62,842 bases of DNA from Erysipelotrichaceae bacterium (GTDB taxonomy: Bacteria; Bacillota_I; Bacilli_A; Erysipelotrichales; Erysipelotrichaceae): NCBI GenBank assembly GCA_022799495.1, contig JAAWON010000005.1, positions 1 through 62,842 on the forward strand, in the 5' to 3' direction. The notes below the pieces were generated by a model. It saw only the letters and a list, made by a program, of their open reading frames with translations. It searched no databases and was not told the DNA's origin. This document shows positions 1 through 62,842 of the stretch, in pieces. Each line of letters begins with the position of its first letter. The stretch's first letter is position 1. The translations under genes were made by a program, and so were the position numbers.

Positions 1-355
1 CTTCGTGCTTTGCGGCGTAGCTGGTGACTTTCCGTAAATTCTCGGTCACTCCGGCGGTCAAAAGGTCGGTGCGTTCCTGTGCACCAATCTTAATTCCTGC
101 AACTTCGATCACACTGTCCTGAGGATGAAATAAGCGATTTGCTTTTTTATAGGGTGCGGCAATCCGAGTAACATCTTCGACAAAGGGATTGGCACGGATA
201 GTTTTTTCATCTAAGCCGGCGGTATCACCAACCAAGCCAAACACATTGTAATTGTCTCCATGAATTAAGGTGACCTGTAGACCGCGCTGTTCAAATCCTT
301 GGATCAGGCGGTCAATCTCCGTTTGCGGAGCTGTTTTTTTTAACGTGATAATCAT
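1..355 (-). CDS. aroF: DAHP synthase, N-terminal part (cut by window edge)
   Basis: The product would be 3-deoxy-7-phosphoheptulonate synthase, which joins phosphoenolpyruvate and erythrose 4-phosphate in the first step of the shikimate pathway. Only the first 118 residues are in the window. They begin MIITLKKTAPQTEIDRLIQG and show the ferredoxin-like N-terminal domain of the AroF/AroG-beta class (VGDTAGLDEKTI, then the IAAPYKKANRLFHP stretch that leads into the barrel). The catalytic barrel lies outside. The ATG has a good AAAGGAGGAATA ribosome site. It follows aroE-aroK after 38 bp on the same strand, so the two are probably one operon under the attenuator at 1810-1939. Confidence 0.88.
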   Translation of the reverse strand, partial: MIITLKKTAPQTEIDRLIQGFEQRGLQVTLIHGDNYNVFGLVGDTAGLDEKTIRANPFVEDVTRIAAPYKKANRLFHPQDSVIEVAGIKIGAQERTDLLTAGVTENLRKVTSYAAKHE

Positions 356-393
356 AAGTATTCCTCCTTTTTGTCTGTCTTATGGTTATGGAA

Positions 394-1644
394 TCATCTT
401 TGGCAATCTTGCCATGCTTGTATGATTGCTTGCGTAATGGATTCGATATCCGTATCATTTGTGACAGTAAAATCACTGTATGCTTCATATAGTTCTTTTC
501 GTTCTTCATATAAAGTCGCAATTGCTTGACGATCACTGGAGAGGGGACGTTCCTCATCGACGAGCAGTTGATCTAGATTGCGCTTGATGTAAATACAAAC
601 TCCATTCATAGCAAGATGCATCATGTTATCCTTATTTTTTACAATACCACCGCCACAAGCAATGATCACTCCTTGCTTCGCAGCGAAACGTAGGGCAACT
701 TGCTGTTCCAATTGACGAAATGCTGCTTCACCATCCTCGAGGATGATTTGTTTAATGGAGCGATTGTTCTGTTTTACAATTTCTGCGTCTAAATCAATCA
801 GTTCACGTCCCATTGCTTGGGCAAGCGAGCGGCCAATTGTGGTTTTCCCACAGGAGGGCATGCCGATCAAAACTAGATTGCGCTTACTTTGCAGGATCTG
901 ATGATAGAGCGAGTCAATACATGCATCGCTCAAGGTGCGATCTGTAAAAAACTCCACCGCATATTTTGCTTGTGCCACCAACATTTCTAAGCCACCCACA
1001 TAGGGAATCCCCATGTATTTCGCTTGAATACAGGTTTTCGTATCAATGGGGTTGTAGATGATATCCACATAGGCGCTAACGTGTGGGAAATCGTGTAAAT
1101 CACATGGCATATCGGTTAGATTTGGATACATTCCACAGGGTGAGGTATTTACGATGATTTGCACATCGGTATGTTCTTTTCGCGCTTGTTCATAGGTGAT
1201 TGTATGTGGACTTGGACTGCGCCGAACGCTAATCAGTTCTCGACATCCTTCATCACGCAGTACTGCTTTGATCGCTTGTGCCGCTCCACCATCGCCAAGT
1301 ACAAGCACCTTTTGATCTTTCACTGTGATATGATGCCGGCGTAATGTATATAGGAAACCATCATAATCTGTATTTGTCCCATGTAATTGTCCATTCTTTT
1401 TTCTGATCGTATTGACCGCACCAATCTGTTTGGCTTTATCATCCATATCATCCAGATAGGGAAGCACCTTCTGTTTATAGGGAATGGTCACATTGATTGC
1501 TTGAAAGGATCGCTCCTTCATAAAACGATGAAATTTTGTTTCATCTAATGGCCAAAGCTCATATTGATAATCAGCCAGTTGTTCATGAATTTGTTTGGAA
1601 AAACTGTGCTTGAGTTGCGCACCGATTAAACCATACTCCATCAT
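394..1644 (-). CDS. aroE-aroK: Shikimate dehydrogenase / shikimate kinase fusion protein
   Basis: One 416-residue frame carries two consecutive shikimate pathway enzymes. Residues 1-250 are AroE, which reduces 3-dehydroshikimate: HSFSK near residue 13, the NVTIPYK motif with catalytic Lys57, NTDYDG with Asp93, the nucleotide loop GDGGAA at 117-122 and NTSPCGMYP. Residues 255-416 are shikimate kinase: Walker A GMPSCGKTT at 261-269, DLDAEIV, FRQLE, CGGGIV and the ERPLSS lid. No stop or internal start separates the halves, so a real fusion is expected. Two Met codons start the frame; the second (1641) has better spacing from the GAGGG site. aroF follows. Usually these are separate proteins, so the fusion is lineage-specific. 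Confidence 0.9.
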   Translation of the reverse strand: MMEYGLIGAQLKHSFSKQIHEQLADYQYELWPLDETKFHRFMKERSFQAINVTIPYKQKVLPYLDDMDDKAKQIGAVNTIRKKNGQLHGTNTDYDGFLYTLRRHHITVKDQKVLVLGDGGAAQAIKAVLRDEGCRELISVRRSPSPHTITYEQARKEHTDVQIIVNTSPCGMYPNLTDMPCDLHDFPHVSAYVDIIYNPIDTKTCIQAKYMGIPYVGGLEMLVAQAKYAVEFFTDRTLSDACIDSLYHQILQSKRNLVLIGMPSCGKTTIGRSLAQAMGRELIDLDAEIVKQNNRSIKQIILEDGEAAFRQLEQQVALRFAAKQGVIIACGGGIVKNKDNMMHLAMNGVCIYIKRNLDQLLVDEERPLSSDRQAIATLYEERKELYEAYSDFTVTNDTDIESITQAIIQAWQDCQR

Positions 1645-1676
1645 ATCCCTCTTTTCTGCATGAACTAATTCTTATC

Positions 1677-1714
1677 TTATCGCATGGTTGTACTGTCTTT
1701 GTCTGATGCGATAA
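1677..1714 (-). other. Stem-loop in the aroE-aroK 5' leader
   Basis: TTATCGCAT and ATGCGATAA form a perfect 9-bp stem with a 20-nt loop. It lies after the attenuator terminator and 33 bp before the aroE-aroK start. It has no U-run, so it is not a terminator. It may stabilise the message or pause polymerase; the function is unknown. Confidence 0.4.
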
Positions 1715-1809
1715 ATCAATGCCTTTCTACGTTCAAATACACATTGCTTTTTCCAACATAATTTGTTAGAAAGGTGATTGCATATGTTTGCGAGCAATAC
1801 TGCTTCATG

Positions 1810-1845
1810 AAAAAAAGCATCTCGATAGGTTGCTCAGATGCTTTT
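1810..1845 (-). terminator. Attenuator terminator of the aro operon
   Basis: On the minus strand, AAAAGCATCT pairs with AGATGCTTTT, followed by a run of seven U. It sits between the aromatic-rich leader peptide and aroE-aroK, where the terminator of a ribosome-mediated attenuator should be. Its loop contains CUAUCG, complementary to the end of the leader-peptide reading frame. Confidence 0.72.
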
Positions 1846-1851
1846 GTGTAC

Positions 1852-1895
1852 GCCTCATAAAGTGAAAATGACCAAACATTTTGGTTTTATGAGGC
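1852..1895 (-). promoter_or_regulatory. Leader hairpin directly after the aro leader peptide
   Basis: GCCTCATAAA pairs with TTTATGAGGC, with an inner AAAATG/CATTTT helix. The first base of the hairpin is the last base of the leader peptide stop codon, so a ribosome at the stop would cover its foot. This is the usual layout of a pause or competitor hairpin in attenuation. How it couples to the terminator is not clear by eye. Confidence 0.55.
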
Positions 1896-1939
1896 TATCG
1901 AAAGGTAAAATAGGCATTCAGACGGATGGATTGTTTCAT
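1895..1939 (-). CDS. Aromatic-amino-acid leader peptide (14 residues)
   Basis: A short frame encodes MKQSIRLNAYFTFR and then stops at UAG. It has an AGGAG ribosome site 9 nt before its ATG and lies just downstream of a good sigma-A promoter. Tyr10, Phe11 and Phe13 cluster before a hairpin and a rho-independent terminator that precede aroE-aroK-aroF. By analogy with known trp, phe and his leaders, stalling at these codons when charged tRNA-Tyr or tRNA-Phe is scarce should permit readthrough into the shikimate genes. The peptide itself probably has no other role. The layout is read directly from sequence; the mechanism is inferred. Confidence 0.75.
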   Translation of the reverse strand: MKQSIRLNAYFTFR

Positions 1940-1964
1940 CTTTATCAGCTCCTGTCTTGGCATA

Positions 1965-1993
1965 ATCATACAAGAATGAAACCTAAAATGCAA
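1965..1993 (-). promoter_or_regulatory. Sigma-A promoter of the aro leader and operon
   Basis: On the minus strand TTGCAT (1993-1988) and TATGAT (1970-1965) are separated by exactly 17 bp. Transcription would start near 1958, about 20 nt before the leader peptide ATG. Confidence 0.68.
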
Positions 1994-2145
1994 GCATAAA
2001 ATGTAAAAAGCATGAAAAGGATGTAACAGAATGTAAGATGAAGCGAAAGAATACATATTAGGATTGGGTAGGAACGTATAATGATGCCTTCTTAGCGCTA
2101 ATCATCGCTTGTGAAAAAGCACTGGTTGGATGAAGGTTTTTCCTG

Positions 2146-2151
2146 TATAAT
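2146..2151 (+). promoter_or_regulatory. Probable -10 box for aroD
   Basis: A consensus TATAAT lies about 95 bp upstream of aroD. The matching -35 region (TGGTTG at 17 bp) is weak, so only the -10 is called. Confidence 0.4.
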
Positions 2152-2247
2152 AAATGCAATTGATATGCGATTGTTTGTACAATCAGGTAACAGTTGAATG
2201 AGAGTGGCTTTATTTGACTGAAAAAGGGAAGGAAGGGCTGTGCTGAT

Positions 2248-3018
2248 ATGAAAACAGTAATGACGCGGCATGGAGCATTTCAGACAGGAAGCGTTAAAGT
2301 GTGTGTGCCGCTTTGTGAATCAAATATAGAACAATTATCCAATGCTTGTGCACAGTTGCCAAGGGATGTGGATGTGGTAGAATGGCGCATGGATTATATG
2401 CAGGCAAGGAAACAAGAGGATTGGTTGGATGGATTGACGGTGGTGCGCAACGGATGCGCTGATCGAATACTATTGGCAACGTGGCGTTCACAGCGAGAAG
2501 GCGGAGTACAGGAACAATCACTTGCGGATTATGTTGGTCTTTATGAGCAGGTGATCACAAGTGGATGGGCTGATTTGATTGATGTGGAGTTGTTTACCAA
2601 AGAGGAGTGTGTGGTACATCTGGTGGAATTTGCTCATCGTCATGGGGTGAAAGTAATTTTATCGAATCATGACTGGCAAGCGACACCTACCAATGAGGCG
2701 ATGATGATTCGTTTACAGGCAATGCAGCGCATGGGCGCGGATTTGGTCAAATTGGCGGTTATGCCGCATGATGTACAGGATGTGTATCGTTTATTGCAGG
2801 TGAGCAGTGAATATAGCGCTGATCCCAACGCCTGCCCATTGATATCAATGGCAATGGGGGAAATGGGGTTTCTCAGTCGATTGTGTGGGGAGATGAGCGG
2901 TTCGATCATGACCTTTGCCACTTTCACACAAGCCAGTGCACCGGGACAGTTAGAATGGCGAAAAATGAAGCATTTGCTGGAATTGTTTCATGAAGGATAC
3001 CGGGGTGAAGCGTTGTGA
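2248..3018 (+). CDS. aroD: 3-dehydroquinate dehydratase, type I
   Basis: It dehydrates 3-dehydroquinate to 3-dehydroshikimate through a Schiff base in the cytoplasm. The 256-residue length is normal for the class I barrel. VEWRMD at 44-49, TWRSQREGG at 78-86, the catalytic His141 in LSNHDW (more often SYHDF) and the Schiff-base Lys168 in LVKLAVMP are all visible, as is the C-terminal TFATFTQASAPGQL loop. The gene is divergent from aroE-aroK-aroF, so three shikimate steps sit around one 600-bp control region. It has its own promoter and lacks an attenuator of the kind seen on the other side. Confidence 0.93.
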   Translation: MKTVMTRHGAFQTGSVKVCVPLCESNIEQLSNACAQLPRDVDVVEWRMDYMQARKQEDWLDGLTVVRNGCADRILLATWRSQREGGVQEQSLADYVGLYEQVITSGWADLIDVELFTKEECVVHLVEFAHRHGVKVILSNHDWQATPTNEAMMIRLQAMQRMGADLVKLAVMPHDVQDVYRLLQVSSEYSADPNACPLISMAMGEMGFLSRLCGEMSGSIMTFATFTQASAPGQLEWRKMKHLLELFHEGYRGEAL

Positions 3019-3143
3019 TCATGTCATAATAAAAACATGTTTAAGTTATTTTTCATGGAATCATTCTTTATTGGATGGGATTAAGATTGCAAGAAAATAC
3101 AATTAGAAGTAAAATAAAATAGTTAAAAAAATTACATGTTGAG

Positions 3144-3175
3144 CATACACAATAAACAGTACAGGAATGTGTATG
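3144..3175. promoter_or_regulatory. Inverted repeat upstream of nfnA
   Basis: CATACACA and TGTGTATG are perfect 8-bp arms 16 bp apart, ending 34 bp before the nfnA start. It could be an operator or a 5' UTR hairpin. It does not match the Rex consensus. A TTGCAA-17-TAAAAT promoter-like pair lies just upstream. Confidence 0.4.
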
Positions 3176-3209
3176 AGCATTGCGAGATAAAAGAAAGGCA
3201 GGAGGAAGT

Positions 3210-4058
3210 ATGTATCGTATCGTTGAGAAGCAGCGTTTGAATCCAACCGTCAGTAAAATGGTGATTGCGGCGCCGAAGATTGCCCGCAAAGCGCAGGCCG
3301 GACAGTTTGTGATTCTGCGTGTGGATGAGGTGGGAGAGCGCATCCCGCTGACGATTGCGGATTATGATGCATCGGCAGGGACGATTACCATTATCTATCA
3401 AATCGTGGGTGCCACCACAATGAAACTGGATCGTTTGGAGGTAGGTGATGCATTGCTCGATTTTGTCGGTCCTTTGGGCAGACCAAGTGAGGTCGAGCAT
3501 CTGCGCAATGTTTGTGTCATTGGTGGTGGTGTTGGTTGTGCCATTGCTTATCCGACTGCCAAAGCACTCCATGCGCACGGGGCAAATGTCACAGTGATCA
3601 GTGGTTTTCGCACACAGGAATTGGTGATTTTACAGAAGGAATTTGCGGCTGTGGCTTGTGATGTGCATTTGGTGAGCGATGATGGCTCCACCGGCAGACA
3701 AGGCTTGGTGACGGATGTATTAAAAGAACTGCTGGATGGCGGGGCTTGTTTTGATGAAGTGATTGCGATTGGTCCACTGGTGATGATGAAATTCGTTGCA
3801 CAGCTGACGAAACAATATGGAATTAAAACAGTGGTGAGTATGAATCCGATTATGATTGACGGTACGGGAATGTGTGGAGGATGCCGGCTGCGGGTCGGCG
3901 GACAAACGCGTTTTGCCTGTGTAGATGGTCCTGATTTTGACGGACATGAGGTGGATTTTGATGAGGCGATCGCACGTAGCAGTACGTATCGCAAACAGGA
4001 GGAACATGCCCGTGAGGCACTGTGCAATCTAATGAATCAGGAGGTGCGTGAGGTATGA
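3210..4058 (+). CDS. nfnA: NADH-dependent ferredoxin:NADP+ oxidoreductase, small subunit
   Basis: The 282-residue protein belongs to the ferredoxin-NADP reductase / PyrK-like family that carries FAD and a 2Fe-2S cluster. An FAD barrel with RIPLTIADYD is followed by an NAD-binding lobe (VCVIGGGVGCAIAYPTAK) and a C-terminal cysteine cluster, MCGGCRLRV with FACVDGP, that would ligate the iron-sulfur centre. The ATG at 3210 is chosen because AGGAGG precedes it by 4 nt; longer starts lack a site. It overlaps nfnB by ATGA. PyrK is excluded because the partner is a glutamate synthase small subunit-like protein. Together they would bifurcate electrons between NADPH, NAD+ and ferredoxin. Confidence 0.85.
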   Translation: MYRIVEKQRLNPTVSKMVIAAPKIARKAQAGQFVILRVDEVGERIPLTIADYDASAGTITIIYQIVGATTMKLDRLEVGDALLDFVGPLGRPSEVEHLRNVCVIGGGVGCAIAYPTAKALHAHGANVTVISGFRTQELVILQKEFAAVACDVHLVSDDGSTGRQGLVTDVLKELLDGGACFDEVIAIGPLVMMKFVAQLTKQYGIKTVVSMNPIMIDGTGMCGGCRLRVGGQTRFACVDGPDFDGHEVDFDEAIARSSTYRKQEEHAREALCNLMNQEVREV

Positions 4059-5446
4059 TCAATATGGCGCAGACAAAGGTAAAGATGCCCATTCAGGACG
4101 CGGAAACGCGCAGTCATAATTTTGATGAGGTGACGCTGGGTTATAGCGCAGATATGGCGATGGAGGAGGCGGCACGCTGTTTGAATTGTGCCAATCGCCC
4201 CTGTGTTAGCGGTTGTCCTGTGCAGGTAAACATTCCTGACTTTATTGCTTGTGTTGCTCAAGGGGATTTTGAACAAGCGTATGCGATCATTCATGCATCC
4301 AGTTCCTTGCCAGCAGTTTGTGGTCGAGTTTGTCCACAAGAGAATCAATGTGAGCGGGAATGTGTCAGAGGACGCAAGGGTGAGCCGGTTGCGATTGGTC
4401 GATTGGAGCGTTTTGTGGCAGATTGGCATCGTGAACATGGAAACCACTCAGATGAGTGCGTGCCGCAAAATAATCATAAGGTTGCCGTGGTTGGCAGTGG
4501 TCCTGCCGGTTTGGCGTGTGCCGGTGACTTGGCGCGGCTTGGTTATCATGTTTCTGTATTTGAGGCACTGCATGTGGCTGGTGGAGTGTTGATGTATGGC
4601 ATCCCGGAATTTCGCTTACCCAAAACAATCGTAGCGCAGGAAATCGAAGCGCTTAAGCAAATGGGGGTGCAAATTTCATGTAACACGGTGATTGGACGTA
4701 CAGAAAGTGTGGATGAGTTATTTGCGGAAGGATATGAGGCAGTATTCATCGGCAGCGGTGCCGGTTTGCCTAATTTTATGGATCTGCCCGGAGAAAATGC
4801 CAAAGGCGTTTATTCTGCCAATGAATTTTTAACCCGCTGTAATTTAATGAAAGCATATCGCAGTGACACGGATACGCCGATGCAGGAAGCACATCATGCG
4901 GTCATTGTTGGTGGCGGCAATGTGGCAATGGATGCGGCTCGCTGTGCCAAACGCCTTGGTATGGACAGTGTGACGATTGTCTATCGTCGTTCAATGGAAG
5001 AATTGCCGGCCCGTAAAGAAGAGGTGGAACATGCCATGGAGGAAGGAATCGTCTTTCGTCTATTGTGCAACCCGACGCGTATTCTCAGTGATGAACAAGG
5101 TTGGGTCAATGGCATTGAATGTGTGGAAATGGAATTGGGTGAACCGGATGAAAGTGGACGGCGCCGTCCCGTAGTGAAAGCGGGCAGCGAATTTAAACTG
5201 AATGCGGATTGTGTGATCATGGCGATTGGAACATCACCAAATCCCTTGATCCATACAACCACAGAAGGTTTACAAACCAATCGTAAAGGTTGCCTCATCT
5301 GTGATGAAGCAGGCCGCACCACAAGAGAAGGGGTGTTTGCCGGTGGCGATGCGGTGAGTGGGGCAGCCACCGTGATCCTTGCGATGGGCGCAGGAAAACA
5401 GGCGGCAAAAGCAATGGACGCCTATATCAAACAAAAATCCGAATAA
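4055..5446 (+). CDS. nfnB: NADH-dependent ferredoxin:NADP+ oxidoreductase, large subunit
   Basis: A 463-residue protein of the glutamate synthase small subunit family. Residues 42-54 (CxxCxxxxCxxxC) and 89-103 bind two 4Fe-4S clusters. GSGPAG at 147-152 is the FAD loop, and VIVGGGNVAMDAAR binds the second dinucleotide. The translational overlap with nfnA, and the absence of any glutamate synthase large subunit, argue for NfnB rather than GltD. A second in-frame ATG at 4064 is possible, but 4055 is kept because of the ATGA coupling. In fermenting anaerobes this complex balances NADH, NADPH and reduced ferredoxin pools. Confidence 0.86.
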   Translation: MINMAQTKVKMPIQDAETRSHNFDEVTLGYSADMAMEEAARCLNCANRPCVSGCPVQVNIPDFIACVAQGDFEQAYAIIHASSSLPAVCGRVCPQENQCERECVRGRKGEPVAIGRLERFVADWHREHGNHSDECVPQNNHKVAVVGSGPAGLACAGDLARLGYHVSVFEALHVAGGVLMYGIPEFRLPKTIVAQEIEALKQMGVQISCNTVIGRTESVDELFAEGYEAVFIGSGAGLPNFMDLPGENAKGVYSANEFLTRCNLMKAYRSDTDTPMQEAHHAVIVGGGNVAMDAARCAKRLGMDSVTIVYRRSMEELPARKEEVEHAMEEGIVFRLLCNPTRILSDEQGWVNGIECVEMELGEPDESGRRRPVVKAGSEFKLNADCVIMAIGTSPNPLIHTTTEGLQTNRKGCLICDEAGRTTREGVFAGGDAVSGAATVILAMGAGKQAAKAMDAYIKQKSE

Positions 5447-5475
5447 GTTGCGGTGAAAAAAGTTTATGATAGGGG

Positions 5476-5504
5476 TTACATTTTGCGAAAAATTATGATA
5501 TTAT
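5476..5504 (+). promoter_or_regulatory. Promoter of the orphan structured RNA
   Basis: TTACAT and TATTAT lie 17 bp apart. They point at a transcript that begins near 5511 and reaches the terminator at 5651-5682. Confidence 0.5.
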
Positions 5505-5509
5505 ATAAA

Positions 5510-5682
5510 CAAGAAATAAGGTTTTATTTCTGAATCCATGATAAACCGGCTATTTATGATGGATTGAGAGTGGTACCTGTAATCCTTCCTTAACTTACAG
5601 GGATCATTCATTGCTTATATATCGATTTCCTTTCGATAAATAACCCGATGAAGGACACGACAATGCGCGTGTCTTTCTTTTT
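5510..5682 (+). ncRNA. Unassigned structured RNA of about 170 nt
   Basis: Between nfnB and the leuS promoter lies a promoter-to-terminator unit with no reading frame. In order it holds a 7-bp hairpin (GAAATAA/TTATTTC), a long hairpin (AATCCAT-ATAAA against TTTAT-ATGGATT), GAGTGGTACC, a 7-bp hairpin (CCTGTAA/TTACAGG), a 6-bp hairpin (TATCGA/TCGATA) and a terminator. GAGTGGTACC recalls the T-box core, but the GCG that should follow is missing and there is no gene to control: leuS starts from its own promoter 100 bp on. I do not recognise the family. It could be a small regulatory RNA or the remnant of a riboswitch. Confidence 0.5.
5651..5682 (+). terminator. Terminator of the orphan RNA
   Basis: AAGGACACG pairs with CGTGTCTTT (one G-U pair), followed by CTTTTT. 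It closes the unit before the leuS promoter. Confidence 0.65.
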
Positions 5683-5778
5683 GGTCAAGCAATTACATTA
5701 CCGTGGCGCATGGAAAAATCTCCACTGGTTTCTTTCTTCTTGGATTCAATCATTTCATGTAAATATTGAGAGAAACGA

Positions 5779-5808
5779 TTGACAAACACTTTTTAAATCC
5801 GTTATAAT
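5779..5808 (+). promoter_or_regulatory. leuS promoter
   Basis: TTGACA (5779-5784) and TATAAT (5803-5808) are both exact consensus hexamers, 18 bp apart, just upstream of the T-box leader. Confidence 0.8.
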
Positions 5809-5814
5809 CTTAAC

Positions 5815-6035
5815 GAAAAGCAATGAACACGGAATAGTACGTTATATCCTGCGCAAAGAGAGCAGCTGGAAGGTGAAAAGCTGTGCATGGAATAGGGGAA
5901 CTCGCCGTTGAGCTGATAATGAGAATTATCCGTATCCTTGCGTTACAAGGCTAAAGTGCATAGATCGTTTATGATTTATGAAGCAAGGTGGTACCGCGTT
6001 CATGACGTCCTTCGCAAGATGGGATGTTTTTTTTT
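5815..6035 (+). promoter_or_regulatory. T-box riboswitch of leuS (Leu specifier)
   Basis: The leader has the canonical T-box parts in order: AGTA of the specifier-side loop (5835), AGAGAG and the apical CAGCT/AGCTG stem with a GGTGAAA loop, the specifier loop GAA-CTC-G with CTC at 5901-5903, the T-box core GGTGGTACCGCG at 5988-5999, and a terminator (ACGTCC/GGATGT with nine T) ending near 6035. CTC reads as Leu and agrees with the gene. Uncharged tRNA-Leu binding should stabilise the antiterminator and turn on leuS. Confidence 0.9.
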
Positions 6036-6053
6036 GAGAAAGGTGGAATTGGC

Positions 6054-8450
6054 ATGAGCTTCAATCACAAGGAAATCGAACAGAAATGGCAAACATACTG
6101 GGAGGAACACAATACCTTCGTATGCGATGTATGGGATTTTGATAAACCCAAATTTTATGCATTGGATATGTTTCCTTATCCCAGTGGTCAAGGACTGCAT
6201 GTAGGGCATCCGGAAGGGTATACGGCAAGTGACATCGTATGCCGAATGAAACGCATGCAAGGTTACAACGTATTACATCCCATGGGATTTGATTCATTTG
6301 GATTGCCGGCTGAGCAGTATGCGATCCAGACCGGAAATCATCCCGAGGGTTTTACTTTGGATAATATTGCGACTTTTACTAGGCAGTTGAAGATGCTGGG
6401 CTTCGGCTTGGATTGGGATAAGCAAGTTTCCACATGTGATCCTGATTATTATAAATGGACGCAGTGGATTTTTAAACAACTGTATCAGGATGGTTTGGCA
6501 CGCTGTGTCAATATTCCGGTGAATTGGTGTGAAGAATTGGGTACCGTATTGGCAAATGATGAGATCATTGATGGAAAAAGTGAACGCGGTGGTTATCCGG
6601 TTGTACGTAAAAATATGATGCAGTGGGTTATTGATATTCCCAAGTATGCGGAGCGGTTGTTGGAAGGACTCGACGAAGTAGACTGGCCGAACTCGACAAA
6701 GGAAATGCAGCGAAACTGGATTGGCAAATCAATTGGCGCGCATGTGGAGTTTAAAGTGGCTGGGCATGAAAAGACATTTACGGTATTTACAACGCGTTGT
6801 GATACATTGTTTGGCGCAACGTACTGTGTTTTGGCTCCCGAACATGATTTGGTAGAAGAGATCACCACTTCGCCGCAAAAGGCAATGGTAGAACAATATG
6901 TGGCTGCCTGTGCACATAAATCAGAGTTAGAGCGTACCGAGCTGAACAAGGAGAAAAGCGGCGTCTTTACCGGTGCTTATGCGATCAATCCGGTCAATGG
7001 CAAACAGATTCCGATTTGGATTTCCGATTATGTGCTTGCAAGTTATGGGACTGGGGCGATTATGGCAGTACCGGCACATGATGAGCGTGATTATGCGTTT
7101 GCGCAAAAATTTAATTTAGAGATCATTCCGGTTTTGGCCGGTGGTGATATCACAAAAAGTGCATGGACTCAAGATGGCGAACATATCAATTCTGATTTTC
7201 TGAATGGCATGAACAAAGAGGATGCGATCGCGGCAATGATCGCATATTTAGAGGCTCATGGCTGCGGCAGTGCACAAGTGAATTATCGCTTGCGAGAATG
7301 GATATTTGCGCGTCAGCGCTATTGGGGAGAGCCGATTCCGATCATTCATATGGAGGATGGCAGTGAAGTCGCATTGGATGATGAGGAACTGCCGCTCATA
7401 TTGCCACCGCTGGCTGATTACGGTCCGGGCAAAAGCGGCGCATCGCCATTGGAAAAGGCAGCGGATTGGGTGAATGTGGAACGAGATGGCAAAAAGGGAA
7501 AACGCGAAACAAGCACAATGCCGGGCAGTGCCGGGTCTAGTTGGTACTTCTTGCGTTACATTGATCCACACAATGAGCATCAATTTGCTGATCCTAAACT
7601 GCTGGAACACTGGCTACCGGTGGATTTATACATTGGCGGTAGCGAGCATGCGGTTGGGCATTTATTGTATTCTCGCATGTGGAATAATTATTTGTATGAT
7701 AAGGGTTTGGTTCCGGTAAAAGAGCCATTCCAGCGGTTGTTTCATCAGGGCATGATTCTTGGCGAAAACAATGAGAAGATGAGTAAATCACGGGGTAATG
7801 TGGTCAATCCCGATGATATTACGCAGCGCTATGGTGCAGATACCTTGCGCCTGTATGAGATGTTTATGGGGCCACTAGAATCCAGTAAGCCATGGTCCGA
7901 AAGTGGAGTTGAAGGCAGCCGTAAATGGTTGGAGCGTGTATGGCGCTTATTTATGGAATCCGATAAATTAAGTGATGAAAATGATCATAGCCTTGATTAT
8001 AGTTATCACTATACTGTGAAAAAAGTGACAAATGATTTTGAATCACTGAATATGAATACAGCGATTTCACAAATGATGATTTTTATCAATGATTGTTATA
8101 AGGCACAAAGTGTGTATCGGCCTTACGCATTAAGTTTTATTCAAATGCTTTCCTGTATCACGCCACATGTCTGTGAAGAAATGTACACTCGATTAAGTGG
8201 CAAGGATACGATTGTAGATGAGCCATGGCCAACCTATGAGGAAAGCATGCTACAAAAGCAACAAGTGGAAGTCATCGCTCAGGTGAACGGCAAGCTGCGC
8301 GGTAAATTCATGGTGAATGCAGATGCGGATGAGGAGACGATCAAACAGAGTGCGTTGACATTGCCTAATGTGCAGAGCCAACTTGCAGGAAAAACAATAC
8401 GCAAAGTCATCGTAGTGAAAGGGAAGGTAGTCAATATTGTAGCCAACTAA
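6054..8450 (+). CDS. leuS: Leucyl-tRNA synthetase
   Basis: The 798-residue class I synthetase charges tRNA-Leu. HVGH at 49-52 and KMSKS at 575-579 form the ATP site, and the CP1 editing region ([20 protein letters not shown]) lies between them. The C-terminal anticodon and tRNA-binding part ends [15 protein letters not shown], typical of bacterial LeuRS. The ATG at 6054 follows an AAAGGTGG site; an in-frame ATG upstream lies in the T-box terminator and is not a plausible start. Expression is set by the T-box above. No terminator is obvious directly after the stop. Confidence 0.95.
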
Positions 8451-8510
8451 TTTCACTTATTTTGATGCAATGGAAAAATCATGTTTTGCTAATGAGATGA
8501 AATAAGATTG

Positions 8511-8555
8511 TACTCCCTAATTAGACAGAGAATGATGAGGGGGTATTTTCTGTCT
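8511..8555 (+). other. Two crossing inverted repeats after leuS (pseudoknot-like)
   Basis: TACTCCCT (8511-8518) can pair with AGGGGGTA (8538-8545), and AGACAGA (8523-8529) with TCTGTCT (8549-8555). The pairs interlock, so they are either alternative folds or a pseudoknot. The 350-bp gap between leuS and yebC shows nothing else except a TATACT extended -10 at 8766-8771 that probably drives yebC. Confidence 0.3.
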
Positions 8556-8765
8556 TGCCATAATTGCATCCTATGATTTTAAACATCATTCAGATCGTGA
8601 TGATGCATGAATGACTTGGATTCTTGTTTTGTGTCTGTTGTATGAAGTACATATGAACGTGTTTTCTTACCGGATGGATAGGGGAAAGCAGATTTTCTAA
8701 AAGACACGCAAAGCAAATGAATCATCATAAGTTATTTTTCATTTCCATTTTCTACTTCTTTATGT

Positions 8766-8771
8766 TATACT
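8766..8771 (+). promoter_or_regulatory. Extended -10 box for yebC
   Basis: TGTTATACT has the TGn extension and a TATACT -10, 32 bp before the yebC start. The -35 (TTCCAT at 17 bp) is poor. Confidence 0.4.
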
Positions 8772-8803
8772 ATGAACGCAAAATTTTGGAAGGTGATGAA
8801 ACA

Positions 8804-9538
8804 ATGGGCAGACATTTTGAAGTACGTGCTGCGGCAATGGCCAAAACAGCAGCAGCAAAGGCAAAACTCTATTCTCGTTATGGTAAGGAAATTTTAATGG
8901 CAGCGAAGAATGGTGTGCCGGATCCCGATATGAATGCCGTATTGAAAAAGGTAATTGAGCGGGCAAAGGCAAACCAAGTGCCGGCTGATGTAATCAAGCG
9001 GGCGATTGATAAAGCAAAGGGTGGTACTGCGGAGAATTATGCGCCGGCAAGTTATGAAGGATTTGGTAGTGGCGGTTTGGCAACGATCATCATTGATTGT
9101 CTAACGGATAATACGAATCGCACGATTGCTGATTTGCGGGCTTGTTTTAATAAATCCCATGCCAAAATGGGCGTCAGTGGATCGGTATCTTTTAACTATG
9201 AAAAAGTGGGGTTGATTTCGCTTGCTTATGCGGATGAGGAAGCGATGATGGATGCGCTGATCATGGCTGAGGTAGAACTAAAGGACATTGAGTGTGAAGA
9301 TGGACAGATGACGATCACGGTGGAGCCGCAGGATTTAAACAAGGCTAAGGAAGCGATTGAGGAATTGATCGGTGAGGTAAGTTTTGATGTATTGGAATTA
9401 ACGATGTTGCCTAACGAGTATGTGGAACTTGCGGGTGAGGATTTGGAGTTGTTTCAACGCCTGATTCGCTTGTTGGATGATGTGGATGATGTGCAGAATG
9501 TATATCATAATGTTTCCAACTTGGCACAGGAAGCATAA
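8804..9538 (+). CDS. yebC: YebC/PmpR family regulator (YeeN type)
   Basis: The 244-residue protein begins MGRHFEVRAAAMAKTAAAKA, the signature of the Firmicute YeeN branch. The GGLATIIIDCLTDNTNRTIADLR stretch and the acidic C-terminal part match the three-domain YebC fold. Family members act as DNA-binding regulators, and some have been linked to translation through difficult motifs. The ATG at 8804 has an AAGGTGATGAAACA site; an upstream in-frame start would include the promoter region. It is monocistronic, with its own terminator at 9564. Confidence 0.9.
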   Translation: MGRHFEVRAAAMAKTAAAKAKLYSRYGKEILMAAKNGVPDPDMNAVLKKVIERAKANQVPADVIKRAIDKAKGGTAENYAPASYEGFGSGGLATIIIDCLTDNTNRTIADLRACFNKSHAKMGVSGSVSFNYEKVGLISLAYADEEAMMDALIMAEVELKDIECEDGQMTITVEPQDLNKAKEAIEELIGEVSFDVLELTMLPNEYVELAGEDLELFQRLIRLLDDVDDVQNVYHNVSNLAQEA

Positions 9539-9563
9539 AGACAGTAATGTTGAAATAAATACG

Positions 9564-9593
9564 GAGGAGTCATAGCAGAACTCCTCGTTTTTT
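9564..9593 (+). terminator. Terminator after yebC
   Basis: GAGGAGT and ACTCCTC form a perfect 7-bp stem followed by six T. Confidence 0.8.
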
Positions 9594-9605
9594 ATACACA
9601 ATGAT

Positions 9606-9633
9606 TTGTGAAAAACAAAAAGTCCGATATAAT
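9606..9633 (+). promoter_or_regulatory. Promoter of the small ORF and GNAT gene
   Basis: TTGTGA (9606-9611) and TATAAT (9628-9633) are 16 bp apart, downstream of the yebC terminator. Confidence 0.5.
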
Positions 9634-9673
9634 CAATAAGATCATGATAAGAGTAAACAGGAGGATATGGGCC

Positions 9674-9814
9674 ATGAGGAATATAGGACAGGCAAAAAGA
9701 AAGATTTATGATAGGAGTAGCGATGGTAGTGACTATGTCACTTTGTATCGCTTTAACATCTGCTCAGATTTTATGATCGTAAAGATGTCCGTAGTTAAGG
9801 ATACCATCTTATGA
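9674..9814 (+). CDS. Small ORF of 46 residues overlapping the GNAT gene
   Basis: The frame begins MRNIGQAKRKIYD and has an AGGAGG site 9 nt before its ATG, downstream of a good promoter. It ends in an ATGA overlap with the acetyltransferase, a sign of translational coupling. It has no recognisable domain, signal or membrane segment. It may be a real small protein or only a coupling leader. A longer GTG-start version (9608) would overlap the promoter and has no ribosome site. Confidence 0.35.
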   Translation: MRNIGQAKRKIYDRSSDGSDYVTLYRFNICSDFMIVKMSVVKDTIL

Positions 9815-10296
9815 TCATACAGGCAAACCCAGAGGATATCCAAGCGTTGGAGCGTTTGTATCATAAGCGAGTGGATTATAATGATGCACAGGGGATTCAT
9901 CAATGGAATCATGCTGAAGTCATGTGGAAACATCTTGCGGAAATCTATGAAATCAGTGATTTTTACGTGGTGAAGCATAATGATGAAATCATTGCCGCAG
10001 CTAGTATTGTTGATTATGATCCACGCTACTGGCCGCAAATACCTCCCAAACAATCGCTTTATTTACATAAATTATGCGTCGATCCTCAATACAGTAAACA
10101 AGGATTTAGTACGCGTTTGTTGGATTTCTTCAAAGCGAAGGGGCGTAAGGAAGGCTATCCTGATGTGCGCCTAGATGTGCGCTCACATAAGAAAAAATTG
10201 CGGGCAATGTATGAGGCACAAGGCTTTGTGCATGTTGAAACACTGTCGTTATTTGAAGGATATGATACAGCGCTTTATCGTTTTGATTTAAAGTAA
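9811..10296 (+). CDS. GNAT family N-acetyltransferase
   Basis: The 161-residue protein shows the GNAT fold. Motif A is LYLHKLCVDPQYSKQGFSTRL, where the acetyl-CoA pyrophosphate loop would lie at QYSKQGFS; the usual second Gly is replaced. The end, AMYEAQGFVHVET, matches motif B. A central WPQIPPKQSLYLHKL resembles acetyltransferases of unknown substrate common in Firmicutes. The ATG at 9811 has an AAGGA site at 9 nt and overlaps the previous small frame. The substrate cannot be told from sequence. Confidence 0.8.
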   Translation: MIIQANPEDIQALERLYHKRVDYNDAQGIHQWNHAEVMWKHLAEIYEISDFYVVKHNDEIIAAASIVDYDPRYWPQIPPKQSLYLHKLCVDPQYSKQGFSTRLLDFFKAKGRKEGYPDVRLDVRSHKKKLRAMYEAQGFVHVETLSLFEGYDTALYRFDLK

Positions 10297-10378
10297 ATGA
10301 TAAGATGGTGATTTGCACGTATCACCCATTAAGAGAAGTCTTATTTGACAATGAAATTATGATGGATGAAGGGAGAAA

Positions 10379-10879
10379 ATGGAAATAGATATGAAAAAAA
10401 TTATTGTGATCGGCTGTCCCGGCAGCGGTAAGAGTACATTCTCCAAGGTATTGCATAAATATACTGGGATTCCTCTCTATCATTTGGATCGGATGTATTG
10501 GAATCAAGATCAAACAACGGTGGCGAAGTCTGTATTTCAAAAGCGACTTTCCAATGTGATGAAACAGAATGAGTGGATCATAGATGGGAATTATGGCGCT
10601 ACCTTAGACATCCGATTACAGGCTTGTGATACAGTTTGTTTCTTAGATTATCCAACGGATGTTTGTTTGGACGGCATTCAAAAGCGAAAAGGAAAAGCAC
10701 GCAGTGATATGCCATGGATAGAAGTTGAGGACGATCCGGAACTGCTTTCCTATATCAACGATTTTCAGGCGCTTCATCGACCCAAGATCATGAATCAGCT
10801 CAATCAGTATAAGGATAAAATAATTTATGTGTTTAAAAACAGAACACAGGCAGATGAATTTCTAAATCAAATGAAATGA
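10379..10879 (+). CDS. P-loop kinase-like protein (adenylate kinase / FlaR type)
   Basis: The 166-residue protein has a Walker A loop, GCPGSGKST, near residues 12-20 and then YHLDRMYWN, a pattern shared with proteins annotated as topology modulation protein FlaR and adenylate kinase-like P-loop proteins. DTVCFLDYPTDVCL resembles the Walker B strand. The role and substrate are unknown; a nucleotide or small-molecule kinase is the modest inference. GGGAG precedes the ATG by 3 nt, and an alternative ATG is four codons later. It appears to stand alone. Confidence 0.7.
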   Translation: MEIDMKKIIVIGCPGSGKSTFSKVLHKYTGIPLYHLDRMYWNQDQTTVAKSVFQKRLSNVMKQNEWIIDGNYGATLDIRLQACDTVCFLDYPTDVCLDGIQKRKGKARSDMPWIEVEDDPELLSYINDFQALHRPKIMNQLNQYKDKIIYVFKNRTQADEFLNQMK

Positions 10880-10924
10880 ATCTGTTTTTTTATTTGGATG
10901 CTTGCATTTCGAAGCCCGTTTACT

Positions 10925-11497
10925 TCATGACTTGTTAGTGTTCATGCGCTTACGCAACCACAGCTTCAATTCCCAATACAGCGTATTCCACATGTGAAAA
11001 TACTCTTTACCATAGGCTGATAGCGGATCTCGCTGGCCGGCACTGCCAAGTTGTGCTTCTTGATAGAATTTACGGGCAAAAAAGGCGGCGCGTCGTAAAT
11101 GGGCATCCGAGGTAACAATTAAAACTTGTTTTGCCGGGTATTGTTGTTTTGTAAATTGCATGTTTTGAAAGGTGTTACGCGCATGAGGTTCTTTTTTGAT
11201 CAGCGCATCGGGACAATCCTTTGCTAGTAAGGCTGCCATAAAATCGGCCTCACAATCGCTGTTTTTTACTGTACCACCGGAGATGATAATCGTATGGATG
11301 TGAAACTGTACGCTGTAATAGGCGGCTGCGTTTATGCGCTTGCGCTGTGCGACAGTTGTCGTATGATCTGCGTGGGTGGGACATCCCAGCACCAGCAAAT
11401 AAGCATATGGGATATTCTTGTTTGGCTGCTTTGGTTTAGGTAATAACAGATAGGGAAGTGCCAGCACGCTCAATAACAGAAACATACCTAAAATCAT
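10925..11497 (-). CDS. YdcF family (DUF218) membrane-anchored protein
   Basis: A 190-residue protein with one N-terminal membrane segment (about residues 2-20) followed by the DUF218 domain: YLLVLGCPTHADHT, then QRKRINAAAYY, IIISGG, EADFMAALL, the EPHARNTFQNM motif and VTSDAHLRRA. Relatives include SanA and ElyC, linked to envelope metabolism, but the reaction is not established. It overlaps tmcAL by 4 bp and would be translated after it. The domain probably faces outside. Confidence 0.82.
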   Translation of the reverse strand: MILGMFLLLSVLALPYLLLPKPKQPNKNIPYAYLLVLGCPTHADHTTTVAQRKRINAAAYYSVQFHIHTIIISGGTVKNSDCEADFMAALLAKDCPDALIKKEPHARNTFQNMQFTKQQYPAKQVLIVTSDAHLRRAAFFARKFYQEAQLGSAGQRDPLSAYGKEYFHMWNTLYWELKLWLRKRMNTNKS

Positions 11498-12597
11498 AAT
11501 TCTACTCCTACGCGCAAAGGAGCACGCAGTTCTGCCGCTACACTTTGTTTGCGCTCATGAAACATAGCGTATAGATGTGCAGATGTTAAGGTGATTGAGC
11601 GATAAGGCATCGGTAATTGTGCAGGAGTAAAAGCAATTTGTACCTTGGCATGTCGCAGTTGTTTTAAATACCGCTGGCCTCTTTGCGTGAAACCAAGCAC
11701 GCGTAGATGCCCTAAGGGAGGGAGTGCATTCATTTGTGCTTTTGTGTTTTGATGTAACAGATGAATCATTGTTCGACGAATGTTAGAGGCGGTATAGCGT
11801 TTGCTGGTAGTCGCATGTAGAAACGCTTCCCATGTATCACAGTGCTGCGCAGCCTGTATCAAACGATGCTCGATGCCCTCATCCATTAAAAATAGATCTC
11901 GCAGATAAGCATCCGGCAGGCTCAGCAACAATCCTTGAAAATAAGAGTAATATTCATCCATTGTATGCAAAGTCAATGATTCAAAGCACATCGGAGTATA
12001 TTCACTAACATCTTTGCCGGAAAGAATGGCTTGACGCAGCGCCGTGGCCGAGGCAAATTTCTGATTTAAGTTTGTACTGTGATAATTGTTATCGCGCTGA
12101 ATACAATGCGCTTGTATGCCCAATGCGTCACATTCCTGAATATAACAGCGTGCCAGTATATCATTGGGAGAAGAGGTACCATGAAGTTTGGCATAGGCGG
12201 CCACTGTGGAAATCCCCTGTGATTGCTTCATTTCTCTCATTCGCTCCATCGCTTTAGGCGCTGTCCTTAAAGCCTGCAAGTCAGCACTTTCACTGCCAAA
12301 GACAAGAACGCTCACTTGCGCAAGCGCGAGACACTGCATCGCCCCATGTGCAAAATACGCAGCACTTTGCGTCGCATAGGGAAAGGGCAGTTCTACCACT
12401 ACATCCACTCCGTGATGCAATGCTTGTTTTGTGCGTTCCCATTTGGAAATGAGGGCCGGCTCTCCACGCTGTACAAAATCTCCGCTCATTACACATACTA
12501 AAACATCACAGCCACTGATGCGTCGCGTTTGTTCAATGTGATGAATATGACCGTTATGAAAGGGATTATATTCGCATATGATACCAGCAGCTTTCAT
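11494..12597 (-). CDS. tmcAL: tRNA(Met) cytidine acetate ligase TmcAL
   Basis: The family activates acetate with ATP and acetylates the wobble cytidine (position 34) of elongator tRNA-Met. The 367-residue protein opens with the nucleotidyltransferase motif CEYNPFHNGH (HxGH-like at 14-17), then CVMSGDFVQRGEPALISKWER and VELPFPYATQSA, all typical of YlbM/TmcAL. The ATG at 12597 is chosen because AGGAGG lies 6 nt before it; an upstream ATG overlaps that site and is unlikely. It heads a two-gene unit with ydcF and is divergent from a lipase gene across a perfect palindrome. Its position near yceD-rpmF is also seen in Bacillus (ylbM-ylbN-rpmF). Confidence 0.9.
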   Translation of the reverse strand: MKAAGIICEYNPFHNGHIHHIEQTRRISGCDVLVCVMSGDFVQRGEPALISKWERTKQALHHGVDVVVELPFPYATQSAAYFAHGAMQCLALAQVSVLVFGSESADLQALRTAPKAMERMREMKQSQGISTVAAYAKLHGTSSPNDILARCYIQECDALGIQAHCIQRDNNYHSTNLNQKFASATALRQAILSGKDVSEYTPMCFESLTLHTMDEYYSYFQGLLLSLPDAYLRDLFLMDEGIEHRLIQAAQHCDTWEAFLHATTSKRYTASNIRRTMIHLLHQNTKAQMNALPPLGHLRVLGFTQRGQRYLKQLRHAKVQIAFTPAQLPMPYRSITLTSAHLYAMFHERKQSVAAELRAPLRVGVEL

Positions 12598-12664
12598 CGT
12601 CATCCTCCTGCTTTTATAAAACTTCATTCAACACTTTTCTAATCACTACTATACCATAAAATGC

Positions 12665-12685
12665 ATCATTTCACCATGAAATGAT
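12665..12685. promoter_or_regulatory. Perfect 9-3-9 palindrome between tmcAL and the lipase gene
   Basis: ATCATTTCA and TGAAATGAT flank CCA. The site touches the -35 box of the plus-strand promoter and lies just upstream of the likely tmcAL -10 (TATAGT, minus strand). It is well placed for a shared repressor or activator. Confidence 0.5.
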
Positions 12686-12713
12686 TGAGGAAAACAATGG
12701 AATATTGTATCAT
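12685..12713 (+). promoter_or_regulatory. Promoter of the lipase-like gene
   Basis: TTGAGG (12685-12690) and TATCAT (12708-12713) are 17 bp apart. Confidence 0.5.
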
Positions 12714-12758
12714 GTATAGGTATGGGCAAATGCATTCGCGTTTGAAAGGAGTGATAGT

Positions 12759-13709
12759 GTGAAGGAACAGTTTTCCTTTCTCAGTTTTCAAGATCAACTG
12801 GAAATCAAAGGTCTGATCATCCAACCAAAGCAGCCAATCGGCATTTTGCAGATCGCACATGGCATGAGTGAACATAAGGAGCGTTATTTACCCTTTATGG
12901 AAACAATGGCGCAACAAGGCTGGATCTGTGTGATCCATGATCATCGCGGACATGGTGAAAGTGTAAAATCCAAAGAGGATCTTGGTTACTTCTATGATGC
13001 CAGCGGCAGTTATATCGTAGAAGATGTACATCAGGTGACCTATTTGATGAAAAAGCGTTTTCCCAATCTGCCTTATGTTTTATTCGGTCATTCCATGGGT
13101 TCCTTGGTAGTTCGTGCTTATGCCAAAAAGTATGATTATGAATTGGAAGCATTGATTGTCTGTGGTTCTCCAAGTAAAAATCCTTTGGTATTTGCGGCAG
13201 TGGCTTTCACCGCGTTAATTGCCCGTTTTAAGGGGGATCATTATCGCAGTGCACTCATTCAACGGCTGGCATTTGGATCCTTTGCCAAGCGTTTTGCCGG
13301 CACCAGTGAAAATCGCTGGATTTGTAGCGATGCGGATGTGGTGAAGCAGTATGATGCAGATCCCAAGTGCGGCTTTATCTTTACTGCCAATGGGTTTTTA
13401 TCGCTTTGGAATCTATTGAAACAGGTATATGATGAGGATGGCTGGGTTTACTTAAAACCACAGTTACCGATCTTATTCATCGCCGGCGAACAAGATCCCT
13501 GCATCATAAACAAAGATAAATTTAAAAAAGCCTATCAGTTTTTACAGAAAGTCGGTTATCAAGCGATCAGTGCAAAATTGTATCCGGATATGCGCCATGA
13601 ACTGCTCAATGAAGTGAACCAAGCACAGGTAATCGCAGATATTGCTGCTTTTCTTGATGAGAAATTGCCCAATAGCGAATTTTTCTCTTTGCGTCAGCGA
13701 AAGCAGTAA
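12759..13709 (+). CDS. Alpha/beta hydrolase, monoacylglycerol lipase / lysophospholipase type
   Basis: The 316-residue serine hydrolase has the oxyanion region QIAHGMSEHKERY, the HDHRGHGES strand, the nucleophile elbow GHSMGS with Ser112, and probable Asp246 (AGEQDP) and His280 (MRHELL) completing the triad. This is the Hydrolase_4 family, which includes YtpA and monoglyceride lipases. It should act on lysophospholipids or monoglycerides; it has no signal peptide. It starts at GTG with AAAGGAG 7 nt before. A nearby palindrome may regulate it. Confidence 0.85.
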   Translation: MKEQFSFLSFQDQLEIKGLIIQPKQPIGILQIAHGMSEHKERYLPFMETMAQQGWICVIHDHRGHGESVKSKEDLGYFYDASGSYIVEDVHQVTYLMKKRFPNLPYVLFGHSMGSLVVRAYAKKYDYELEALIVCGSPSKNPLVFAAVAFTALIARFKGDHYRSALIQRLAFGSFAKRFAGTSENRWICSDADVVKQYDADPKCGFIFTANGFLSLWNLLKQVYDEDGWVYLKPQLPILFIAGEQDPCIINKDKFKKAYQFLQKVGYQAISAKLYPDMRHELLNEVNQAQVIADIAAFLDEKLPNSEFFSLRQRKQ

Positions 13710-13786
13710 AAAAAACAAAAAAGGCTTTTCATTATGACACTTTTATGGTTTAATATGTAAGGTACGCATAAATATGTTTTCTTTTG

Positions 13787-13815
13787 TTGACTGAATGACG
13801 GGAAAAGCGTATAAT
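13787..13815 (+). promoter_or_regulatory. Promoter of yceD-rpmF
   Basis: TTGACT (13787-13792) and TATAAT (13810-13815) are 17 bp apart. It fixes the start of yceD downstream, because an in-frame ATG at 13795 lies inside the promoter. Confidence 0.72.
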
Positions 13816-13845
13816 AGATGCGTCTTGAACAACGAGGTGATCCCT

Positions 13846-14385
13846 TTGAAATGGTCCAAATTGGAGCTTATGAACGCTGCCAAGCCCATTTTTTTCAGTG
13901 AAGAATTGGTGTTTGATGCGGCGGCGATTGCGCGGTTGAACCAACTCAGAGGACTGCAAAATGTCAGGGCAGAGGGTGAACTTCGCTACGAGGAAAGCGA
14001 TGATCGAGTTTATGTCGATTTACGGCTCACAGGCAGTATGATTCTACCTTGTGCGATCAGTGGCGAGGACGTGGAATATCCCTTTTCAACGATATCCACC
14101 GAAATATTTGCCTTTGTCAAAGGCGACGAAGATGCGCATGAAACAAAGGGCGATGTCGTTGAACTTCTGCCGGTGATTTTTCAGTTAATTTCCATGGAGA
14201 TTCCCTTGAAGGTAGTTAAGGATGGGGTACATTATCCAAAAGGAAAGGGCTGGGAGGTCATGCGGGAAGCAGACTGGCGTAAGGAAAAATCAGCGACAGC
14301 AGATCCTCGTTTGGCAAAGTTAAAAGATTTCAAATTTGAAGATGATGCAGGAGGTGCTAACGATGGCAGTACAGCAAAGACGTAA
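13846..14385 (+). CDS. yceD: YceD/DUF177 family protein
   Basis: A 179-residue YceD-like protein (YlbN in Bacillus), usually encoded just before rpmF and linked to ribosome or rRNA metabolism in family studies. The start is TTG at 13846, preceded by GAGGTGAT. The protein begins MKWSKLELM, the usual family N-terminus. The [22 protein letters not shown] block corresponds to the family core, though its two-Cys pattern is incomplete here. The C-terminus holds the ribosome site of rpmF. Confidence 0.85.
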
Positions 14386-14536
14386 TTCAAAAACAAGAAA
14401 GGCTAAGCGCAGAACACACTATAAATTGGTTGCGCCAACCTTGGTAAAATGCCCGGCTTGCGGTGAATACAAACTTTCACACAAAATGTGCGAATGCGGT
14501 GTATACAACGGTAAGACGATTGTTGCGAAAGCGTAA
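14363..14536 (+). CDS. rpmF: 50S ribosomal protein L32
   Basis: The 57-residue zinc-ribbon ribosomal protein starts [20 protein letters not shown] and has four cysteines in CPACG and MCECG that bind zinc, so this is the Cys4 form. The ATG at 14363 has an AGGAGGTG site located inside yceD, which it overlaps by 23 bp. The overlap suggests coupled translation. A strong terminator follows the stop. Confidence 0.97.
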
Positions 14537-14560
14537 AAAAGGTGGAGTATGCCTTTTTTT
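14535..14560 (+). terminator. Terminator after rpmF
   Basis: AAAAAAGG and CCTTTTTT pair around an 8-9 nt loop. The flanking GCGAAA and TTTCGC extend the helix. Confidence 0.75.
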
Positions 14561-14719
14561 CTTTTCGCTTTTTTTGTTTATGAATGAGCAAGGCGCAACT
14601 TTTTAAATCACAGATTATATATGTTCTTGAAGTGTAATATGTTTTATGGACAGGCATAGGATAAAGAACAAAGCCCCTGTCACACAGGGTAAAAATGGGA
14701 AATACAGGAGGAAAGACAA

Positions 14720-15187
14720 ATGGATTCATCATTTAACATGACAATGGGAGGACTTCTGCTTGTCATTGGTGCAGTTATGGCATTATGCTTTTATGGGGTA
14801 TTGTACGCTTATCGGAAAATGAATCGCGTACTAAATCAAGCACATCTATTAACTGGCCAATGTCAAGGAACCATTAAGGAATTGGTGGTTGTCAAACATC
14901 GCAATCGATCCTTTCGCTGGAAAAACGAATATCCGCTGATTTCGTATACCGTAAATGGAACTGAATATGAAACAGCCATTGATTTTGCGGAAAAGCGTGC
15001 AGGTAAATACGATCCTAACGCAGTTTATACAGTTTGTTATCTGCCGGAGGATCCAAGTGTATGCATCGTAGAGGAATTCCGTACAAAGATGCAGAAAAGT
15101 TGTAAAGCCAAACTGGTTGGCATGGTTATATTTGGGATTTTGACCTTTAACATAGTGTTTTATGCCATTTCACTGTTTTTGAGTTAG
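14720..15187 (+). CDS. DUF3592-like membrane protein
   Basis: The 155-residue protein has membrane segments at about 9-31 and 131-153 around a soluble domain: TGQCQGTIKEL, YPLISYTVNGTEYE, then YTVCYLPEDPS. The layout and motifs fit DUF3592, a small extracytoplasmic beta-rich domain of unknown function. AGGAGG precedes the ATG. It lies alone between two terminators. Confidence 0.6.
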   Translation: MDSSFNMTMGGLLLVIGAVMALCFYGVLYAYRKMNRVLNQAHLLTGQCQGTIKELVVVKHRNRSFRWKNEYPLISYTVNGTEYETAIDFAEKRAGKYDPNAVYTVCYLPEDPSVCIVEEFRTKMQKSCKAKLVGMVIFGILTFNIVFYAISLFLS

Positions 15188-15244
15188 AATACACTCAATC
15201 ATCTTGATTGCCATAGGGCACTTTCGCATTGGTGAAGATAGGAC

Positions 15245-15280
15245 AAAAACGGTAAGCATGCGTGTTTTACCGTTTTTTTT
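15245..15280 (+). terminator. Terminator after the DUF3592 gene
   Basis: AAAAACGGTAA pairs with TTACCGTTTTT and runs into eight T. Confidence 0.75.
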
Positions 15281-15452
15281 ATTTTACTTTGTATGTATGT
15301 GCTTTGTATTATGATCACTTTGGGGCTTGCGTTTATTTAGCAAAACATAATTGCCATAGAGCCATAACATGATGTGTGAAATTGTTTGATCCTTGTGATA
15401 CGCTATCCCACAAACAAGCACCCGATTCGAACTTTGCGCCTTCTATTCGCCT
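15281..15452. other. Gap before rimP with no recognised content
   Basis: Nothing convincing is visible here. ATTCGAA at about 15425 recalls a tRNA T-loop, but no paired arms surround it. Confidence 0.4.
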
Positions 15453-15478
15453 ATCACCACATAAGAAAATCAAGAAAA
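15453..15478 (+). repeat. Copy 1 of a 26-bp dispersed repeat
   Basis: It starts ATCACCACATAAGA and matches 60763-60788 at 23 of 26 positions and 30454-30479 at about 20 of 26. This copy ends 4 bp before the rimP -35 box, where it could act as an A-rich upstream element. Confidence 0.5.
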
Positions 15479-15482
15479 AGAT

Positions 15483-15510
15483 TGTATTATACGCTGAAAC
15501 GTGGTATATT
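15483..15510 (+). promoter_or_regulatory. Promoter of the rimP-nusA-infB operon
   Basis: TTGTAT (15483-15488) and TATATT (15505-15510) are 17 bp apart. Confidence 0.6.
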
Positions 15511-15528
15511 ATAGATGAACTTCGACAG

Positions 15529-15547
15529 GAGTGGGTTATGCCCACTC
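15529..15547 (+). other. Hairpin in the rimP leader
   Basis: GAGTGGG and CCCACTC form a perfect 7-bp stem with a TTATG loop, 30 nt before rimP. There is no U-run. TATGCCCACT occurs also in the parE leader hairpin. Confidence 0.45.
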
Positions 15548-15576
15548 TATTATTATGTTTAAAAGGAGCACGTCGA

Positions 15577-16044
15577 ATGGAAACTATGGAAAAATTGAAA
15601 GCACTCATCGAACCGCTGTTGGCTCAATCTGACTTACGCCTGTATGAGTTGGCATGGCGCAAAGAAGGCAATATGGATACGCTTCAAGTAGCGATTATGC
15701 ATGAGGATGGCAGTATGGACATTGATACTTGTGCACTGATCAGTGAACAGTTGTCACAATGTCTGGATGAGAGTGACCTCATCGCGCATGAATACTTTTT
15801 GGAAGTGTGCTCACCGGGTGCGGAACGAGTGCTAAACAATGAAACACAGTTAAAAGCAGCCATCGGTGAATACATCTACATAAAATACCGTGATCCAAAA
15901 GCGGGAAGGCATGAGTTGTATGGTACGCTGGAGGATATGGATGAGCAGTTTCTGTATATGACTTATATGGATAAAAACATCAAGCGCAAGCTGGATGTGG
16001 AACGAGCCAATATCGCTTATGTGCGCTTGGCTGTAAAACTATAA
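15577..16044 (+). CDS. rimP: Ribosome maturation factor RimP
   Basis: The 155-residue protein assists 30S subunit assembly. It shows the two-domain RimP pattern: an N-terminal alpha/beta half with LYELAWRKEG and MDIDTCALISEQLS, the VCSPGAERVL motif, and a C-terminal SH3-like barrel. The ATG follows AAAAGGAG by 8 nt. It starts the six-gene operon that runs to rbfA. Confidence 0.93.
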   Translation: METMEKLKALIEPLLAQSDLRLYELAWRKEGNMDTLQVAIMHEDGSMDIDTCALISEQLSQCLDESDLIAHEYFLEVCSPGAERVLNNETQLKAAIGEYIYIKYRDPKAGRHELYGTLEDMDEQFLYMTYMDKNIKRKLDVERANIAYVRLAVKL

Positions 16045-16062
16045 ATGAAAGGATTAAGGAAG

Positions 16063-17772
16063 ATGGAATTACATGATATCATCAATGCGATGCAAAACAT
16101 TGAAAGCAATCACAAACTATCAAAGGAAATCGTAATTGAGGCATTGGAAGAGGCATTGGCAAAGGCATACCGCAAACACGTGGAGATCCCTGATGCCTTG
16201 GTGCGGGTAGCGATCAACGAAAAAACCGGCATGATTAAAGTATATAAGCAACGCCGCATTGTAGCCGAGGTAGAGGATGACGAACTGGAAATCTCCTTGG
16301 CAGATGCCAAACGCATCAAGCAGGAATTTGAATTGGATGAATTTGTTGAGGAAGAGGTCAACATTGCGGAAATGGGCCGTGCAGCGGTTGTTCTAGCCAA
16401 AAACGTCATGAAACAGAAAATTCGTGAGGCAGAAAAACAGGCTGTTTACGATGAATACTGTGACAAAGTAGAAGAAATGGTATTCGGCACAGTGGAGACG
16501 GTGGAAGATAAGTTTGTGATCGTTAATCTGGGCAAAGCGATGGCATTGATGCCAAAAAACCAACAGATCCCCAATGAGAAATACAGTGAGGGACAGCGGC
16601 TGCGTGTGGTAATCACAGAGGTCAACCGCGAAACCAAAGGAGCTCAGGTACTTGTATCCAGAGGCGATGCGACACTTGTCAAGCGTTTGTTTGAAAAGGA
16701 AGTTCCGGAAATCTTCCAAGGTGTGATTGAAATCAAAGCGATTGCCCGTGAAGCCGGAGAACGTACCAAAATGGCAGTTTATTCCGCCAATGAAAATGTT
16801 GATCCGATTGGCGCCTGCATCGGGCCGCGGGGTCAGCGAGTTCAGGTTGTAATTGATGAGTTGCGAGGCGAAAAGATTGATATCTTTGAATGGAGCGAGG
16901 ATGTCAGTGAACTGATTAAAAATGCCTTGGCACCGGCTGAGGTATTGGGTGTTATTCCTAACCCGGAACGCAAAAATGGCTTGATTGTGGTCGTTGCTGA
17001 TCATCAGTTGTCCTTGGCCATTGGCAAGCGCGGTAAAAATGCGCGTTTGGCAGTGAAACTGACCGGTTCTAAGATAGATATCAAAGCGCAAAGTGAGATT
17101 GAGGAAGCCGGCATTGATTGGCGTACCATCGCACAGGAACAGCGTGATTTGTTCTTGCAGAAACAAGCTGAGGAAAAGGCGAAGGCACAGGCACTGTTGT
17201 TTGAAACGAAAGACAGTGAGGATCTGCCACTTGAAACACCGGATTTTGCGTACCATGATGTGATTGAAGATACCCATGTGGATGAGATGCTGCGTGAGGA
17301 GGCTTTGGCAAAACAAAATGAGGCTTTGCCAAGTGAAGATAGCGAGGCGCAAGTGCAGGAAGAAAGCGCGCCTTTGGAAACTGAAATGTCAAAACCGCAG
17401 AAGGAAGAAGGCAAGGATCGTAAACCGGCTGATGATTTGGCAGAAGCCGCGCGGCTTGCGAAAGAAAAACAGCGTCAAGAGGGTATTAACATAAAGGAGA
17501 AACAACAGTATGTTTCCAAGTTTGAGAAAATCCTCGATACGAAGCCGCAGAAAAAAGAATCCTTTGTGCGTCCGAAATACAAGCGTCGTGATGATGAGGA
17601 ACCAAAACGCAAGGCAACCTTTGATTTAAGCAAAAAGGACTATGAACTCAAACCGATTTATACCGAGGAGGAATTAGAGGAAATTGCACGTCAGGAACAG
17701 GAAGAAGCAGAAAACGACTGGATCAATGACGATATTGACTTTGATGAATACGACGAATATTACGACGAATAA
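16063..17772 (+). CDS. nusA: Transcription termination/antitermination factor NusA, with a long acidic tail
   Basis: NusA binds RNA polymerase and modulates pausing, termination and antitermination. Residues 1 to about 125 are the polymerase-binding domain, followed by S1 (FGTVETVEDKFVIVNLG) and two KH domains (DPIGACIGPRGQRVQ; LAIGKRGKNARLA), ending near residue 350. The remaining 215 or so residues are a low-complexity tail rich in Glu, Lys, Gln and Asp that ends DIDFDEYDEYYDE. Bacillus NusA stops at about 370 residues, so the tail is extra. The start at 16063 is preferred over an ATG at 16045, which has poor spacing to any site. Confidence 0.95.
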   Translation: MELHDIINAMQNIESNHKLSKEIVIEALEEALAKAYRKHVEIPDALVRVAINEKTGMIKVYKQRRIVAEVEDDELEISLADAKRIKQEFELDEFVEEEVNIAEMGRAAVVLAKNVMKQKIREAEKQAVYDEYCDKVEEMVFGTVETVEDKFVIVNLGKAMALMPKNQQIPNEKYSEGQRLRVVITEVNRETKGAQVLVSRGDATLVKRLFEKEVPEIFQGVIEIKAIAREAGERTKMAVYSANENVDPIGACIGPRGQRVQVVIDELRGEKIDIFEWSEDVSELIKNALAPAEVLGVIPNPERKNGLIVVVADHQLSLAIGKRGKNARLAVKLTGSKIDIKAQSEIEEAGIDWRTIAQEQRDLFLQKQAEEKAKAQALLFETKDSEDLPLETPDFAYHDVIEDTHVDEMLREEALAKQNEALPSEDSEAQVQEESAPLETEMSKPQKEEGKDRKPADDLAEAARLAKEKQRQEGINIKEKQQYVSKFEKILDTKPQKKESFVRPKYKRRDDEEPKRKATFDLSKKDYELKPIYTEEELEEIARQEQEEAENDWINDDIDFDEYDEYYDE

Positions 17773-17788
17773 GGCGAGGAGGGAACCT

Positions 17789-18049
17789 ATGAAAAAAATA
17801 CCAATGCGCCGTTGTGTGGCAACCGGAGAAAGCCTGCCCAAAAAGGAAATGATCCGCATTGTCCGTACTCCGCAAGGAAGTGTTGTCATTGATGAAAGCG
17901 GACGCCAAAATGGGCGTGGCGCATATATGAAGCGCAGTCTGGATGCATTACAGACGGCAATCAAGCGAAAAGCACTGGCACGGGCTTTGGAATGTGAAAT
18001 TCCCCAAGAAATATATGATGAATTAGCGCAGATGTTTGCCCATGCATGA
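17789..18049 (+). CDS. rnpM: RNase P modulator RnpM (YlxR)
   Basis: The 86-residue YlxR family protein shows the motifs RRCVATGE, PKKEMIRIVR and GRGAYMKRS. YlxR homologues bind the RNase P RNA and modulate its activity. GAGGAGGGAACCT precedes the ATG. It lies between nusA and ylxQ as in other Firmicutes, and overlaps ylxQ by 8 bp. Confidence 0.9.
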   Translation: MKKIPMRRCVATGESLPKKEMIRIVRTPQGSVVIDESGRQNGRGAYMKRSLDALQTAIKRKALARALECEIPQEIYDELAQMFAHA

Positions 18050-18335
18050 GATCAATGGATTGTTGGGCTTGGCAAAGCGCTCAGGCAATGTGATCAGCGG
18101 TGATGGTCTGATCAAAAGCATTCAAAGTGGCAAGGCGAAACTTGTCATTATCAGTGAGGAATGCGGGGAAAATCTTCGCAAGAAGCTGGTAGATAAGTGC
18201 ACGTATTATAAAATACCCTATGTATACATGGAGGAGTTTGCGTTGAATCAATCACTTGGCAGTATGAACCGTAAGGCGATTGCGATCAAGGAACAAGGGT
18301 TTGCGCAGAAACTTCATGCTTGCTTGAAAGGTTAG
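18042..18335 (+). CDS. ylxQ: L7Ae-family ribosomal protein YlxQ
   Basis: A 97-residue L7Ae/L30e/S12e/Gadd45 family protein beginning [20 protein letters not shown]. It should bind kink-turn RNA; its exact target is not settled. The ATG at 18042 is inside the rnpM end, giving an overlap typical of this operon. An in-frame TTG two codons upstream is less likely. Confidence 0.88.
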
Positions 18336-18343
18336 GTGATATT

Positions 18344-20179
18344 ATGGCAAGAGGACCACAGCGAAAAGGTAATAACAAGCGGCGCAACAATCGTGCGCAG
18401 GCACCGATGAGAAAGCGTGAGGAAGTCAAGGAATTGACTTATAGTTCCGCAATGAGCGTTGGTGAATTGGCAGATAAGTTGAATCGCAATGCAAGTGAGA
18501 TTATCAAGTTGTTGTTCATGATGGGCACAATGGTGACGATCAATTCAACTTTGGATGAGGAAAATATTGAATTGATCTGCATGGAATTCAATGTGGAAAC
18601 ACATAAGGAAATCATCGTTGAGGAAAGTGATTTTGAAGAGATGATGGAGTTGGAAGGTGAGGATGAAAACGCTGTCTCCCGCCCACCTGTCATCACGATT
18701 ATGGGACATGTCGATCATGGTAAGACGACACTGTTAGATACCATCCGTAAAACCCATGTGACGGAAGGGGAGTTCGGTGGTATTACGCAGCACATCGGTG
18801 CTTATCAGGTCAATGTTCGCAATCAAAAAGTAACCTTTCTTGATACCCCGGGGCATGAGGCATTTACCGCCATGCGTGCGCGTGGTGCGAAAATCACGGA
18901 TATTGTTATCATTGTGGTGGCGGCAGATGATGGTGTTATGCCACAGACAAAAGAAGCGATTGATCATGCGAAAGCAGCCGGAGTACCGGTGATTGTCGCA
19001 GTGAATAAGATGGATAAAGCCGGTGCCAATCCCGATCGTATCATGTCAGAGATGGCAGAACTTGATATGATGCCGGAGGAATGGGGCGGCAATACAATCT
19101 TTTGTAAGATCTCCGCTAAGAGCGGTGATGGTGTAAAGGATTTATTGGATACGATTATGGTATTAGCCGAGGTGGAAGATTTCAAGGCAAATCCAAATCG
19201 CCTTGCGGTTGGTACGGTAATTGAGGCAAAATTGGATAAAGGACGCGGTCCTGTCGCTACTTTATTGGTTCAAAGCGGAACGCTAAAAACCGGTGATAGT
19301 TTAGTGGTTGGAACTGCGTTTGGGCGAGTGCGTAAAATGGTCGATGATTTAGGTCGTGAGATCAAGAGTGCCAAGCCATCCACACCGGTGGAGATCATCG
19401 GCTTGAATGATGTTCCGGTGGCCGGTGATGTTTTTAAGGTATTTGACAGTGAGAAAAAGGCGCGTCAAATTGCCGAAACGCGTTTGCAGAAGCGGATTGA
19501 TCAGGAGCGCAATGCAAGCAGTGCCATGTCTTTGGAAGATTTGGCACGTCAGATTGAAGAAGGCGATTTGCAGACGATCAATATTATCATCAAGGCAGAT
19601 GTGCAGGGCAGTGCGGAAGCAGTGAAGGCCAGCATGGAAAAAATTGATGTACAAGGCGTAAAGGTCAATGTCATTCGTTCGTCAGCCGGAGCGATTACAG
19701 AATCTGATATCATGTTGGCAAGTGCTTCTCATGCGCTCATATATGGCTTTAACGTACGTCCCAATGCGACAGTACGCAAGAAAGCTGAAGAAGAAGGCAT
19801 TGAAATTCACCTGCATAATATCATCTATAAGGCACTGGAGGAAATGGAAAGTGCCATGAAGGGTATGCTGGCGCCGGTATATGAAGAAGTTGTCATCGGA
19901 CAGGCGGAAGTACGTCAGCTCTTCAAAATGAGCAAGGTTGGTACGATTGCCGGTTGTATGGTCACGGATGGCTGTATGAAGCGGGAGTGCAGTGTTCGCC
20001 TGATTCGTGAAGGCGTTGTGATTTATACCGGTAAACTGAACTCGCTGCGGCGCTTCCAAAATGATGTGAAGGAAGTGCAGAGCGGCTTTGACTGCGGTTT
20101 GACAATTGAGAACTATAATGATATCAAGGTGGATGACATCATCGAAGCATATGAGGATCAACAGGTTTCGGTTGAATAA
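18344..20179 (+). CDS. infB: Translation initiation factor IF-2
   Basis: The GTPase places initiator tRNA on the ribosome. The protein has 611 residues, with a short basic N-terminal stretch instead of the long leader seen in many species. The G domain has GHVDHGKTT at 121-129, DTPGHEAF and NKMD. The C-terminal fMet-tRNA-binding part has [18 protein letters not shown]. The ATG at 18344 has GGTTAGGTGATATT before it and lies 8 bp after ylxQ. Confidence 0.96.
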
Positions 20180-20190
20180 GAAGGTAAACA

Positions 20191-20532
20191 ATGAAGGCAA
20201 AACAGGATAAATTGGCCGGCATTATTCAAAAAGAGATATCGAATATCATCCAATTTGAATTAAAAGATCCCAAAGTCGGCTTTATTACCATTACGGATGT
20301 CAGAGTCAGCGGTGATTTTTCACAGGCAAAGGTCTATGTGTCTTTCTTGGGTAAGGAAGAGCGCAAAGAGGCGGGGATGAAAGCATTGGAACGCTCCAAA
20401 GGTTTTATCCGTTCGCAGTTGGCACAGCGTTTGAGTATTCGCAAAACACCGCAGTTATTCTTCTTTCATGACAACGCATTGGAACAAGGATATAAAATCG
20501 AGCGAATCATCGCTGATATCCATAAACAGTAA
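20191..20532 (+). CDS. rbfA: Ribosome-binding factor A
   Basis: The 113-residue single KH-like domain protein aids 16S 5' end maturation in the 30S subunit. Motifs visible are LKDPKVGFITITDVRVSGD, AKVYVSFLG and RKTPQLFFFHDNALEQG. It is the last gene of the rimP-infB operon; a terminator overlaps its stop region. Confidence 0.94.
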   Translation: MKAKQDKLAGIIQKEISNIIQFELKDPKVGFITITDVRVSGDFSQAKVYVSFLGKEERKEAGMKALERSKGFIRSQLAQRLSIRKTPQLFFFHDNALEQGYKIERIIADIHKQ

Positions 20533-20554
20533 AAAAGGGCAGATGCCCTTTTTT
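20531..20554 (+). terminator. Terminator of the rimP-rbfA operon
   Basis: AAAAAAGGGCA and TGCCCTTTTTT form an almost loopless hairpin (2 nt) with six T. Confidence 0.85.
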
Positions 20555-20618
20555 GTATGGAAGAGTGATCAAGATAAATGATCGCGTAATAAATGATAGA
20601 TGCTAGGAGGAATTGTGC

Positions 20619-22979
20619 TTAATCCTGTTGCGTGGCTTCGATGATGCGTTTGCGGATACCTTCAAAACGATGAAGTACATGATCGAGCCAAGTCATGAAA
20701 GGCATTACGGCAAGACTTCCGCCAATGCATACAAATAGGGAAAGCCAATCAAGGCGAGCGATCATAAACAATTCTTTGAGGAAAACAACCGCAAGCAGAA
20801 ACAACAGCGTCAGCGTATAGAAGAGAATCCGTCTTTGTCGGGTAAAGGGAACACAGACGCGTTGTAGTGCTGTCAATGAGCAAACACCGGTTAAAATTAC
20901 ACACATAGTAGAGCGCACCGTATCATCATAACCGCAGATCGAGGTAAAAGCAGAGATCAACAGGATATAGATGACAACACTTAACGCAGCCGGTAGTGCC
21001 TGTGATAATACATTGATCATGAAGTTGCCTTTGAGACGGTTATGATTTGGCTCTAGCGCCAAGAAGAAAGAAGGAATGCCTACGGTCAGGGAAGAAATGA
21101 GGGTAAGCTGAATGGGAATAAATGGATAGCGACTGTTGAGAAACAGGGTTAAAAGTGATAACAGTAAGGAAAATATAGTTTTGATCAAAAACAGGGAAGC
21201 GGCGCGCTGTATGTTATTGATGACACGTCGTCCTTCAGTGACAATAAAGGGCATATGTTTAAAATTATTATCCAACAAGACAAGGTTTGCGATGTTCTTA
21301 GCGGCCTCACTGCCCTGAGACAACGCAATGGAGCAGTCAGCCTCTTTCAATGCCATGACATCATTGACTCCATCCCCGATCATGGCAGTGGTATGTCCTT
21401 GCTGCTTCAAGGCTGCGATCAGCTGCTTTTTTTGTTGGGGTGAAACACGTCCAAAGACACTGTACTGTTTCGCCGCATCAAACAATTCTTCCTCGCGCAA
21501 AGTAGAAGCATCTATGTAGGCGTCCGCATGAAGCACACCGGCCCGTTTGGCAATCTTGTGTACAGTAAGTGGGTGATCGCCACTGATGATTTTGATATCA
21601 ACACCTTGCGAAGCAAAATATCCCAAAGTTTTAGGAGCCTCTTCACGGATTGGATCGTTCAGTACAATGAAAGCAATGACCTCCCAAGAGCGGGGAAGTG
21701 TTTGTTCTTGAATGAGTGAAGTGCTATGACACAATGTAATGACACGACTGCCTTGTAACGCATAATGGCGTAGTTGATTCACAATCATCGGATCCTGTGC
21801 CGTGCTGATATATTCATATGCGCCCATCGCATAAGTTCCATCTTCAAAACTCACCGCACTGTATTTGCGCTCACTGGAAAAGGGAATGGCGGCTAGGGCA
21901 GTAGGAATCTCTTGCGCAGGCTCAATGTAACAACGTATTGCCTGTGCGGTTGAATTATCATCCTCCAGAACAGCCAGCATGCGGGCCAAAATCGCTTCAA
22001 CATCACTTTCATTGAACTGAACAATGGTTTCCACCTGCATGGCTCCTTTGGTGATTGTTCCCGTTTTATCCAAACACAAGGTATCTACCCGTGCTAAGGT
22101 TTCAATACAATACAATTCCCGTACTAATGTGTGCTGTTTGGCTAAATGAATGGATCCAAGGGCTAATGCGATGCTACTCAACAGTACCAATCCTTCCGGT
22201 ATCATTCCAATCAAAGCCGATACAGTAGGGATGATCGCATCCGCAAAGCCATATTCCAACAAATAGTATTGTTTCAAGAATAATAGAATTCCAATGGGAA
22301 TAATTGCAATTCCAATGTATTTGATAATGAAATTGATCGAATCCCGCAGTTCGCTTTTATGCTTTTTTAATTGTTTGGCATCCTTTAAAATACTGGTCGC
22401 ATAGTTTTGTTCCCCAACATGTTCTACCCGTGCATAGGCACTGCCAGATAAAATATAACTGCCGGAATAGAGAAAATCACCGGGCTGTTTAACGATCACA
22501 TCTGATTCGCCGTTTACATTGCTTTCGTTGACCTCCAGTCTGCCTTCACATAAAATGGCGTCGCTACAAATTTGAACGCCCGCATGTAGAACCATAATAT
22601 CATCTAATACAACTTCCTCTAAATGAATGCTCACTCTTTTGCCATCCCTGACGACTTCCACCCTGGATTCATTTAAAATCGCTAGGCGATCCAGTAAGCG
22701 CTTGGCACGAATTTCCTGAAAGATACCAATCGCTAAATTACTGATTGCCACTCCTAAAAATAATAGATTGCGATAGGATCCGACATATATGATGAGACCG
22801 GCTAATATCGCATTGATTAAATTAAATAGGGTAAAGAGATTATCACGAAAAATATCACGATAGGATTTCGTGGTACGAGGAGGCTGTTCATTATGTAGGT
22901 GTGCCGCTATTCGTTCCTCAATTTGACTTTGCGTTAAACCCTGCTGAAGTTCGCTTTGATATCGCTTGATTTCCTGCAT
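20619..22979 (-). CDS. P-type cation ATPase, CtpE-like (probable Ca2+ exporter)
   Basis: The 786-residue membrane pump has the phosphorylation motif DKTGT, the P-domain TMIGDGVNDVMALKEADCSIAL and membrane motif SALIGMIPEGLVLLSSIALA, which resembles mycobacterial CtpE (calcium). The actuator motif is NGES instead of TGES, so the catalytic Glu is kept but the Thr is changed. About ten membrane helices are evident, including a six-helix C-terminal block. The ATG at 22979 has an AGAAGTGA site; a GTG at 22988 is the alternative. It is convergent with rbfA. Ion specificity is inferred, not shown. Confidence 0.82.
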   Translation of the reverse strand: MQEIKRYQSELQQGLTQSQIEERIAAHLHNEQPPRTTKSYRDIFRDNLFTLFNLINAILAGLIIYVGSYRNLLFLGVAISNLAIGIFQEIRAKRLLDRLAILNESRVEVVRDGKRVSIHLEEVVLDDIMVLHAGVQICSDAILCEGRLEVNESNVNGESDVIVKQPGDFLYSGSYILSGSAYARVEHVGEQNYATSILKDAKQLKKHKSELRDSINFIIKYIGIAIIPIGILLFLKQYYLLEYGFADAIIPTVSALIGMIPEGLVLLSSIALALGSIHLAKQHTLVRELYCIETLARVDTLCLDKTGTITKGAMQVETIVQFNESDVEAILARMLAVLEDDNSTAQAIRCYIEPAQEIPTALAAIPFSSERKYSAVSFEDGTYAMGAYEYISTAQDPMIVNQLRHYALQGSRVITLCHSTSLIQEQTLPRSWEVIAFIVLNDPIREEAPKTLGYFASQGVDIKIISGDHPLTVHKIAKRAGVLHADAYIDASTLREEELFDAAKQYSVFGRVSPQQKKQLIAALKQQGHTTAMIGDGVNDVMALKEADCSIALSQGSEAAKNIANLVLLDNNFKHMPFIVTEGRRVINNIQRAASLFLIKTIFSLLLSLLTLFLNSRYPFIPIQLTLISSLTVGIPSFFLALEPNHNRLKGNFMINVLSQALPAALSVVIYILLISAFTSICGYDDTVRSTMCVILTGVCSLTALQRVCVPFTRQRRILFYTLTLLFLLAVVFLKELFMIARLDWLSLFVCIGGSLAVMPFMTWLDHVLHRFEGIRKRIIEATQQD

Positions 22980-23268
22980 GACATTCACTTCTGCTTTCTT
23001 TTTCTATCTATATTATAACAAGAAATGCTTCCATCTGTCCTTACAATTTTTTAATATTTTCATGTGTGCATGAGGGAAAATGCGTTTTTGTGTAATTGAA
23101 CGACAAAATTGGTATCTTAACGATTTTTTCTGGCAAATAAGACGTTGATTATATACAATAAATTAGAATTGGTTTTGATACAAATGGAGTGGCAGGCTTG
23201 TATCTGGCAAGGGGGATATTAGCGTAAGGTGGGCGTTAGAAAGTGATGAAGTTTCAGGAGGTGAAAAA

Positions 23269-23715
23269 ATGCGCGTTGAAATAAACTATGTCACAAATCC
23301 TAAACAGGAACGAGTGGTACTTGAATGCATGGAATTAAAAGGGGAGTTTGCGGATATTCATGCTTATTGTTTGGCTAAGTCTTGTGCTTTGTCGGTGTTT
23401 GAAAAAGAGCGAATGCGGCGGCTCAATGTTCATGATATTCTATATTTTGAAGCGTTAGAGGAGCGTGTTTTTGCGTATACGCAAGATGGTGTATATGAGG
23501 TGAAAAAACGCTTATATGAGTTAAGCGAGGAGTATGGCAGTTATCATTTTGTGCGTTGCTCCAAGGCTTTTGTTATTCAACTGCTTAAGGTGGAATCCAT
23601 TCGTCCTGCCTTTAACGGACGCTATTGTGCCCGTATGTGTAATGGGGAAGATGTAATCATCTCCCGTAAATATGCTCGTATTGTAAAATCAAAAATAATG
23701 GAGGGATTTGAATGA
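23269..23715 (+). CDS. LytTR-type DNA-binding regulator
   Basis: The 148-residue protein ends in a LytTR domain: VHDILYFEALEERVFAYT, YHFVRCSKAFVI, ISRKYARIVKSK. It has no receiver domain. It overlaps a DUF3021 membrane gene by ATGA, the typical LytTR-DUF3021 pair in which the membrane partner often controls the regulator. AGGAGG precedes the ATG. Binding sites could not be picked with confidence, although GACGTTGAT upstream fits part of the usual motif. Confidence 0.85.
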   Translation: MRVEINYVTNPKQERVVLECMELKGEFADIHAYCLAKSCALSVFEKERMRRLNVHDILYFEALEERVFAYTQDGVYEVKKRLYELSEEYGSYHFVRCSKAFVIQLLKVESIRPAFNGRYCARMCNGEDVIISRKYARIVKSKIMEGFE

Positions 23716-24152
23716 ATAAAACAGATATTCTAAAACAAATGGCACTCAATTTCTTTATGATTCATTGCGGAATCAATGCGGCGATAGGATTGATCGGTTC
23801 TCTTTATGCACAAGATCAGTGTATTCCTTATTCTGCCATGTTTTCACCGATGATCTATGCGTTTTTCTGCGTTTTGCCTACGCTAATCACATATAGCGCA
23901 AAGGAGATGTCGATTCCGAGGCTACTGGTACGCAAATTATTGGAATTTCTCTTGATTATGGGGATTGTACTTGTTTTGACCTATTCATCCGGTTTATGGA
24001 CCAGTCCTCTTATCGTAGGAGCGATTATGCTTTCAGTTGCGGTGGTTTATGGAGTGGTTTGCGGTTTGGATTACTTGATTTGTAACACGAAAGCAAGAGC
24101 GATGAATCGCTCATTAAAACAGGCACAGGTGCATTATGAAGCAAAGGGATAA
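23712..24152 (+). CDS. DUF3021 family membrane protein
   Basis: The 146-residue protein has four membrane segments (about 12-30, 47-64, 75-93 and 96-120) and ends in a basic cytoplasmic tail. It is coupled to the LytTR gene by a 4-bp overlap. In this arrangement the membrane protein is thought to inhibit the LytTR regulator. It is convergent with plsY; the hairpin at 24154 ends plsY transcription. Confidence 0.78.
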   Translation: MNKTDILKQMALNFFMIHCGINAAIGLIGSLYAQDQCIPYSAMFSPMIYAFFCVLPTLITYSAKEMSIPRLLVRKLLEFLLIMGIVLVLTYSSGLWTSPLIVGAIMLSVAVVYGVVCGLDYLICNTKARAMNRSLKQAQVHYEAKG

Positions 24153-24153
24153 T

Positions 24154-24174
24154 AAAAAAGATGCTTATTGCATC
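24154..24174 (-). terminator. Terminator after plsY
   Basis: GATGC and GCATC pair around a 5-nt loop, with six T on the minus strand. Confidence 0.6.
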
Positions 24175-24181
24175 CGCTGAT

Positions 24182-24793
24182 TTACAACCAAGTGATTTTG
24201 CTTTCCTCATGATGCAGGATGCGCTGAATATTGGCGCGATGGCGATAAATCACAAGTAGGCTCAACAGCCAACTGGCAATCATGATCATAATATTGTCTT
24301 GCATCAAGGTAATATACAGGGAAGAAACCAAAGCCATGCAGATGCTGGAAAGTGATACCATCTTAAAGAAAAACAAAGTCACAAAGAATGCGAGCAAGGG
24401 GATTAACACAAACCATGCATCATGAAAGGTAAAGATTGCCGTAGCCAACAAGAAACCAACCAATGTAGCAGCAGCCTTACCGCCTTTAAAGTGGGCAAAT
24501 AGTGGGTAGCAATGACCGAATGCGGCAGCGACACCGGCCCATATGCCGGCCTCCCGTGCTTCAAAGACCAAAGTTACGAAAGCAACTGCCGCCACAACTT
24601 TTAAGACATCCAAAACAATCGTTGCGACACCTGCTTTTTTGCCAAGAACGCGACCGGCATTTGTGCCACCCAAATTCCCGGATCCATATTGGCGTACATC
24701 CGTATGATAAAAGAACTTACCGATGACAAGGGCAAAGGGAATGGATCCCAACAAATACCCAATAAAAAGATAAATCAGCCACATCCAACTCAT
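24182..24793 (-). CDS. plsY: Acyl-phosphate glycerol-3-phosphate acyltransferase
   Basis: PlsY puts the first acyl chain on glycerol 3-phosphate in phospholipid synthesis. The 203-residue protein has five or so membrane helices and the three conserved motifs GSIPFALVIGK, GSGNLGGTNAGR and GHCYPLFAHFKGGKAAAT. The ATG at 24793 follows AGAGGTGA; an in-frame GTG 9 bp before overlaps that site. It is divergent from parE. Confidence 0.95.
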   Translation of the reverse strand: MSWMWLIYLFIGYLLGSIPFALVIGKFFYHTDVRQYGSGNLGGTNAGRVLGKKAGVATIVLDVLKVVAAVAFVTLVFEAREAGIWAGVAAAFGHCYPLFAHFKGGKAAATLVGFLLATAIFTFHDAWFVLIPLLAFFVTLFFFKMVSLSSICMALVSSLYITLMQDNIMIMIASWLLSLLVIYRHRANIQRILHHEESKITWL

Positions 24794-24877
24794 ATCACTC
24801 ACCTCTTGCGCTCTATTTTATCATGCTTTATCGTTGAAAAAAAGGCTTTCTTTTGCTTTTTGGGCAAAAAATGATGC

Positions 24878-24906
24878 TTGCGAAATGAACGCAAATTTGA
24901 TAAGAT
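24878..24906 (+). promoter_or_regulatory. Promoter of parE-parC
   Basis: TTGCGA (24878-24883) and TAAGAT (24901-24906) are 17 bp apart. Confidence 0.55.
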
Positions 24907-24916
24907 AACTTAGGTT

Positions 24917-24939
24917 AAGTGAGCGTATGCCCACTTTTT
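24917..24939 (+). other. Terminator-like hairpin in the parE leader
   Basis: AAGTG-GC pairs with GC-CACTT (one A-C mismatch) around GTAT, followed by five T. It starts only a few bases after the predicted transcription start, so it could attenuate or protect the 5' end. TATGCCCACT is shared with the rimP leader. Confidence 0.4.
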
Positions 24940-24967
24940 ACATGAAATTTAGGAAGGTGAGCAGTCA

Positions 24968-26899
24968 ATGAGTGAAGCAGCATACGATGCCGCCAGTATT
25001 CAAATATTAGATGGTCTGGATGCGGTCAGAAAGCGTCCGGGCATGTATATCGGTTCTACGGATGTGCGAGGGTTGCACCATCTCGTATGGGAAATCGTCG
25101 ATAATTCCATAGATGAAGCGTTAAATGGACATGGTGATACGATTCAAATAACGTTAGAGCCAAATGGGGTGGTCTGCGTCGAGGATGAAGGGCGCGGAAT
25201 GCCCGTTGAGCAGCATGCCAGCGGTGTCTCTACCCTTGAAGTAATTTTCACGGTTTTGCATGCCGGCGGTAAATTCGGCTCTGAGGGCGGTTATAAGACT
25301 TCGGGTGGCCTGCATGGTGTCGGTGCCAGTGTGGTGAATGCACTCTCACGCTGGGTGGAGGTCACTGTTTGCCGCAATCATCAGATCTATCAGATGCGCT
25401 TTGAGGATGGAGGCCGCAAAATCGGCAAACTCACGGTGTTGGGCAAAACGAATAAAACCGGTAGTAAGGTGCGATTTTTACCGGATGAGCGCATTTTTAC
25501 CACAACAAAATTCTCTTATTCGCAGATTGCTGAACGCGCGCAGGAAGAGGCTTTTTTAATGAAGGGACTGCGCATGATTGTCAAGGATCTGCGCAAAGAG
25601 GAAGTGCGTGAGGATAATTTTTATTATGAAAATGGCTTAGCCGCTTTTGTGGAATATCTGCATGAAGATAAACAAGTGTTCCATAAACCGGTGTCTTTCA
25701 GCGGTGAAAGCAACGGTATTAAAATCGACTGTGCGTTTCAATATACGGATGAATATCAGGAGAATATGTTTTCCTTTGTCAATATGGTACGTACCAAGGA
25801 TGGCGGAACGCATGAAACCGGTTGTCGCAGTGCCTTTACCAAGGTATTCAATGATTACGCTCGCCGTAACGCTTTATTAAAGGAAAAGGATAAGAATTTT
25901 GAAGGTAGTGATATTCGTGAAGGCTTGACCATCATTCTATCACTTGGTGTGCCAGAGGCGCTGCTTCAATTTGAAGGTCAGACCAAAGGCAAGTTAGGAA
26001 CCAGTGAGGCCAAAACCGCTGTGGATGCACTGGTATCAGAGAAACTGAATTATTTCTTAGAGGAAAATAAGGATTTAGCAACCTCTTTGATTAAAAAGAT
26101 GATGCGTGCTTCACAGGCGCGTGAAGCAGCCCGCAAAGCCAGAGATGATGCCCGCAAGGGAAAAAATAAGGGCAAAAGTGAAAAGGTTTTGTCCGGTAAA
26201 CTGGCATCGGCGCAATCCAAAGATGCCCGCAAAAAAGAACTCTATTTGGTGGAGGGTGATTCTGCCGGCGGCAGTGCCAAACAAGGGCGTGATTCCAAAT
26301 ATCAGGCGATTTTGCCATTGCGTGGTAAAGTGCTGAACACGGAACGCGCATCGGTTGCCAATATTGAGAAAAACGAAGAATTGAATACGATTATTCATGC
26401 TTTAGGGGCAGGGGTAGGACCTAGTTTTCACGCAGAGGATGCCAATTATCATAAAGTGATTATCATGACCGATGCGGATACCGATGGTGCACACATTCAA
26501 ACATTGTTGCTCACATTCTTTTATCGCTATATGCGTGAATTGATTGAGGCAGGGATGGTTTATATTGCCTTGCCACCGCTATATAAGTTACAAAAGGGTA
26601 AAGAAATTCAATACGCTTGGAGCGATGAGGAATTACAACAACTGCGCAAAACTTTTCCCAAGGGTTATAGCCTTCAGCGCTATAAAGGACTTGGTGAGAT
26701 GAATGCCGATCAATTATGGGATACTACGATGTGTCCACAAACGCGTACTCTGATTCAAGTGACGATTGAGGATGCGGTGGTTGCGGAAAAACGTGTCTCG
26801 GTATTGATGGGTGATAAGGCAGAACTGCGCCGTGATTGGATTGAGGACAATGTCTCCTTTACCTTAGAGGAAGATTATCAGAAGGAGGCACAGGGATGA
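24968..26899 (+). CDS. parE: DNA topoisomerase IV subunit B
   Basis: The ATPase subunit decatenates daughter chromosomes with ParC. The 643-residue protein has the GHKL site (EIVDNSIDEA with Asn46, HAGGKFG, GLHGVGA) and a TOPRIM domain (EGDSAGG with Glu429, and DADTDGAH with Asp502/504/506). SGKLASAQSKDARKKELY is typical of ParE rather than GyrB (which has PGKLADC). A Lys/Arg-rich insertion near residues 390-410 precedes TOPRIM. It overlaps parC by ATGA. Confidence 0.93.
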   Translation: MSEAAYDAASIQILDGLDAVRKRPGMYIGSTDVRGLHHLVWEIVDNSIDEALNGHGDTIQITLEPNGVVCVEDEGRGMPVEQHASGVSTLEVIFTVLHAGGKFGSEGGYKTSGGLHGVGASVVNALSRWVEVTVCRNHQIYQMRFEDGGRKIGKLTVLGKTNKTGSKVRFLPDERIFTTTKFSYSQIAERAQEEAFLMKGLRMIVKDLRKEEVREDNFYYENGLAAFVEYLHEDKQVFHKPVSFSGESNGIKIDCAFQYTDEYQENMFSFVNMVRTKDGGTHETGCRSAFTKVFNDYARRNALLKEKDKNFEGSDIREGLTIILSLGVPEALLQFEGQTKGKLGTSEAKTAVDALVSEKLNYFLEENKDLATSLIKKMMRASQAREAARKARDDARKGKNKGKSEKVLSGKLASAQSKDARKKELYLVEGDSAGGSAKQGRDSKYQAILPLRGKVLNTERASVANIEKNEELNTIIHALGAGVGPSFHAEDANYHKVIIMTDADTDGAHIQTLLLTFFYRYMRELIEAGMVYIALPPLYKLQKGKEIQYAWSDEELQQLRKTFPKGYSLQRYKGLGEMNADQLWDTTMCPQTRTLIQVTIEDAVVAEKRVSVLMGDKAELRRDWIEDNVSFTLEEDYQKEAQG

Positions 26900-29379
26900 A
26901 AGCGCCGGAACAAATAAATCACAAGCCGATTATCGAACAGCCGTTGGAACAGATCATGGGGGAGCGTTTTGGCGCATATTCCAAATATATTATTCAGGAT
27001 CGTGCACTGCCGGATGCCAGAGATGGCTTAAAACCGGTACAGCGACGTATTCTGTATGCGATGTATACGGATGGCAATCGCTATGACAAAAGTTATCGCA
27101 AATCGGCAAAAACCGTCGGTCTTGTCATTGGTAACTACCATCCCCATGGAGATACCTCGGTGTATGATGCGATGGTGCGCATGTCGCAGGAATGGAAGAT
27201 TCGCAACCCCCAGATTGATATGCAGGGGAATAACGGCTCCATTGATGATGATCCGGCAGCCGCTATGCGTTATACGGAAGCACGTCTATCCCGCATCAGT
27301 GAGTATTTATTGGAAGATATTGACAAGGACACCGTTTCTTGGAGTTTAAATTTCGATGATACAGATTATGAACCGACGGTTTTGCCGGCTCGTTATCCGA
27401 ATTTGTTGGTCAATGGCATCACCGGAATTGCGGCCGGTTATGCGACCAATATTCCACCGCATAATTTGGGTGAGGTGATTGATGCGGCGATTTATCGCAT
27501 TCAATATCCCCAGTGTACCTTAAGTGAATTGATGGAGTACATACAGGGACCGGATTTTCCCACCGGCGGTATTGTACAAGGGAAACAGGGAATCATTGAT
27601 GCCTTTACCAATGGTAAGGGGCGCATTATGATTCGTGCGAAAACTGAAATCGTGCAAACGAAAACCTGCCAACAGTTGATCGTGCATGAAATTCCTTATG
27701 AAGTCATCAAGAGTTCAATGGTAAAGAAAATCGACGATGTGCGTTTGAATAAGCGTATTGACGGGATCCTTGATGTACGTGATGAATCGGATCGCAATGG
27801 GTTGCGTGTCGTGGTGGATATTCGCAAGGATGCGGATGCACAGTTGATTTTGAACTATTTATATAAGAATACGGATTTACAGGTATCTTATAATTACAAT
27901 GTGATTGCGATTGTAAATAAACGACCCATGCAACTGGGCTTAGCGCAAATGTTGGATGCTTTTATCAATCACCGCCAAGAGGTTGTGGTGCGTCGCTCTC
28001 ATTATGAGTTGGATAAAAAACAAAAACGCTGTCATATCTTGGAAGGACTGATTCAGGCGATTTCCGTGCTGGATGAGGTGATCGCCTTAATACGCGCTGC
28101 GAAAGATAAAGCAGACTCCAAGGTGAAACTTATTGATCGCTTTGCCTTTAGCGAAGATCAAGCTGAAGCAATCGTAACGATGCGTTTGTATCGTTTATCC
28201 AATACCGATGTAACACTTTTGCGTCAGGAACATGATACGCTGCTTGAGGAGATTGCTTATTTACAGGATATATTGGCGAACGAAAAACTGTTAAAACGGG
28301 TGATGATTCAAGAATTAAAAGAAGTGCGCAAGGAATTTCCAACGCCACGTCTAACAAAAATCGAAAATGAAATCGAAGAGATTGTTATTGATAAAGTTTC
28401 GATGATTGCCAGTGAACAGGTGATGGTCACACTTTCTAGGGATGGGTATATGAAACGCGTTTCGATGCGCTCTTATGGCGCAAGCAGTGATGCAGCAAGC
28501 GGCTGTAAAGAAGGTGATGTACTAATTGGCAGCGGTGAAGTGAATACGCTGGATCATTTGCTGTTTTTTACCACACAAGGCACTTATGGCTACTTACAGG
28601 CTTATGAGGCAGAAGAGGCGAAATGGAAAGATGTCGGCGCCCATATGAACAATACGATTCGCATCAGCGGTGAAGAAAAACTGACGAATGCTTATGTATT
28701 GTCTGATTTTCAAACACATGCCTATATCATCAGTGTTTCTAAATTGGGCATGATTAAGAAAACTGCGCTTAGGGAATATGAGGTATCGCGGCGCAATAAG
28801 ACAATGGCGAATATGAAGTTGAGTGAGGATGACAGATGCATTGCATCGCTGCTTGCCTATGAAGGTGATGAGGTAATGCTTTGTAGCACCAATGGCTATA
28901 TCACACGTTATCCAATTGCGTTGATTCCGGCAACAGCACCTAAATCTAAGGGCGTGAAAGCGATGAATCTAAGCCAAGATACGATCGCATCCGCATGTAT
29001 TTATCATGGCGATGCTGCACAACTACTTGTGGTTAGTGATCAATGTGCAATGAAGCGCATCAAACTCAGTGAAATTGATTTGACCGGCCGACCAGTCAAG
29101 GGCAATATGATCTGCAAGCGGGTGAAGTCCAATCCTTATCATATTCATACCATTCGCTTATATGATATGAATGAGGAAGTCAAAATCCTCGCAAATGAGC
29201 CACAGACACTGCTTATGAAAGATGTATCGCTGATGAGCAGGGAAGCGACGTTCTCACAGCCGGTACAAGCGCAAAATGAATTTATGCTTGCCTCCGTAAT
29301 GGAGCGCATTAAACAGGTTCCATTGCCCAAGCAAACCGAAAAAACGATGGAATTTGAAGAGATGAATTTGGATTTATAG
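26896..29379 (+). CDS. parC: DNA topoisomerase IV subunit A
   Basis: The 827-residue cleavage-religation subunit has active-site Tyr126 in RYTEARLS. The quinolone-resistance region reads HPHGDTSVYDAM: the position usually Ser is Thr87, and Asp91 takes the usual Glu/Asp site. The C-terminal part is the beta-pinwheel. It is translationally coupled to parE and ends at a strong terminator. Gyrase genes are not in the window. Confidence 0.94.
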   Translation: MKAPEQINHKPIIEQPLEQIMGERFGAYSKYIIQDRALPDARDGLKPVQRRILYAMYTDGNRYDKSYRKSAKTVGLVIGNYHPHGDTSVYDAMVRMSQEWKIRNPQIDMQGNNGSIDDDPAAAMRYTEARLSRISEYLLEDIDKDTVSWSLNFDDTDYEPTVLPARYPNLLVNGITGIAAGYATNIPPHNLGEVIDAAIYRIQYPQCTLSELMEYIQGPDFPTGGIVQGKQGIIDAFTNGKGRIMIRAKTEIVQTKTCQQLIVHEIPYEVIKSSMVKKIDDVRLNKRIDGILDVRDESDRNGLRVVVDIRKDADAQLILNYLYKNTDLQVSYNYNVIAIVNKRPMQLGLAQMLDAFINHRQEVVVRRSHYELDKKQKRCHILEGLIQAISVLDEVIALIRAAKDKADSKVKLIDRFAFSEDQAEAIVTMRLYRLSNTDVTLLRQEHDTLLEEIAYLQDILANEKLLKRVMIQELKEVRKEFPTPRLTKIENEIEEIVIDKVSMIASEQVMVTLSRDGYMKRVSMRSYGASSDAASGCKEGDVLIGSGEVNTLDHLLFFTTQGTYGYLQAYEAEEAKWKDVGAHMNNTIRISGEEKLTNAYVLSDFQTHAYIISVSKLGMIKKTALREYEVSRRNKTMANMKLSEDDRCIASLLAYEGDEVMLCSTNGYITRYPIALIPATAPKSKGVKAMNLSQDTIASACIYHGDAAQLLVVSDQCAMKRIKLSEIDLTGRPVKGNMICKRVKSNPYHIHTIRLYDMNEEVKILANEPQTLLMKDVSLMSREATFSQPVQAQNEFMLASVMERIKQVPLPKQTEKTMEFEEMNLDL

Positions 29380-29385
29380 GAAAAT

Positions 29386-29427
29386 AAAAACAAGCAAACC
29401 TTTAAAGCGGATTGCTTGTTTTTTTAC
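29386..29427 (+). terminator. Terminator after parC
   Basis: AACAAGCAA and TTGCTTGTT form a 9-bp stem followed by seven T. Confidence 0.82.
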
Positions 29428-29501
29428 TTCTAACTAGTAGGAGAAGTTAAAAACTTATTCATAATTCCGCATACCCATGCGCATGTAGAATGGCAAAATC
29501 C

Positions 29502-30335
29502 CTATAAGGAACATACCCATAGATTGCTGATCTGTGTGGCGAGGCGTTCATATTCCCATAGTTGGGCACTGCGTTTTTTGCTATTGGGATCACGAATCTC
29601 GATTTTGCCGTCTTGCAGCGCACATAACACAATGAAGTGTCCACTGGAAGTAAAATCACCGGGTGCCATGGAACAAATGATGATATCACCGTTGGCCAAG
29701 GCATGAAAGACACTGTTTTTATTCAATGAGAGCGGAGTGGCAGAAATGCCAAAGTGCTCGGCTCCGGCTTCGATTAGTTCCCAGTTGCTTCCCACACCAT
29801 TGACATAAAAGCCATTTTCATCCGCAAAGCGCGCTACCAAGGAAGGTTGAATGGAACCATCTTTGCGTAGTCCCGCAGCGGCCATTGCCAAAGCGGCAGG
29901 TGCACATCCACCCAAAGCGATGATCGTATCGCCATAGCGTTCATAACCCCAGCGTTGATCCCATTGAAGAAATAGCGGTACTTCACCTTCATGAATAGGA
30001 ATAAATTCGTCTTTGCTTGTGCGCCCCTTAAGTTTGGGATAGTCATAGACAAAATCAATCGTATCTGGATCTTTTACAAACAACTGAAGCAATTCCTGTG
30101 GATACTCGTCGCAGTGCGCTAAGATCTCCTGCGCTCGTTCATCTAATTGTGCCAGTTCCATAAGTTGATTTTTTAAATCCAGCGCATCGTTTACTTCATA
30201 ATCACGAAATGGATGCATTTCGTTATCTGCGCACATTTGACCCAATAGGCCACCGCCACTAATACAAATCACGGTAATCAAACAAAGAATGGTGATGTAA
30301 CGATGAATGGAGCGTGTTCGTTTTCGTTGTTTCAT
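29502..30335 (-). CDS. Membrane-anchored C39-like cysteine peptidase
   Basis: The 277-residue protein has a basic N-terminus and a hydrophobic segment at 13-34, then a coil-rich linker and a C39-type papain-fold domain from about residue 117. QWDQRW, Cys144 in GGCAPAAL, His233 in SSGHFIVL and Asp249 in IRDPNS make the catalytic set. It is likely exported and tethered, but its substrate is unknown; no peptide-exporter ATPase is adjacent. Two TACnGTA sites overlap its promoter region. Confidence 0.78.
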   Translation of the reverse strand: MKQRKRTRSIHRYITILCLITVICISGGGLLGQMCADNEMHPFRDYEVNDALDLKNQLMELAQLDERAQEILAHCDEYPQELLQLFVKDPDTIDFVYDYPKLKGRTSKDEFIPIHEGEVPLFLQWDQRWGYERYGDTIIALGGCAPAALAMAAAGLRKDGSIQPSLVARFADENGFYVNGVGSNWELIEAGAEHFGISATPLSLNKNSVFHALANGDIIICSMAPGDFTSSGHFIVLCALQDGKIEIRDPNSKKRSAQLWEYERLATQISNLWVCSL

Positions 30336-30355
30336 AGAATCCTCCTATCTGTATT

Positions 30356-30382
30356 TACTGTACTATTTATTATAATACAGTA
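30356..30382. promoter_or_regulatory. Pair of TACnGTA sites at the C39 promoter
   Basis: TACTGTA (30356-30362) and TACAGTA (30376-30382) are complementary to each other and 20 bp apart centre to centre, two helical turns. A TATAAT-like -10 on the minus strand lies between them. The sites recall BlaI/CopY-like operators (TAC/GTA half-sites) but do not match exactly. Confidence 0.4.
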
Positions 30383-30453
30383 TATCAGAAGGGGACGTCC
30401 GTCAAGCAAAAGGGGCGATTCTTACAAAATTGAAAGATACACAAACCGCAAAC

Positions 30454-30479
30454 GGCACCACATAAAAAAAGCAGGCAAA
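30454..30479 (+). repeat. Copy 3 (degenerate) of the dispersed 26-bp repeat
   Basis: It shares CACCACATAA and about 20 of 26 positions with the copy at 15453. It lies in the gap between the C39 promoter and the 3' end of the hemolysin III gene. The rest of this 183-bp gap shows nothing else I can name. Confidence 0.35.
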
Positions 30480-30518
30480 AAGGGGCAACTTCTACCTACA
30501 TCTCAATGAATAAATTTT

Positions 30519-31178
30519 TTACATGATGAATACAATCGCAATGATATGAAACACACTGGCTAAATTGATAAACAGATGCCAGATCATATGGAAATAACGA
30601 TGTTGGGGCTTTGCATAGAAAAACGCTCCAATCGTATACATCACACCACCGCCAATGATAAAGCCTAAAAACAAAGGTGATGCGACTTCAAGCAACTTGG
30701 GGAGAAAAAACACAGCCGTCCAACCCATCACCATATAGATACTCATAGATAGTTTTGGAAAACTCTGCTTCGCAATGGCTTTTAATAAAATACCTGCCAG
30801 CACCATCAGCCACTCAATAAGCAATATTACCAAAGCCTCCCAACCGCGAATCAAGGAAATGGCGATCGGTGTATAACTGCCCGCAATCGCTAAGAGAATA
30901 CAGATATGATCCAATTTACGAAAAATATATTTTTGTTCACTGTCATACGCCATACTATGATAAACCGTAGAGATGAGAAACATGAGAAATAAACAAATGA
31001 TAAATACGGATACGCCAAACGATCTCCAGCCATCCTCAAGCATATAGGAGTAAACCGCCGCATAAGGCAGGAAAAACAAACATAGAATCGCCATCACTCC
31101 ATGGGTAATCGCATTGGCAACCTCTTCACCGAAGCTGAGGTGAAACATATTGCGCATAGTTCTGGTTTCCTTTGCCAT
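30519..31178 (-). CDS. Hemolysin III family (PAQR-like) membrane protein
   Basis: The 219-residue protein has seven membrane segments and the conserved residues of the family: FGEEVANAITHG, STVYHSMAYDSEQKYIFRKLDHICI and MIWHLFINLASVFH, with metal-ligand His positions in HSM and in the last helix. Members such as YqfA are not proven toxins; they relate to PAQR hydrolases. The ATG at 31178 has AAAGGAGG 7 nt before it. It is divergent from smc. Confidence 0.87.
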   Translation of the reverse strand: MAKETRTMRNMFHLSFGEEVANAITHGVMAILCLFFLPYAAVYSYMLEDGWRSFGVSVFIICLFLMFLISTVYHSMAYDSEQKYIFRKLDHICILLAIAGSYTPIAISLIRGWEALVILLIEWLMVLAGILLKAIAKQSFPKLSMSIYMVMGWTAVFFLPKLLEVASPLFLGFIIGGGVMYTIGAFFYAKPQHRYFHMIWHLFINLASVFHIIAIVFIM

Positions 31179-31210
31179 GAAGAAGCCTCCTTTCATGCTT
31201 TTGATATCCT

Positions 31211-31239
31211 ATTGTAACACAGTATACGCAAAACATCAA
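31211..31239 (-). promoter_or_regulatory. Promoter of the hemolysin III gene
   Basis: TTGATG and TACAAT on the minus strand are 17 bp apart. The -35 is only 6 bp from the smc extended -10 motif, so the two promoters are nested back to back. Confidence 0.55.
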
Positions 31240-31244
31240 TTTTG

Positions 31245-31253
31245 TGCTATAAT
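31245..31253 (+). promoter_or_regulatory. Extended -10 promoter of smc
   Basis: TGCTATAAT has the TGn extension and a consensus TATAAT. There is no good -35, and its -35 region overlaps the hemolysin promoter. Confidence 0.55.
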
Positions 31254-31290
31254 AAATCAGTATGAGCAAATCTCTGACAGGAGGACTGTT

Positions 31291-34242
31291 ATGTTTTTAA
31301 AACGGATCGAATTACAAGGCTTTAAGTCCTTTGCGGATAAAGCAATTATCAATTTTGACGCAGATGTGATCGGTATTGTCGGTCCCAATGGTTGCGGTAA
31401 AAGCAATATCAATGATGCGATCCGCTGGGTGTTGGGGGAACAAAGCGTAAAAAGTTTACGCGGTAGCGCGATGAGCGATGTTATTTTTAGCGGCTCCACA
31501 CAGCGTAAGGCAGTGAATATGGCAGAAGTCACACTTGTGTTTGATAATTCCAAGCACTATTTGCATGTGGATTATGAGGAAGTGGAGATCACACGGCGGC
31601 TACATCGTCAAAGCGGGGAAGGTGAGTATTTCATCAATAAGACGCCTTGTCGTTTAAAGGATATATTAAATCTTGTGATGGACAGTGGCTTGGGACGTGA
31701 TTCACTTTCCATTATTACCCAAGGGAATATTTCTACTTTTGCGGAGGCGAAACCGGAAGAACGGCGAGCTTTATTTGAGGAAGCAGCCGGTGTTGCTAAG
31801 TATAAAAAGCGCAAGAATGAAAGTTTGACCAAGCTCAATCGCACACAGGATAATTTGATGCGCTTAGAGGATATCATCATCGAATTGGAACGGCAAGTAA
31901 ATCCTTTAAAACGACAGGCGAAAAAAGCCGAAGTTTATTTGGAAAAGAAGAGCGAACTAGAGGAGATTGAGGTCAGTGTCATTGCTGATGAAATCGAGCA
32001 TTTAAGCGAACAGATTGAAACATTGAAGAAAAAGTCATTTGATCTGGATACGCAAAAGGCGATGCATGAAACAACGATACAAGTGGAAGATCTGCAAAAT
32101 GGAGAACTGCGCAAGGAGATGTTTCAACTGGATCATGAAATCAATGCCTTACAAGAGCGTTATACCAAGATCATCAATGAGGTTTCGACGTTAGAAATGC
32201 GCAAAGCGGAACTGGATGAAAAACGTAAATACGCTCTTGAGGTAGCTGATCAAAAACAACGCGCCGCAGAATTAAAAGTTATGCTTGAGGAAGCAAACTT
32301 TGAATATCAGGATCGGATGCATCGCTTACAGGATTTGTTAAACGATGTGGCACTCAAGAAAAAGCAGTTGAGCGAATTGGAGAGCGCTTGTAATAGTTGT
32401 GATGGGGAATATGCCCAAGCGCAGGAGTTGTTTCATCGTTTAGCCAATCGCAAAGAGGTGTTGGATAACTTGGCGAAACAACCATTCAATCACCAACAGG
32501 GGGTAAAGGCGATCATGAGCAATCAAAGCGCACTGCCCGGTGTATTGGGTGTTATCTCGCAACTGTTAAAACCTCATCCTAATTATGAAGATGCACTGTC
32601 CAACGCATTGGGAGCGGCAATGTATCATATTGTAAGTGAAGATGAAACGGCAGCCCGTCATGCGATTACCTTTCTAAAGAAAAATCAATCGGGCAGGGCA
32701 ACTTTTTTGCCGCTGAGCGTGCTGCGGCCTCGTTATATGAATAAGGATCATTTACTGCTTGCCCAGCATACGGTCGGCTTTTTAGGCTGTGCCGCTGATT
32801 TTGTCGAGAATGATGCGATGTTTGATATCGTGCGTGATTCACTATTGGGCAATGTGTTGGTTTGCGATAATTTGGTGAATGCGAATGAATTGGCAAAGGT
32901 ATTGAAATACGGCTATAAAATCGTAACTCTGGAAGGGGATGTCGTGCATAAAGGCGGCAGTATGAGTGGTGGCCGGATGAAAAACAGCGGCTCACCGATG
33001 ACGATTCAAAAGGAATTGAACCAGATCATGCAAAGTATCGAGGGACAGCGCATGCAGGTGGATACCCTGCAAAATCAACGTTATGCATTGGCGTCGAAAC
33101 GCCAGGTGCTCGGCGATGAAATTGTGCAGTTACAGATTGCGGTGGCGCAGTTGGAACCGATTGTGGCTGCCAAACGCTCTAAGGCAGAACGCTTGCAGGC
33201 TGATTTTGAACAGATTGCGCCAGAAGAGGAACTGCTCAATGATACATTGATGCAAGATGATTTGGTGGTGCGTCTTTCTAAATTATACTCTGATCGGGAT
33301 GATTCACTCGCTGCGATCCAAAATAAACGAGAGCGGCGCATGAAGGCAGGAAATGAAGCAGAACGAAAGGAGACGCTGATTCGTCAATTGCGACGGGAAT
33401 TGAATGTGCTTCAAAATGAGGAACGTGAGGTGTTAGAACAGCGCGTGAAGGCTGAAACTCAGTTGGAACATGCACTGGAGCGTTTAAGCACCACATATGA
33501 AATGACCTATGAATATGCATTGAGTCAAAAACAGGATTTGGATATTGAAGCGGCTAAATTGCGGGTGGTAGAACTGCGTAAGGAAATTGCGCAGTTGGGC
33601 AATGTCAATTTGGATGCGCCCGCAGAGTATGCGGAAGTTTCCGAGCGATTTGCATTTTTAACCAAACAACGAGATGATCTGCTTGCGGCAAAGGATAAAA
33701 TATTGCTGGCCATTGATGAAATGGATGAAGTGATGATCAGCCAGTTCAGCGATATGTTTGAACGCATTAACAATGAGTTGAATGATGTTTTTCGCACCTT
33801 GTTTGGCGGCGGTAAGGCCCGCTTATATATGGTGGATCCAAGCGATGTACTCAATACGGGCATTGATATTGATGTTCAACCGCCGGGTAAAACAATCCAG
33901 AATATTCGTTTATTTTCCGGTGGAGAAAAAGCATTGATTGCGATCTGCGTGCTGTTTGCGATCTTAAAAGCTCGCACCATGCCTTTATGTATCTTTGATG
34001 AGGTAGAAGCAGCCTTGGATCAGGCCAATGTAGAGCGCTTCGCGAAGTATATTGCACGTTTTCGTGGCGAGAGCCAGTTTATTGTGGTAACGCATCGTCC
34101 CGGTACAATGGCGCAGTGTGATGCGCTTTATGGGGTGACGATGATGCAGAACGGTGTATCACAGTTATTAAAGGTTCGCTTACAGGATGCAATTGAAATG
34201 GTGGATACAAAACAGCACGATGAGGAAGGAGTGATGGCCTGA
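31291..34242 (+). CDS. smc: Chromosome segregation protein SMC (short-armed)
   Basis: SMC forms a ring with ScpA and ScpB to load on and compact the chromosome. The 983-residue protein has Walker A GPNGCGKSN at 31-39, a coiled coil, the hinge near residues 414-565 (LPGVLGVISQ to GGSMSGGRMKNSG), a second coiled coil, the signature LFSGGEK at 874-880 and Walker B IFDEVEAALD near 900. Bacillus SMC has about 1186 residues, so roughly 100 residues are missing from each arm. AGGAGG precedes the ATG. ftsY overlaps by one base. Confidence 0.95.
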   Translation: MFLKRIELQGFKSFADKAIINFDADVIGIVGPNGCGKSNINDAIRWVLGEQSVKSLRGSAMSDVIFSGSTQRKAVNMAEVTLVFDNSKHYLHVDYEEVEITRRLHRQSGEGEYFINKTPCRLKDILNLVMDSGLGRDSLSIITQGNISTFAEAKPEERRALFEEAAGVAKYKKRKNESLTKLNRTQDNLMRLEDIIIELERQVNPLKRQAKKAEVYLEKKSELEEIEVSVIADEIEHLSEQIETLKKKSFDLDTQKAMHETTIQVEDLQNGELRKEMFQLDHEINALQERYTKIINEVSTLEMRKAELDEKRKYALEVADQKQRAAELKVMLEEANFEYQDRMHRLQDLLNDVALKKKQLSELESACNSCDGEYAQAQELFHRLANRKEVLDNLAKQPFNHQQGVKAIMSNQSALPGVLGVISQLLKPHPNYEDALSNALGAAMYHIVSEDETAARHAITFLKKNQSGRATFLPLSVLRPRYMNKDHLLLAQHTVGFLGCAADFVENDAMFDIVRDSLLGNVLVCDNLVNANELAKVLKYGYKIVTLEGDVVHKGGSMSGGRMKNSGSPMTIQKELNQIMQSIEGQRMQVDTLQNQRYALASKRQVLGDEIVQLQIAVAQLEPIVAAKRSKAERLQADFEQIAPEEELLNDTLMQDDLVVRLSKLYSDRDDSLAAIQNKRERRMKAGNEAERKETLIRQLRRELNVLQNEEREVLEQRVKAETQLEHALERLSTTYEMTYEYALSQKQDLDIEAAKLRVVELRKEIAQLGNVNLDAPAEYAEVSERFAFLTKQRDDLLAAKDKILLAIDEMDEVMISQFSDMFERINNELNDVFRTLFGGGKARLYMVDPSDVLNTGIDIDVQPPGKTIQNIRLFSGGEKALIAICVLFAILKARTMPLCIFDEVEAALDQANVERFAKYIARFRGESQFIVVTHRPGTMAQCDALYGVTMMQNGVSQLLKVRLQDAIEMVDTKQHDEEGVMA

Positions 34243-35222
34243 TGGGCATCTTTTCCAAGCTAAAACAGGCATTTTCAGCAAATGCGGATCAGGATCGCTA
34301 TTTGCGCGGTTTGGATAAAAGCAAAAAGACATTTGGTCAGCGCATCCGTAGGCTGGCACTGAATTTCAGCGGTGTCGATGAGGCTTTCTTGGAGGAGTTA
34401 ATGATTACCCTGCTGGAGGCGGATATCGGGATTCAAACGGCGCAGAAGATTGTCGATGCGGTGGAGAGTGAAGCCATGGATCGCCGCTTAAAAACCTTTG
34501 ATGAAATCTGTGAATGTCTGGTAGAGCAGTTGGCGGCATTCTATGATGTACAAGACGAGGAGCCACTTGTCTTTCATTCCGATGGACCTACGGTGATTTT
34601 GATGGTTGGAGTCAATGGCAGTGGTAAGACGACGACAACTGCCAAACTGGCAAAGCGTTTTAGCGATGAAGGAAAAAGCGTGGTTTTAGCTGCGGCTGAT
34701 ACATTTCGTGCCGGTGCAGTGGATCAGTTGGAGCGTTGGGCGCAGCGGCTTTCCCTACCTTGTGTCAAAGGCAAGGAAAATGGCGATCCCAGTGCGGTTT
34801 TGGTGGATGCCTGCCGCTATGCGAAGGAACATCATGCGGATATCTTAATCGGCGATACCGCAGGGCGCCTACAAAACAAGGCGAATTTGATGAAGGAATT
34901 GGCCAAGATGAAGCGGGTTGTAGAAAAGGAAATCCCCGGTGCGCCGCATGCGGTATGGCTGGTGATTGATGCGACAACCGGTCAAAACGGTATTTCACAA
35001 GCCCAATTGTTTCGTGAATCCAGTGATGTGAACGGTATTATATTAACCAAACTGGATGGCACAGCCAAAGGCGGTATCGTAATCGCAATTCGTGATCAGT
35101 TGGGAATTGGCGTGAAATATATCGGATTGGGTGAGGGCATTGATGATTTAAAGCCATTTGACCTAGATACCTATTTATATGGTCTGTGTGAGGAATTGCT
35201 GGAACATGGATCGACTGGATAA
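34242..35222 (+). CDS. ftsY: Signal recognition particle receptor FtsY
   Basis: The 326-residue SRP GTPase delivers nascent membrane proteins to the translocon. A short N-terminal region with no acidic domain leads to the NG domain: GVNGSGKTT at 123-131, DTFRAGAVDQL, DTAGRLQNK and TKLDGTAKGG. It starts within the smc stop codon (TGATG) and overlaps ylxM by 17 bp. smc-ftsY-ylxM is a common Firmicute order, but ffh does not follow here. Confidence 0.95.
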   Translation: MGIFSKLKQAFSANADQDRYLRGLDKSKKTFGQRIRRLALNFSGVDEAFLEELMITLLEADIGIQTAQKIVDAVESEAMDRRLKTFDEICECLVEQLAAFYDVQDEEPLVFHSDGPTVILMVGVNGSGKTTTTAKLAKRFSDEGKSVVLAAADTFRAGAVDQLERWAQRLSLPCVKGKENGDPSAVLVDACRYAKEHHADILIGDTAGRLQNKANLMKELAKMKRVVEKEIPGAPHAVWLVIDATTGQNGISQAQLFRESSDVNGIILTKLDGTAKGGIVIAIRDQLGIGVKYIGLGEGIDDLKPFDLDTYLYGLCEELLEHGSTG

Positions 35223-36735
35223 AACCAAGCGCATGAATGCGCTGATTGACTTATATGCACAGTTATTAACGCCCAAACAGCGGGATATTTTGGCGCTGTA
35301 TTATGAAGAGGATTTCTCTTTGGCGGAGATTGCGGAGTGCTTAGCCATTACAAGAGCAGCCGTTAATGATCATTTGAAGCGCAGTGAGAAATTATTGGAA
35401 GATTATGAAAAAAAACTACGTCTGCTTGCTTTACAAGCACAAAGAAATGAAATTTATGGTAAAATAAAAGCGTTGGGCTATCAGGAGGTCATTCCTTATA
35501 TTGAAGCCTTAGAACAAACAGAAATACAGGAGGACACTATGACAAAAATTATTTCCGTTAATGCAGGAAGCTCATCATTGAAGTTTCAGTTGTTTGACAT
35601 GCCACAGGAGCAGGTGCTGACCAGTGGCAATGTGGAGCGCATTGGTTTATCAGACGGTATCTTTACCATAAAGGTGAATGGCGAGAAGATAACAAAGACA
35701 TTGGATATCAAAGATCACTCCCAAGCGGTTCAATTGTTGCTGGAGGCTTTGGTGGAGCATAAGATCGTTGCCAATTTGGACGAGATCAAAGGGGTAGGCC
35801 ATCGCGTGGTTCAAGGCGGTGATCGCTATGATCAAAGTTGTGTGATTGATGATGCGGTAGAGCAGGTGATTGTGGAGTGTTTCGATCTGGCGCCGTTACA
35901 TAATCCTGCGGGTTTGGTTGGCTATCGTGCATTTAAGGAAGCACTGCCCGCAGCCGGTCATGTGGCCGTATTCGATACCGCATTTCATCAGACGATGAAA
36001 CCTGAGAGTTATCTGTATCCTTTGCCGATGAAGTGGTATCGTGATTACAAAATTCGCCGCTATGGAATGCATGGCACCAGTCATCAATATGTATCCAAGC
36101 GCTGTGCTGAATTGATGCAAAAAGATCCCAAGGATTTAAAAATCATCACATGCCATTTGGGCAATGGTGCCAGTATTTCAGCTGTGGATGGCGGCAAATG
36201 TATCAATACTTCCATGGGCTTTACACCTTTGGCCGGTATTATGATGGGAACCCGCAGTGGTGACATTGATCCGGCAATTGTGTTGTATATGATGAAGAAA
36301 ACCGGTATGAGCATTGATGAAATGGATCATGCGCTGAATAAGGAAAGCGGTATGCTTGGCATCAGTGAATTGTCAAGTGATGCCCGCGATATCGAAAAGG
36401 CATGCGAGGAAGGTCATGAGGGTGCGATCCTTGCGACGGATTTGTATGTGAATCGCATCATCAATGTGGTTGGCGGATATTACGCTCAGTTGGGCGGTAT
36501 GGACGCATTGGTATTTGCCGGTGGTATCGGTGAAAATGATCATAAGATTCGCCGTTTGGTCTGCGAAAAATTGGAAAGTGCATTCGGTATTCAGATTGAT
36601 AAAGAATTGAATGCAAAATGTCGTGGCATTGAGCAAAAGTTGAGCACTGACGACAGTCGTGCAGAGGTATGGCTGATTCCAACCAATGAGGAACTTGTGA
36701 TTGCACGGGATGCCTATCGGTTGTTGGGCTTTTAA
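35206..36735 (+). CDS. ylxM: YlxM-like DNA-binding protein in continuous frame with acetate kinase
   Basis: The frame opens MDRLDKTKRMNALIDLYAQL, followed by KQRDILALYYEEDFSLAEIAECL and TRAAVNDHLKRSEKLL, the helix-turn-helix core of YlxM, the partner gene of ffh/ftsY. YlxM should end after about 110 residues, yet no stop is present: EALEQTEIQEDT runs straight into the acetate kinase N-terminus, giving a 509-residue frame. An AGGAGG lies inside the junction (codons for EIQEDT) just before the acetate kinase ATG. So both a fusion and free AckA can be made from this message. A lost stop codon is the simplest cause; an assembly error cannot be excluded. Confidence 0.75.
   Translation: MDRLDKTKRMNALIDLYAQLLTPKQRDILALYYEEDFSLAEIAECLAITRAAVNDHLKRSEKLLEDYEKKLRLLALQAQRNEIYGKIKALGYQEVIPYIEALEQTEIQEDTMTKIISVNAGSSSLKFQLFDMPQEQVLTSGNVERIGLSDGIFTIKVNGEKITKTLDIKDHSQAVQLLLEALVEHKIVANLDEIKGVGHRVVQGGDRYDQSCVIDDAVEQVIVECFDLAPLHNPAGLVGYRAFKEALPAAGHVAVFDTAFHQTMKPESYLYPLPMKWYRDYKIRRYGMHGTSHQYVSKRCAELMQKDPKDLKIITCHLGNGASISAVDGGKCINTSMGFTPLAGIMMGTRSGDIDPAIVLYMMKKTGMSIDEMDHALNKESGMLGISELSSDARDIEKACEEGHEGAILATDLYVNRIINVVGGYYAQLGGMDALVFAGGIGENDHKIRRLVCEKLESAFGIQIDKELNAKCRGIEQKLSTDDSRAEVWLIPTNEELVIARDAYRLLGF
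35539..36735 (+). CDS. ackA: Acetate kinase
   Basis: The enzyme makes ATP and acetate from acetyl phosphate, the energy step of acetate fermentation. The 398-residue protein is full length: TKIISVNAGSSSLKFQL at the start, GHRVVQGG, FDTAFHQTM, RYGMHGTSH, CHLGNGAS, FTPLAGIMMGTRSGDIDP and FAGGIGEN. The ATG at 35539 is preceded by AGGAGGACACT, so independent initiation is likely although the ylxM frame reads into it. nrnA follows 2 bp after the stop. No pta gene is nearby. Confidence 0.94.
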   Translation: MTKIISVNAGSSSLKFQLFDMPQEQVLTSGNVERIGLSDGIFTIKVNGEKITKTLDIKDHSQAVQLLLEALVEHKIVANLDEIKGVGHRVVQGGDRYDQSCVIDDAVEQVIVECFDLAPLHNPAGLVGYRAFKEALPAAGHVAVFDTAFHQTMKPESYLYPLPMKWYRDYKIRRYGMHGTSHQYVSKRCAELMQKDPKDLKIITCHLGNGASISAVDGGKCINTSMGFTPLAGIMMGTRSGDIDPAIVLYMMKKTGMSIDEMDHALNKESGMLGISELSSDARDIEKACEEGHEGAILATDLYVNRIINVVGGYYAQLGGMDALVFAGGIGENDHKIRRLVCEKLESAFGIQIDKELNAKCRGIEQKLSTDDSRAEVWLIPTNEELVIARDAYRLLGF

Positions 36736-36737
36736 GC

Positions 36738-37688
36738 ATGGATCGACTCATTGATCTGATTGAACAATATCCCATTATCACACTCTTTCGTCATCAGGCT
36801 GCAGATTGTGATGCATTGGGAGCGCAGTTTGGCTTAAAGCAGTGGATCATGGAGCGTTATCCCGATAAACAGGTCTATGCGCTTGGCACATCACTGGGAT
36901 CGCATGGGAAGGATTTTCCATCCATTGATTGTGTGAGCGATGCGCTTATAAAGGATTCGTTGGCAATTATTTTAGATACTGCGAATGCCCAGCGGATTGA
37001 TGATGAACGCTGGCAAAGCGCTGCCTATAAGGTAAAGGTAGATCATCATATCTTTGTGGAGCGATACGGAGATGAAGAGTGGATTGAGGATGGCAAAGGT
37101 GCTACCTGTGAGATCTTAGCGCATCTGTTTCAACAGCGAAAAGAAGTGCTGTCAAAACAATGCGCGGAGTATTTGTATCTTGGCATGATTACCGATACGA
37201 TGCAATTTTCGATTGCGGCAACTACTCCACAAATGCTTCAAACTGCGGCGTATCTGTTGGCACAAGGGGTGGATGTGGTCAAACTGCATCAGTTGAATTT
37301 CGCCAAAAGCAAGCAGGATTTTGCGTTGGAAAACTACATTCGCGCCAATTATCAACTTTTTGAAGAACACGTGGCTTACTGCATCGTGCCCAAACAGGCG
37401 TATGAACAACTTGGCTTAAGTTTCAATGAGGCGAAGGAGAAAATCTATACCTTGGGCAATGTGAATGAATTTTATACATGGGCACTGTTTGTGGAAAATG
37501 GTAAAAATGAGGCAGGGGAGAAGCTGTATAATGGTTCTTTGCGTTCACGAACCATCATTATCAATGATATTGCGACGCGTTTTTCTGGTGGCGGGCACCG
37601 TCGTGCCTGTGGTGTGAAGCAGTTGACAAAAACGGATATACAAACGATTTTAACGCTGCTTGCGGCAAAGTGTCGGGAAGTTATATAA
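36738..37688 (+). CDS. nrnA: DHH/DHHA1 phosphoesterase, NrnA-like (oligoribonuclease / pAp phosphatase)
   Basis: The 316-residue protein is of the NrnA type, which degrades nano-RNA and dephosphorylates pAp or cyclic-dinucleotide products. Metal motifs HQAADCDALGAQ, ILDTAN, KVDHHIF and GMITDTMQF make the DHH site, and FSGGGHRRACG is the DHHA1 substrate loop. It starts 2 bp after ackA and probably ends the smc-ftsY-ylxM-ackA transcript. Confidence 0.87.
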   Translation: MDRLIDLIEQYPIITLFRHQAADCDALGAQFGLKQWIMERYPDKQVYALGTSLGSHGKDFPSIDCVSDALIKDSLAIILDTANAQRIDDERWQSAAYKVKVDHHIFVERYGDEEWIEDGKGATCEILAHLFQQRKEVLSKQCAEYLYLGMITDTMQFSIAATTPQMLQTAAYLLAQGVDVVKLHQLNFAKSKQDFALENYIRANYQLFEEHVAYCIVPKQAYEQLGLSFNEAKEKIYTLGNVNEFYTWALFVENGKNEAGEKLYNGSLRSRTIIINDIATRFSGGGHRRACGVKQLTKTDIQTILTLLAAKCREVI

Positions 37689-37712
37689 TACCCACATGCG
37701 AGCGCAAAAGCA

Positions 37713-37768
37713 TGAGACAGGGTACCTAAAGAAACGGGATGGTGTGAATTACATCTTCCTGTTTTTTT
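37713..37768 (+). terminator. Probable terminator after nrnA
   Basis: ACAGG and CCTGT enclose an inner GATG/CATC helix and lead into seven T. The stem is interrupted. The rest of the 288-bp gap before dnaE shows only the dnaE promoter. Confidence 0.45.
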
Positions 37769-37945
37769 GTGTTTATCTACATCTTATGTCCATTGACAAA
37801 GGGAAAAGAAACGTTTTTGAGTACCTTGCAAGAGAAAGGATTTAGTGAAATGAATGATTTGAAATATCACAGGATTACTTTGATTGAGCACAAGGACAAG
37901 AAACATGCAATAAGAGAACAATGGTGGGATAGATGATGAAAGATA

Positions 37946-37954
37946 TGGTATAAT
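37946..37954 (+). promoter_or_regulatory. Extended -10 promoter of dnaE
   Basis: TGGTATAAT fits the TGn-TATAAT extended -10, 23 bp before dnaE. No good -35 is seen. Confidence 0.5.
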
Positions 37955-37976
37955 GTAGAAAAGGAAGGTGAGCGCC

Positions 37977-40900
37977 ATGAGTGTGCATTTACATGTCCGC
38001 AGTTGTTACACATTGTTAAACTCCACATTGCGTATAAAGGATATTGTCACCTTGGCGAAACAAAACCACTTTTCCGCAGTTGCTTTGTGTGATCGGCGGG
38101 TTATGCATGGGGCCATGGCCTTTCATCATGAATGCGAAGAACAGGGGATTCACGGCATTTATGGCATGGAATGCGATTGTACCCATGAGGAGGATATGCT
38201 TACTTTTATTCTGTTGGCCAAAGATGATCATGGTTATTTAGATTTGTTGCAGTTGTCAACTCGCTATAACACCGATAAACAGCCATTGAGTTTAGCGGAA
38301 TTACAGCGTTACAGTACCCATTGTGTTGTTTTAAATGCCGGTGATGACAGTGTGCTGGAGGGTGCGCTGATTCGTGAGGATCAAGCAGAAATCACACGCT
38401 TATTAACCCTTTTTCAACAAACTTTTGATCATTTTGTTTGTGCGATTGCCTGTAATGATTCCGGGTTATTGAAAATTAAGAATTTGATATTAAAACAATG
38501 TGCGAAGGCATTGTCTATTCCAACTTGTGCCTTATCACGCATTTACTATGGTACAAAAGAGGATGAAGAAAGTTATCAGATGCTTTGTGCGATTGATCAG
38601 GGATTGGCATTCAACGATAAAACGCTTCATTATAGCCCGCGCCGTTATTTTCGCAGCGAGGAAGAGATGGCGCAACTCTATGATGCACAGGACTTGGCGC
38701 AAAGTGAAATCATTGCCGAGCAGTGTCAAGTACGTTTTGCTTTTCCACATGCGAGTTTGCCGCAGTTTCAAAATAAGTTAGGAATACCCAGTGATGAGTA
38801 TTTGCGGGCATTGTGCTATAAGGGCTTACAAAAACGTATGCAATTCCAAGCCATTCCCAAGCAGTACAAGCAGCGCTTGGATTATGAACTTCAAGTGATT
38901 ATTTCCATGGGATATGCGGATTATTTCTTGATTGTTTATGATTTTATTCGCTTTGCCCGCACTCAGGCAATCTATGTTGGTCCGGGACGTGGCAGTGCGG
39001 CCGGTTCTTTGGTTGCGTATTGTTTGGGTATCACGCATGTTGATCCGATACATTATCATTTATTATTTGAACGTTTTTTGAATCCGGAGCGCATTTCTTT
39101 GCCTGATATTGATACCGATTTTCCCGATAATCGCCGCGATGAGGTGATTGCTTATGTCAGAGAACGCTATGGTGATGCACATGTGGCACATATTATCACC
39201 TTTAATACCTTGGGAGCCAAGCAGGTGTTGCGTGATTTGGGCAAGGTGCTGCGGCTCAATCCGCGTGATGTCGATGCGCTTTGTAAACAAGTTCCTTTTT
39301 TACCGAAAGTGACCCTGAATTATGCCTATGAAAAGAATCCTAAATTTAAGCAAATGGTCAATGCCTCTGCTACGATGCGCCAACTTTATGCGGCAGCCCT
39401 GAAATTAGAAGGACTACCGCGCCATGCCTCGCTGCATGCGGCGGGCATTGTGTTCGCAAAAGAGGAAATAACCTCTGTTTGTCCTTTGATTGAGGTAGAT
39501 GAGGGGATGTATGCGACGCAATTTACGATGGAATACTTAGAAGAATTAGGTTTAATTAAAATGGATTTTTTAGGGCTACGCAATTTGACCATCATTGATG
39601 AGATTGTACAGATGATCGCACAGGATCATACGCAAGCGCCGGATATGCTTAAATTGCCTTTGGATGATCCCAAAGTGTACGATTTGCTTTGTGATGTGGA
39701 TACCATCGGAATCTTTCAGTTGGAATCGGAAGGAATCAAGCAATTGATTCGCCAACTTCAACCGCGTGAGTTTGAGGACATCGTAGCGATTGTGGCTTTG
39801 TATCGTCCCGGTCCGATGGAGAATATCCCCGAATACTTAAAACGACGCCAGCGTCCGGAACAAGCGGATATGATTCATCCCAGTCTAAAGCCGATTTTAC
39901 AGCACACTTATGGAATCATGATCTATCAGGAACAAATTATGCAGGTGGCGCAAACGATGGCTGATTTTTCTTTGGCAAAGGCAGATAATTTGCGTAAGGC
40001 CATCAGTAAAAAGCATTCCAATGAACTAAAGCAATTGGAACAGGAGTTTGTGGATGGGGCACTGCGGCGTGGTTATGAAAAAGATTTAGCTAAGCGTGTT
40101 TATGGCTTAATCATGAAATTTGCCAATTACGGTTTCAATCGCTCGCATTCAGTCGCTTACGCATTGGTGGCATATCAAATGGCCTATTTGAAAGCAAATT
40201 GGCCGCTGTATTTCTTTTGTTCGCTGTTAAACAGCGTCATTGGATCAGAAAGCAAAAGCAGCGAGTATATCTTTGAGGCAAAAAAACGCGGTATACAGGT
40301 CTTATTGCCCAGTGTGAATCATTCCGAGCACCGCTATGTCATCGAAGGAAATGCATTGCGCTTTCCACTGACGGGAATTAAGAACATCGGTAGTGCTGTT
40401 TGTGCCACTCTGGTGGCGGAGCGCAAGGCAAAGGGAGAATATCAGGATTATTTTGATTTTATAGCCCGTATGGTCAGTAAAAAAATCAATAAAAAAACGG
40501 TAGAGACACTGATTTATGCAGGGGCGCTGGATGATTTTAAACTGAATCGCGCAACCTTGATCGCTAGTTTGGATGATGCCTATCAGTACGGTGATTTGGT
40601 CAAGATTGAGGATGAAAACCAGATTATGATTGATTTTGATTTGGTTTCTCGTCCGGCTCTTCGTCAACGCAGTGAGCAGGGGGCTTTGCGTGCTGCAAAG
40701 GAGCGGGAAGTCATTGGCTTTTATCTATCCAAGCATCCGATTCAAACCTTGCGTGATGCTTATACACCGCCTTTGCCACCCTTGATCTCCTTGGCGAATC
40801 ATCGTGGTTTCGTTACTTTCTTATGCGTATTGGAGCGTACCCGTGAGCATCGTACTAAAAATCATGAACAGATGTTATTTGGCAGTGCGAGTGATGACAG

Positions 40901-41054
40901 TGGCCGCTTGGATCTTGTGATCTTTCCTAAAGTGTATACACAATATCGTGATTTGCTAATCAAAGGAAATTATTTGCGAATTGAGGGTACGAAGAAGGAA
41001 GCACATTCATGCATTGTCAATCGAATTGAACAAATACATCTGCCCAAAGAATAA
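37977..41054 (+). CDS. dnaE: DNA polymerase III alpha subunit DnaE
   Basis: The 1025-residue C-family polymerase has an N-terminal PHP domain (HLHVRSCYTLLNSTLRI), GPGRGSAAGSLVAYCLG near residue 336, catalytic Asp377, 379 and 381 in PDIDTDFPD, the helix-hairpin-helix region and a C-terminal OB fold (GFVTFLCVLERTREHRTK). It is some 90 residues shorter than Bacillus DnaE, and the C-terminus after the OB fold is brief. In Firmicutes DnaE works with PolC at primers and lesions; PolC is not in the window. The ATG at 37977 follows AAGGAAGGTGAGCGCC. Confidence 0.94.
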   Translation: MSVHLHVRSCYTLLNSTLRIKDIVTLAKQNHFSAVALCDRRVMHGAMAFHHECEEQGIHGIYGMECDCTHEEDMLTFILLAKDDHGYLDLLQLSTRYNTDKQPLSLAELQRYSTHCVVLNAGDDSVLEGALIREDQAEITRLLTLFQQTFDHFVCAIACNDSGLLKIKNLILKQCAKALSIPTCALSRIYYGTKEDEESYQMLCAIDQGLAFNDKTLHYSPRRYFRSEEEMAQLYDAQDLAQSEIIAEQCQVRFAFPHASLPQFQNKLGIPSDEYLRALCYKGLQKRMQFQAIPKQYKQRLDYELQVIISMGYADYFLIVYDFIRFARTQAIYVGPGRGSAAGSLVAYCLGITHVDPIHYHLLFERFLNPERISLPDIDTDFPDNRRDEVIAYVRERYGDAHVAHIITFNTLGAKQVLRDLGKVLRLNPRDVDALCKQVPFLPKVTLNYAYEKNPKFKQMVNASATMRQLYAAALKLEGLPRHASLHAAGIVFAKEEITSVCPLIEVDEGMYATQFTMEYLEELGLIKMDFLGLRNLTIIDEIVQMIAQDHTQAPDMLKLPLDDPKVYDLLCDVDTIGIFQLESEGIKQLIRQLQPREFEDIVAIVALYRPGPMENIPEYLKRRQRPEQADMIHPSLKPILQHTYGIMIYQEQIMQVAQTMADFSLAKADNLRKAISKKHSNELKQLEQEFVDGALRRGYEKDLAKRVYGLIMKFANYGFNRSHSVAYALVAYQMAYLKANWPLYFFCSLLNSVIGSESKSSEYIFEAKKRGIQVLLPSVNHSEHRYVIEGNALRFPLTGIKNIGSAVCATLVAERKAKGEYQDYFDFIARMVSKKINKKTVETLIYAGALDDFKLNRATLIASLDDAYQYGDLVKIEDENQIMIDFDLVSRPALRQRSEQGALRAAKEREVIGFYLSKHPIQTLRDAYTPPLPPLISLANHRGFVTFLCVLERTREHRTKNHEQMLFGSASDDSGRLDLVIFPKVYTQYRDLLIKGNYLRIEGTKKEAHSCIVNRIEQIHLPKE

Positions 41055-41148
41055 TCCTTATGATCAGTAATTGTGATGTGCCTGAAAGCACCAGAAACAA
41101 GCATCAATCAGGCATCCTCGGATATTCAGGTGATTTTGAAAAAAATGG

Positions 41149-41177
41149 TTGTCATTTTGCGCTCTTTGTGTTAATAT
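41149..41177 (+). promoter_or_regulatory. Promoter of rplU-prp-rpmA
   Basis: TTGTCA (41149-41154) and TAATAT (41172-41177) are 17 bp apart. Confidence 0.6.
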
Positions 41178-41182
41178 ACTAC

Positions 41183-41280
41183 GTGTTGTATGTCCTTTTA
41201 GGCTTACAACCGCACATGTCCGGGTTTTAAGTATGAGCAATCATCTCCGGTTGTGGCGAGTCTGAAGAAATCATGAAGGA
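41183..41280 (+). promoter_or_regulatory. Structured leader of rplU (L21 leader candidate)
   Basis: The leader has two competing helices. GTTGTA (41185-41190) can pair with TACAAC (41205-41210), while ACAACCG (41206-41212) can pair with CGGTTGT (41248-41254). The shared ACAAC strand makes them exclusive, as in a feedback switch. L21 operons of Firmicutes often carry a ribosomal-protein leader, so autoregulation by L21 or L27 is the likely role. I identify it by position and structure, not by a family match. Confidence 0.5.
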
Positions 41281-41292
41281 GGTGCGACGTTC

Positions 41293-41604
41293 ATGTACGC
41301 AATTATCGAAACAGGCGGTAAGCAGATCCGAGTAGAGGAAGGCGCAACGATTTTCGTTGAAAAGCTGGATGCTCAGGAGGGTGATGAGGTTGTATTTGAC
41401 AAGGTAGTTGTCTATTCCAACCGTACAACCCGTGTCGGTACTCCCTATGTAAAGGGAGTAAAGGTGAATGCCAAGGTAGAGAAGCAAGGCAAAGGAAAGA
41501 AGATTGTGATCTTCAAGTACAAGGCTAAAAAAGGCAGCACACGCCGTAAACAGGGTCACCGTCAGCCGTATACAAAATTAACGATTACATCCATTGAGGC
41601 ATAA
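41293..41604 (+). CDS. rplU: 50S ribosomal protein L21
   Basis: The 103-residue protein begins [17 protein letters not shown] and has the C-terminal [20 protein letters not shown] that binds 23S rRNA. AAGGAGGTG precedes the ATG. It leads the rplU-prp-rpmA unit. Confidence 0.97.
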
Positions 41605-41609
41605 GCGCT

Positions 41610-41930
41610 ATGATTTCAATCAGCGTGAAGCGCAGCCATAAAGCGATTCTTGAATTAGTAATTCAAGATCATGCCGGTTATGGTGCAAAAGGCGAGGATT
41701 TGGTTTGCGCCGGTGTGAGTGCTATTGCCATAGGAGCGCTGAATGCCTTGGATCAAAAAAAACAGGATGTATGTGAACTGGAACTGCGGGACGCATATAT
41801 CAAAATCAGTGTTCATCAACCAAAGGATCAGGAAGCACAACTTATGTTGGAGATGCTAATGATTCAATTACAGACGGTAAAGGAACGCTATCCTAATTTT
41901 ATTCACATAACAAAGCAGGAGGTGGCATAA
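41610..41930 (+). CDS. prp: Ribosomal-processing cysteine protease Prp
   Basis: Prp removes the N-terminal extension of L27 before assembly. The 106-residue protein has the catalytic pair His21 (QDHAGYG) and Cys33 (EDLVCAGVS). It sits between rplU and rpmA as in Bacillus and Staphylococcus. Its stop overlaps the rpmA start by one base. The L27 substrate downstream has the matching cleavage motif. Confidence 0.94.
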
Positions 41931-42211
41931 TGAAATTCGTATTGGATATCCAATTATTTGCATCGAAAAAAGGTGTTGGTTCCACAAAGAACGGACGTGA
42001 TTCTCATTCTAAGCGTCTGGGCGCAAAACTGGCAGATGGTCAGACTTGCAGTGCGGGCAGTATCATTTATCGTCAGCGTGGGACAAAAATCCATCCGGGC
42101 ACAAATGTAAAGCGCGGTGGTGACGATACGTTATTTGCGACTGTTAGCGGTGTCGTAAAATATGAGCGTATGGGTAAGGATCGCAAAAAGGTTTCTGTTT
42201 ATCCAGCATAA
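41930..42211 (+). CDS. rpmA: 50S ribosomal protein L27 (Prp-processed precursor)
   Basis: The 93-residue precursor starts [17 protein letters not shown]. The stretch LDIQLFA before SKK fits the Prp cleavage site, so the mature protein should start at Ser12. The rest, [17 protein letters not shown] through [18 protein letters not shown], is normal L27, which reaches the peptidyl-transferase centre. A terminator follows. Confidence 0.97.
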
Positions 42212-42215
42212 TGAT

Positions 42216-42240
42216 AAATCCCCGAATGGGGATTTTATTT
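42216..42240 (+). terminator. Terminator after rpmA
   Basis: AAATCCCC and GGGGATTT pair around a GAAT loop and run into TTATTTT. Confidence 0.78.
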
Positions 42241-42298
42241 TCGTTTCCTTTGAATAGGAATGCGTGTAGTTACCATGATATTGAAAAGAGGTGGTTTT

Positions 42299-43582
42299 AT
42301 GTTTATTGATCGCGTTAAAATGAATGTTAAGGCAGGCAAAGGCGGGGATGGGATTGTTGCGTTTCGCCATGAGAAGTATGTGGCATACGGAGGCCCTAGC
42401 GGTGGCGATGGCGGCAATGGCGGTGATGTGATTTTTGTCGCCGACAGCAATCAATCTACTTTGCTGGATCTGCGCTTTCATCGTCGTGTAAAGGCAGAAG
42501 ATGGCGGCAATGGCAAAACAAAGAAAATGCATGGGGCGGACGGTCGTGATCATATCGTTAAGGTGCCCATCGGTACTTTGATCAAAGATGTGAAAAGCGG
42601 TCGTATGCTAGCGGATTTAACGCAGAATGATCAGCGTGCAGTCATCGCAAAAGGGGGAAAAGGCGGACGCGGGAATTGGCATTTTCGCACCAGTAAAAAT
42701 ACAGCTCCGCAATTCAGTGAAACCGGTCAAGCAGGTGAGGATCGAGAAATTGAGGTAGAATTGAAGTTGTTGGCCGATGTTGGTTTGGTAGGTTTTCCTT
42801 CGGTTGGAAAATCCACACTATTGTCGGTTGTCACCAAGGCAAAACCGGAGATTGCCGATTATCATTTTACAACCATCACACCTAATTTAGGGGTGGTTCA
42901 GGTAAAGGACGGGCGCAATTTTGTAATGGCTGATCTGCCCGGTTTAATTGAAGGTGCCAGTCAGGGTAAGGGATTGGGACATCAGTTCTTACGTCATATT
43001 GAACGCTGCCGTGTCATTGTGCATGTGATTGATATGGGCGCAAATGATGGCCGTGATCCACTGCGGGATTATGAGATTATCAATGCGGAATTGGGACAAT
43101 ATGCTTATCGTTTGTTGGAGCGACCGCAAATTGTAGTTGCGAATAAAATGGATTTGGATGGAGCGAAAGAGAACTTGGTGCGTTTTCAACGTGCATATCC
43201 GAAGGTAGAGGTGTTTGAAGCAACGACCCTGATTGCGGAGGGTTTGGATGCGGTATTGTATCGTGCGGCTGATCTTTTAAAGACAACACCGACGTTTCCT
43301 TTATTCAGCGATGAAGAAAATCAGGATGAAGGTGTGGTCTATCGCTTTGAGGCAAAGGAAGCTCCCTTTACGATTACCAAATTGGCAGATCATGAATGGG
43401 AGGTATCCGGCCCTGAGATTGAACGCAATTTCTCGATGAAAAAATTGAGCAATGAAGAGGATGTCATGCGTTTTGCCCGCAGAATGCGCAAATTGAATGT
43501 AGATGAGGCTCTTCGCAATGCCGGATGCGTGGATGGTGATACGGTAGTCATCTGTCAAGTGGAGTTTGTCTTTGAAGATTAA
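42299..43582 (+). CDS. obgE: GTPase Obg
   Basis: The 427-residue GTPase acts in 50S assembly and the stress response. It has a glycine-rich Obg domain (KAGKGGDGIVAFRHEKYVA, GGPSGGDGGNGGDV), the G domain (GFPSVGKST at 165-173, DLPGLIEGA, NKMD) and a C-terminal OCT domain. The start at 42299 follows AAGAGGTGG; an earlier in-frame start lies before the site. It is set apart from rpmA by a terminator, so it may also have its own promoter. Confidence 0.95.
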   Translation: MFIDRVKMNVKAGKGGDGIVAFRHEKYVAYGGPSGGDGGNGGDVIFVADSNQSTLLDLRFHRRVKAEDGGNGKTKKMHGADGRDHIVKVPIGTLIKDVKSGRMLADLTQNDQRAVIAKGGKGGRGNWHFRTSKNTAPQFSETGQAGEDREIEVELKLLADVGLVGFPSVGKSTLLSVVTKAKPEIADYHFTTITPNLGVVQVKDGRNFVMADLPGLIEGASQGKGLGHQFLRHIERCRVIVHVIDMGANDGRDPLRDYEIINAELGQYAYRLLERPQIVVANKMDLDGAKENLVRFQRAYPKVEVFEATTLIAEGLDAVLYRAADLLKTTPTFPLFSDEENQDEGVVYRFEAKEAPFTITKLADHEWEVSGPEIERNFSMKKLSNEEDVMRFARRMRKLNVDEALRNAGCVDGDTVVICQVEFVFED

Positions 43583-43608
43583 AAAAACGGCTGCGGCTGT
43601 TTTTTTCT
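43581..43608 (+). terminator. Terminator after obgE
   Basis: AAAAAACGGC pairs with GGCTGTTTTTT (one G-U pair) and ends in seven T. Confidence 0.65.
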
Positions 43609-43674
43609 GATATGACAAGGATATAATATCATTACGTAACTGATATAACATGCGATATGGTAAGGAGAATGGCA

Positions 43675-44427
43675 ATGAAAATAGTATCATGGAATGTGAA
43701 TGGAATACGAGCATGCATCAAAAAAGGATTCTATGATTTTTTTGTGCAAGCAGATGCGGATTTCTTTTGTATTCAAGAGTCAAAAATGCAGGCGGGCCAG
43801 CAGGAGATCATAACGAAGGGTTATGTTCAATTTCAAAACTGTGCGCAGCGTAAAGGATACAGTGGTGTGATGGTATTTGCCAAGCAACCGCCGCTTTCTG
43901 TGTTTTATGGCATGGGGATCGAAGAACACGATCGGGAAGGACGTTTGCTGACGTTAGAATATGATTCTTATTATCTGCTTAATTGTTATACACCGAATGC
44001 TAAAGAGCAGTTGGCTCGCTTAACCTATCGCATCGCGTGGGAAGAAGCATTTCGACAGTATATTAACGATTTGACCAAGCGTAAAGTGGTGATTTTGTGT
44101 GGAGATCTCAATGTTGCGCATCAAGAGATTGATATTAAGGATGCCCATCGTTATCATCATCATGCGGGGTTCAGCGATGCAGAGCGAGCACAGTTTTCCA
44201 AACTGCTTGAAACAGGCTTGGTAGATACCTATCGTTATGTATATCCTGAAACGGTTGCCTATACTTGGTGGGACTATCGTTTCTTTGCCAGACAAAAAAA
44301 TATTGGCTGGCGTATTGATTATGTGCTTGTTTCACAATCTTTGAAACCTAATATACAGGATGCATACATATATGGAGATGTACTGGGGAGCGATCATTGC
44401 CCGATTGGGTTGCGGATTGATGTATGA
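43675..44427 (+). CDS. xth: Exodeoxyribonuclease III (AP endonuclease)
   Basis: The 250-residue enzyme cuts DNA at abasic sites and trims 3' ends. MKIVSWNVNGIRA, IQESKMQ, LNCYTPNA, CGDLNVAH and GSDHCPIG are the family motifs with metal and catalytic Asp/His. The ATG at 43675 follows AAGGAG by 7 nt. The end, GLRIDV, is typical. It lies before ruvA with its own weak promoter. Confidence 0.93.
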   Translation: MKIVSWNVNGIRACIKKGFYDFFVQADADFFCIQESKMQAGQQEIITKGYVQFQNCAQRKGYSGVMVFAKQPPLSVFYGMGIEEHDREGRLLTLEYDSYYLLNCYTPNAKEQLARLTYRIAWEEAFRQYINDLTKRKVVILCGDLNVAHQEIDIKDAHRYHHHAGFSDAERAQFSKLLETGLVDTYRYVYPETVAYTWWDYRFFARQKNIGWRIDYVLVSQSLKPNIQDAYIYGDVLGSDHCPIGLRIDV

Positions 44428-44546
44428 TGGTGATAAGACAAAAGCAAATGTGAGACAGATTGTATCTGTAAAGCAAGTAAGTGCATCAATCCCTTGGAAA
44501 TATATCGCTGAGCGAAAAGAAATCCTTTCGTCTTGGCTTTTATTCA

Positions 44547-44555
44547 TGATATAAT
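44547..44555 (+). promoter_or_regulatory. Extended -10 promoter of ruvAB
   Basis: TGATATAAT has the TGn extension and a full TATAAT, 17 bp before the ruvA start. Confidence 0.5.
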
Positions 44556-44571
44556 AGAGAGCGGTGATGAT

Positions 44572-45153
44572 ATGATCGCATTTATCAGAGGAAGTGTTTA
44601 TAGTTTTGGCAATGATTATGTAATTATGGACACAGGCAGCATTGGGTATCGTGTGTATGTGGCCAAACCGCAGGCAATTACGAAGAAAGATGAAATTATT
44701 TTATATACTTATCAACATATCCGTGAGGATGCGCAAGTTCTTTATGGTTTTTTGACAATGGAAGAACATGATCTTTTCCTGCGTCTGATCTCAGTCAAAG
44801 GCGTTGGCCCACGGACGGCATTGGGGATGTTGGCAATGAGCAGTGCGAAGGAAATGATCCAAGCGATTGAACAAAATGATGTGAAATTTATGAAGAGTCT
44901 GCCGGGAATCGGCGCAAAGACGGCAAGCCAAATTGTATTGGATTTAAAGGGGAAATTGGTGGAGCCGGAAAGTGAACAAGCGCCAAGTGAACATGCGGAA
45001 ATCAATGAGGCCATGGATGCATTAAAGGGATTGGGTTATAAGCAGGCAGAATTGCAAGGAATTGCGAAAGAGTTGACTACCATCAAGGCAGATGGTGTAC
45101 AGGCTTATATACGCCATGCTTTGAGCATCTTAGCCAAACGAAAAGGGGTGTAA
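44572..45153 (+). CDS. ruvA: Holliday junction branch migration complex subunit RuvA
   Basis: The 193-residue protein binds the four-way junction and loads Ruv[21 protein letters not shown] is the OB start; [15 protein letters not shown] and [19 protein letters not shown] are the two helix-hairpin-helix motifs; the C-terminal domain begins near DALKGLGY. The ATG at 44572 is selected by length and the GGTGATGAT before it. ruvB follows 2 bp later. Confidence 0.93.
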
Positions 45154-45155
45154 GG

Positions 45156-46175
45156 ATGGAAGAGCGAATGGTAAGTGGAATGGAACTGGCACAGGAAGAG
45201 GATGCTAGTTTAAGACCGCAAAGTTTGCGTGAATACATCGGACAAAAGGAATTGAAAGAGAATTTGGCTGTTTTTATTGAAGCCGCAAAAAAACGCCATG
45301 AGGCGTTAGATCACGTGCTTCTTTACGGTCCGCCGGGATTGGGTAAAACCACACTTTCCTACATATTGGCGAATGAATTGGGCGGAAACATTAAAACAGC
45401 CAGTGGTCCCTCCATCGAGCGAAGCGGCGATCTAGCCGCGATTTTATCTACGTTAGAGGCTGGTGATATCTTATTCATTGACGAGATTCATCGTTTGCCC
45501 AAACAGGTAGAGGAGATTTTATATCCGGCAATGGAGGATTATTGCATTGATATTGTGGTAGGCAAAGATGCGGGAGTACGTTCTATTCGCTTGGATCTGC
45601 CACCATTTACACTCGTAGGTGCGACCACACGGGCAGGGGATTTAAGTGCACCGCTGCGCGATCGTTTTGGTATTGTGGCACAACTTGAATTTTACGATCA
45701 AGTCGATCTTGGCAAAATTGTGGCTCGTACAGCCAACGTAATGGATACACAGATCAACAAAGCGGCGGTCGCAGAGATTGCACTGCGCTCGCGTGGCACA
45801 CCGCGTATTGCGAATCGCTTATTTCGCCGCGTGCGAGATTTCGCTCAAGTGATGAATGATGGTATCATTACCAAGGAGATCGCCGATACAGCATTGGATA
45901 AATTAAAGGTCGATCAGCTTGGACTAGATCGTGTCGATCACAAGTATATCAAGGGAATCATCGAACGCTTTAAGGGTGGCCCGGTTGGATTAGAAGCCCT
46001 AGCCAGCAGTATCGGTGAGGAAGCGATGACCTTGGAGGATGTGTATGAGCCGTATCTGTTACAAATCGGTTTTATCAATCGTACCCCGCGCGGGCGCATC
46101 GCTACCGAAAAGGCATATGCGCATTTAGGCTATACCTTTCAGGATGATTTGTTTCATCGCAGTGAGCCTGCTTAA
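45156..46175 (+). CDS. ruvB: Holliday junction helicase RuvB
   Basis: The 339-residue AAA+ motor drives branch migration. GPPGLGKTT at 58-66, [42 protein letters not shown] and the C-terminal winged helix ([15 protein letters not shown]) are all present. Bacillus has queA, tgt and yajC after ruvB; here an unrelated minus-strand gene overlaps its end by 4 bp. Confidence 0.96.
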
Positions 46176-46525
46176 TCTTTGCGGCGTATGGTGACAAGCA
46201 TACAACCAAGCGCATAAGCGAGTAATTTACTAATAAATTCAAGAATGTTTAGGATAGTATAACCATCCATCCATACAAAGCCGATAAATGCGAATAATAC
46301 AATGATGACAAGCGCGTGCAACAGCGCTTTTTTCTTTATGCCGATGCCAATTAAAATACCCGCAAATAAAAAAGCACAGATTCCAAACAACCAATTACAG
46401 ATATGGAAAACGGATTGCGAGATCCATTGAAAATAGTATAAAGCGGCTAAAACCAGCGAAAATAATATCGTACATGCACATAAGACCGCCAAAGATCGTG
46501 CGACGGCAAGCCATTTATCTTTCAT
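46172..46525 (-). CDS. TIGR04086 (YrzE-like) membrane protein
   Basis: The 117-residue protein has four membrane segments (about 12-34, 41-63, 68-89, 93-113). Length, topology and place near comN-secDF match the YrzE/TIGR04086 family of unknown function. It is read on the opposite strand to its neighbours. The ATG at 46525 has a GAGGTGA site at 5 nt. Sequence similarity is weak, so the family call rests mostly on context. Confidence 0.6.
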
Positions 46526-46586
46526 TGAAGTCACCTCATTTCATTGTATGATTCGTGAAAAGATTCTAGTACAGGAGGAAATGCAA

Positions 46587-47228
46587 ATGCAGGAATACTT
46601 TACCTTGATAGCGAAATGCATCATCATATACTTTGTTATCATCCTTGCCATGCGCATTATGGGAAAGCGTGAGGTTGGTGAACTCAGCGTATTCGATATT
46701 GTGATTTATTTGGTTATGTCGGAATTATTGGCAATCTCGATTACCGAAACGGAAGAAAGTATCTGGAAATCATTGGTGCCGATCGCAACATTGGCGCTAT
46801 TACAAATTGTGCTTTCATGGGTATCATTGAAAAGCAAAAAGGCACGCGATGTGATTGATGGCAAAGGGGCAGTTTTAATCCATAACGGTCATATCAACCA
46901 AGCAGTGATGAGGAAAGAACGCTATAACGTGGATGATCTGATGACTCAACTCCATGAACAGGGCATTGCATCTCCGGATGAAGTGGCATTTGCGGTGCTT
47001 GAAAATAATGGTACACTAACGGTATTAGAAAAAAATAAATGTAAGGTGAAACATCCCGGTTGTATGATCAGTGATGGTGTGATCAATCATCATGTATTGC
47101 AAGATCTTGAATTGGATGAGCAATGGTTGATCAAAGCAATACAAAAAGAGGGCGTTGAGCGCTGTGAGGATGTTTTCATTGCGCTATTACAAAAAGATGG
47201 TCTCTATGTAATCAAAAGGGAAGAATAG
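46587..47228 (+). CDS. DUF421 / YetF family membrane protein (YrbG-like)
   Basis: The 213-residue protein has three N-terminal membrane segments and a soluble YetF domain: MRIMGKREVGELSVFDIVIYLVMSELLAISI, then DGKGAVLIHNGHINQAVMRKERYNVDDLM and LRE-like HEQGIASPDEVAFAVLE. Function unknown; it occurs beside spoVB in Bacillus too. The ATG at 46587 is 8 nt after AGGAGG. Confidence 0.85.
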   Translation: MQEYFTLIAKCIIIYFVIILAMRIMGKREVGELSVFDIVIYLVMSELLAISITETEESIWKSLVPIATLALLQIVLSWVSLKSKKARDVIDGKGAVLIHNGHINQAVMRKERYNVDDLMTQLHEQGIASPDEVAFAVLENNGTLTVLEKNKCKVKHPGCMISDGVINHHVLQDLELDEQWLIKAIQKEGVERCEDVFIALLQKDGLYVIKREE

Positions 47229-47254
47229 AATATCTTTCCCTGAAAAAAGAGGAT

Positions 47255-48565
47255 TCATTGTTTTTCGGCCTTTGGATGATGCAGCGCATAAGTGACATTA
47301 AACGCATGAAGCAGTGTTGTTAGCATCATACCCAAGGTTAAACCAATGGCCAAAGATGCTTCCCCAACTAGCATCGTCAAAAATGCTACACACAATAGCC
47401 GACAGAGCGAACCAAGGCAGGTATCCCACATAGCGCGACGCGAATAAGAGAGAGCATGAAGCATACTCGATAGGGGTGGCTGTAAACTATAAAAGGCAAA
47501 CGGCCAGGCAAGGGAACGAAGTAAATGCGCACCTGTTGCATTATGATAAAAGAGCATAAGCAAATCTTGTGCAAAATAGAAACAAAGAAACGAACAGGTA
47601 AAACCGATCAAAAAACAAGTACCAATGATAATGGTAAACAGTTTTCCTGCTGTCTTATGATTTCCTCTTGCATGGTGATACGTAAACGAGGGTAGTAGAA
47701 AATTACTCAATGTAACGGTCACAAAAGAAGGCATCGTCAAAATTGGCAGTACATACCCGTTGAGTTGACCATACGCATTTACCATTCCGGCGGCACTGAG
47801 CGCACTTAAGCCCATCACCATGATGATTGGTTCTAAAAAATAAGTGAATGAGCCGATGAGACGACTGCCGGTCATGGGAATGGAAATAGCCAGTACTTCA
47901 TCAAAACTGGAGCGATGTAGATTGGTAAACAAGCGTTGTAATTGTAAATGACCGCTTGTTTTTTTACGCAGCATACAAAGCATGAACAAGCAGCTGCCCG
48001 CTTCACCCACACTCACTGATAACATGGCAATGCGGGCCATATCGGTAACGCCCAAATGCGGATACATACGAAAGACAATCAACAAAAAGATAATACGCGT
48101 ACCTTCTTCAAATAATTGCGCTGCCGTTGCCGATAAATGACGCTGAATGCCGAATAGATATCCTTTTAAAATACCTGATAAGCTCACTAGGGGGATCAAA
48201 GGCACAATCGCCCATAACACCGGCTGTATCATATCCTGTTTTAAAATCTGCTTCGCTAAGATGGGTAAAAATAAACAATAGGCAAGCATAACAAGCAGAT
48301 TTGTCGCAAGTGACAGTAAGATACTCGTTTTTAATGGCTGTGCAGCACGCTGTTTCTGCGCTATGACTTTACTTAGTGCAGCGGGAATACCCATTTGCGC
48401 CAAAGTGATTAAAATTACCATTGTCGGCGCAGCCAATGAATATAGGTTCATCGCATCTCCCAATAACTCCCGTGCAAGCAGAATACGCACAAGAAATGAC
48501 AACGCTTTGGCTACCACTGAGACCAGTATCAAATAAAATGTTGATTGAATGATGTTTTTTTTCAT
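47255..48565 (-). CDS. SpoVB-type polysaccharide transporter / lipid II flippase family
   Basis: A 436-residue membrane protein of the MOP superfamily with about 12-14 helices. It begins MKKNIIQSTFYLILVSVVAKALSFL. LVRILLARELLGDAMNLYSLAAP and LSGILKGYLFGIQRHLSA are typical of the SpoVB/Wzx branch. In spore formers SpoVB exports cortex precursors; other family members flip lipid II. No other sporulation gene is visible here, so the role is open. The ATG at 48565 has GGAGAT before it. Confidence 0.85.
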   Translation of the reverse strand: MKKNIIQSTFYLILVSVVAKALSFLVRILLARELLGDAMNLYSLAAPTMVILITLAQMGIPAALSKVIAQKQRAAQPLKTSILLSLATNLLVMLAYCLFLPILAKQILKQDMIQPVLWAIVPLIPLVSLSGILKGYLFGIQRHLSATAAQLFEEGTRIIFLLIVFRMYPHLGVTDMARIAMLSVSVGEAGSCLFMLCMLRKKTSGHLQLQRLFTNLHRSSFDEVLAISIPMTGSRLIGSFTYFLEPIIMVMGLSALSAAGMVNAYGQLNGYVLPILTMPSFVTVTLSNFLLPSFTYHHARGNHKTAGKLFTIIIGTCFLIGFTCSFLCFYFAQDLLMLFYHNATGAHLLRSLAWPFAFYSLQPPLSSMLHALSYSRRAMWDTCLGSLCRLLCVAFLTMLVGEASLAIGLTLGMMLTTLLHAFNVTYALHHPKAEKQ

Positions 48566-48596
48566 GTTATATCTCCACATTTCGTCCATTTTGTTT

Positions 48597-48602
48597 TATA
48601 AT
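48597..48602 (+). promoter_or_regulatory. Likely -10 box for comN-secDF
   Basis: TATAAT lies 27 bp before the comN start; TCCACA at 17 bp is a partial -35. Confidence 0.4.
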
Positions 48603-48629
48603 ATATGTTATGGTGCTGAGGAGGATTTT

Positions 48630-48923
48630 ATGAGTGAAGCAATCTTGATCCATAATAAGCATATCAAACTGGCCATTGCCCTAAAGACCAGTCAATTGAA
48701 ACGCGAAGAATTATCCTCCTTGACCTGTGAGCATGTAGAAAGTGCCGTTGTGGGATTGAAATGGTCGAATCAGCGTCCCGGCAGTGTGCATGAGGCAATC
48801 GACGATATCTTCAAAATCAGTGCGAATGAGGTAGTACAATACTTATCCTCACAGGCTGTAATCGTCGGTTCACAGATGAAACTAAATGATTTTAATGATT
48901 TGATTGGAGGAAGAAAAGGATGA
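48630..48923 (+). CDS. comN: ComN-like post-transcriptional regulator
   Basis: The 97-residue protein matches the small Post_transc_reg family (ComN, YrzD) found just before secDF in Bacilli. ComN affects comE mRNA localisation or accumulation there; its role elsewhere is unknown. WSNQRPGSVHEAIDDIFKISANEVVQYL is the recognisable core. It overlaps secDF by ATGA. AGGAGG precedes the ATG. Confidence 0.75.
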   Translation: MSEAILIHNKHIKLAIALKTSQLKREELSSLTCEHVESAVVGLKWSNQRPGSVHEAIDDIFKISANEVVQYLSSQAVIVGSQMKLNDFNDLIGGRKG

Positions 48924-51205
48924 AAAAGTCACGTTTAGCGGTATTCGCAATCACCGTATTCGCGATTTTAGCAATGATTGTTGCCTTCTTTGGTGATATA
49001 AGGGACAATATGCGTTTGGGATTGGACTTAAAAGGCGGATTTGAGATTCTTTATGAAGTGACGCCATTGAATGAGGAAGAAGAACTGCCGAGCATGAATG
49101 CAGTCGTGCGTTCTATCAGTAAACGTGTGAACGCATTGGGTGTGAATGAACCGGTGATTCAAGTCGAAGGAGATAATCGGATACGGGTACAGTTAGCTGA
49201 TGTACATGATCCGGAAGCGGCAAGACGCATGATTTCCTCTACGGCAAATCTGACCTTTCGTGATGTCAACGATAAATTGTTAATGGATGCCAGCGTATTG
49301 CAAGAGGGCAGTGCGTCGCTTGCGTATGATGAATACGGTCGTGCAAAGGTATCTTTGAAATTATCAGATCAGGATAAATTCCGTGAGGTAACGGCAGATG
49401 TATCAAAGCGAGGCAGCGGCCAGAATTTAATCGTTGCGTGGTTGGATTTTGATGAAGCAAACGATTCCTACCGCAAGGAAAGTACAGCGGAAACACCGAA
49501 ATATGTGTCAGCCGCAACCGTTTCACAGACCATTGATTCGGCCAATGTGGAAATCTCCGGTAATTTCACTGAGGAGGAAGCCAAAGAATTGGCAGACTTG
49601 ATTAACAGCGGTTCTTTGCCGGTGAAGATGAGTGAAGTATACTCCAATGCGGTGAGTGCCGATTATGGTGTGGATGCATTCTCACGCACCATGCTGGCCG
49701 GCGCGATTGGAGTTGCGCTGATCATGTTATTTATGATTGCGTACTATCGTTTGCCGGGTGTAATTTCCGCTATTACGATTGCGGCATATGTATTTGTCGT
49801 TTTCCTGATTTATAATGCGATGGGTGCTGTCTTTACCTTGTCCGGTATTGCCGCACTTGTGCTAGGTGTAGGTATGGCTTGTGATTCTAATATTTTGACC
49901 TTTGAGCGTATTCGTGACGCTATGTATAGTGGGCGCAGTGTAAAAAGTGCATTCTATGAAGGTAGTTCCAAGTCATTTACGACAATCTTTGATGCCCAGC
50001 TGACGACTTTTATTTCAGCCTTGATTCTCTATATGTTTGGTACGGGCAGTGTAAAGGGCTTTGCGACCATGTTGATTATATCGGTTATCACAACGATGAT
50101 TGTCATCGTGTTTGTTGCTAAATTCCTTTTAAAGCTGATTGTGGAAAGTGGTATCTGCGATGGGAAATATCGTTGGTTTGCGGTAAATCAGCGTGATGTA
50201 CCGAATGTGACAAAAGGTGAAGAACGCACGCAATTTGGTTGTTTTGAACGCTTCGATTTTGTCGCTAAAGCGAAATACTTCATCTATTCCTCTGTGGCTA
50301 TTTTGGCAGTTGGAGTTTGTATGATGGGATATCATGCTTTACAAGGCAATGGCATCCTAAATCTTGGTATTGATTTTACCAGTGGTACCAAACTTCAAAT
50401 CGAGGCGGAACAAGCCTTAGATAAAGCAGGACTGGAAACGAAATTGCAGGAATTGGGTATTTCCTATGATAGTATTAAAATCAACGGTGAAAACAATAAT
50501 ATTGCATCGGTATTCAGTAAGAGTGCAATTGATACGGAGACGATGAATCAAGCCAAATCGGCTTTGAGTGAACAATACAATGCGCAAGTCAGTGACAATG
50601 TCGTACAGCCGATCATCGGTCGTGAATTGGTACGCAACGCTGTGATTATCTCTGTTTTGGCTTGGTTGGGCGTGTTGATCTATATATCACTGCGCTTTAA
50701 ATGGGATTATGCGTTATCCGGCATTGTGGCACTCATTCATGATGTCTTTATCATTTTGGCCTTCTGCGCAATTTTGCGCATGGAGATCAATACCGATATT
50801 ATTGCGGTCATGTTGGCAATTATCGGTTATTCCATCAATAACTCGATTGTCGTATTCGACCGTATTCGTGATAATGTAAAAGCCCATCGTCATGAGAAAT
50901 TAACGAAAGAAGTCTATCAGACGATTGTCAACGAGGCATTGGCAAGTACCTTTACTCGTTCCATTCTTTCGACATTTACCACACTGCTTCCGGTTGTCTG
51001 CTTATTGTTAATGGGCAGTGGTGCGATTACTTCATTCAATTTGACCTTATGCATTGGATTGCTTGCAGGGGCAGGCTCCTCTGTCTTTATCGCAGCACAG
51101 CTTTGGTATTATCTGCGTATTCATGCAAAACCAAAGCAGAAAAAACAAAAGCGTAAAAAGGTGGATGAAATTGAGGAATTGATCGTTCCGGGAGTGAATG
51201 ATTAA
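48920..51205 (+). CDS. secDF: Protein translocase subunit SecDF (fused)
   Basis: The 761-residue protein joins SecD and SecF in one chain, as in Bacillus, and uses the proton gradient to help proteins finish crossing the membrane. SecD: LGLDLKGGFEILYEV near the start, the periplasmic P1 domain and six helices. SecF starts near residue 455: LNLGIDFTSGTKLQIE then VVFDRIRDNVKAHR and the second six-helix block. It has 12 membrane segments. comN couples into it by 4 bp. Confidence 0.95.
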   Translation: MKKSRLAVFAITVFAILAMIVAFFGDIRDNMRLGLDLKGGFEILYEVTPLNEEEELPSMNAVVRSISKRVNALGVNEPVIQVEGDNRIRVQLADVHDPEAARRMISSTANLTFRDVNDKLLMDASVLQEGSASLAYDEYGRAKVSLKLSDQDKFREVTADVSKRGSGQNLIVAWLDFDEANDSYRKESTAETPKYVSAATVSQTIDSANVEISGNFTEEEAKELADLINSGSLPVKMSEVYSNAVSADYGVDAFSRTMLAGAIGVALIMLFMIAYYRLPGVISAITIAAYVFVVFLIYNAMGAVFTLSGIAALVLGVGMACDSNILTFERIRDAMYSGRSVKSAFYEGSSKSFTTIFDAQLTTFISALILYMFGTGSVKGFATMLIISVITTMIVIVFVAKFLLKLIVESGICDGKYRWFAVNQRDVPNVTKGEERTQFGCFERFDFVAKAKYFIYSSVAILAVGVCMMGYHALQGNGILNLGIDFTSGTKLQIEAEQALDKAGLETKLQELGISYDSIKINGENNNIASVFSKSAIDTETMNQAKSALSEQYNAQVSDNVVQPIIGRELVRNAVIISVLAWLGVLIYISLRFKWDYALSGIVALIHDVFIILAFCAILRMEINTDIIAVMLAIIGYSINNSIVVFDRIRDNVKAHRHEKLTKEVYQTIVNEALASTFTRSILSTFTTLLPVVCLLLMGSGAITSFNLTLCIGLLAGAGSSVFIAAQLWYYLRIHAKPKQKKQKRKKVDEIEELIVPGVND

Positions 51206-51207
51206 AG

Positions 51208-51230
51208 ACGATATCTTACGATATCGTTTC
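51208..51230 (+). terminator. Weak hairpin after secDF
   Basis: ACGATATC and GATATCGT pair around TTAC, followed only by TTTC, so termination would be poor. Confidence 0.35.
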
Positions 51231-51385
51231 AGCAGTTGACAAAGTGGTACTCCAAAGGGGTATCGCTTTTCATTTTCATCAGGTTTTAATATGGATCGTT
51301 ATTTGTGAATGAACAGAGAGTAACACCAAAAGAAGGGGAGGTTATCTGTTTTATCATCTTAGCAAAAATATCAAAGGAGGGAACT

Positions 51386-53002
51386 ATGCGAATCAATCAA
51401 GTCGATACATCAGGATATGAACAATTGTGCCAGACATATGGATTACAAGGATTGGCAGCCAAGGTTTGTGTGGCGCATCAGTTATCACATGCGCAAATCG
51501 AGGAGTTATTGAAAACGAAGGGCCTTTGTGATCCCAATCAGGCAAACGGTGTACAGGAGATTATTCAGCGTTTGACGCTGGCAAAACAACAAGAGGAACG
51601 CGTATTGGTGTGCGGAGATTATGATGCGGATGGAATTTGTGCAACAACGATCCTCTATGATGCATTGAAGCGCTTTGGCATTGCTTGTGGATATTACATC
51701 CCCAATCGTTTCAAAGAAGGATATGGGCTGCATCGTACAACAATAGATTTGGCCAAACAAAAAGGCTATTCATTGTTAATTACAGTGGATAATGGGGTGA
51801 AATGCTTAGACGAATTGATGTATTGTCAGCAGGTTGGAATAGAGGTGATTGTCAGTGATCATCATACGATGGATGGGGAAGTTCCTTGTGCGCATTTGCT
51901 TCATCCATCGCTGATGGGCGAGCCTTTTACAACTCTGTGCGGTGCCGGAGTCGCTTTGCAGCTGGCGCGTGCGCTCATCGGTGAAGTCCCGGAACATGTG
52001 GTACTCGCCTGTGTTGCTTCCATTGGCGATGTGATGCCTTTGTGGCAAGAGACAAGAAGTATTGTTAAAATGGGCCTGCGCTATCTCAATGAAGGAATTT
52101 GTTTGCCCATTCAAGCATTGGCGAAAGGGGATGGTAACGCTTGGGATGTGCGAAAAATCGCTTTTCAGGTAGTACCTAAACTCAATACGACAGGGCGATT
52201 GGCGGATCAAATCAATGTCAATCAAACTGTGCGTTATTTATTGATGAATGAAGCATCACAAATTGCCCTTGTGGCGCAGCAGATTGAGCAATTTAATCAA
52301 CAGCGCCGTTCCATGAGCAATCGCATGTGTGAACAGGCAACTCATTTGATTCAAGATGATGTATCTTTTCAGGTGCTATATGATGAAAGTTTTCATGAGG
52401 GATTAAGTGGCTTGGTAGCCGGAAAACTGGTTGAGCAGACCCAATGTTGTGTGGCGGTGTTTGCCAATGGGCAAAATGATTTGCTAAAAGGGAGTATTCG
52501 CAGTTTTGGTGAGGTGGATTTACGTAATTTCTTTCAAGACTGTCCATTTGAAATAGTTGCCTATGGCGGACATCAAGCCGCAGCCGGTATCACCATTCAT
52601 AAGCAAGATCTTAGTGCTCTGCGGGAATTTGTCGCAAACAAGATGACACAGATAGCCGCAACTCCAAATGATGTACAAGTTGATGCAATTCCTTGTCGAA
52701 TGGAGGAATTGAGTGTGGATGCAGTTGCTCAATTAACAAAGCTTGCGCCGTTTGGCGAAGGGTTTCCTCAGCCATTGTTTTATATTGATCATTATCCGAT
52801 TAAAGCGCTGCGCCAGTTATCAGGCGGCAAGCATTTGAAATGGGAGAGTTTGGCACAGGTGGACGCATTGTATTTTAATGCAAAAGATGTCTATGCACGA
52901 TACAAAGATCATACGGAACTGGCCTTTTTAGGTACTCTGGCGATCAATGAATATCGTAATGAAAAAAAAGTAAATATTTTCATTAACGAAGTAATTTCGT
53001 AA
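51386..53002 (+). CDS. recJ: Single-stranded-DNA exonuclease RecJ
   Basis: RecJ degrades 5' single-stranded DNA in recombination and repair. The 538-residue protein has DHH motifs DYDADG at 78-83, TVDNGVK, SDHH at 157-160, CVASIGDVMPL and a DHHA1 loop FVAYGGHQAAAG, followed by an OB domain. It lacks the long C-terminal extension of Bacillus RecJ. The ATG at 51386 follows AAAGGAGG. apt comes 67 bp later. Confidence 0.92.
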   Translation: MRINQVDTSGYEQLCQTYGLQGLAAKVCVAHQLSHAQIEELLKTKGLCDPNQANGVQEIIQRLTLAKQQEERVLVCGDYDADGICATTILYDALKRFGIACGYYIPNRFKEGYGLHRTTIDLAKQKGYSLLITVDNGVKCLDELMYCQQVGIEVIVSDHHTMDGEVPCAHLLHPSLMGEPFTTLCGAGVALQLARALIGEVPEHVVLACVASIGDVMPLWQETRSIVKMGLRYLNEGICLPIQALAKGDGNAWDVRKIAFQVVPKLNTTGRLADQINVNQTVRYLLMNEASQIALVAQQIEQFNQQRRSMSNRMCEQATHLIQDDVSFQVLYDESFHEGLSGLVAGKLVEQTQCCVAVFANGQNDLLKGSIRSFGEVDLRNFFQDCPFEIVAYGGHQAAAGITIHKQDLSALREFVANKMTQIAATPNDVQVDAIPCRMEELSVDAVAQLTKLAPFGEGFPQPLFYIDHYPIKALRQLSGGKHLKWESLAQVDALYFNAKDVYARYKDHTELAFLGTLAINEYRNEKKVNIFINEVIS

Positions 53003-53021
53003 TGCATTTTCAGAAAGGATT

Positions 53022-53030
53022 TGTTATAAT
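53022..53030 (+). promoter_or_regulatory. Extended -10 promoter of apt
   Basis: TGTTATAAT fits the TGn-TATAAT motif 40 bp before apt. Confidence 0.45.
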
Positions 53031-53069
53031 AGGAAAAAAGAATGACAATCATAAAAGGAGGCCGATGCT

Positions 53070-53582
53070 ATGGATTTCAAGCAATATATCGCAAGTATAC
53101 CCGATTTTCCCAAAACAGGCGTTTTGTTTCGCGATATTACGCCGCTATTGGGAAATGGACCGGCATTTCATGAAGCATGTGAGCGCTTAATTGCATTTGC
53201 TCGTGAGGTTCACGCAGATATTATTGTAGGACCGGAATCCCGTGGTTTTCTGCTTGGCTGTCCGATAGCTTATGCTTTGCAAGTTGGCTTTGTGCCGATT
53301 CGCAAGCCCGGTAAACTGCCGCGTGAAACTTTGAATATCACTTATGATTTGGAATACGGCTCCAATGAATTGCAAATGCATGCGGATGGAATTCAGAAAG
53401 GGCAGCGGGTGCTGATAATTGATGACTTATTGGCAACCGGTGGAACTGCGGATGCGGTGGTTCAGATGGTAGAGAAGTTGGGCGCAGAAGTGGCAGGATG
53501 TGCTTTTCTGATCGAATTGGCGGATTTAAAAGGTAGAGAACTGCTAAAGCAATATCCTATTTATTCATTGATGACATATTAA
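53070..53582 (+). CDS. apt: Adenine phosphoribosyltransferase
   Basis: The enzyme salvages adenine to AMP with PRPP. The 170-residue protein begins [20 protein letters not shown] and has the PRPP loop [17 protein letters not shown] at 114-130 with the Asp118-Asp119 pair. ESRGF near 56-60 is characteristic. AAAGGAGG lies before the ATG. rel follows after a hairpin, as in Bacillus. Confidence 0.95.
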
Positions 53583-53584
53583 GT

Positions 53585-53604
53585 AAAGGGGGATTCCCCT
53601 TTTT
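53585..53604 (+). terminator. Hairpin between apt and rel
   Basis: AAAGGGG and CCCCTTT pair around GATT and lead into T5. It may reduce readthrough into rel. Confidence 0.5.
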
Positions 53605-53624
53605 GCCAAAGGGAGGTGTTGGTG

Positions 53625-55832
53625 ATGGCGCAGAAGGCATCGGTCAGTTTCGATGATGTGATGAAGGAAATCAAGACATATATTCGCAAAGAGGAGAACA
53701 TTGATCTGATTTTGCGTGCCTATCAGTGCGCCCAAAAGCAGCACGAGGGTCAGATGCGCAAAAGTGGTGAACCATATTTGGTGCATTTAGTGGCAGTGGC
53801 GCAGATTTTAGCCCAGTTGCGCACCGGTCCGACCACGATTGCGGCTGGTTTGCTTCATGATGTGATTGAGGACTGTGAGATGAGTGCTGCTGAGATGAGC
53901 GAGCGCTTCAATGAGGAAGTGACTATGCTGGTGGAGGCAGTTACGAAGATTTCCAACCTCAAATTCCGTGATGAAAAAGAGTATCAAGCAAGCAATCACC
54001 GTAAGATTTTTATTGCCATGGCAAAAGATGTGCGAGTGATTTTAATCAAATTGGCGGATCGGCTGCACAATATGCGCACCTTGCAGTATATGACTGCGGA
54101 AAAACAGAAACGCATTGCCGCTGAGACATTGGAAGTCTATGCGCCGATAGCGCATCGTCTTGGTATCAGCGAGATTAAAAATGAACTGGAAGATCTTGCA
54201 TTTCTCTATTTGGATTATGATAAATATCACGAGATCGCGCATCTGGTAGAGAAGCGTAAAGTAGAGCGAGATACACAGGTAAAGCATATGATCCAAGAGA
54301 TCAGTGAGATGATGGATGAGCATCATATTACGTATCGTATCTTTGGGCGCAGTAAGCATCTTTACAGCATTTATAAAAAAATGCGAACAAAGAATAAGCG
54401 CTTTGAGGAGATTATGGATTTATTGGCGATTCGCATCATTACGGATACGGATACAGCCTGTTATGAGATATTGGGATATATTCATGCCAAATACCGACCA
54501 ATCCCGGGGCGCTTTAAGGATTATATCGCTATGCCTAAGGTGAATATGTATCAATCATTGCATACGACGATTGTCGCAGATGGCGGAAATATTTTTGAGG
54601 TACAAATTCGTACCGAAGCAATGGATCGCATTGCTGAACAAGGTATCGCAGCACATTGGCGTTATAAGGAAAGCAGTGGCTTCAGTATGAAAGTGATGCA
54701 GAAGGAACTGGAGGAACAACTGCACTGGTTGCGTGATTTTAGCATTATGAGCGATGAGGTCAATGATGATGCGATGGAGTTCATGAATCTCATGCAAAAG
54801 GATATTTTTGAGGCCAATGTCTATGTCATGTCTCCCAAAGGCAGGGTAATCGCTTTGCCCAATGGTTCGACTCCAATTGATTTTGCCTATCGCATTCATA
54901 CAGAAGTGGGGCATCAAGCGGTTGGCGCTACTGTCAATGGTGTGTTGGTTCCTTTGAATACGCCGTTGAAAACCGGTGATGTAGTGGATATCCGCACATC
55001 GAAGCAATCAGGCGGTCCCAGTGAGGATTGGCTCAAAATAGTGAAAAGCAATCATGCGCGTAATAAAATCCGTTCTTTTTTCCAACGTCGTGAGAATGAG
55101 CAGCGTTCCGGCGGTATCAAAAAGGGCGAAGAAATGCTCAGCGAGGAATTGAAGCGCCGTGGCTTGGAATTGGCGCAGTATTTTGATAAGAAGCGGATTG
55201 AAGGGATTATGGGAAGTCTTTCTTTTTCCAGTTATCAGGATTTGTTATATGCGATCGGGGTGAAAAGCATCGCATTGAGTGCAGTCATTGAACGGTTGGT
55301 CAATCATAAAACAAGCATACCTTTGGATAATGAAAATTTGGTGGAACTATTCAACCGTCAGGAATCAAGTCGCAGGCGTCCCCCAAGCAAAAGCGGTGTT
55401 TATGTCAATGGCGTGGAAACGATGAAGGTTTCACTGGCTTCATGTTGTACACCGGTGCCGGGAGATGAAATCATCGGTTATATCTCTAAGGGACAGGGCG
55501 TTAAAGTGCATCGGAAAGACTGCCCCAATATTCAGCGTGAAAAAGCACGTTTAATTGAGGTAAACTGGGAAGAAGAAATTGAGCAGAAGCAGTATGAGGT
55601 AAAATTGGTGGTTCGCTCTATGGATCGCAATTTTCTATTGAGTGATATCGTTACAGTGGTTTCACAATGTAAAGCCGGATTGAATCATGTGGATTCTAAA
55701 GTGAATGAGGATCGTTTAACCGCAACCACCAAAATGAGTGTAGTGGTATCAGATGCGACGCATTTACAGTCCTTGATTGCCAATTTGCGCAAAATCAATT
55801 CGGTTATGGAAGTTGAACGTGTCATTCAATAA
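53625..55832 (+). CDS. rel: Bifunctional (p)ppGpp synthetase/hydrolase Rel
   Basis: The 735-residue stringent response enzyme makes and breaks (p)ppGpp. The HD hydrolase has His54, HDVIED at 78-83; the synthetase has RFKD at 296-299, the RxKD form typical of bifunctional enzymes, and MPKVNMYQSLHTT. TGS (VMSPKGRVIALPNGSTPIDFAY), a zinc-finger-like part with SCCTPVPGDEI and a C-terminal ACT domain follow. The ATG at 53625 follows GGGAGGTG. dtd, usually next, is absent. Confidence 0.95.
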   Translation: MAQKASVSFDDVMKEIKTYIRKEENIDLILRAYQCAQKQHEGQMRKSGEPYLVHLVAVAQILAQLRTGPTTIAAGLLHDVIEDCEMSAAEMSERFNEEVTMLVEAVTKISNLKFRDEKEYQASNHRKIFIAMAKDVRVILIKLADRLHNMRTLQYMTAEKQKRIAAETLEVYAPIAHRLGISEIKNELEDLAFLYLDYDKYHEIAHLVEKRKVERDTQVKHMIQEISEMMDEHHITYRIFGRSKHLYSIYKKMRTKNKRFEEIMDLLAIRIITDTDTACYEILGYIHAKYRPIPGRFKDYIAMPKVNMYQSLHTTIVADGGNIFEVQIRTEAMDRIAEQGIAAHWRYKESSGFSMKVMQKELEEQLHWLRDFSIMSDEVNDDAMEFMNLMQKDIFEANVYVMSPKGRVIALPNGSTPIDFAYRIHTEVGHQAVGATVNGVLVPLNTPLKTGDVVDIRTSKQSGGPSEDWLKIVKSNHARNKIRSFFQRRENEQRSGGIKKGEEMLSEELKRRGLELAQYFDKKRIEGIMGSLSFSSYQDLLYAIGVKSIALSAVIERLVNHKTSIPLDNENLVELFNRQESSRRRPPSKSGVYVNGVETMKVSLASCCTPVPGDEIIGYISKGQGVKVHRKDCPNIQREKARLIEVNWEEEIEQKQYEVKLVVRSMDRNFLLSDIVTVVSQCKAGLNHVDSKVNEDRLTATTKMSVVVSDATHLQSLIANLRKINSVMEVERVIQ

Positions 55833-55877
55833 CTGATGAAGGGATGAACAGTTGACACAAACTTACCATGAACTATT

Positions 55878-55909
55878 TGGCAGGGAATTGCTCTCTGCCA
55901 TTTTATTTT
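55878..55909 (+). terminator. Terminator after rel
   Basis: TGGCAGGGA pairs with TCTCTGCCA (one G-U pair) around ATTGC, then TTTTATTTT. Confidence 0.8.
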
Positions 55910-55965
55910 GCTTGATCATAAGGTTTGGATACATCTAAGGTTACTTCTAATGACATTGGTTTTAC

Positions 55966-55994
55966 TTGACAGATGGAATAATAGAATATATAAT
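55966..55994 (+). promoter_or_regulatory. Perfect consensus promoter of the tetR gene
   Basis: TTGACA (55966-55971) and TATAAT (55989-55994) are 17 bp apart, the full sigma-A consensus. Such a promoter normally needs tight repression. Confidence 0.85.
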
Positions 55995-55997
55995 CAA

Positions 55998-56020
55998 TTT
56001 ATATAAATAATTTATATAAA
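55998..56020. promoter_or_regulatory. Tandem palindromic operator of the TetR regulator
   Basis: Two copies of the self-complementary TTTATATAAA (55998-56007 and 56011-56020) are 3 bp apart and begin 3 bp after the -10. A repressor there would block initiation, so autorepression by the adjacent TetR protein is likely. Confidence 0.65.
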
Positions 56021-56040
56021 ATAAGAGAAAGGATTCAAGG

Positions 56041-56604
56041 ATGCCAAAACAAAGAATTACAAAGGAAATGATTGTGGACGCTGCATTTCATTTTGCCCGT
56101 GAGGGAGGGATGGAACAGGTGTTGGTAAAACAGATTGCGAGCTATTTGGGATGCAGTGTGCAACCAATTTACAGTTATTGCGAAAACATGGAAGATCTAC
56201 GCAATGAAGTTGTTGCCAAAGTAAAAGATTTTGTGCGTGAGTATGTAAAGAATCATTTAGACCAAAGTGATCCTTTTCGCAGCAGTGGACAGATTTATAT
56301 CCAACTGGCAAAAGAAGAACCACATCTTTATCAAATATTCATTCTACATGAGCGTAACAACATTACCTCTTGGGCGGATTTATATGCACAGGAATGCAGT
56401 CCCACCATGGCCGCAGCGATCAGTGAAGCGCTGGGAATGGAGGTGACACAAGCGCAGCAGTTGCATTTACACATGTTGATTTATACCATCGGTTTAGGGG
56501 CAATTTTTGCGATGTGCAAGCCCGGTATCCCACCCACCGATATATTTGCGAAGCAAGCTGCGGCTTATCAGGCTTTCTATGCTTATTTATGTAAAGAAAC
56601 GTGA
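56041..56604 (+). CDS. TetR family transcriptional regulator
   Basis: The 187-residue protein has an N-terminal helix-turn-helix (KEMIVDAAFHFAREGGMEQVLVKQIASYLGCSVQPIYSYCENMEDL), with VKQIASYLGCSVQPIYSY as the recognition part, and an alpha-helical ligand domain. It lies 20 bp after a double palindrome and consensus promoter. The flavodoxin-like gene 55 bp downstream may be its main target. The ligand is unknown. Confidence 0.85.
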   Translation: MPKQRITKEMIVDAAFHFAREGGMEQVLVKQIASYLGCSVQPIYSYCENMEDLRNEVVAKVKDFVREYVKNHLDQSDPFRSSGQIYIQLAKEEPHLYQIFILHERNNITSWADLYAQECSPTMAAAISEALGMEVTQAQQLHLHMLIYTIGLGAIFAMCKPGIPPTDIFAKQAAAYQAFYAYLCKET

Positions 56605-56659
56605 TTACGGAAGAGGATTAAGTAATCGTGACAAGTGCAGCATTAAGGAGGAATAAGGA

Positions 56660-57193
56660 ATGCAGAAGGGTATCATTTTGTATCAGTCAAAATATGGGGC
56701 GAGTGAACAATATGCACATATGTTATCAAAGCGTTGTGGCTACGCTTGTGCCAAATTGAAGGACCATGCATCACTTGATCTTGATTCCTATCATACATTG
56801 ATTATCGTAAGTGGCGTTTATGCCGGGGGAATGGCCGGAAGTTCGATTTTACGCAAGCAGTATGCGAAGTGGAAACACCATCCGATCCTATTGCTGGCAG
56901 TCGGAGCCTCTCCCTATGATGAGAGTGCTCTTGCTCAACTGCGCAAACAGACCCATTTACCCGAAGATATAGCGTTGTTTTATGCGCGTGGCACTTGGAA
57001 TCTAAAGAATATGACACTGGTGGATCGCAGTTTATGCAAACTGTTGCTCAAAACGGTGCACCGGAAAAAGGATGAAGCAACTGAGCCATGGATGAGAGCT
57101 TTACTGGAAACCGGAGAAAAGGAAGCATCTTGGATTAGCGAGTGTTATTTAGAGAAACTGTTAAAGCATCTAAAGGAACATTCATTGTTATAA
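56660..57193 (+). CDS. Flavodoxin-domain protein (Flavodoxin_5 / HemG-like)
   Basis: The 177-residue protein begins GIILYQSKYGASEQYAHML, where SKYGASE would hold the FMN phosphate, and has the LIIVSGVYAGGMAGSSI loop. Similarity is to flavodoxin-like proteins that include HemG. The C-terminal ETGEKEASWISE is not a known motif. No haem genes are near, so a redox or stress role under TetR control is more likely. AAGGAGGAATAAGGA precedes the ATG. Confidence 0.75.
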   Translation: MQKGIILYQSKYGASEQYAHMLSKRCGYACAKLKDHASLDLDSYHTLIIVSGVYAGGMAGSSILRKQYAKWKHHPILLLAVGASPYDESALAQLRKQTHLPEDIALFYARGTWNLKNMTLVDRSLCKLLLKTVHRKKDEATEPWMRALLETGEKEASWISECYLEKLLKHLKEHSLL

Positions 57194-57226
57194 AAGAAAA
57201 TCCTATATGTGTCCGATTGATTTTTC

Positions 57227-57255
57227 TTGACAAATGGTGCAGTTATCGCTAAACT
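57227..57255 (+). promoter_or_regulatory. Promoter of hisS-aspS
   Basis: TTGACA (57227-57232) and TAAACT (57250-57255) are 17 bp apart. Confidence 0.65.
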
Positions 57256-57261
57256 ATAACC

Positions 57262-57482
57262 ATATCTGTAATGCATGGATTGTAATATCTAAGGATCACA
57301 GAGAGGAAATGAGTGCTGAGACATTTCCATCCGTTTGGGTATGACAGGACGCCATGATAGGAGTATTCAGGAAATGGAATGCCGGCTGCTTCCCGTTACG
57401 AAGAAAAGCGCATAAAGGAATATTTTCTTTATGAAGTAAGGTGGCACCGCGTATTCTACGTCCTTATTCAGGACGTTTTTTT
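57262..57482 (+). promoter_or_regulatory. T-box riboswitch of hisS-aspS (candidate Asp specifier)
   Basis: AGAGAG and a perfect apical stem GGAAATG/CATTTCC are followed by the specifier region GTATGACAGG, then the T-box core AAGGTGGCACCGCG at 57438-57451 and terminator ACGTCC/GGACGT with seven T. Compared with the leuS leader, the codon in the specifier place is GAC (57343-57345), which reads Asp, so charging of tRNA-Asp would control both genes. A CAC His codon is not present in the loop. The assignment of the exact triplet needs a fold. Confidence 0.85.
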
Positions 57483-57504
57483 ATTTTCATGAGGAGGAAT
57501 CTAT

Positions 57505-58830
57505 ATGAATTATCAAGTACCACGAGGAACACAGGATATTACACCGCAGGAAAGCGGAAAGTGGCAGCGTTTGGAGGATCTCATCCGCCAATTCTGTTAT
57601 GTGTATAATTACAAGGAAATCCGTACACCGATTTTTGAACATACCGGCGTATTTAAGCGTGGAAATGATGCCAGCGATATGGTAAACAAGGAAATGTATA
57701 CATTCTGCGCTGACAATTCATCCACTTCATTGACGCTGCGCCCGGAAATGACTGCAGGAGTGGTGCGCAGTTATGTGGAACATAAGCTGTATGGAGAACC
57801 AGATCAGCCGGCTAAACTTTATTATGTCGGTCCGATGTTTCGCCATGAGCGTCCGCAAAAAGGAAGGCAGCGGATGTTTCATCAATTTGGGGTTGAGGTC
57901 ATCGGTGCCAAGCATCCTTTGTTGGATGTGGAGACGATTGCACTAGGATGGTCATTTGTATCTGCTTTAGGGTTACAGGATATGAAAGTATTGATCAATA
58001 CATTAGGAGATGATGCATCTCGCAGTGCTTATCGTGAAGCATTAAGGGAACACTTCAAATCCTCCATTCATACGATGTGTCCGGATTGCCAGCGTCGTTA
58101 TGAACAAAATCCATTGCGCATCCTTGATTGCAAAATTGATCGAGAACGCGAGGAAATGAAACAGGCACCGCAGATTAAGGATTATTTAACACCGGAATCA
58201 AAAGCGTATTTTGAACAGGTGTTGGATGGACTTCGTGCATTGAGCATCCCTTATGAAGTGGATGACACATTGGTGCGCGGTTTGGATTATTACACGCATA
58301 CAGTCTTTGAGGTAGTATCACTCAACCGTGGTATGGGCGCGCAGTCTACCGTATTTGGCGGTGGTCGCTATGATGGTATGGTGGAATATTTCGGTGGTCC
58401 GCAAGTGAGCGGCATCGGTTGGGCACTTGGTATGGAGCGGCTGTTAATTGCCTGCGAGGCGGAAGGAATTGATTTAGGCGGATCAGATAGTATGGATGCC
58501 TATGTGCTTTGTTTGTCGCCATCGCTTTCTTTACCGGCTTTACAGATTGCCACCCAACTGCGTGCGGCAGGCTATCAATGTGATTTTGATTATCAAGGAC
58601 GCTCTTTTAAAGCACAGTTTAAAACCGTGGAGCGAAAAAAAGCCAAAGTTGCGGTATTGATCGGTGAAGATGAGATGAAACAAGGGAAGGTTACTTTGAA
58701 ACGCATTCGTGATCAGTATCAAATCAGTGTTGCTCAAGATGATTTGATTGCGGCAATGGATACACTATTTGAGGATGAGCATGAAGTGAATCATCATGAG
58801 CAGGAAATGAAAGGAAGTGATGCACAATGA
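57505..58830 (+). CDS. hisS: Histidyl-tRNA synthetase
   Basis: The 441-residue class II synthetase starts YQVPRGTQDITPQES and has motif 2 GPMFRHERPQKGRQRMFHQF, the His-specific LVRGLDYYTHTVFEV and motif 3 GIGWALGMERLL, then the anticodon domain. AGGAGG precedes the ATG. Its end overlaps aspS by ATGA, so the pair is translated together. Confidence 0.95.
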   Translation: MNYQVPRGTQDITPQESGKWQRLEDLIRQFCYVYNYKEIRTPIFEHTGVFKRGNDASDMVNKEMYTFCADNSSTSLTLRPEMTAGVVRSYVEHKLYGEPDQPAKLYYVGPMFRHERPQKGRQRMFHQFGVEVIGAKHPLLDVETIALGWSFVSALGLQDMKVLINTLGDDASRSAYREALREHFKSSIHTMCPDCQRRYEQNPLRILDCKIDREREEMKQAPQIKDYLTPESKAYFEQVLDGLRALSIPYEVDDTLVRGLDYYTHTVFEVVSLNRGMGAQSTVFGGGRYDGMVEYFGGPQVSGIGWALGMERLLIACEAEGIDLGGSDSMDAYVLCLSPSLSLPALQIATQLRAAGYQCDFDYQGRSFKAQFKTVERKKAKVAVLIGEDEMKQGKVTLKRIRDQYQISVAQDDLIAAMDTLFEDEHEVNHHEQEMKGSDAQ

Positions 58831-60575
58831 TGCGGACTCATCATAATGGGGAATTGCGCATGGCAAATGTTGGGGAACAAGTTCAACTGGTTGGTTGGGT
58901 GAATAAGCGCCGTAATTTTGGCGCCTTGGTGTTTATCGACTTAAGAGATCGCTCCGGCATTTGCCAATTGGTTTTTGATGAAGAGATGGCAAAGGCAATT
59001 GTTGAGGTGCGCAATGAATATGTATTGGCAATTGCCGGTACTGTGGTAGAGCGTCAGGATAAAAATCCTAAAATGGCAACAGGTGATATTGAAATTCGTG
59101 TAGAACAAGTCAAAATCTTGAATAAAGCGAATACGACACCGCTGTTAATTGCTGATGAAACAGATGCATTGGAGGATACGCGCTTAAAATATCGTTATCT
59201 GGATTTACGCCGTACACCGATTCAACGGAATATGATTTTGCGCCACCAAGTTGCTTTATGTGTACGTAATTATCTATCCGCTCAAGGATTCATTGAGGTG
59301 GAGACGCCAATCCTATGCAAATCAACACCGGAAGGCGCTCGCGATTATTTGGTGCCAAGTCGTTTATCACCCGGAGAATTTTATGCCTTACCACAGTCAC
59401 CGCAACTTTATAAGCAGTTGTTAATGATTGGTGGCATGGAGAAATATTTTCAGATTGCACGTTGTTTTCGCGATGAGGATTTAAGAGCAGATCGTCAGCC
59501 GGAATTTACGCAAATTGACATTGAGATGAGTTTTGTAGAGGAAGAAGATGTATGGAATACAGTGGAAGGCTTAATGCGCAGTGTGTTTCAGACGATTAAG
59601 CAGATTGACTTGCCTCCTTTTCTTCGGCTGCCTTATGAGGAATGTATGGAGCGCTATGGCAGCGATAAACCTGACTTGCGCTTTGATATGGAACTGCGTA
59701 ATGTCAGTGAGTGCTTTGCGCATACTGAATTTCAAGTGTTTGCGAATACTTTGCAGACAGGTGGAATCATTCAAGCCATGTGTGTGAAAGCAGGTGCATC
59801 GAAATTCTCTCGTAAAGATTTGGATCGGCTGCAAGAATTTGTGAAAGTGTATCAGGCTAAGGCATTGGCTTATTTGAAATATGAGAAAGATGCGATCACG
59901 GGCTCTATTGCCAAGGTGATCAGTGATCAGGAGAAGCAGTGCTGTAAAGAACTGCTTCAGGCAGAGGACGGCGATTTAGTCTTCTTGATTGCTGATCGAA
60001 AGCGCATCGCCCAGACCGCCTTAGGCGCACTTAGAAATAAGTTAGGACATGATTTGGGATTGATTGATCAGGATGCCTATCGCTTCCTGTGGGTCAGTGA
60101 TTTTCCGATGTTTGAGTACAGTGAGGAGGAACAGCGCTATGTAGCGGCGCATCATCCCTTTACCGCCCCAAATGAGGAGGATGTGGATCGGTTGAAAAGC
60201 GATCCGGGGAATTGTTATTCAAGAGCCTATGATCTTGTGCTAAATGGTTATGAATTGTTAAGCGGTTCTATTCGTATTCATGATCAGGCTTTGCAGGCAA
60301 AGGTATTTGATGCCATTGGTTTAAGTGAACAGGAAGCCAAGGATAAGTTTGGTTTCTTCTTAGAAGCATTCCAGTATGGCACACCTCCACATGGTGGAGT
60401 AGGAATCGGTTTGGAACGCTTGGTTATGATTTTGGCAGGTACGGATAATATTCGTGATGTGGTGGCATTCCCGAAAACGGCCAGCGCAGCGGATTTAATG
60501 AGTGAGGCCCCGAGCCGCGTTTATGATGCGCAGTTGGAGGATTTGCATTTAAGCATTCGCATTCAAGGAAAATAA
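58827..60575 (+). CDS. aspS: Aspartyl-tRNA synthetase
   Basis: The 582-residue bacterial-type enzyme has an OB anticodon domain (VGWVNKRRNFGALVFIDLRDRSG), the class II core (RYLDLRR; FRDEDLRADRQPEFTQIDIEMSF), the GAD insertion typical of bacteria, and motif 3 GVGIGLERLVMILAG. Bacterial AspRS may be discriminating or also charge tRNA-Asn; no gat genes are in view. It ends in a terminator. The double ATG start is coupled to hisS. Confidence 0.95.
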   Translation: MMRTHHNGELRMANVGEQVQLVGWVNKRRNFGALVFIDLRDRSGICQLVFDEEMAKAIVEVRNEYVLAIAGTVVERQDKNPKMATGDIEIRVEQVKILNKANTTPLLIADETDALEDTRLKYRYLDLRRTPIQRNMILRHQVALCVRNYLSAQGFIEVETPILCKSTPEGARDYLVPSRLSPGEFYALPQSPQLYKQLLMIGGMEKYFQIARCFRDEDLRADRQPEFTQIDIEMSFVEEEDVWNTVEGLMRSVFQTIKQIDLPPFLRLPYEECMERYGSDKPDLRFDMELRNVSECFAHTEFQVFANTLQTGGIIQAMCVKAGASKFSRKDLDRLQEFVKVYQAKALAYLKYEKDAITGSIAKVISDQEKQCCKELLQAEDGDLVFLIADRKRIAQTALGALRNKLGHDLGLIDQDAYRFLWVSDFPMFEYSEEEQRYVAAHHPFTAPNEEDVDRLKSDPGNCYSRAYDLVLNGYELLSGSIRIHDQALQAKVFDAIGLSEQEAKDKFGFFLEAFQYGTPPHGGVGIGLERLVMILAGTDNIRDVVAFPKTASAADLMSEAPSRVYDAQLEDLHLSIRIQGK

Positions 60576-60608
60576 AGTATCATTGTTTTAAAGTACTATA
60601 TTAAAGAT

Positions 60609-60647
60609 CGCATCTCCGCCTAAAGAAAGTCGGGATGCATTTTTTTC
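60609..60647 (+). terminator. Terminator after aspS
   Basis: CGCATC-TCCG pairs with CGG-GATGC around an A-rich loop and runs into seven T. The following 115 bp to the repeat at 60763 show nothing I can name. Confidence 0.65.
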
Positions 60648-60762
60648 TTATCTTCTTGTCGATGTGAATCATAAACAAGAGTCTATTGGCATTGTTGTAA
60701 AATGAATCATCTCCATTAACCATCACATCTCATTTTCGCAGAAATATGCGAATTAAACGCAA

Positions 60763-60788
60763 ATCACCACATAAGATAATCATGATAA
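60763..60788 (+). repeat. Copy 2 of the 26-bp dispersed repeat
   Basis: It shares ATCACCACATAAGA exactly with 15453-15466 and differs at only three of the 26 positions. Both copies are preceded by CGC two bases upstream. Confidence 0.5.
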
Positions 60789-60805
60789 CTTTGGAAAAGG
60801 CATAT

Positions 60806-60997
60806 AAAAAAACGCTGTAAGGCACAGCGTTTTTGCTGAATCAAAGTTCGAGGAGGAGAGATCTTTCCCTGTAGGTACAGGTGGGTGACCTGTATGAACT
60901 CATTAGGATCCCTGCTCGTGACAGGTCTTCAACACAGAGCCATAACATCCGGTCTCCCTTATCTCTAAGTGTAGGAAAAATTTATACCCCCTCGAAC
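60806..60997 (-). ncRNA. ssrS: Structured RNA downstream of aspS, 6S RNA candidate
   Basis: On the minus strand an extended -10 (TGTTATACT, 61012-61004) sits just upstream of an RNA that opens GTTCGAGG and closes CCTCGAAC near 60846, an 8-bp terminal helix. Inner helices include AGAGAT/ATCTCT and GACCTGT/ACAGGTC, with large open stretches between. A terminator (AAAAACGCTGT/ACAGCGTTTTTTT) ends it at 60806. No ORF lies inside. A long closed rod about 150-190 nt beside aspS recalls Bacillus 6S-1 (bsrA), which I recall as neighbouring aspS. Sequence identity to 6S is not proven by eye. Confidence 0.5.
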
Positions 60998-61034
60998 AAT
61001 TCTAGTATAACATGAAATTCTATAATGTATACTC

Positions 61035-61064
61035 TTGACATTTACGAATTTATTGTTCTATGAA
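61035..61064 (+). promoter_or_regulatory. Promoter-like pair upstream of the DUF5685 gene
   Basis: TTGACA (61035-61040) and TATGAA (61059-61064) are 18 bp apart. A transcript from here would have a 160-nt leader with a four-codon frame (MMVF at 61086) behind a GGGAGT site. The gene may also use the TAAAAT at about 61205. Confidence 0.4.
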
Positions 61065-61239
61065 AGAGGGAAGGGAGTAAGATCTATGATGGTATTTTAG
61101 TGTCCGAAATATTTGTTTTTTTGCTTATGTGCAATTGCTCCTAGCGAGATCGACTTTTTCATACCGTTTGTGGAATTTGCTTCCCTTTTCTAGCGAATTG
61201 CGATAAAATAAAAGGGCATGTGCAGGGAAAGGGAATCTC

Positions 61240-62076
61240 ATGTTTGGATATATCGTAGTAAATAAAGCAGAATTAAAAATCAAGGAATTTGATACTTATC
61301 ACAGTTTTTACTGTGGACTATGCAAAAGCCTAAAAACAAAATACGGACGAGCAGCACAAGGAGCATTGAGTTTTGACATGACCTTTTTAAGCATCTTGCT
61401 TACTTCCCTATATGAAAGTGAAATCAATCTGTGCCATGAACGTTGTGTAGTTCATCCCTTACATAAACATGCAAAAGCAGAGAATGAGTGGACTCAATAT
61501 TGTGCTGATATGACAATTGTGCTGTCCTATTTGAAATGTCAAGATGACTGGAAGGATGAGCATCGCCACCGTTCTCATTGGATGGGAATGGTGCTGCGTA
61601 AATCATATCACAATGTGAAATTTCAATACCATGATAAAGTGATGCGCATTGAATCCGCCTTAGCGGAAAATGAACGCTTAGAGCGTTTGAAAAGCAGTGA
61701 TGTGGATGCATTAGCCGCTTGCAGCGGCAGGATGATGGCAGAAATATGTACCCCTCGTGAAGATGAATGGAGTAATGTTCTGCGCGAGTTTGGTGATTAT
61801 TTGGGACGCTATATCTATTTGATGGATGCGTATGATGATCTCAAGCAGGATTTGCATCAACAGCGATTCAATCCATTTCACAAGCGCTGTATGGAACATA
61901 ATTTTGAGGATTGGATCAAACAGGCGTTGGAGTTGATGATTGCGAATTGTGCCCGAGCATTTGAGCGTTTGCCGCTTTTGGAGCATGAGGGCATTTTACG
62001 CAATATTTTATACAGCGGTGTATGGGCAAACTATGAATTGATCAAAAAGAAAAGATCGGGTGAAACAGATGCATGA
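61240..62076 (+). CDS. DUF5685 family protein
   Basis: The 278-residue protein starts MFGYIVVNKAELKIKEFDTYHSFYCGLCKSL, the DUF5685 signature, where the YCGLCK cysteines may bind metal. Further cysteines occur near 68 (CHERCVVHP) and ACSGRMMAEI and YIYLMDAYDDLKQDL in the C-terminal half resemble helical isoprenoid-type folds only loosely. It overlaps the J-domain gene by 8 bp, a pairing common in Firmicutes. Function unknown. Confidence 0.75.
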   Translation: MFGYIVVNKAELKIKEFDTYHSFYCGLCKSLKTKYGRAAQGALSFDMTFLSILLTSLYESEINLCHERCVVHPLHKHAKAENEWTQYCADMTIVLSYLKCQDDWKDEHRHRSHWMGMVLRKSYHNVKFQYHDKVMRIESALAENERLERLKSSDVDALAACSGRMMAEICTPREDEWSNVLREFGDYLGRYIYLMDAYDDLKQDLHQQRFNPFHKRCMEHNFEDWIKQALELMIANCARAFERLPLLEHEGILRNILYSGVWANYELIKKKRSGETDA

Positions 62077-62707
62077 TCCATATAAAATACTGGGACTAAG
62101 CAGGGATGCCAGTGATGAGGAAGTTAAAAAAGCATATCGCAAATTAAGCAAAAAATATCATCCGGACGCAAATGTTGGCAGTCCTCATCTACAAGAATAT
62201 ACTGAATTATTTAAGCAGGTTCAGAATGCTTATGATCAGATTATGAAGGAGCGCAAGGGCAGCAGTGATCCCTTTGGTAATCACTTTTATGGTTATCAAA
62301 ATAGCCAGACGTATCAAAGCAGTTATGAACAGGAAAACACGGATTTTCAAGCCGCAACCAATTTTATCAATACTGCTCATTATGAAGAAGCATATCAGGT
62401 ATTGCAGCGCATGGCAGAGAGTGAACGCAGTGCTTTGTGGTATTTCTTATGTGGTATGAGTTTATGGGGGATGAACAATCAAATAGCGGCCTGTGAGCAT
62501 ATGGAACGGGCATGTGAGATGGATCCAACCAACCAGCAGTATCGCGAGATGCTAGCACGTTTACAAGCAGGCAGAGCGCAATATCGAAATATGCAGGGGC
62601 CGTTTCGCGGTGGAAGTACCCAGTGCGGTCCGCTTTGCTGTTGTGAGTTGATGCTCTGTTCAATCTGTGGCAGAGGGATGTTTTTTCCCTTTTTCTGCTG
62701 CATATAG
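62069..62707 (+). CDS. J-domain protein with TPR-like repeats and Cys-rich tail
   Basis: The 212-residue protein has an N-terminal J domain with His31-Pro32-Asp33 (KKYHPDANV), a short glutamine/tyrosine-rich linker, then a TPR-like region from about residue 92 (AATNFINTAHYEEAYQVLQRM). The C-terminus is rich in Cys (CGPLCCCELMLCSICGRG) and then Phe-Cys, and may bind metal or insert in membrane. J domains activate Hsp70 ATPase; this one lacks the DnaJ zinc finger region. GGGTGA precedes the ATG at 62069. It likely works with the DUF5685 partner. Confidence 0.8.
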   Translation: MHDPYKILGLSRDASDEEVKKAYRKLSKKYHPDANVGSPHLQEYTELFKQVQNAYDQIMKERKGSSDPFGNHFYGYQNSQTYQSSYEQENTDFQAATNFINTAHYEEAYQVLQRMAESERSALWYFLCGMSLWGMNNQIAACEHMERACEMDPTNQQYREMLARLQAGRAQYRNMQGPFRGGSTQCGPLCCCELMLCSICGRGMFFPFFCCI

Positions 62708-62755
62708 AGAAATATAATCAAAAATTTTTGTAACCAAGCCGCAAATAAAAAGGGG

Positions 62756-62842
62756 GCTCTAAATTATCGTAGGGTTTTGTAAAAAAACGCTCTAAATTAA
62801 TGTAGGGTTTTGAGAAGATCAAAGTGAGCTCTAAATTATCAT
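62756..62842. repeat. Direct repeats at the right edge, possible end of an insertion element
   Basis: GCTCTAAATTA begins three copies at 62756, 62789 and 62828. The first two share a 24-bp unit with two differences, GCTCTAAATTA then nnGTAGGGTTTTG; the third is cut by the edge. Gaps between copies are 9 and 15 bp, far too short for CRISPR spacers. The unit is preceded by AGGGG, so GGGGCTCT could be a terminal inverted repeat like those of ISL3 elements (GGnTCT). Nothing of the element body is in the window. Confidence 0.5.

Follow-up and report, generated by a model that had tools for sequence, protein, structure and literature searches.

Does the short region upstream of a fused aroE-aroK gene in an Erysipelotrichaceae bacterium carry a leader-peptide attenuator that responds to phenylalanine and tyrosine, and if so, through which RNA structure would it switch? 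The original prediction concerned the minus strand of the window, which is the whole 62,842-nucleotide stretch of DNA analysed here, and named a promoter, a ribosome site, a 14-residue frame, a hairpin at the stop codon and a terminator with seven U; each of these parts was found where it had been placed (Table 1). The first base of the hairpin, hereafter hairpin A, is the G of the TAG stop codon (1895). From the promoter boxes we infer a transcription start of the leader near 1958, and aroD is divergent from the element, starting at 2248. A generic promoter and terminator scan listed neither the promoter nor terminator T of the window, because the promoter reaches 8/12 and the terminator loop exceeds the length that the scan permits. 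The 166 nt of the element fold better than shuffled sequences (z -2.64). Three aromatic residues in five codons are expected in ~1.2% of random frames at the window's composition, so the window by itself is no proof of a leader.

Table 1. Parts of the leader element and the genes behind it, in window coordinates.
Feature	Position	Strand	Sequence or detail	Basis
-35 box	1988..1993	minus	TTGCAT	read directly
-10 box	1965..1970	minus	TATGAT, 17-nt spacer after -35	read directly
Shine-Dalgarno	1949..1953	minus	AGGAG	read directly
Leader ORF	1895..1939	minus	MKQSIRLNAYFTFR*, 14 codons + TAG	read directly
Control codons	1901..1912	minus	Tyr-Phe-Thr-Phe (TAT TTT ACC TTT)	
Hairpin A	1852..1895	minus	10-bp outer stem GCCTCATAAA/TTTATGAGGC	folding + covariation
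Inner hairpin I	1872..1884	minus	CCAAAATGTTTGG, T-rich stretch after it	
Intrinsic terminator T	1810..1845	minus	AAAAGCATCT...AGATGCTTTTTTT, seven T	folding, swap test
aroE-aroK	394..1644	minus	fused shikimate dehydrogenase-shikimate kinase	TIGR00507 1.9e-46; shikimate kinase models ~1e-31
aroF	2..355	minus	DAHP synthase, second operon gene, cut by contig end	NF009933 5.1e-16, NF006421 4.2e-15

To follow the element through relatives, we used a covariance model (R1) built from 15 element sequences of the genus and of more distant genera. R1 matched 42 loci in 29 of the 273 family genomes, spread over 15 of 60 genera, and the target genes in the family are aroE-aroK, aroB and aroF. The identity of aroB downstream of the element was checked at one locus (TIGR01357, 3e-96), and the DAHP synthase downstream of the element was recognized by NF006421 (1e-151). 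All seven genomes of the genus (7/7) carry the element before aroE-aroK, with leader peptides MKLHHSFFYYFTFR, MKLHHSFFYCFTFR, MTIHSAIPFYFIFQ and MKHSLIFVFPFTFR and a promoter that reads TTGCA or TTGCT, a 17-nt spacer, and TATGAT or TATCAT. Leader peptides before aroE-aroK in more distant genera include MHTTTYETFYFYFR, MKQTSSKFYFYFR and MHLATSSVFYFYFQ. When R1 was run on 395 sampled genomes of the class, it returned family members and one other match (G575), which sits in unrelated sequence and is probably due to chance. A search of the class for a FYFYF-stop pattern had too high a background once one mismatch was allowed, and none of the loci inspected proved to hold a leader. The genome that contains the window (87% complete) gave no second copy of the element below E 1.9, and a 100-aa aroB probe taken from a relative found no aroB there.

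The leader frames, readable at 41 of the 42 loci, have a mean length of 13.3 codons and hold a mean of 4.9 Phe/Tyr residues, with a range of 3-6 per leader in the family, and Trp is absent from all 41. In 39/41 of these relatives, 3-8 nt separate the end of the Phe/Tyr run from hairpin A. A Shine-Dalgarno was scored in 31/41, the other 10 scoring without one. In six aroB leaders (L050, L056, L057, L058, L060, L061) the start codon lies close behind a -10-like sequence without a Shine-Dalgarno, and their mRNA may be leaderless. One locus (L067, 1501-1606) has lost the stop codon ahead of hairpin A, and its frame continues across A until it meets a stop in the 3' arm, so that a non-stalled ribosome would still be able to disrupt A; the Tyr run and hairpin A are both retained there despite the lost stop.

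The pairing of hairpin A is maintained while its sequence changes: across 41 distinct sequences, 94% of cells are paired and compensatory changes occur at 9/9 modelled outer pairs. The covariation score of the whole structure is 0.534; shuffles give 0.184, and slid versions reach no more than 0.122. Swapping the partners of hairpin A between sequences costs a mean of 7.7 kcal/mol (z -15.7), and the same kind of test on the terminator arms, T5:T3, gave z -9.3. The position is conserved as well; namely, the 5' end of hairpin A coincides with or adjoins the leader stop codon in the relatives, and an intrinsic terminator lies 0-8 nt past it, with no overlap, in 42/42 loci. Conservation of the Tyr/Phe codons and the terminator in relatives had been named beforehand as a test of the prediction, and it was passed in 7/7 genus genomes and across 15 genera. 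Since this arrangement is kept so widely and the nine outer pairs show compensatory changes, a chance origin is excluded, and the relatives lend support to the proposal that aroE-aroK-aroF lies behind an attenuator whose leader peptide has Tyr/Phe codons.

The sequence inside hairpin A is also conserved beyond the needs of pairing (CCA..UGG, then a U-rich stretch), a feature that would suit a hairpin binding a protein or a small molecule, that is, a riboswitch or a protein-controlled attenuator in which the frame is secondary. We regard this reading as highly improbable: conservation before all three targets extends to the Phe/Tyr run and to the short distance between it and A, the sequence of the outer stem varies freely, and an Rfam search of the element gave no family match above threshold.

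The element is instead most probably a ribosome-mediated transcription attenuator that controls the shikimate pathway in response to charged tRNA-Phe and tRNA-Tyr, as judged from comparative sequence analysis and predicted folds. It shows the general features of such attenuators, namely a short frame rich in codons of the pathway and an intrinsic terminator between that frame and the first gene. An RNA structure dependent on ribosome position, hairpin A, is present by computation, as masking to ~12 nt past the stop removes hairpin A in 18 aroE-aroK folds. With Phe and Tyr plentiful, a ribosome at the stop codon would cover the 5' arm of hairpin A, and with A blocked, terminator T would form and transcription would end. 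If either amino acid runs short, the ribosome would stall in the aromatic run, upstream of hairpin A, which would then form and let RNA polymerase read through.

The original prediction called the attenuator complete, and this part was not borne out, as the antitermination step is not visible: neither the folds in three ribosome states nor the swap tests revealed, for the window's element, an alternative fold that excludes T. An antiterminator and a terminator sharing a strand, as in the classical trp/phe/his type, were not found. Eighteen aroE-aroK leaders were folded over the stretch that begins at the aromatic run and ends with T; the probability of T was ~1 with no ribosome on the RNA, with one covering it up to the stop and with one stalled upstream. 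For the window's element, folded with the upstream leader included, it was 0.93 in all three states. In full-leader folds of L050, L054, L056, L057, L060 and L061, T was lost in some states. Swap tests gave no signal for A3:T5, A5:T5, inner region:T5 or A:T3 pairings and detected no partner of the U-tract, and a window-by-window scan of all segment pairs returned weak signals only, apart from A and T themselves. A pairing of AUAGC at the leader end with GCAU in T5 was seen by eye; the swap test is powerless there, because the two segments hardly vary. A 326-nt fold pairs the leader over a long range with sequence around 1700, which is unlikely to be general, because most relatives show a few tens of nt from T to the gene.

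We consider it unlikely that the element is of the classical type and that its antiterminator escaped detection, as might happen if the leader frame paired over a long range with the terminator 3' arm (T3). Complementarity between leader and T3 does exceed that of swapped partners (z -3.9, and z -4.5 in the set of 34 representatives) as well as that of shuffled leaders (Stouffer -5.45), and apparently compensatory pairs exist in L058 (AGGCAUC:GAUGCCU) and L061 (AAGCAUC:GAUGCUU). However, this signal comes from a few clades, and for the window's element the folds give leader:T3 a probability of 0.00 in every state. The pairing appears in folds of a few relatives (L050, L054, L057, L060, L061), but in L050 and L054 it persists when a ribosome occupies the stop codon, a state in which antitermination should not occur. 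Moreover, the competing leader segment tends to be covered under stall and to be free when a ribosome sits on the stop codon or when none is present, which is the reverse of what such a switch needs.

The apparently full compatibility of A and T in the window could also mean that the terminated RNA is the main product in all states, with the leader acting after transcription through RNA stability or as a trans-acting small RNA. This is a most improbable account, given that in most relatives T stands directly before the gene, where no room is seen for another promoter, so that readthrough must express the genes.

For the ribosome-mediated attenuator, then, a different link between hairpin A and the terminator is needed. 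As hairpin A shares no strand with T, we propose, with low confidence, that a formed hairpin A abuts T and hinders its closure. This abutment is our own guess, and would be the simplest idea to fit the constant short spacing. It is possible, though doubtful, that a ribosome-gated hairpin serves in this way as an antiterminator without strand competition, standing directly against the terminator, and does so regulon-wide (aroE-aroK, aroB, aroF) in a Bacillota family. Abutment antitermination, if true, would be a switching principle unlike that of the classical 2:3/3:4 attenuator; the apparent compatibility of hairpin A and terminator T poses a mechanistic puzzle.

Timing might be assisted by a pause. 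Inner hairpin I, together with the T-rich tail behind it, may act as a pause site for the polymerase and let the ribosome catch up, a step to which we attach low confidence. The motif TTNTTT occurs in the 3' half of A in 24/34 representatives against 12.3 expected after shuffling (sd 2.6), and the window's copy, TCATTT, is one mismatch away from it. NusG encoded in the window's genome contains VRNTPGVTGF, which matches a segment of B. subtilis NusG. The NusG-dependent pause signal of B. subtilis consists of TTNTTT located 11-6 nt upstream of the RNA end together with a pause hairpin (PMC12288461). For NusG-type pausing at hairpin A, this resemblance in sequence is suggestive only.

We then compared the element with known systems. 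T-box RF00230 had no match at 1600-2100; the window's single T-box match lies at 5814-6015 on the plus strand (RF00230, 111.7 bits), and a ribosomal protein L21 leader (RF00559) lies at 41198-41273, also on the plus strand. The E. coli pheA leader model (RF01859, Phe_leader) gave 17 bits (E 3.5) against a gathering cut-off of 55 bits, which places the element outside that family. In the E. coli pheA type, the antiterminator and the terminator are mutually exclusive through a shared strand. The pheA leader and the element both have a short Phe-rich leader peptide, a hairpin and a terminator, but differ in that strand-sharing was not found here and the target gene is another one.

In the literature, within incomplete coverage, we found no description of the element in this family or at aroE or aroB. 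The closest description, compared as such only, is that of uORFC-13-1, a predicted Phe uORF upstream of aroF represented by 24 sequences from Acholeplasma and environmental sources (PMC8632094). Like the element, it combines a shikimate target, a promoter, an RBS and a Phe-codon uORF with a base-paired substructure and an adjacent intrinsic terminator (PMC8632094). In contrast, uORFC-13-1 is confined to aroF and to "at least one" Phe codon (PMC8632094), whereas the element belongs to another family, precedes aroE-aroK, aroB or aroF and has 3-6 Phe/Tyr.

Leader-peptide attenuation in Bacillota has also been predicted for his genes, in Bacillus (PMC2965389) and in the B. cereus group, Peptostreptococcaceae and Erysipelotrichales, where alternative antiterminator structures were reported (PMC9413887); these leaders resemble the element in kind, but carry His codons and serve his genes (PMC2965389, PMC9413887). 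The S. aureus ilv-leu attenuator peptide, for which there is experimental support, is likewise a Firmicute leader peptide with codons of its pathway, and its terminator stem stays intact in the proposed antiterminator fold (PMC5794164). There, an upstream motif was proposed to pair with the poly-U tail (PMC5794164), whereas the element revealed no such partner. The remark in the original prediction that such control is not often described in Firmicutes is fair, but his, ilv-leu and Acholeplasma aroF leader attenuators had already been predicted or supported.

Set beside these systems, the element would extend the known leader-peptide attenuation of Firmicutes to a broad Phe/Tyr form at aroE-aroK, aroB and aroF. 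If this holds, sensing of ribosome position controls aromatic synthesis across a Bacillota family in which T-box or protein control would usually be expected, and such sensing presumably requires that translation follow closely behind transcription. The element also constitutes an RNA family with strong covariation and three target operons that has no Rfam entry.

Leaders of another kind occur in other genera of the family. At seven loci (L083, L084, L085, L086, L090, L091, L095), His-rich leader peptides (e.g., MFRFTAMHHHHHHVTDRSSVSASL) are followed by a terminator and precede an apparent amino-acid ABC transporter binding protein gene. In the L086 His leader, CCGGACU repeats the sequence of the terminator 3' arm, the pattern known from classical antiterminators.
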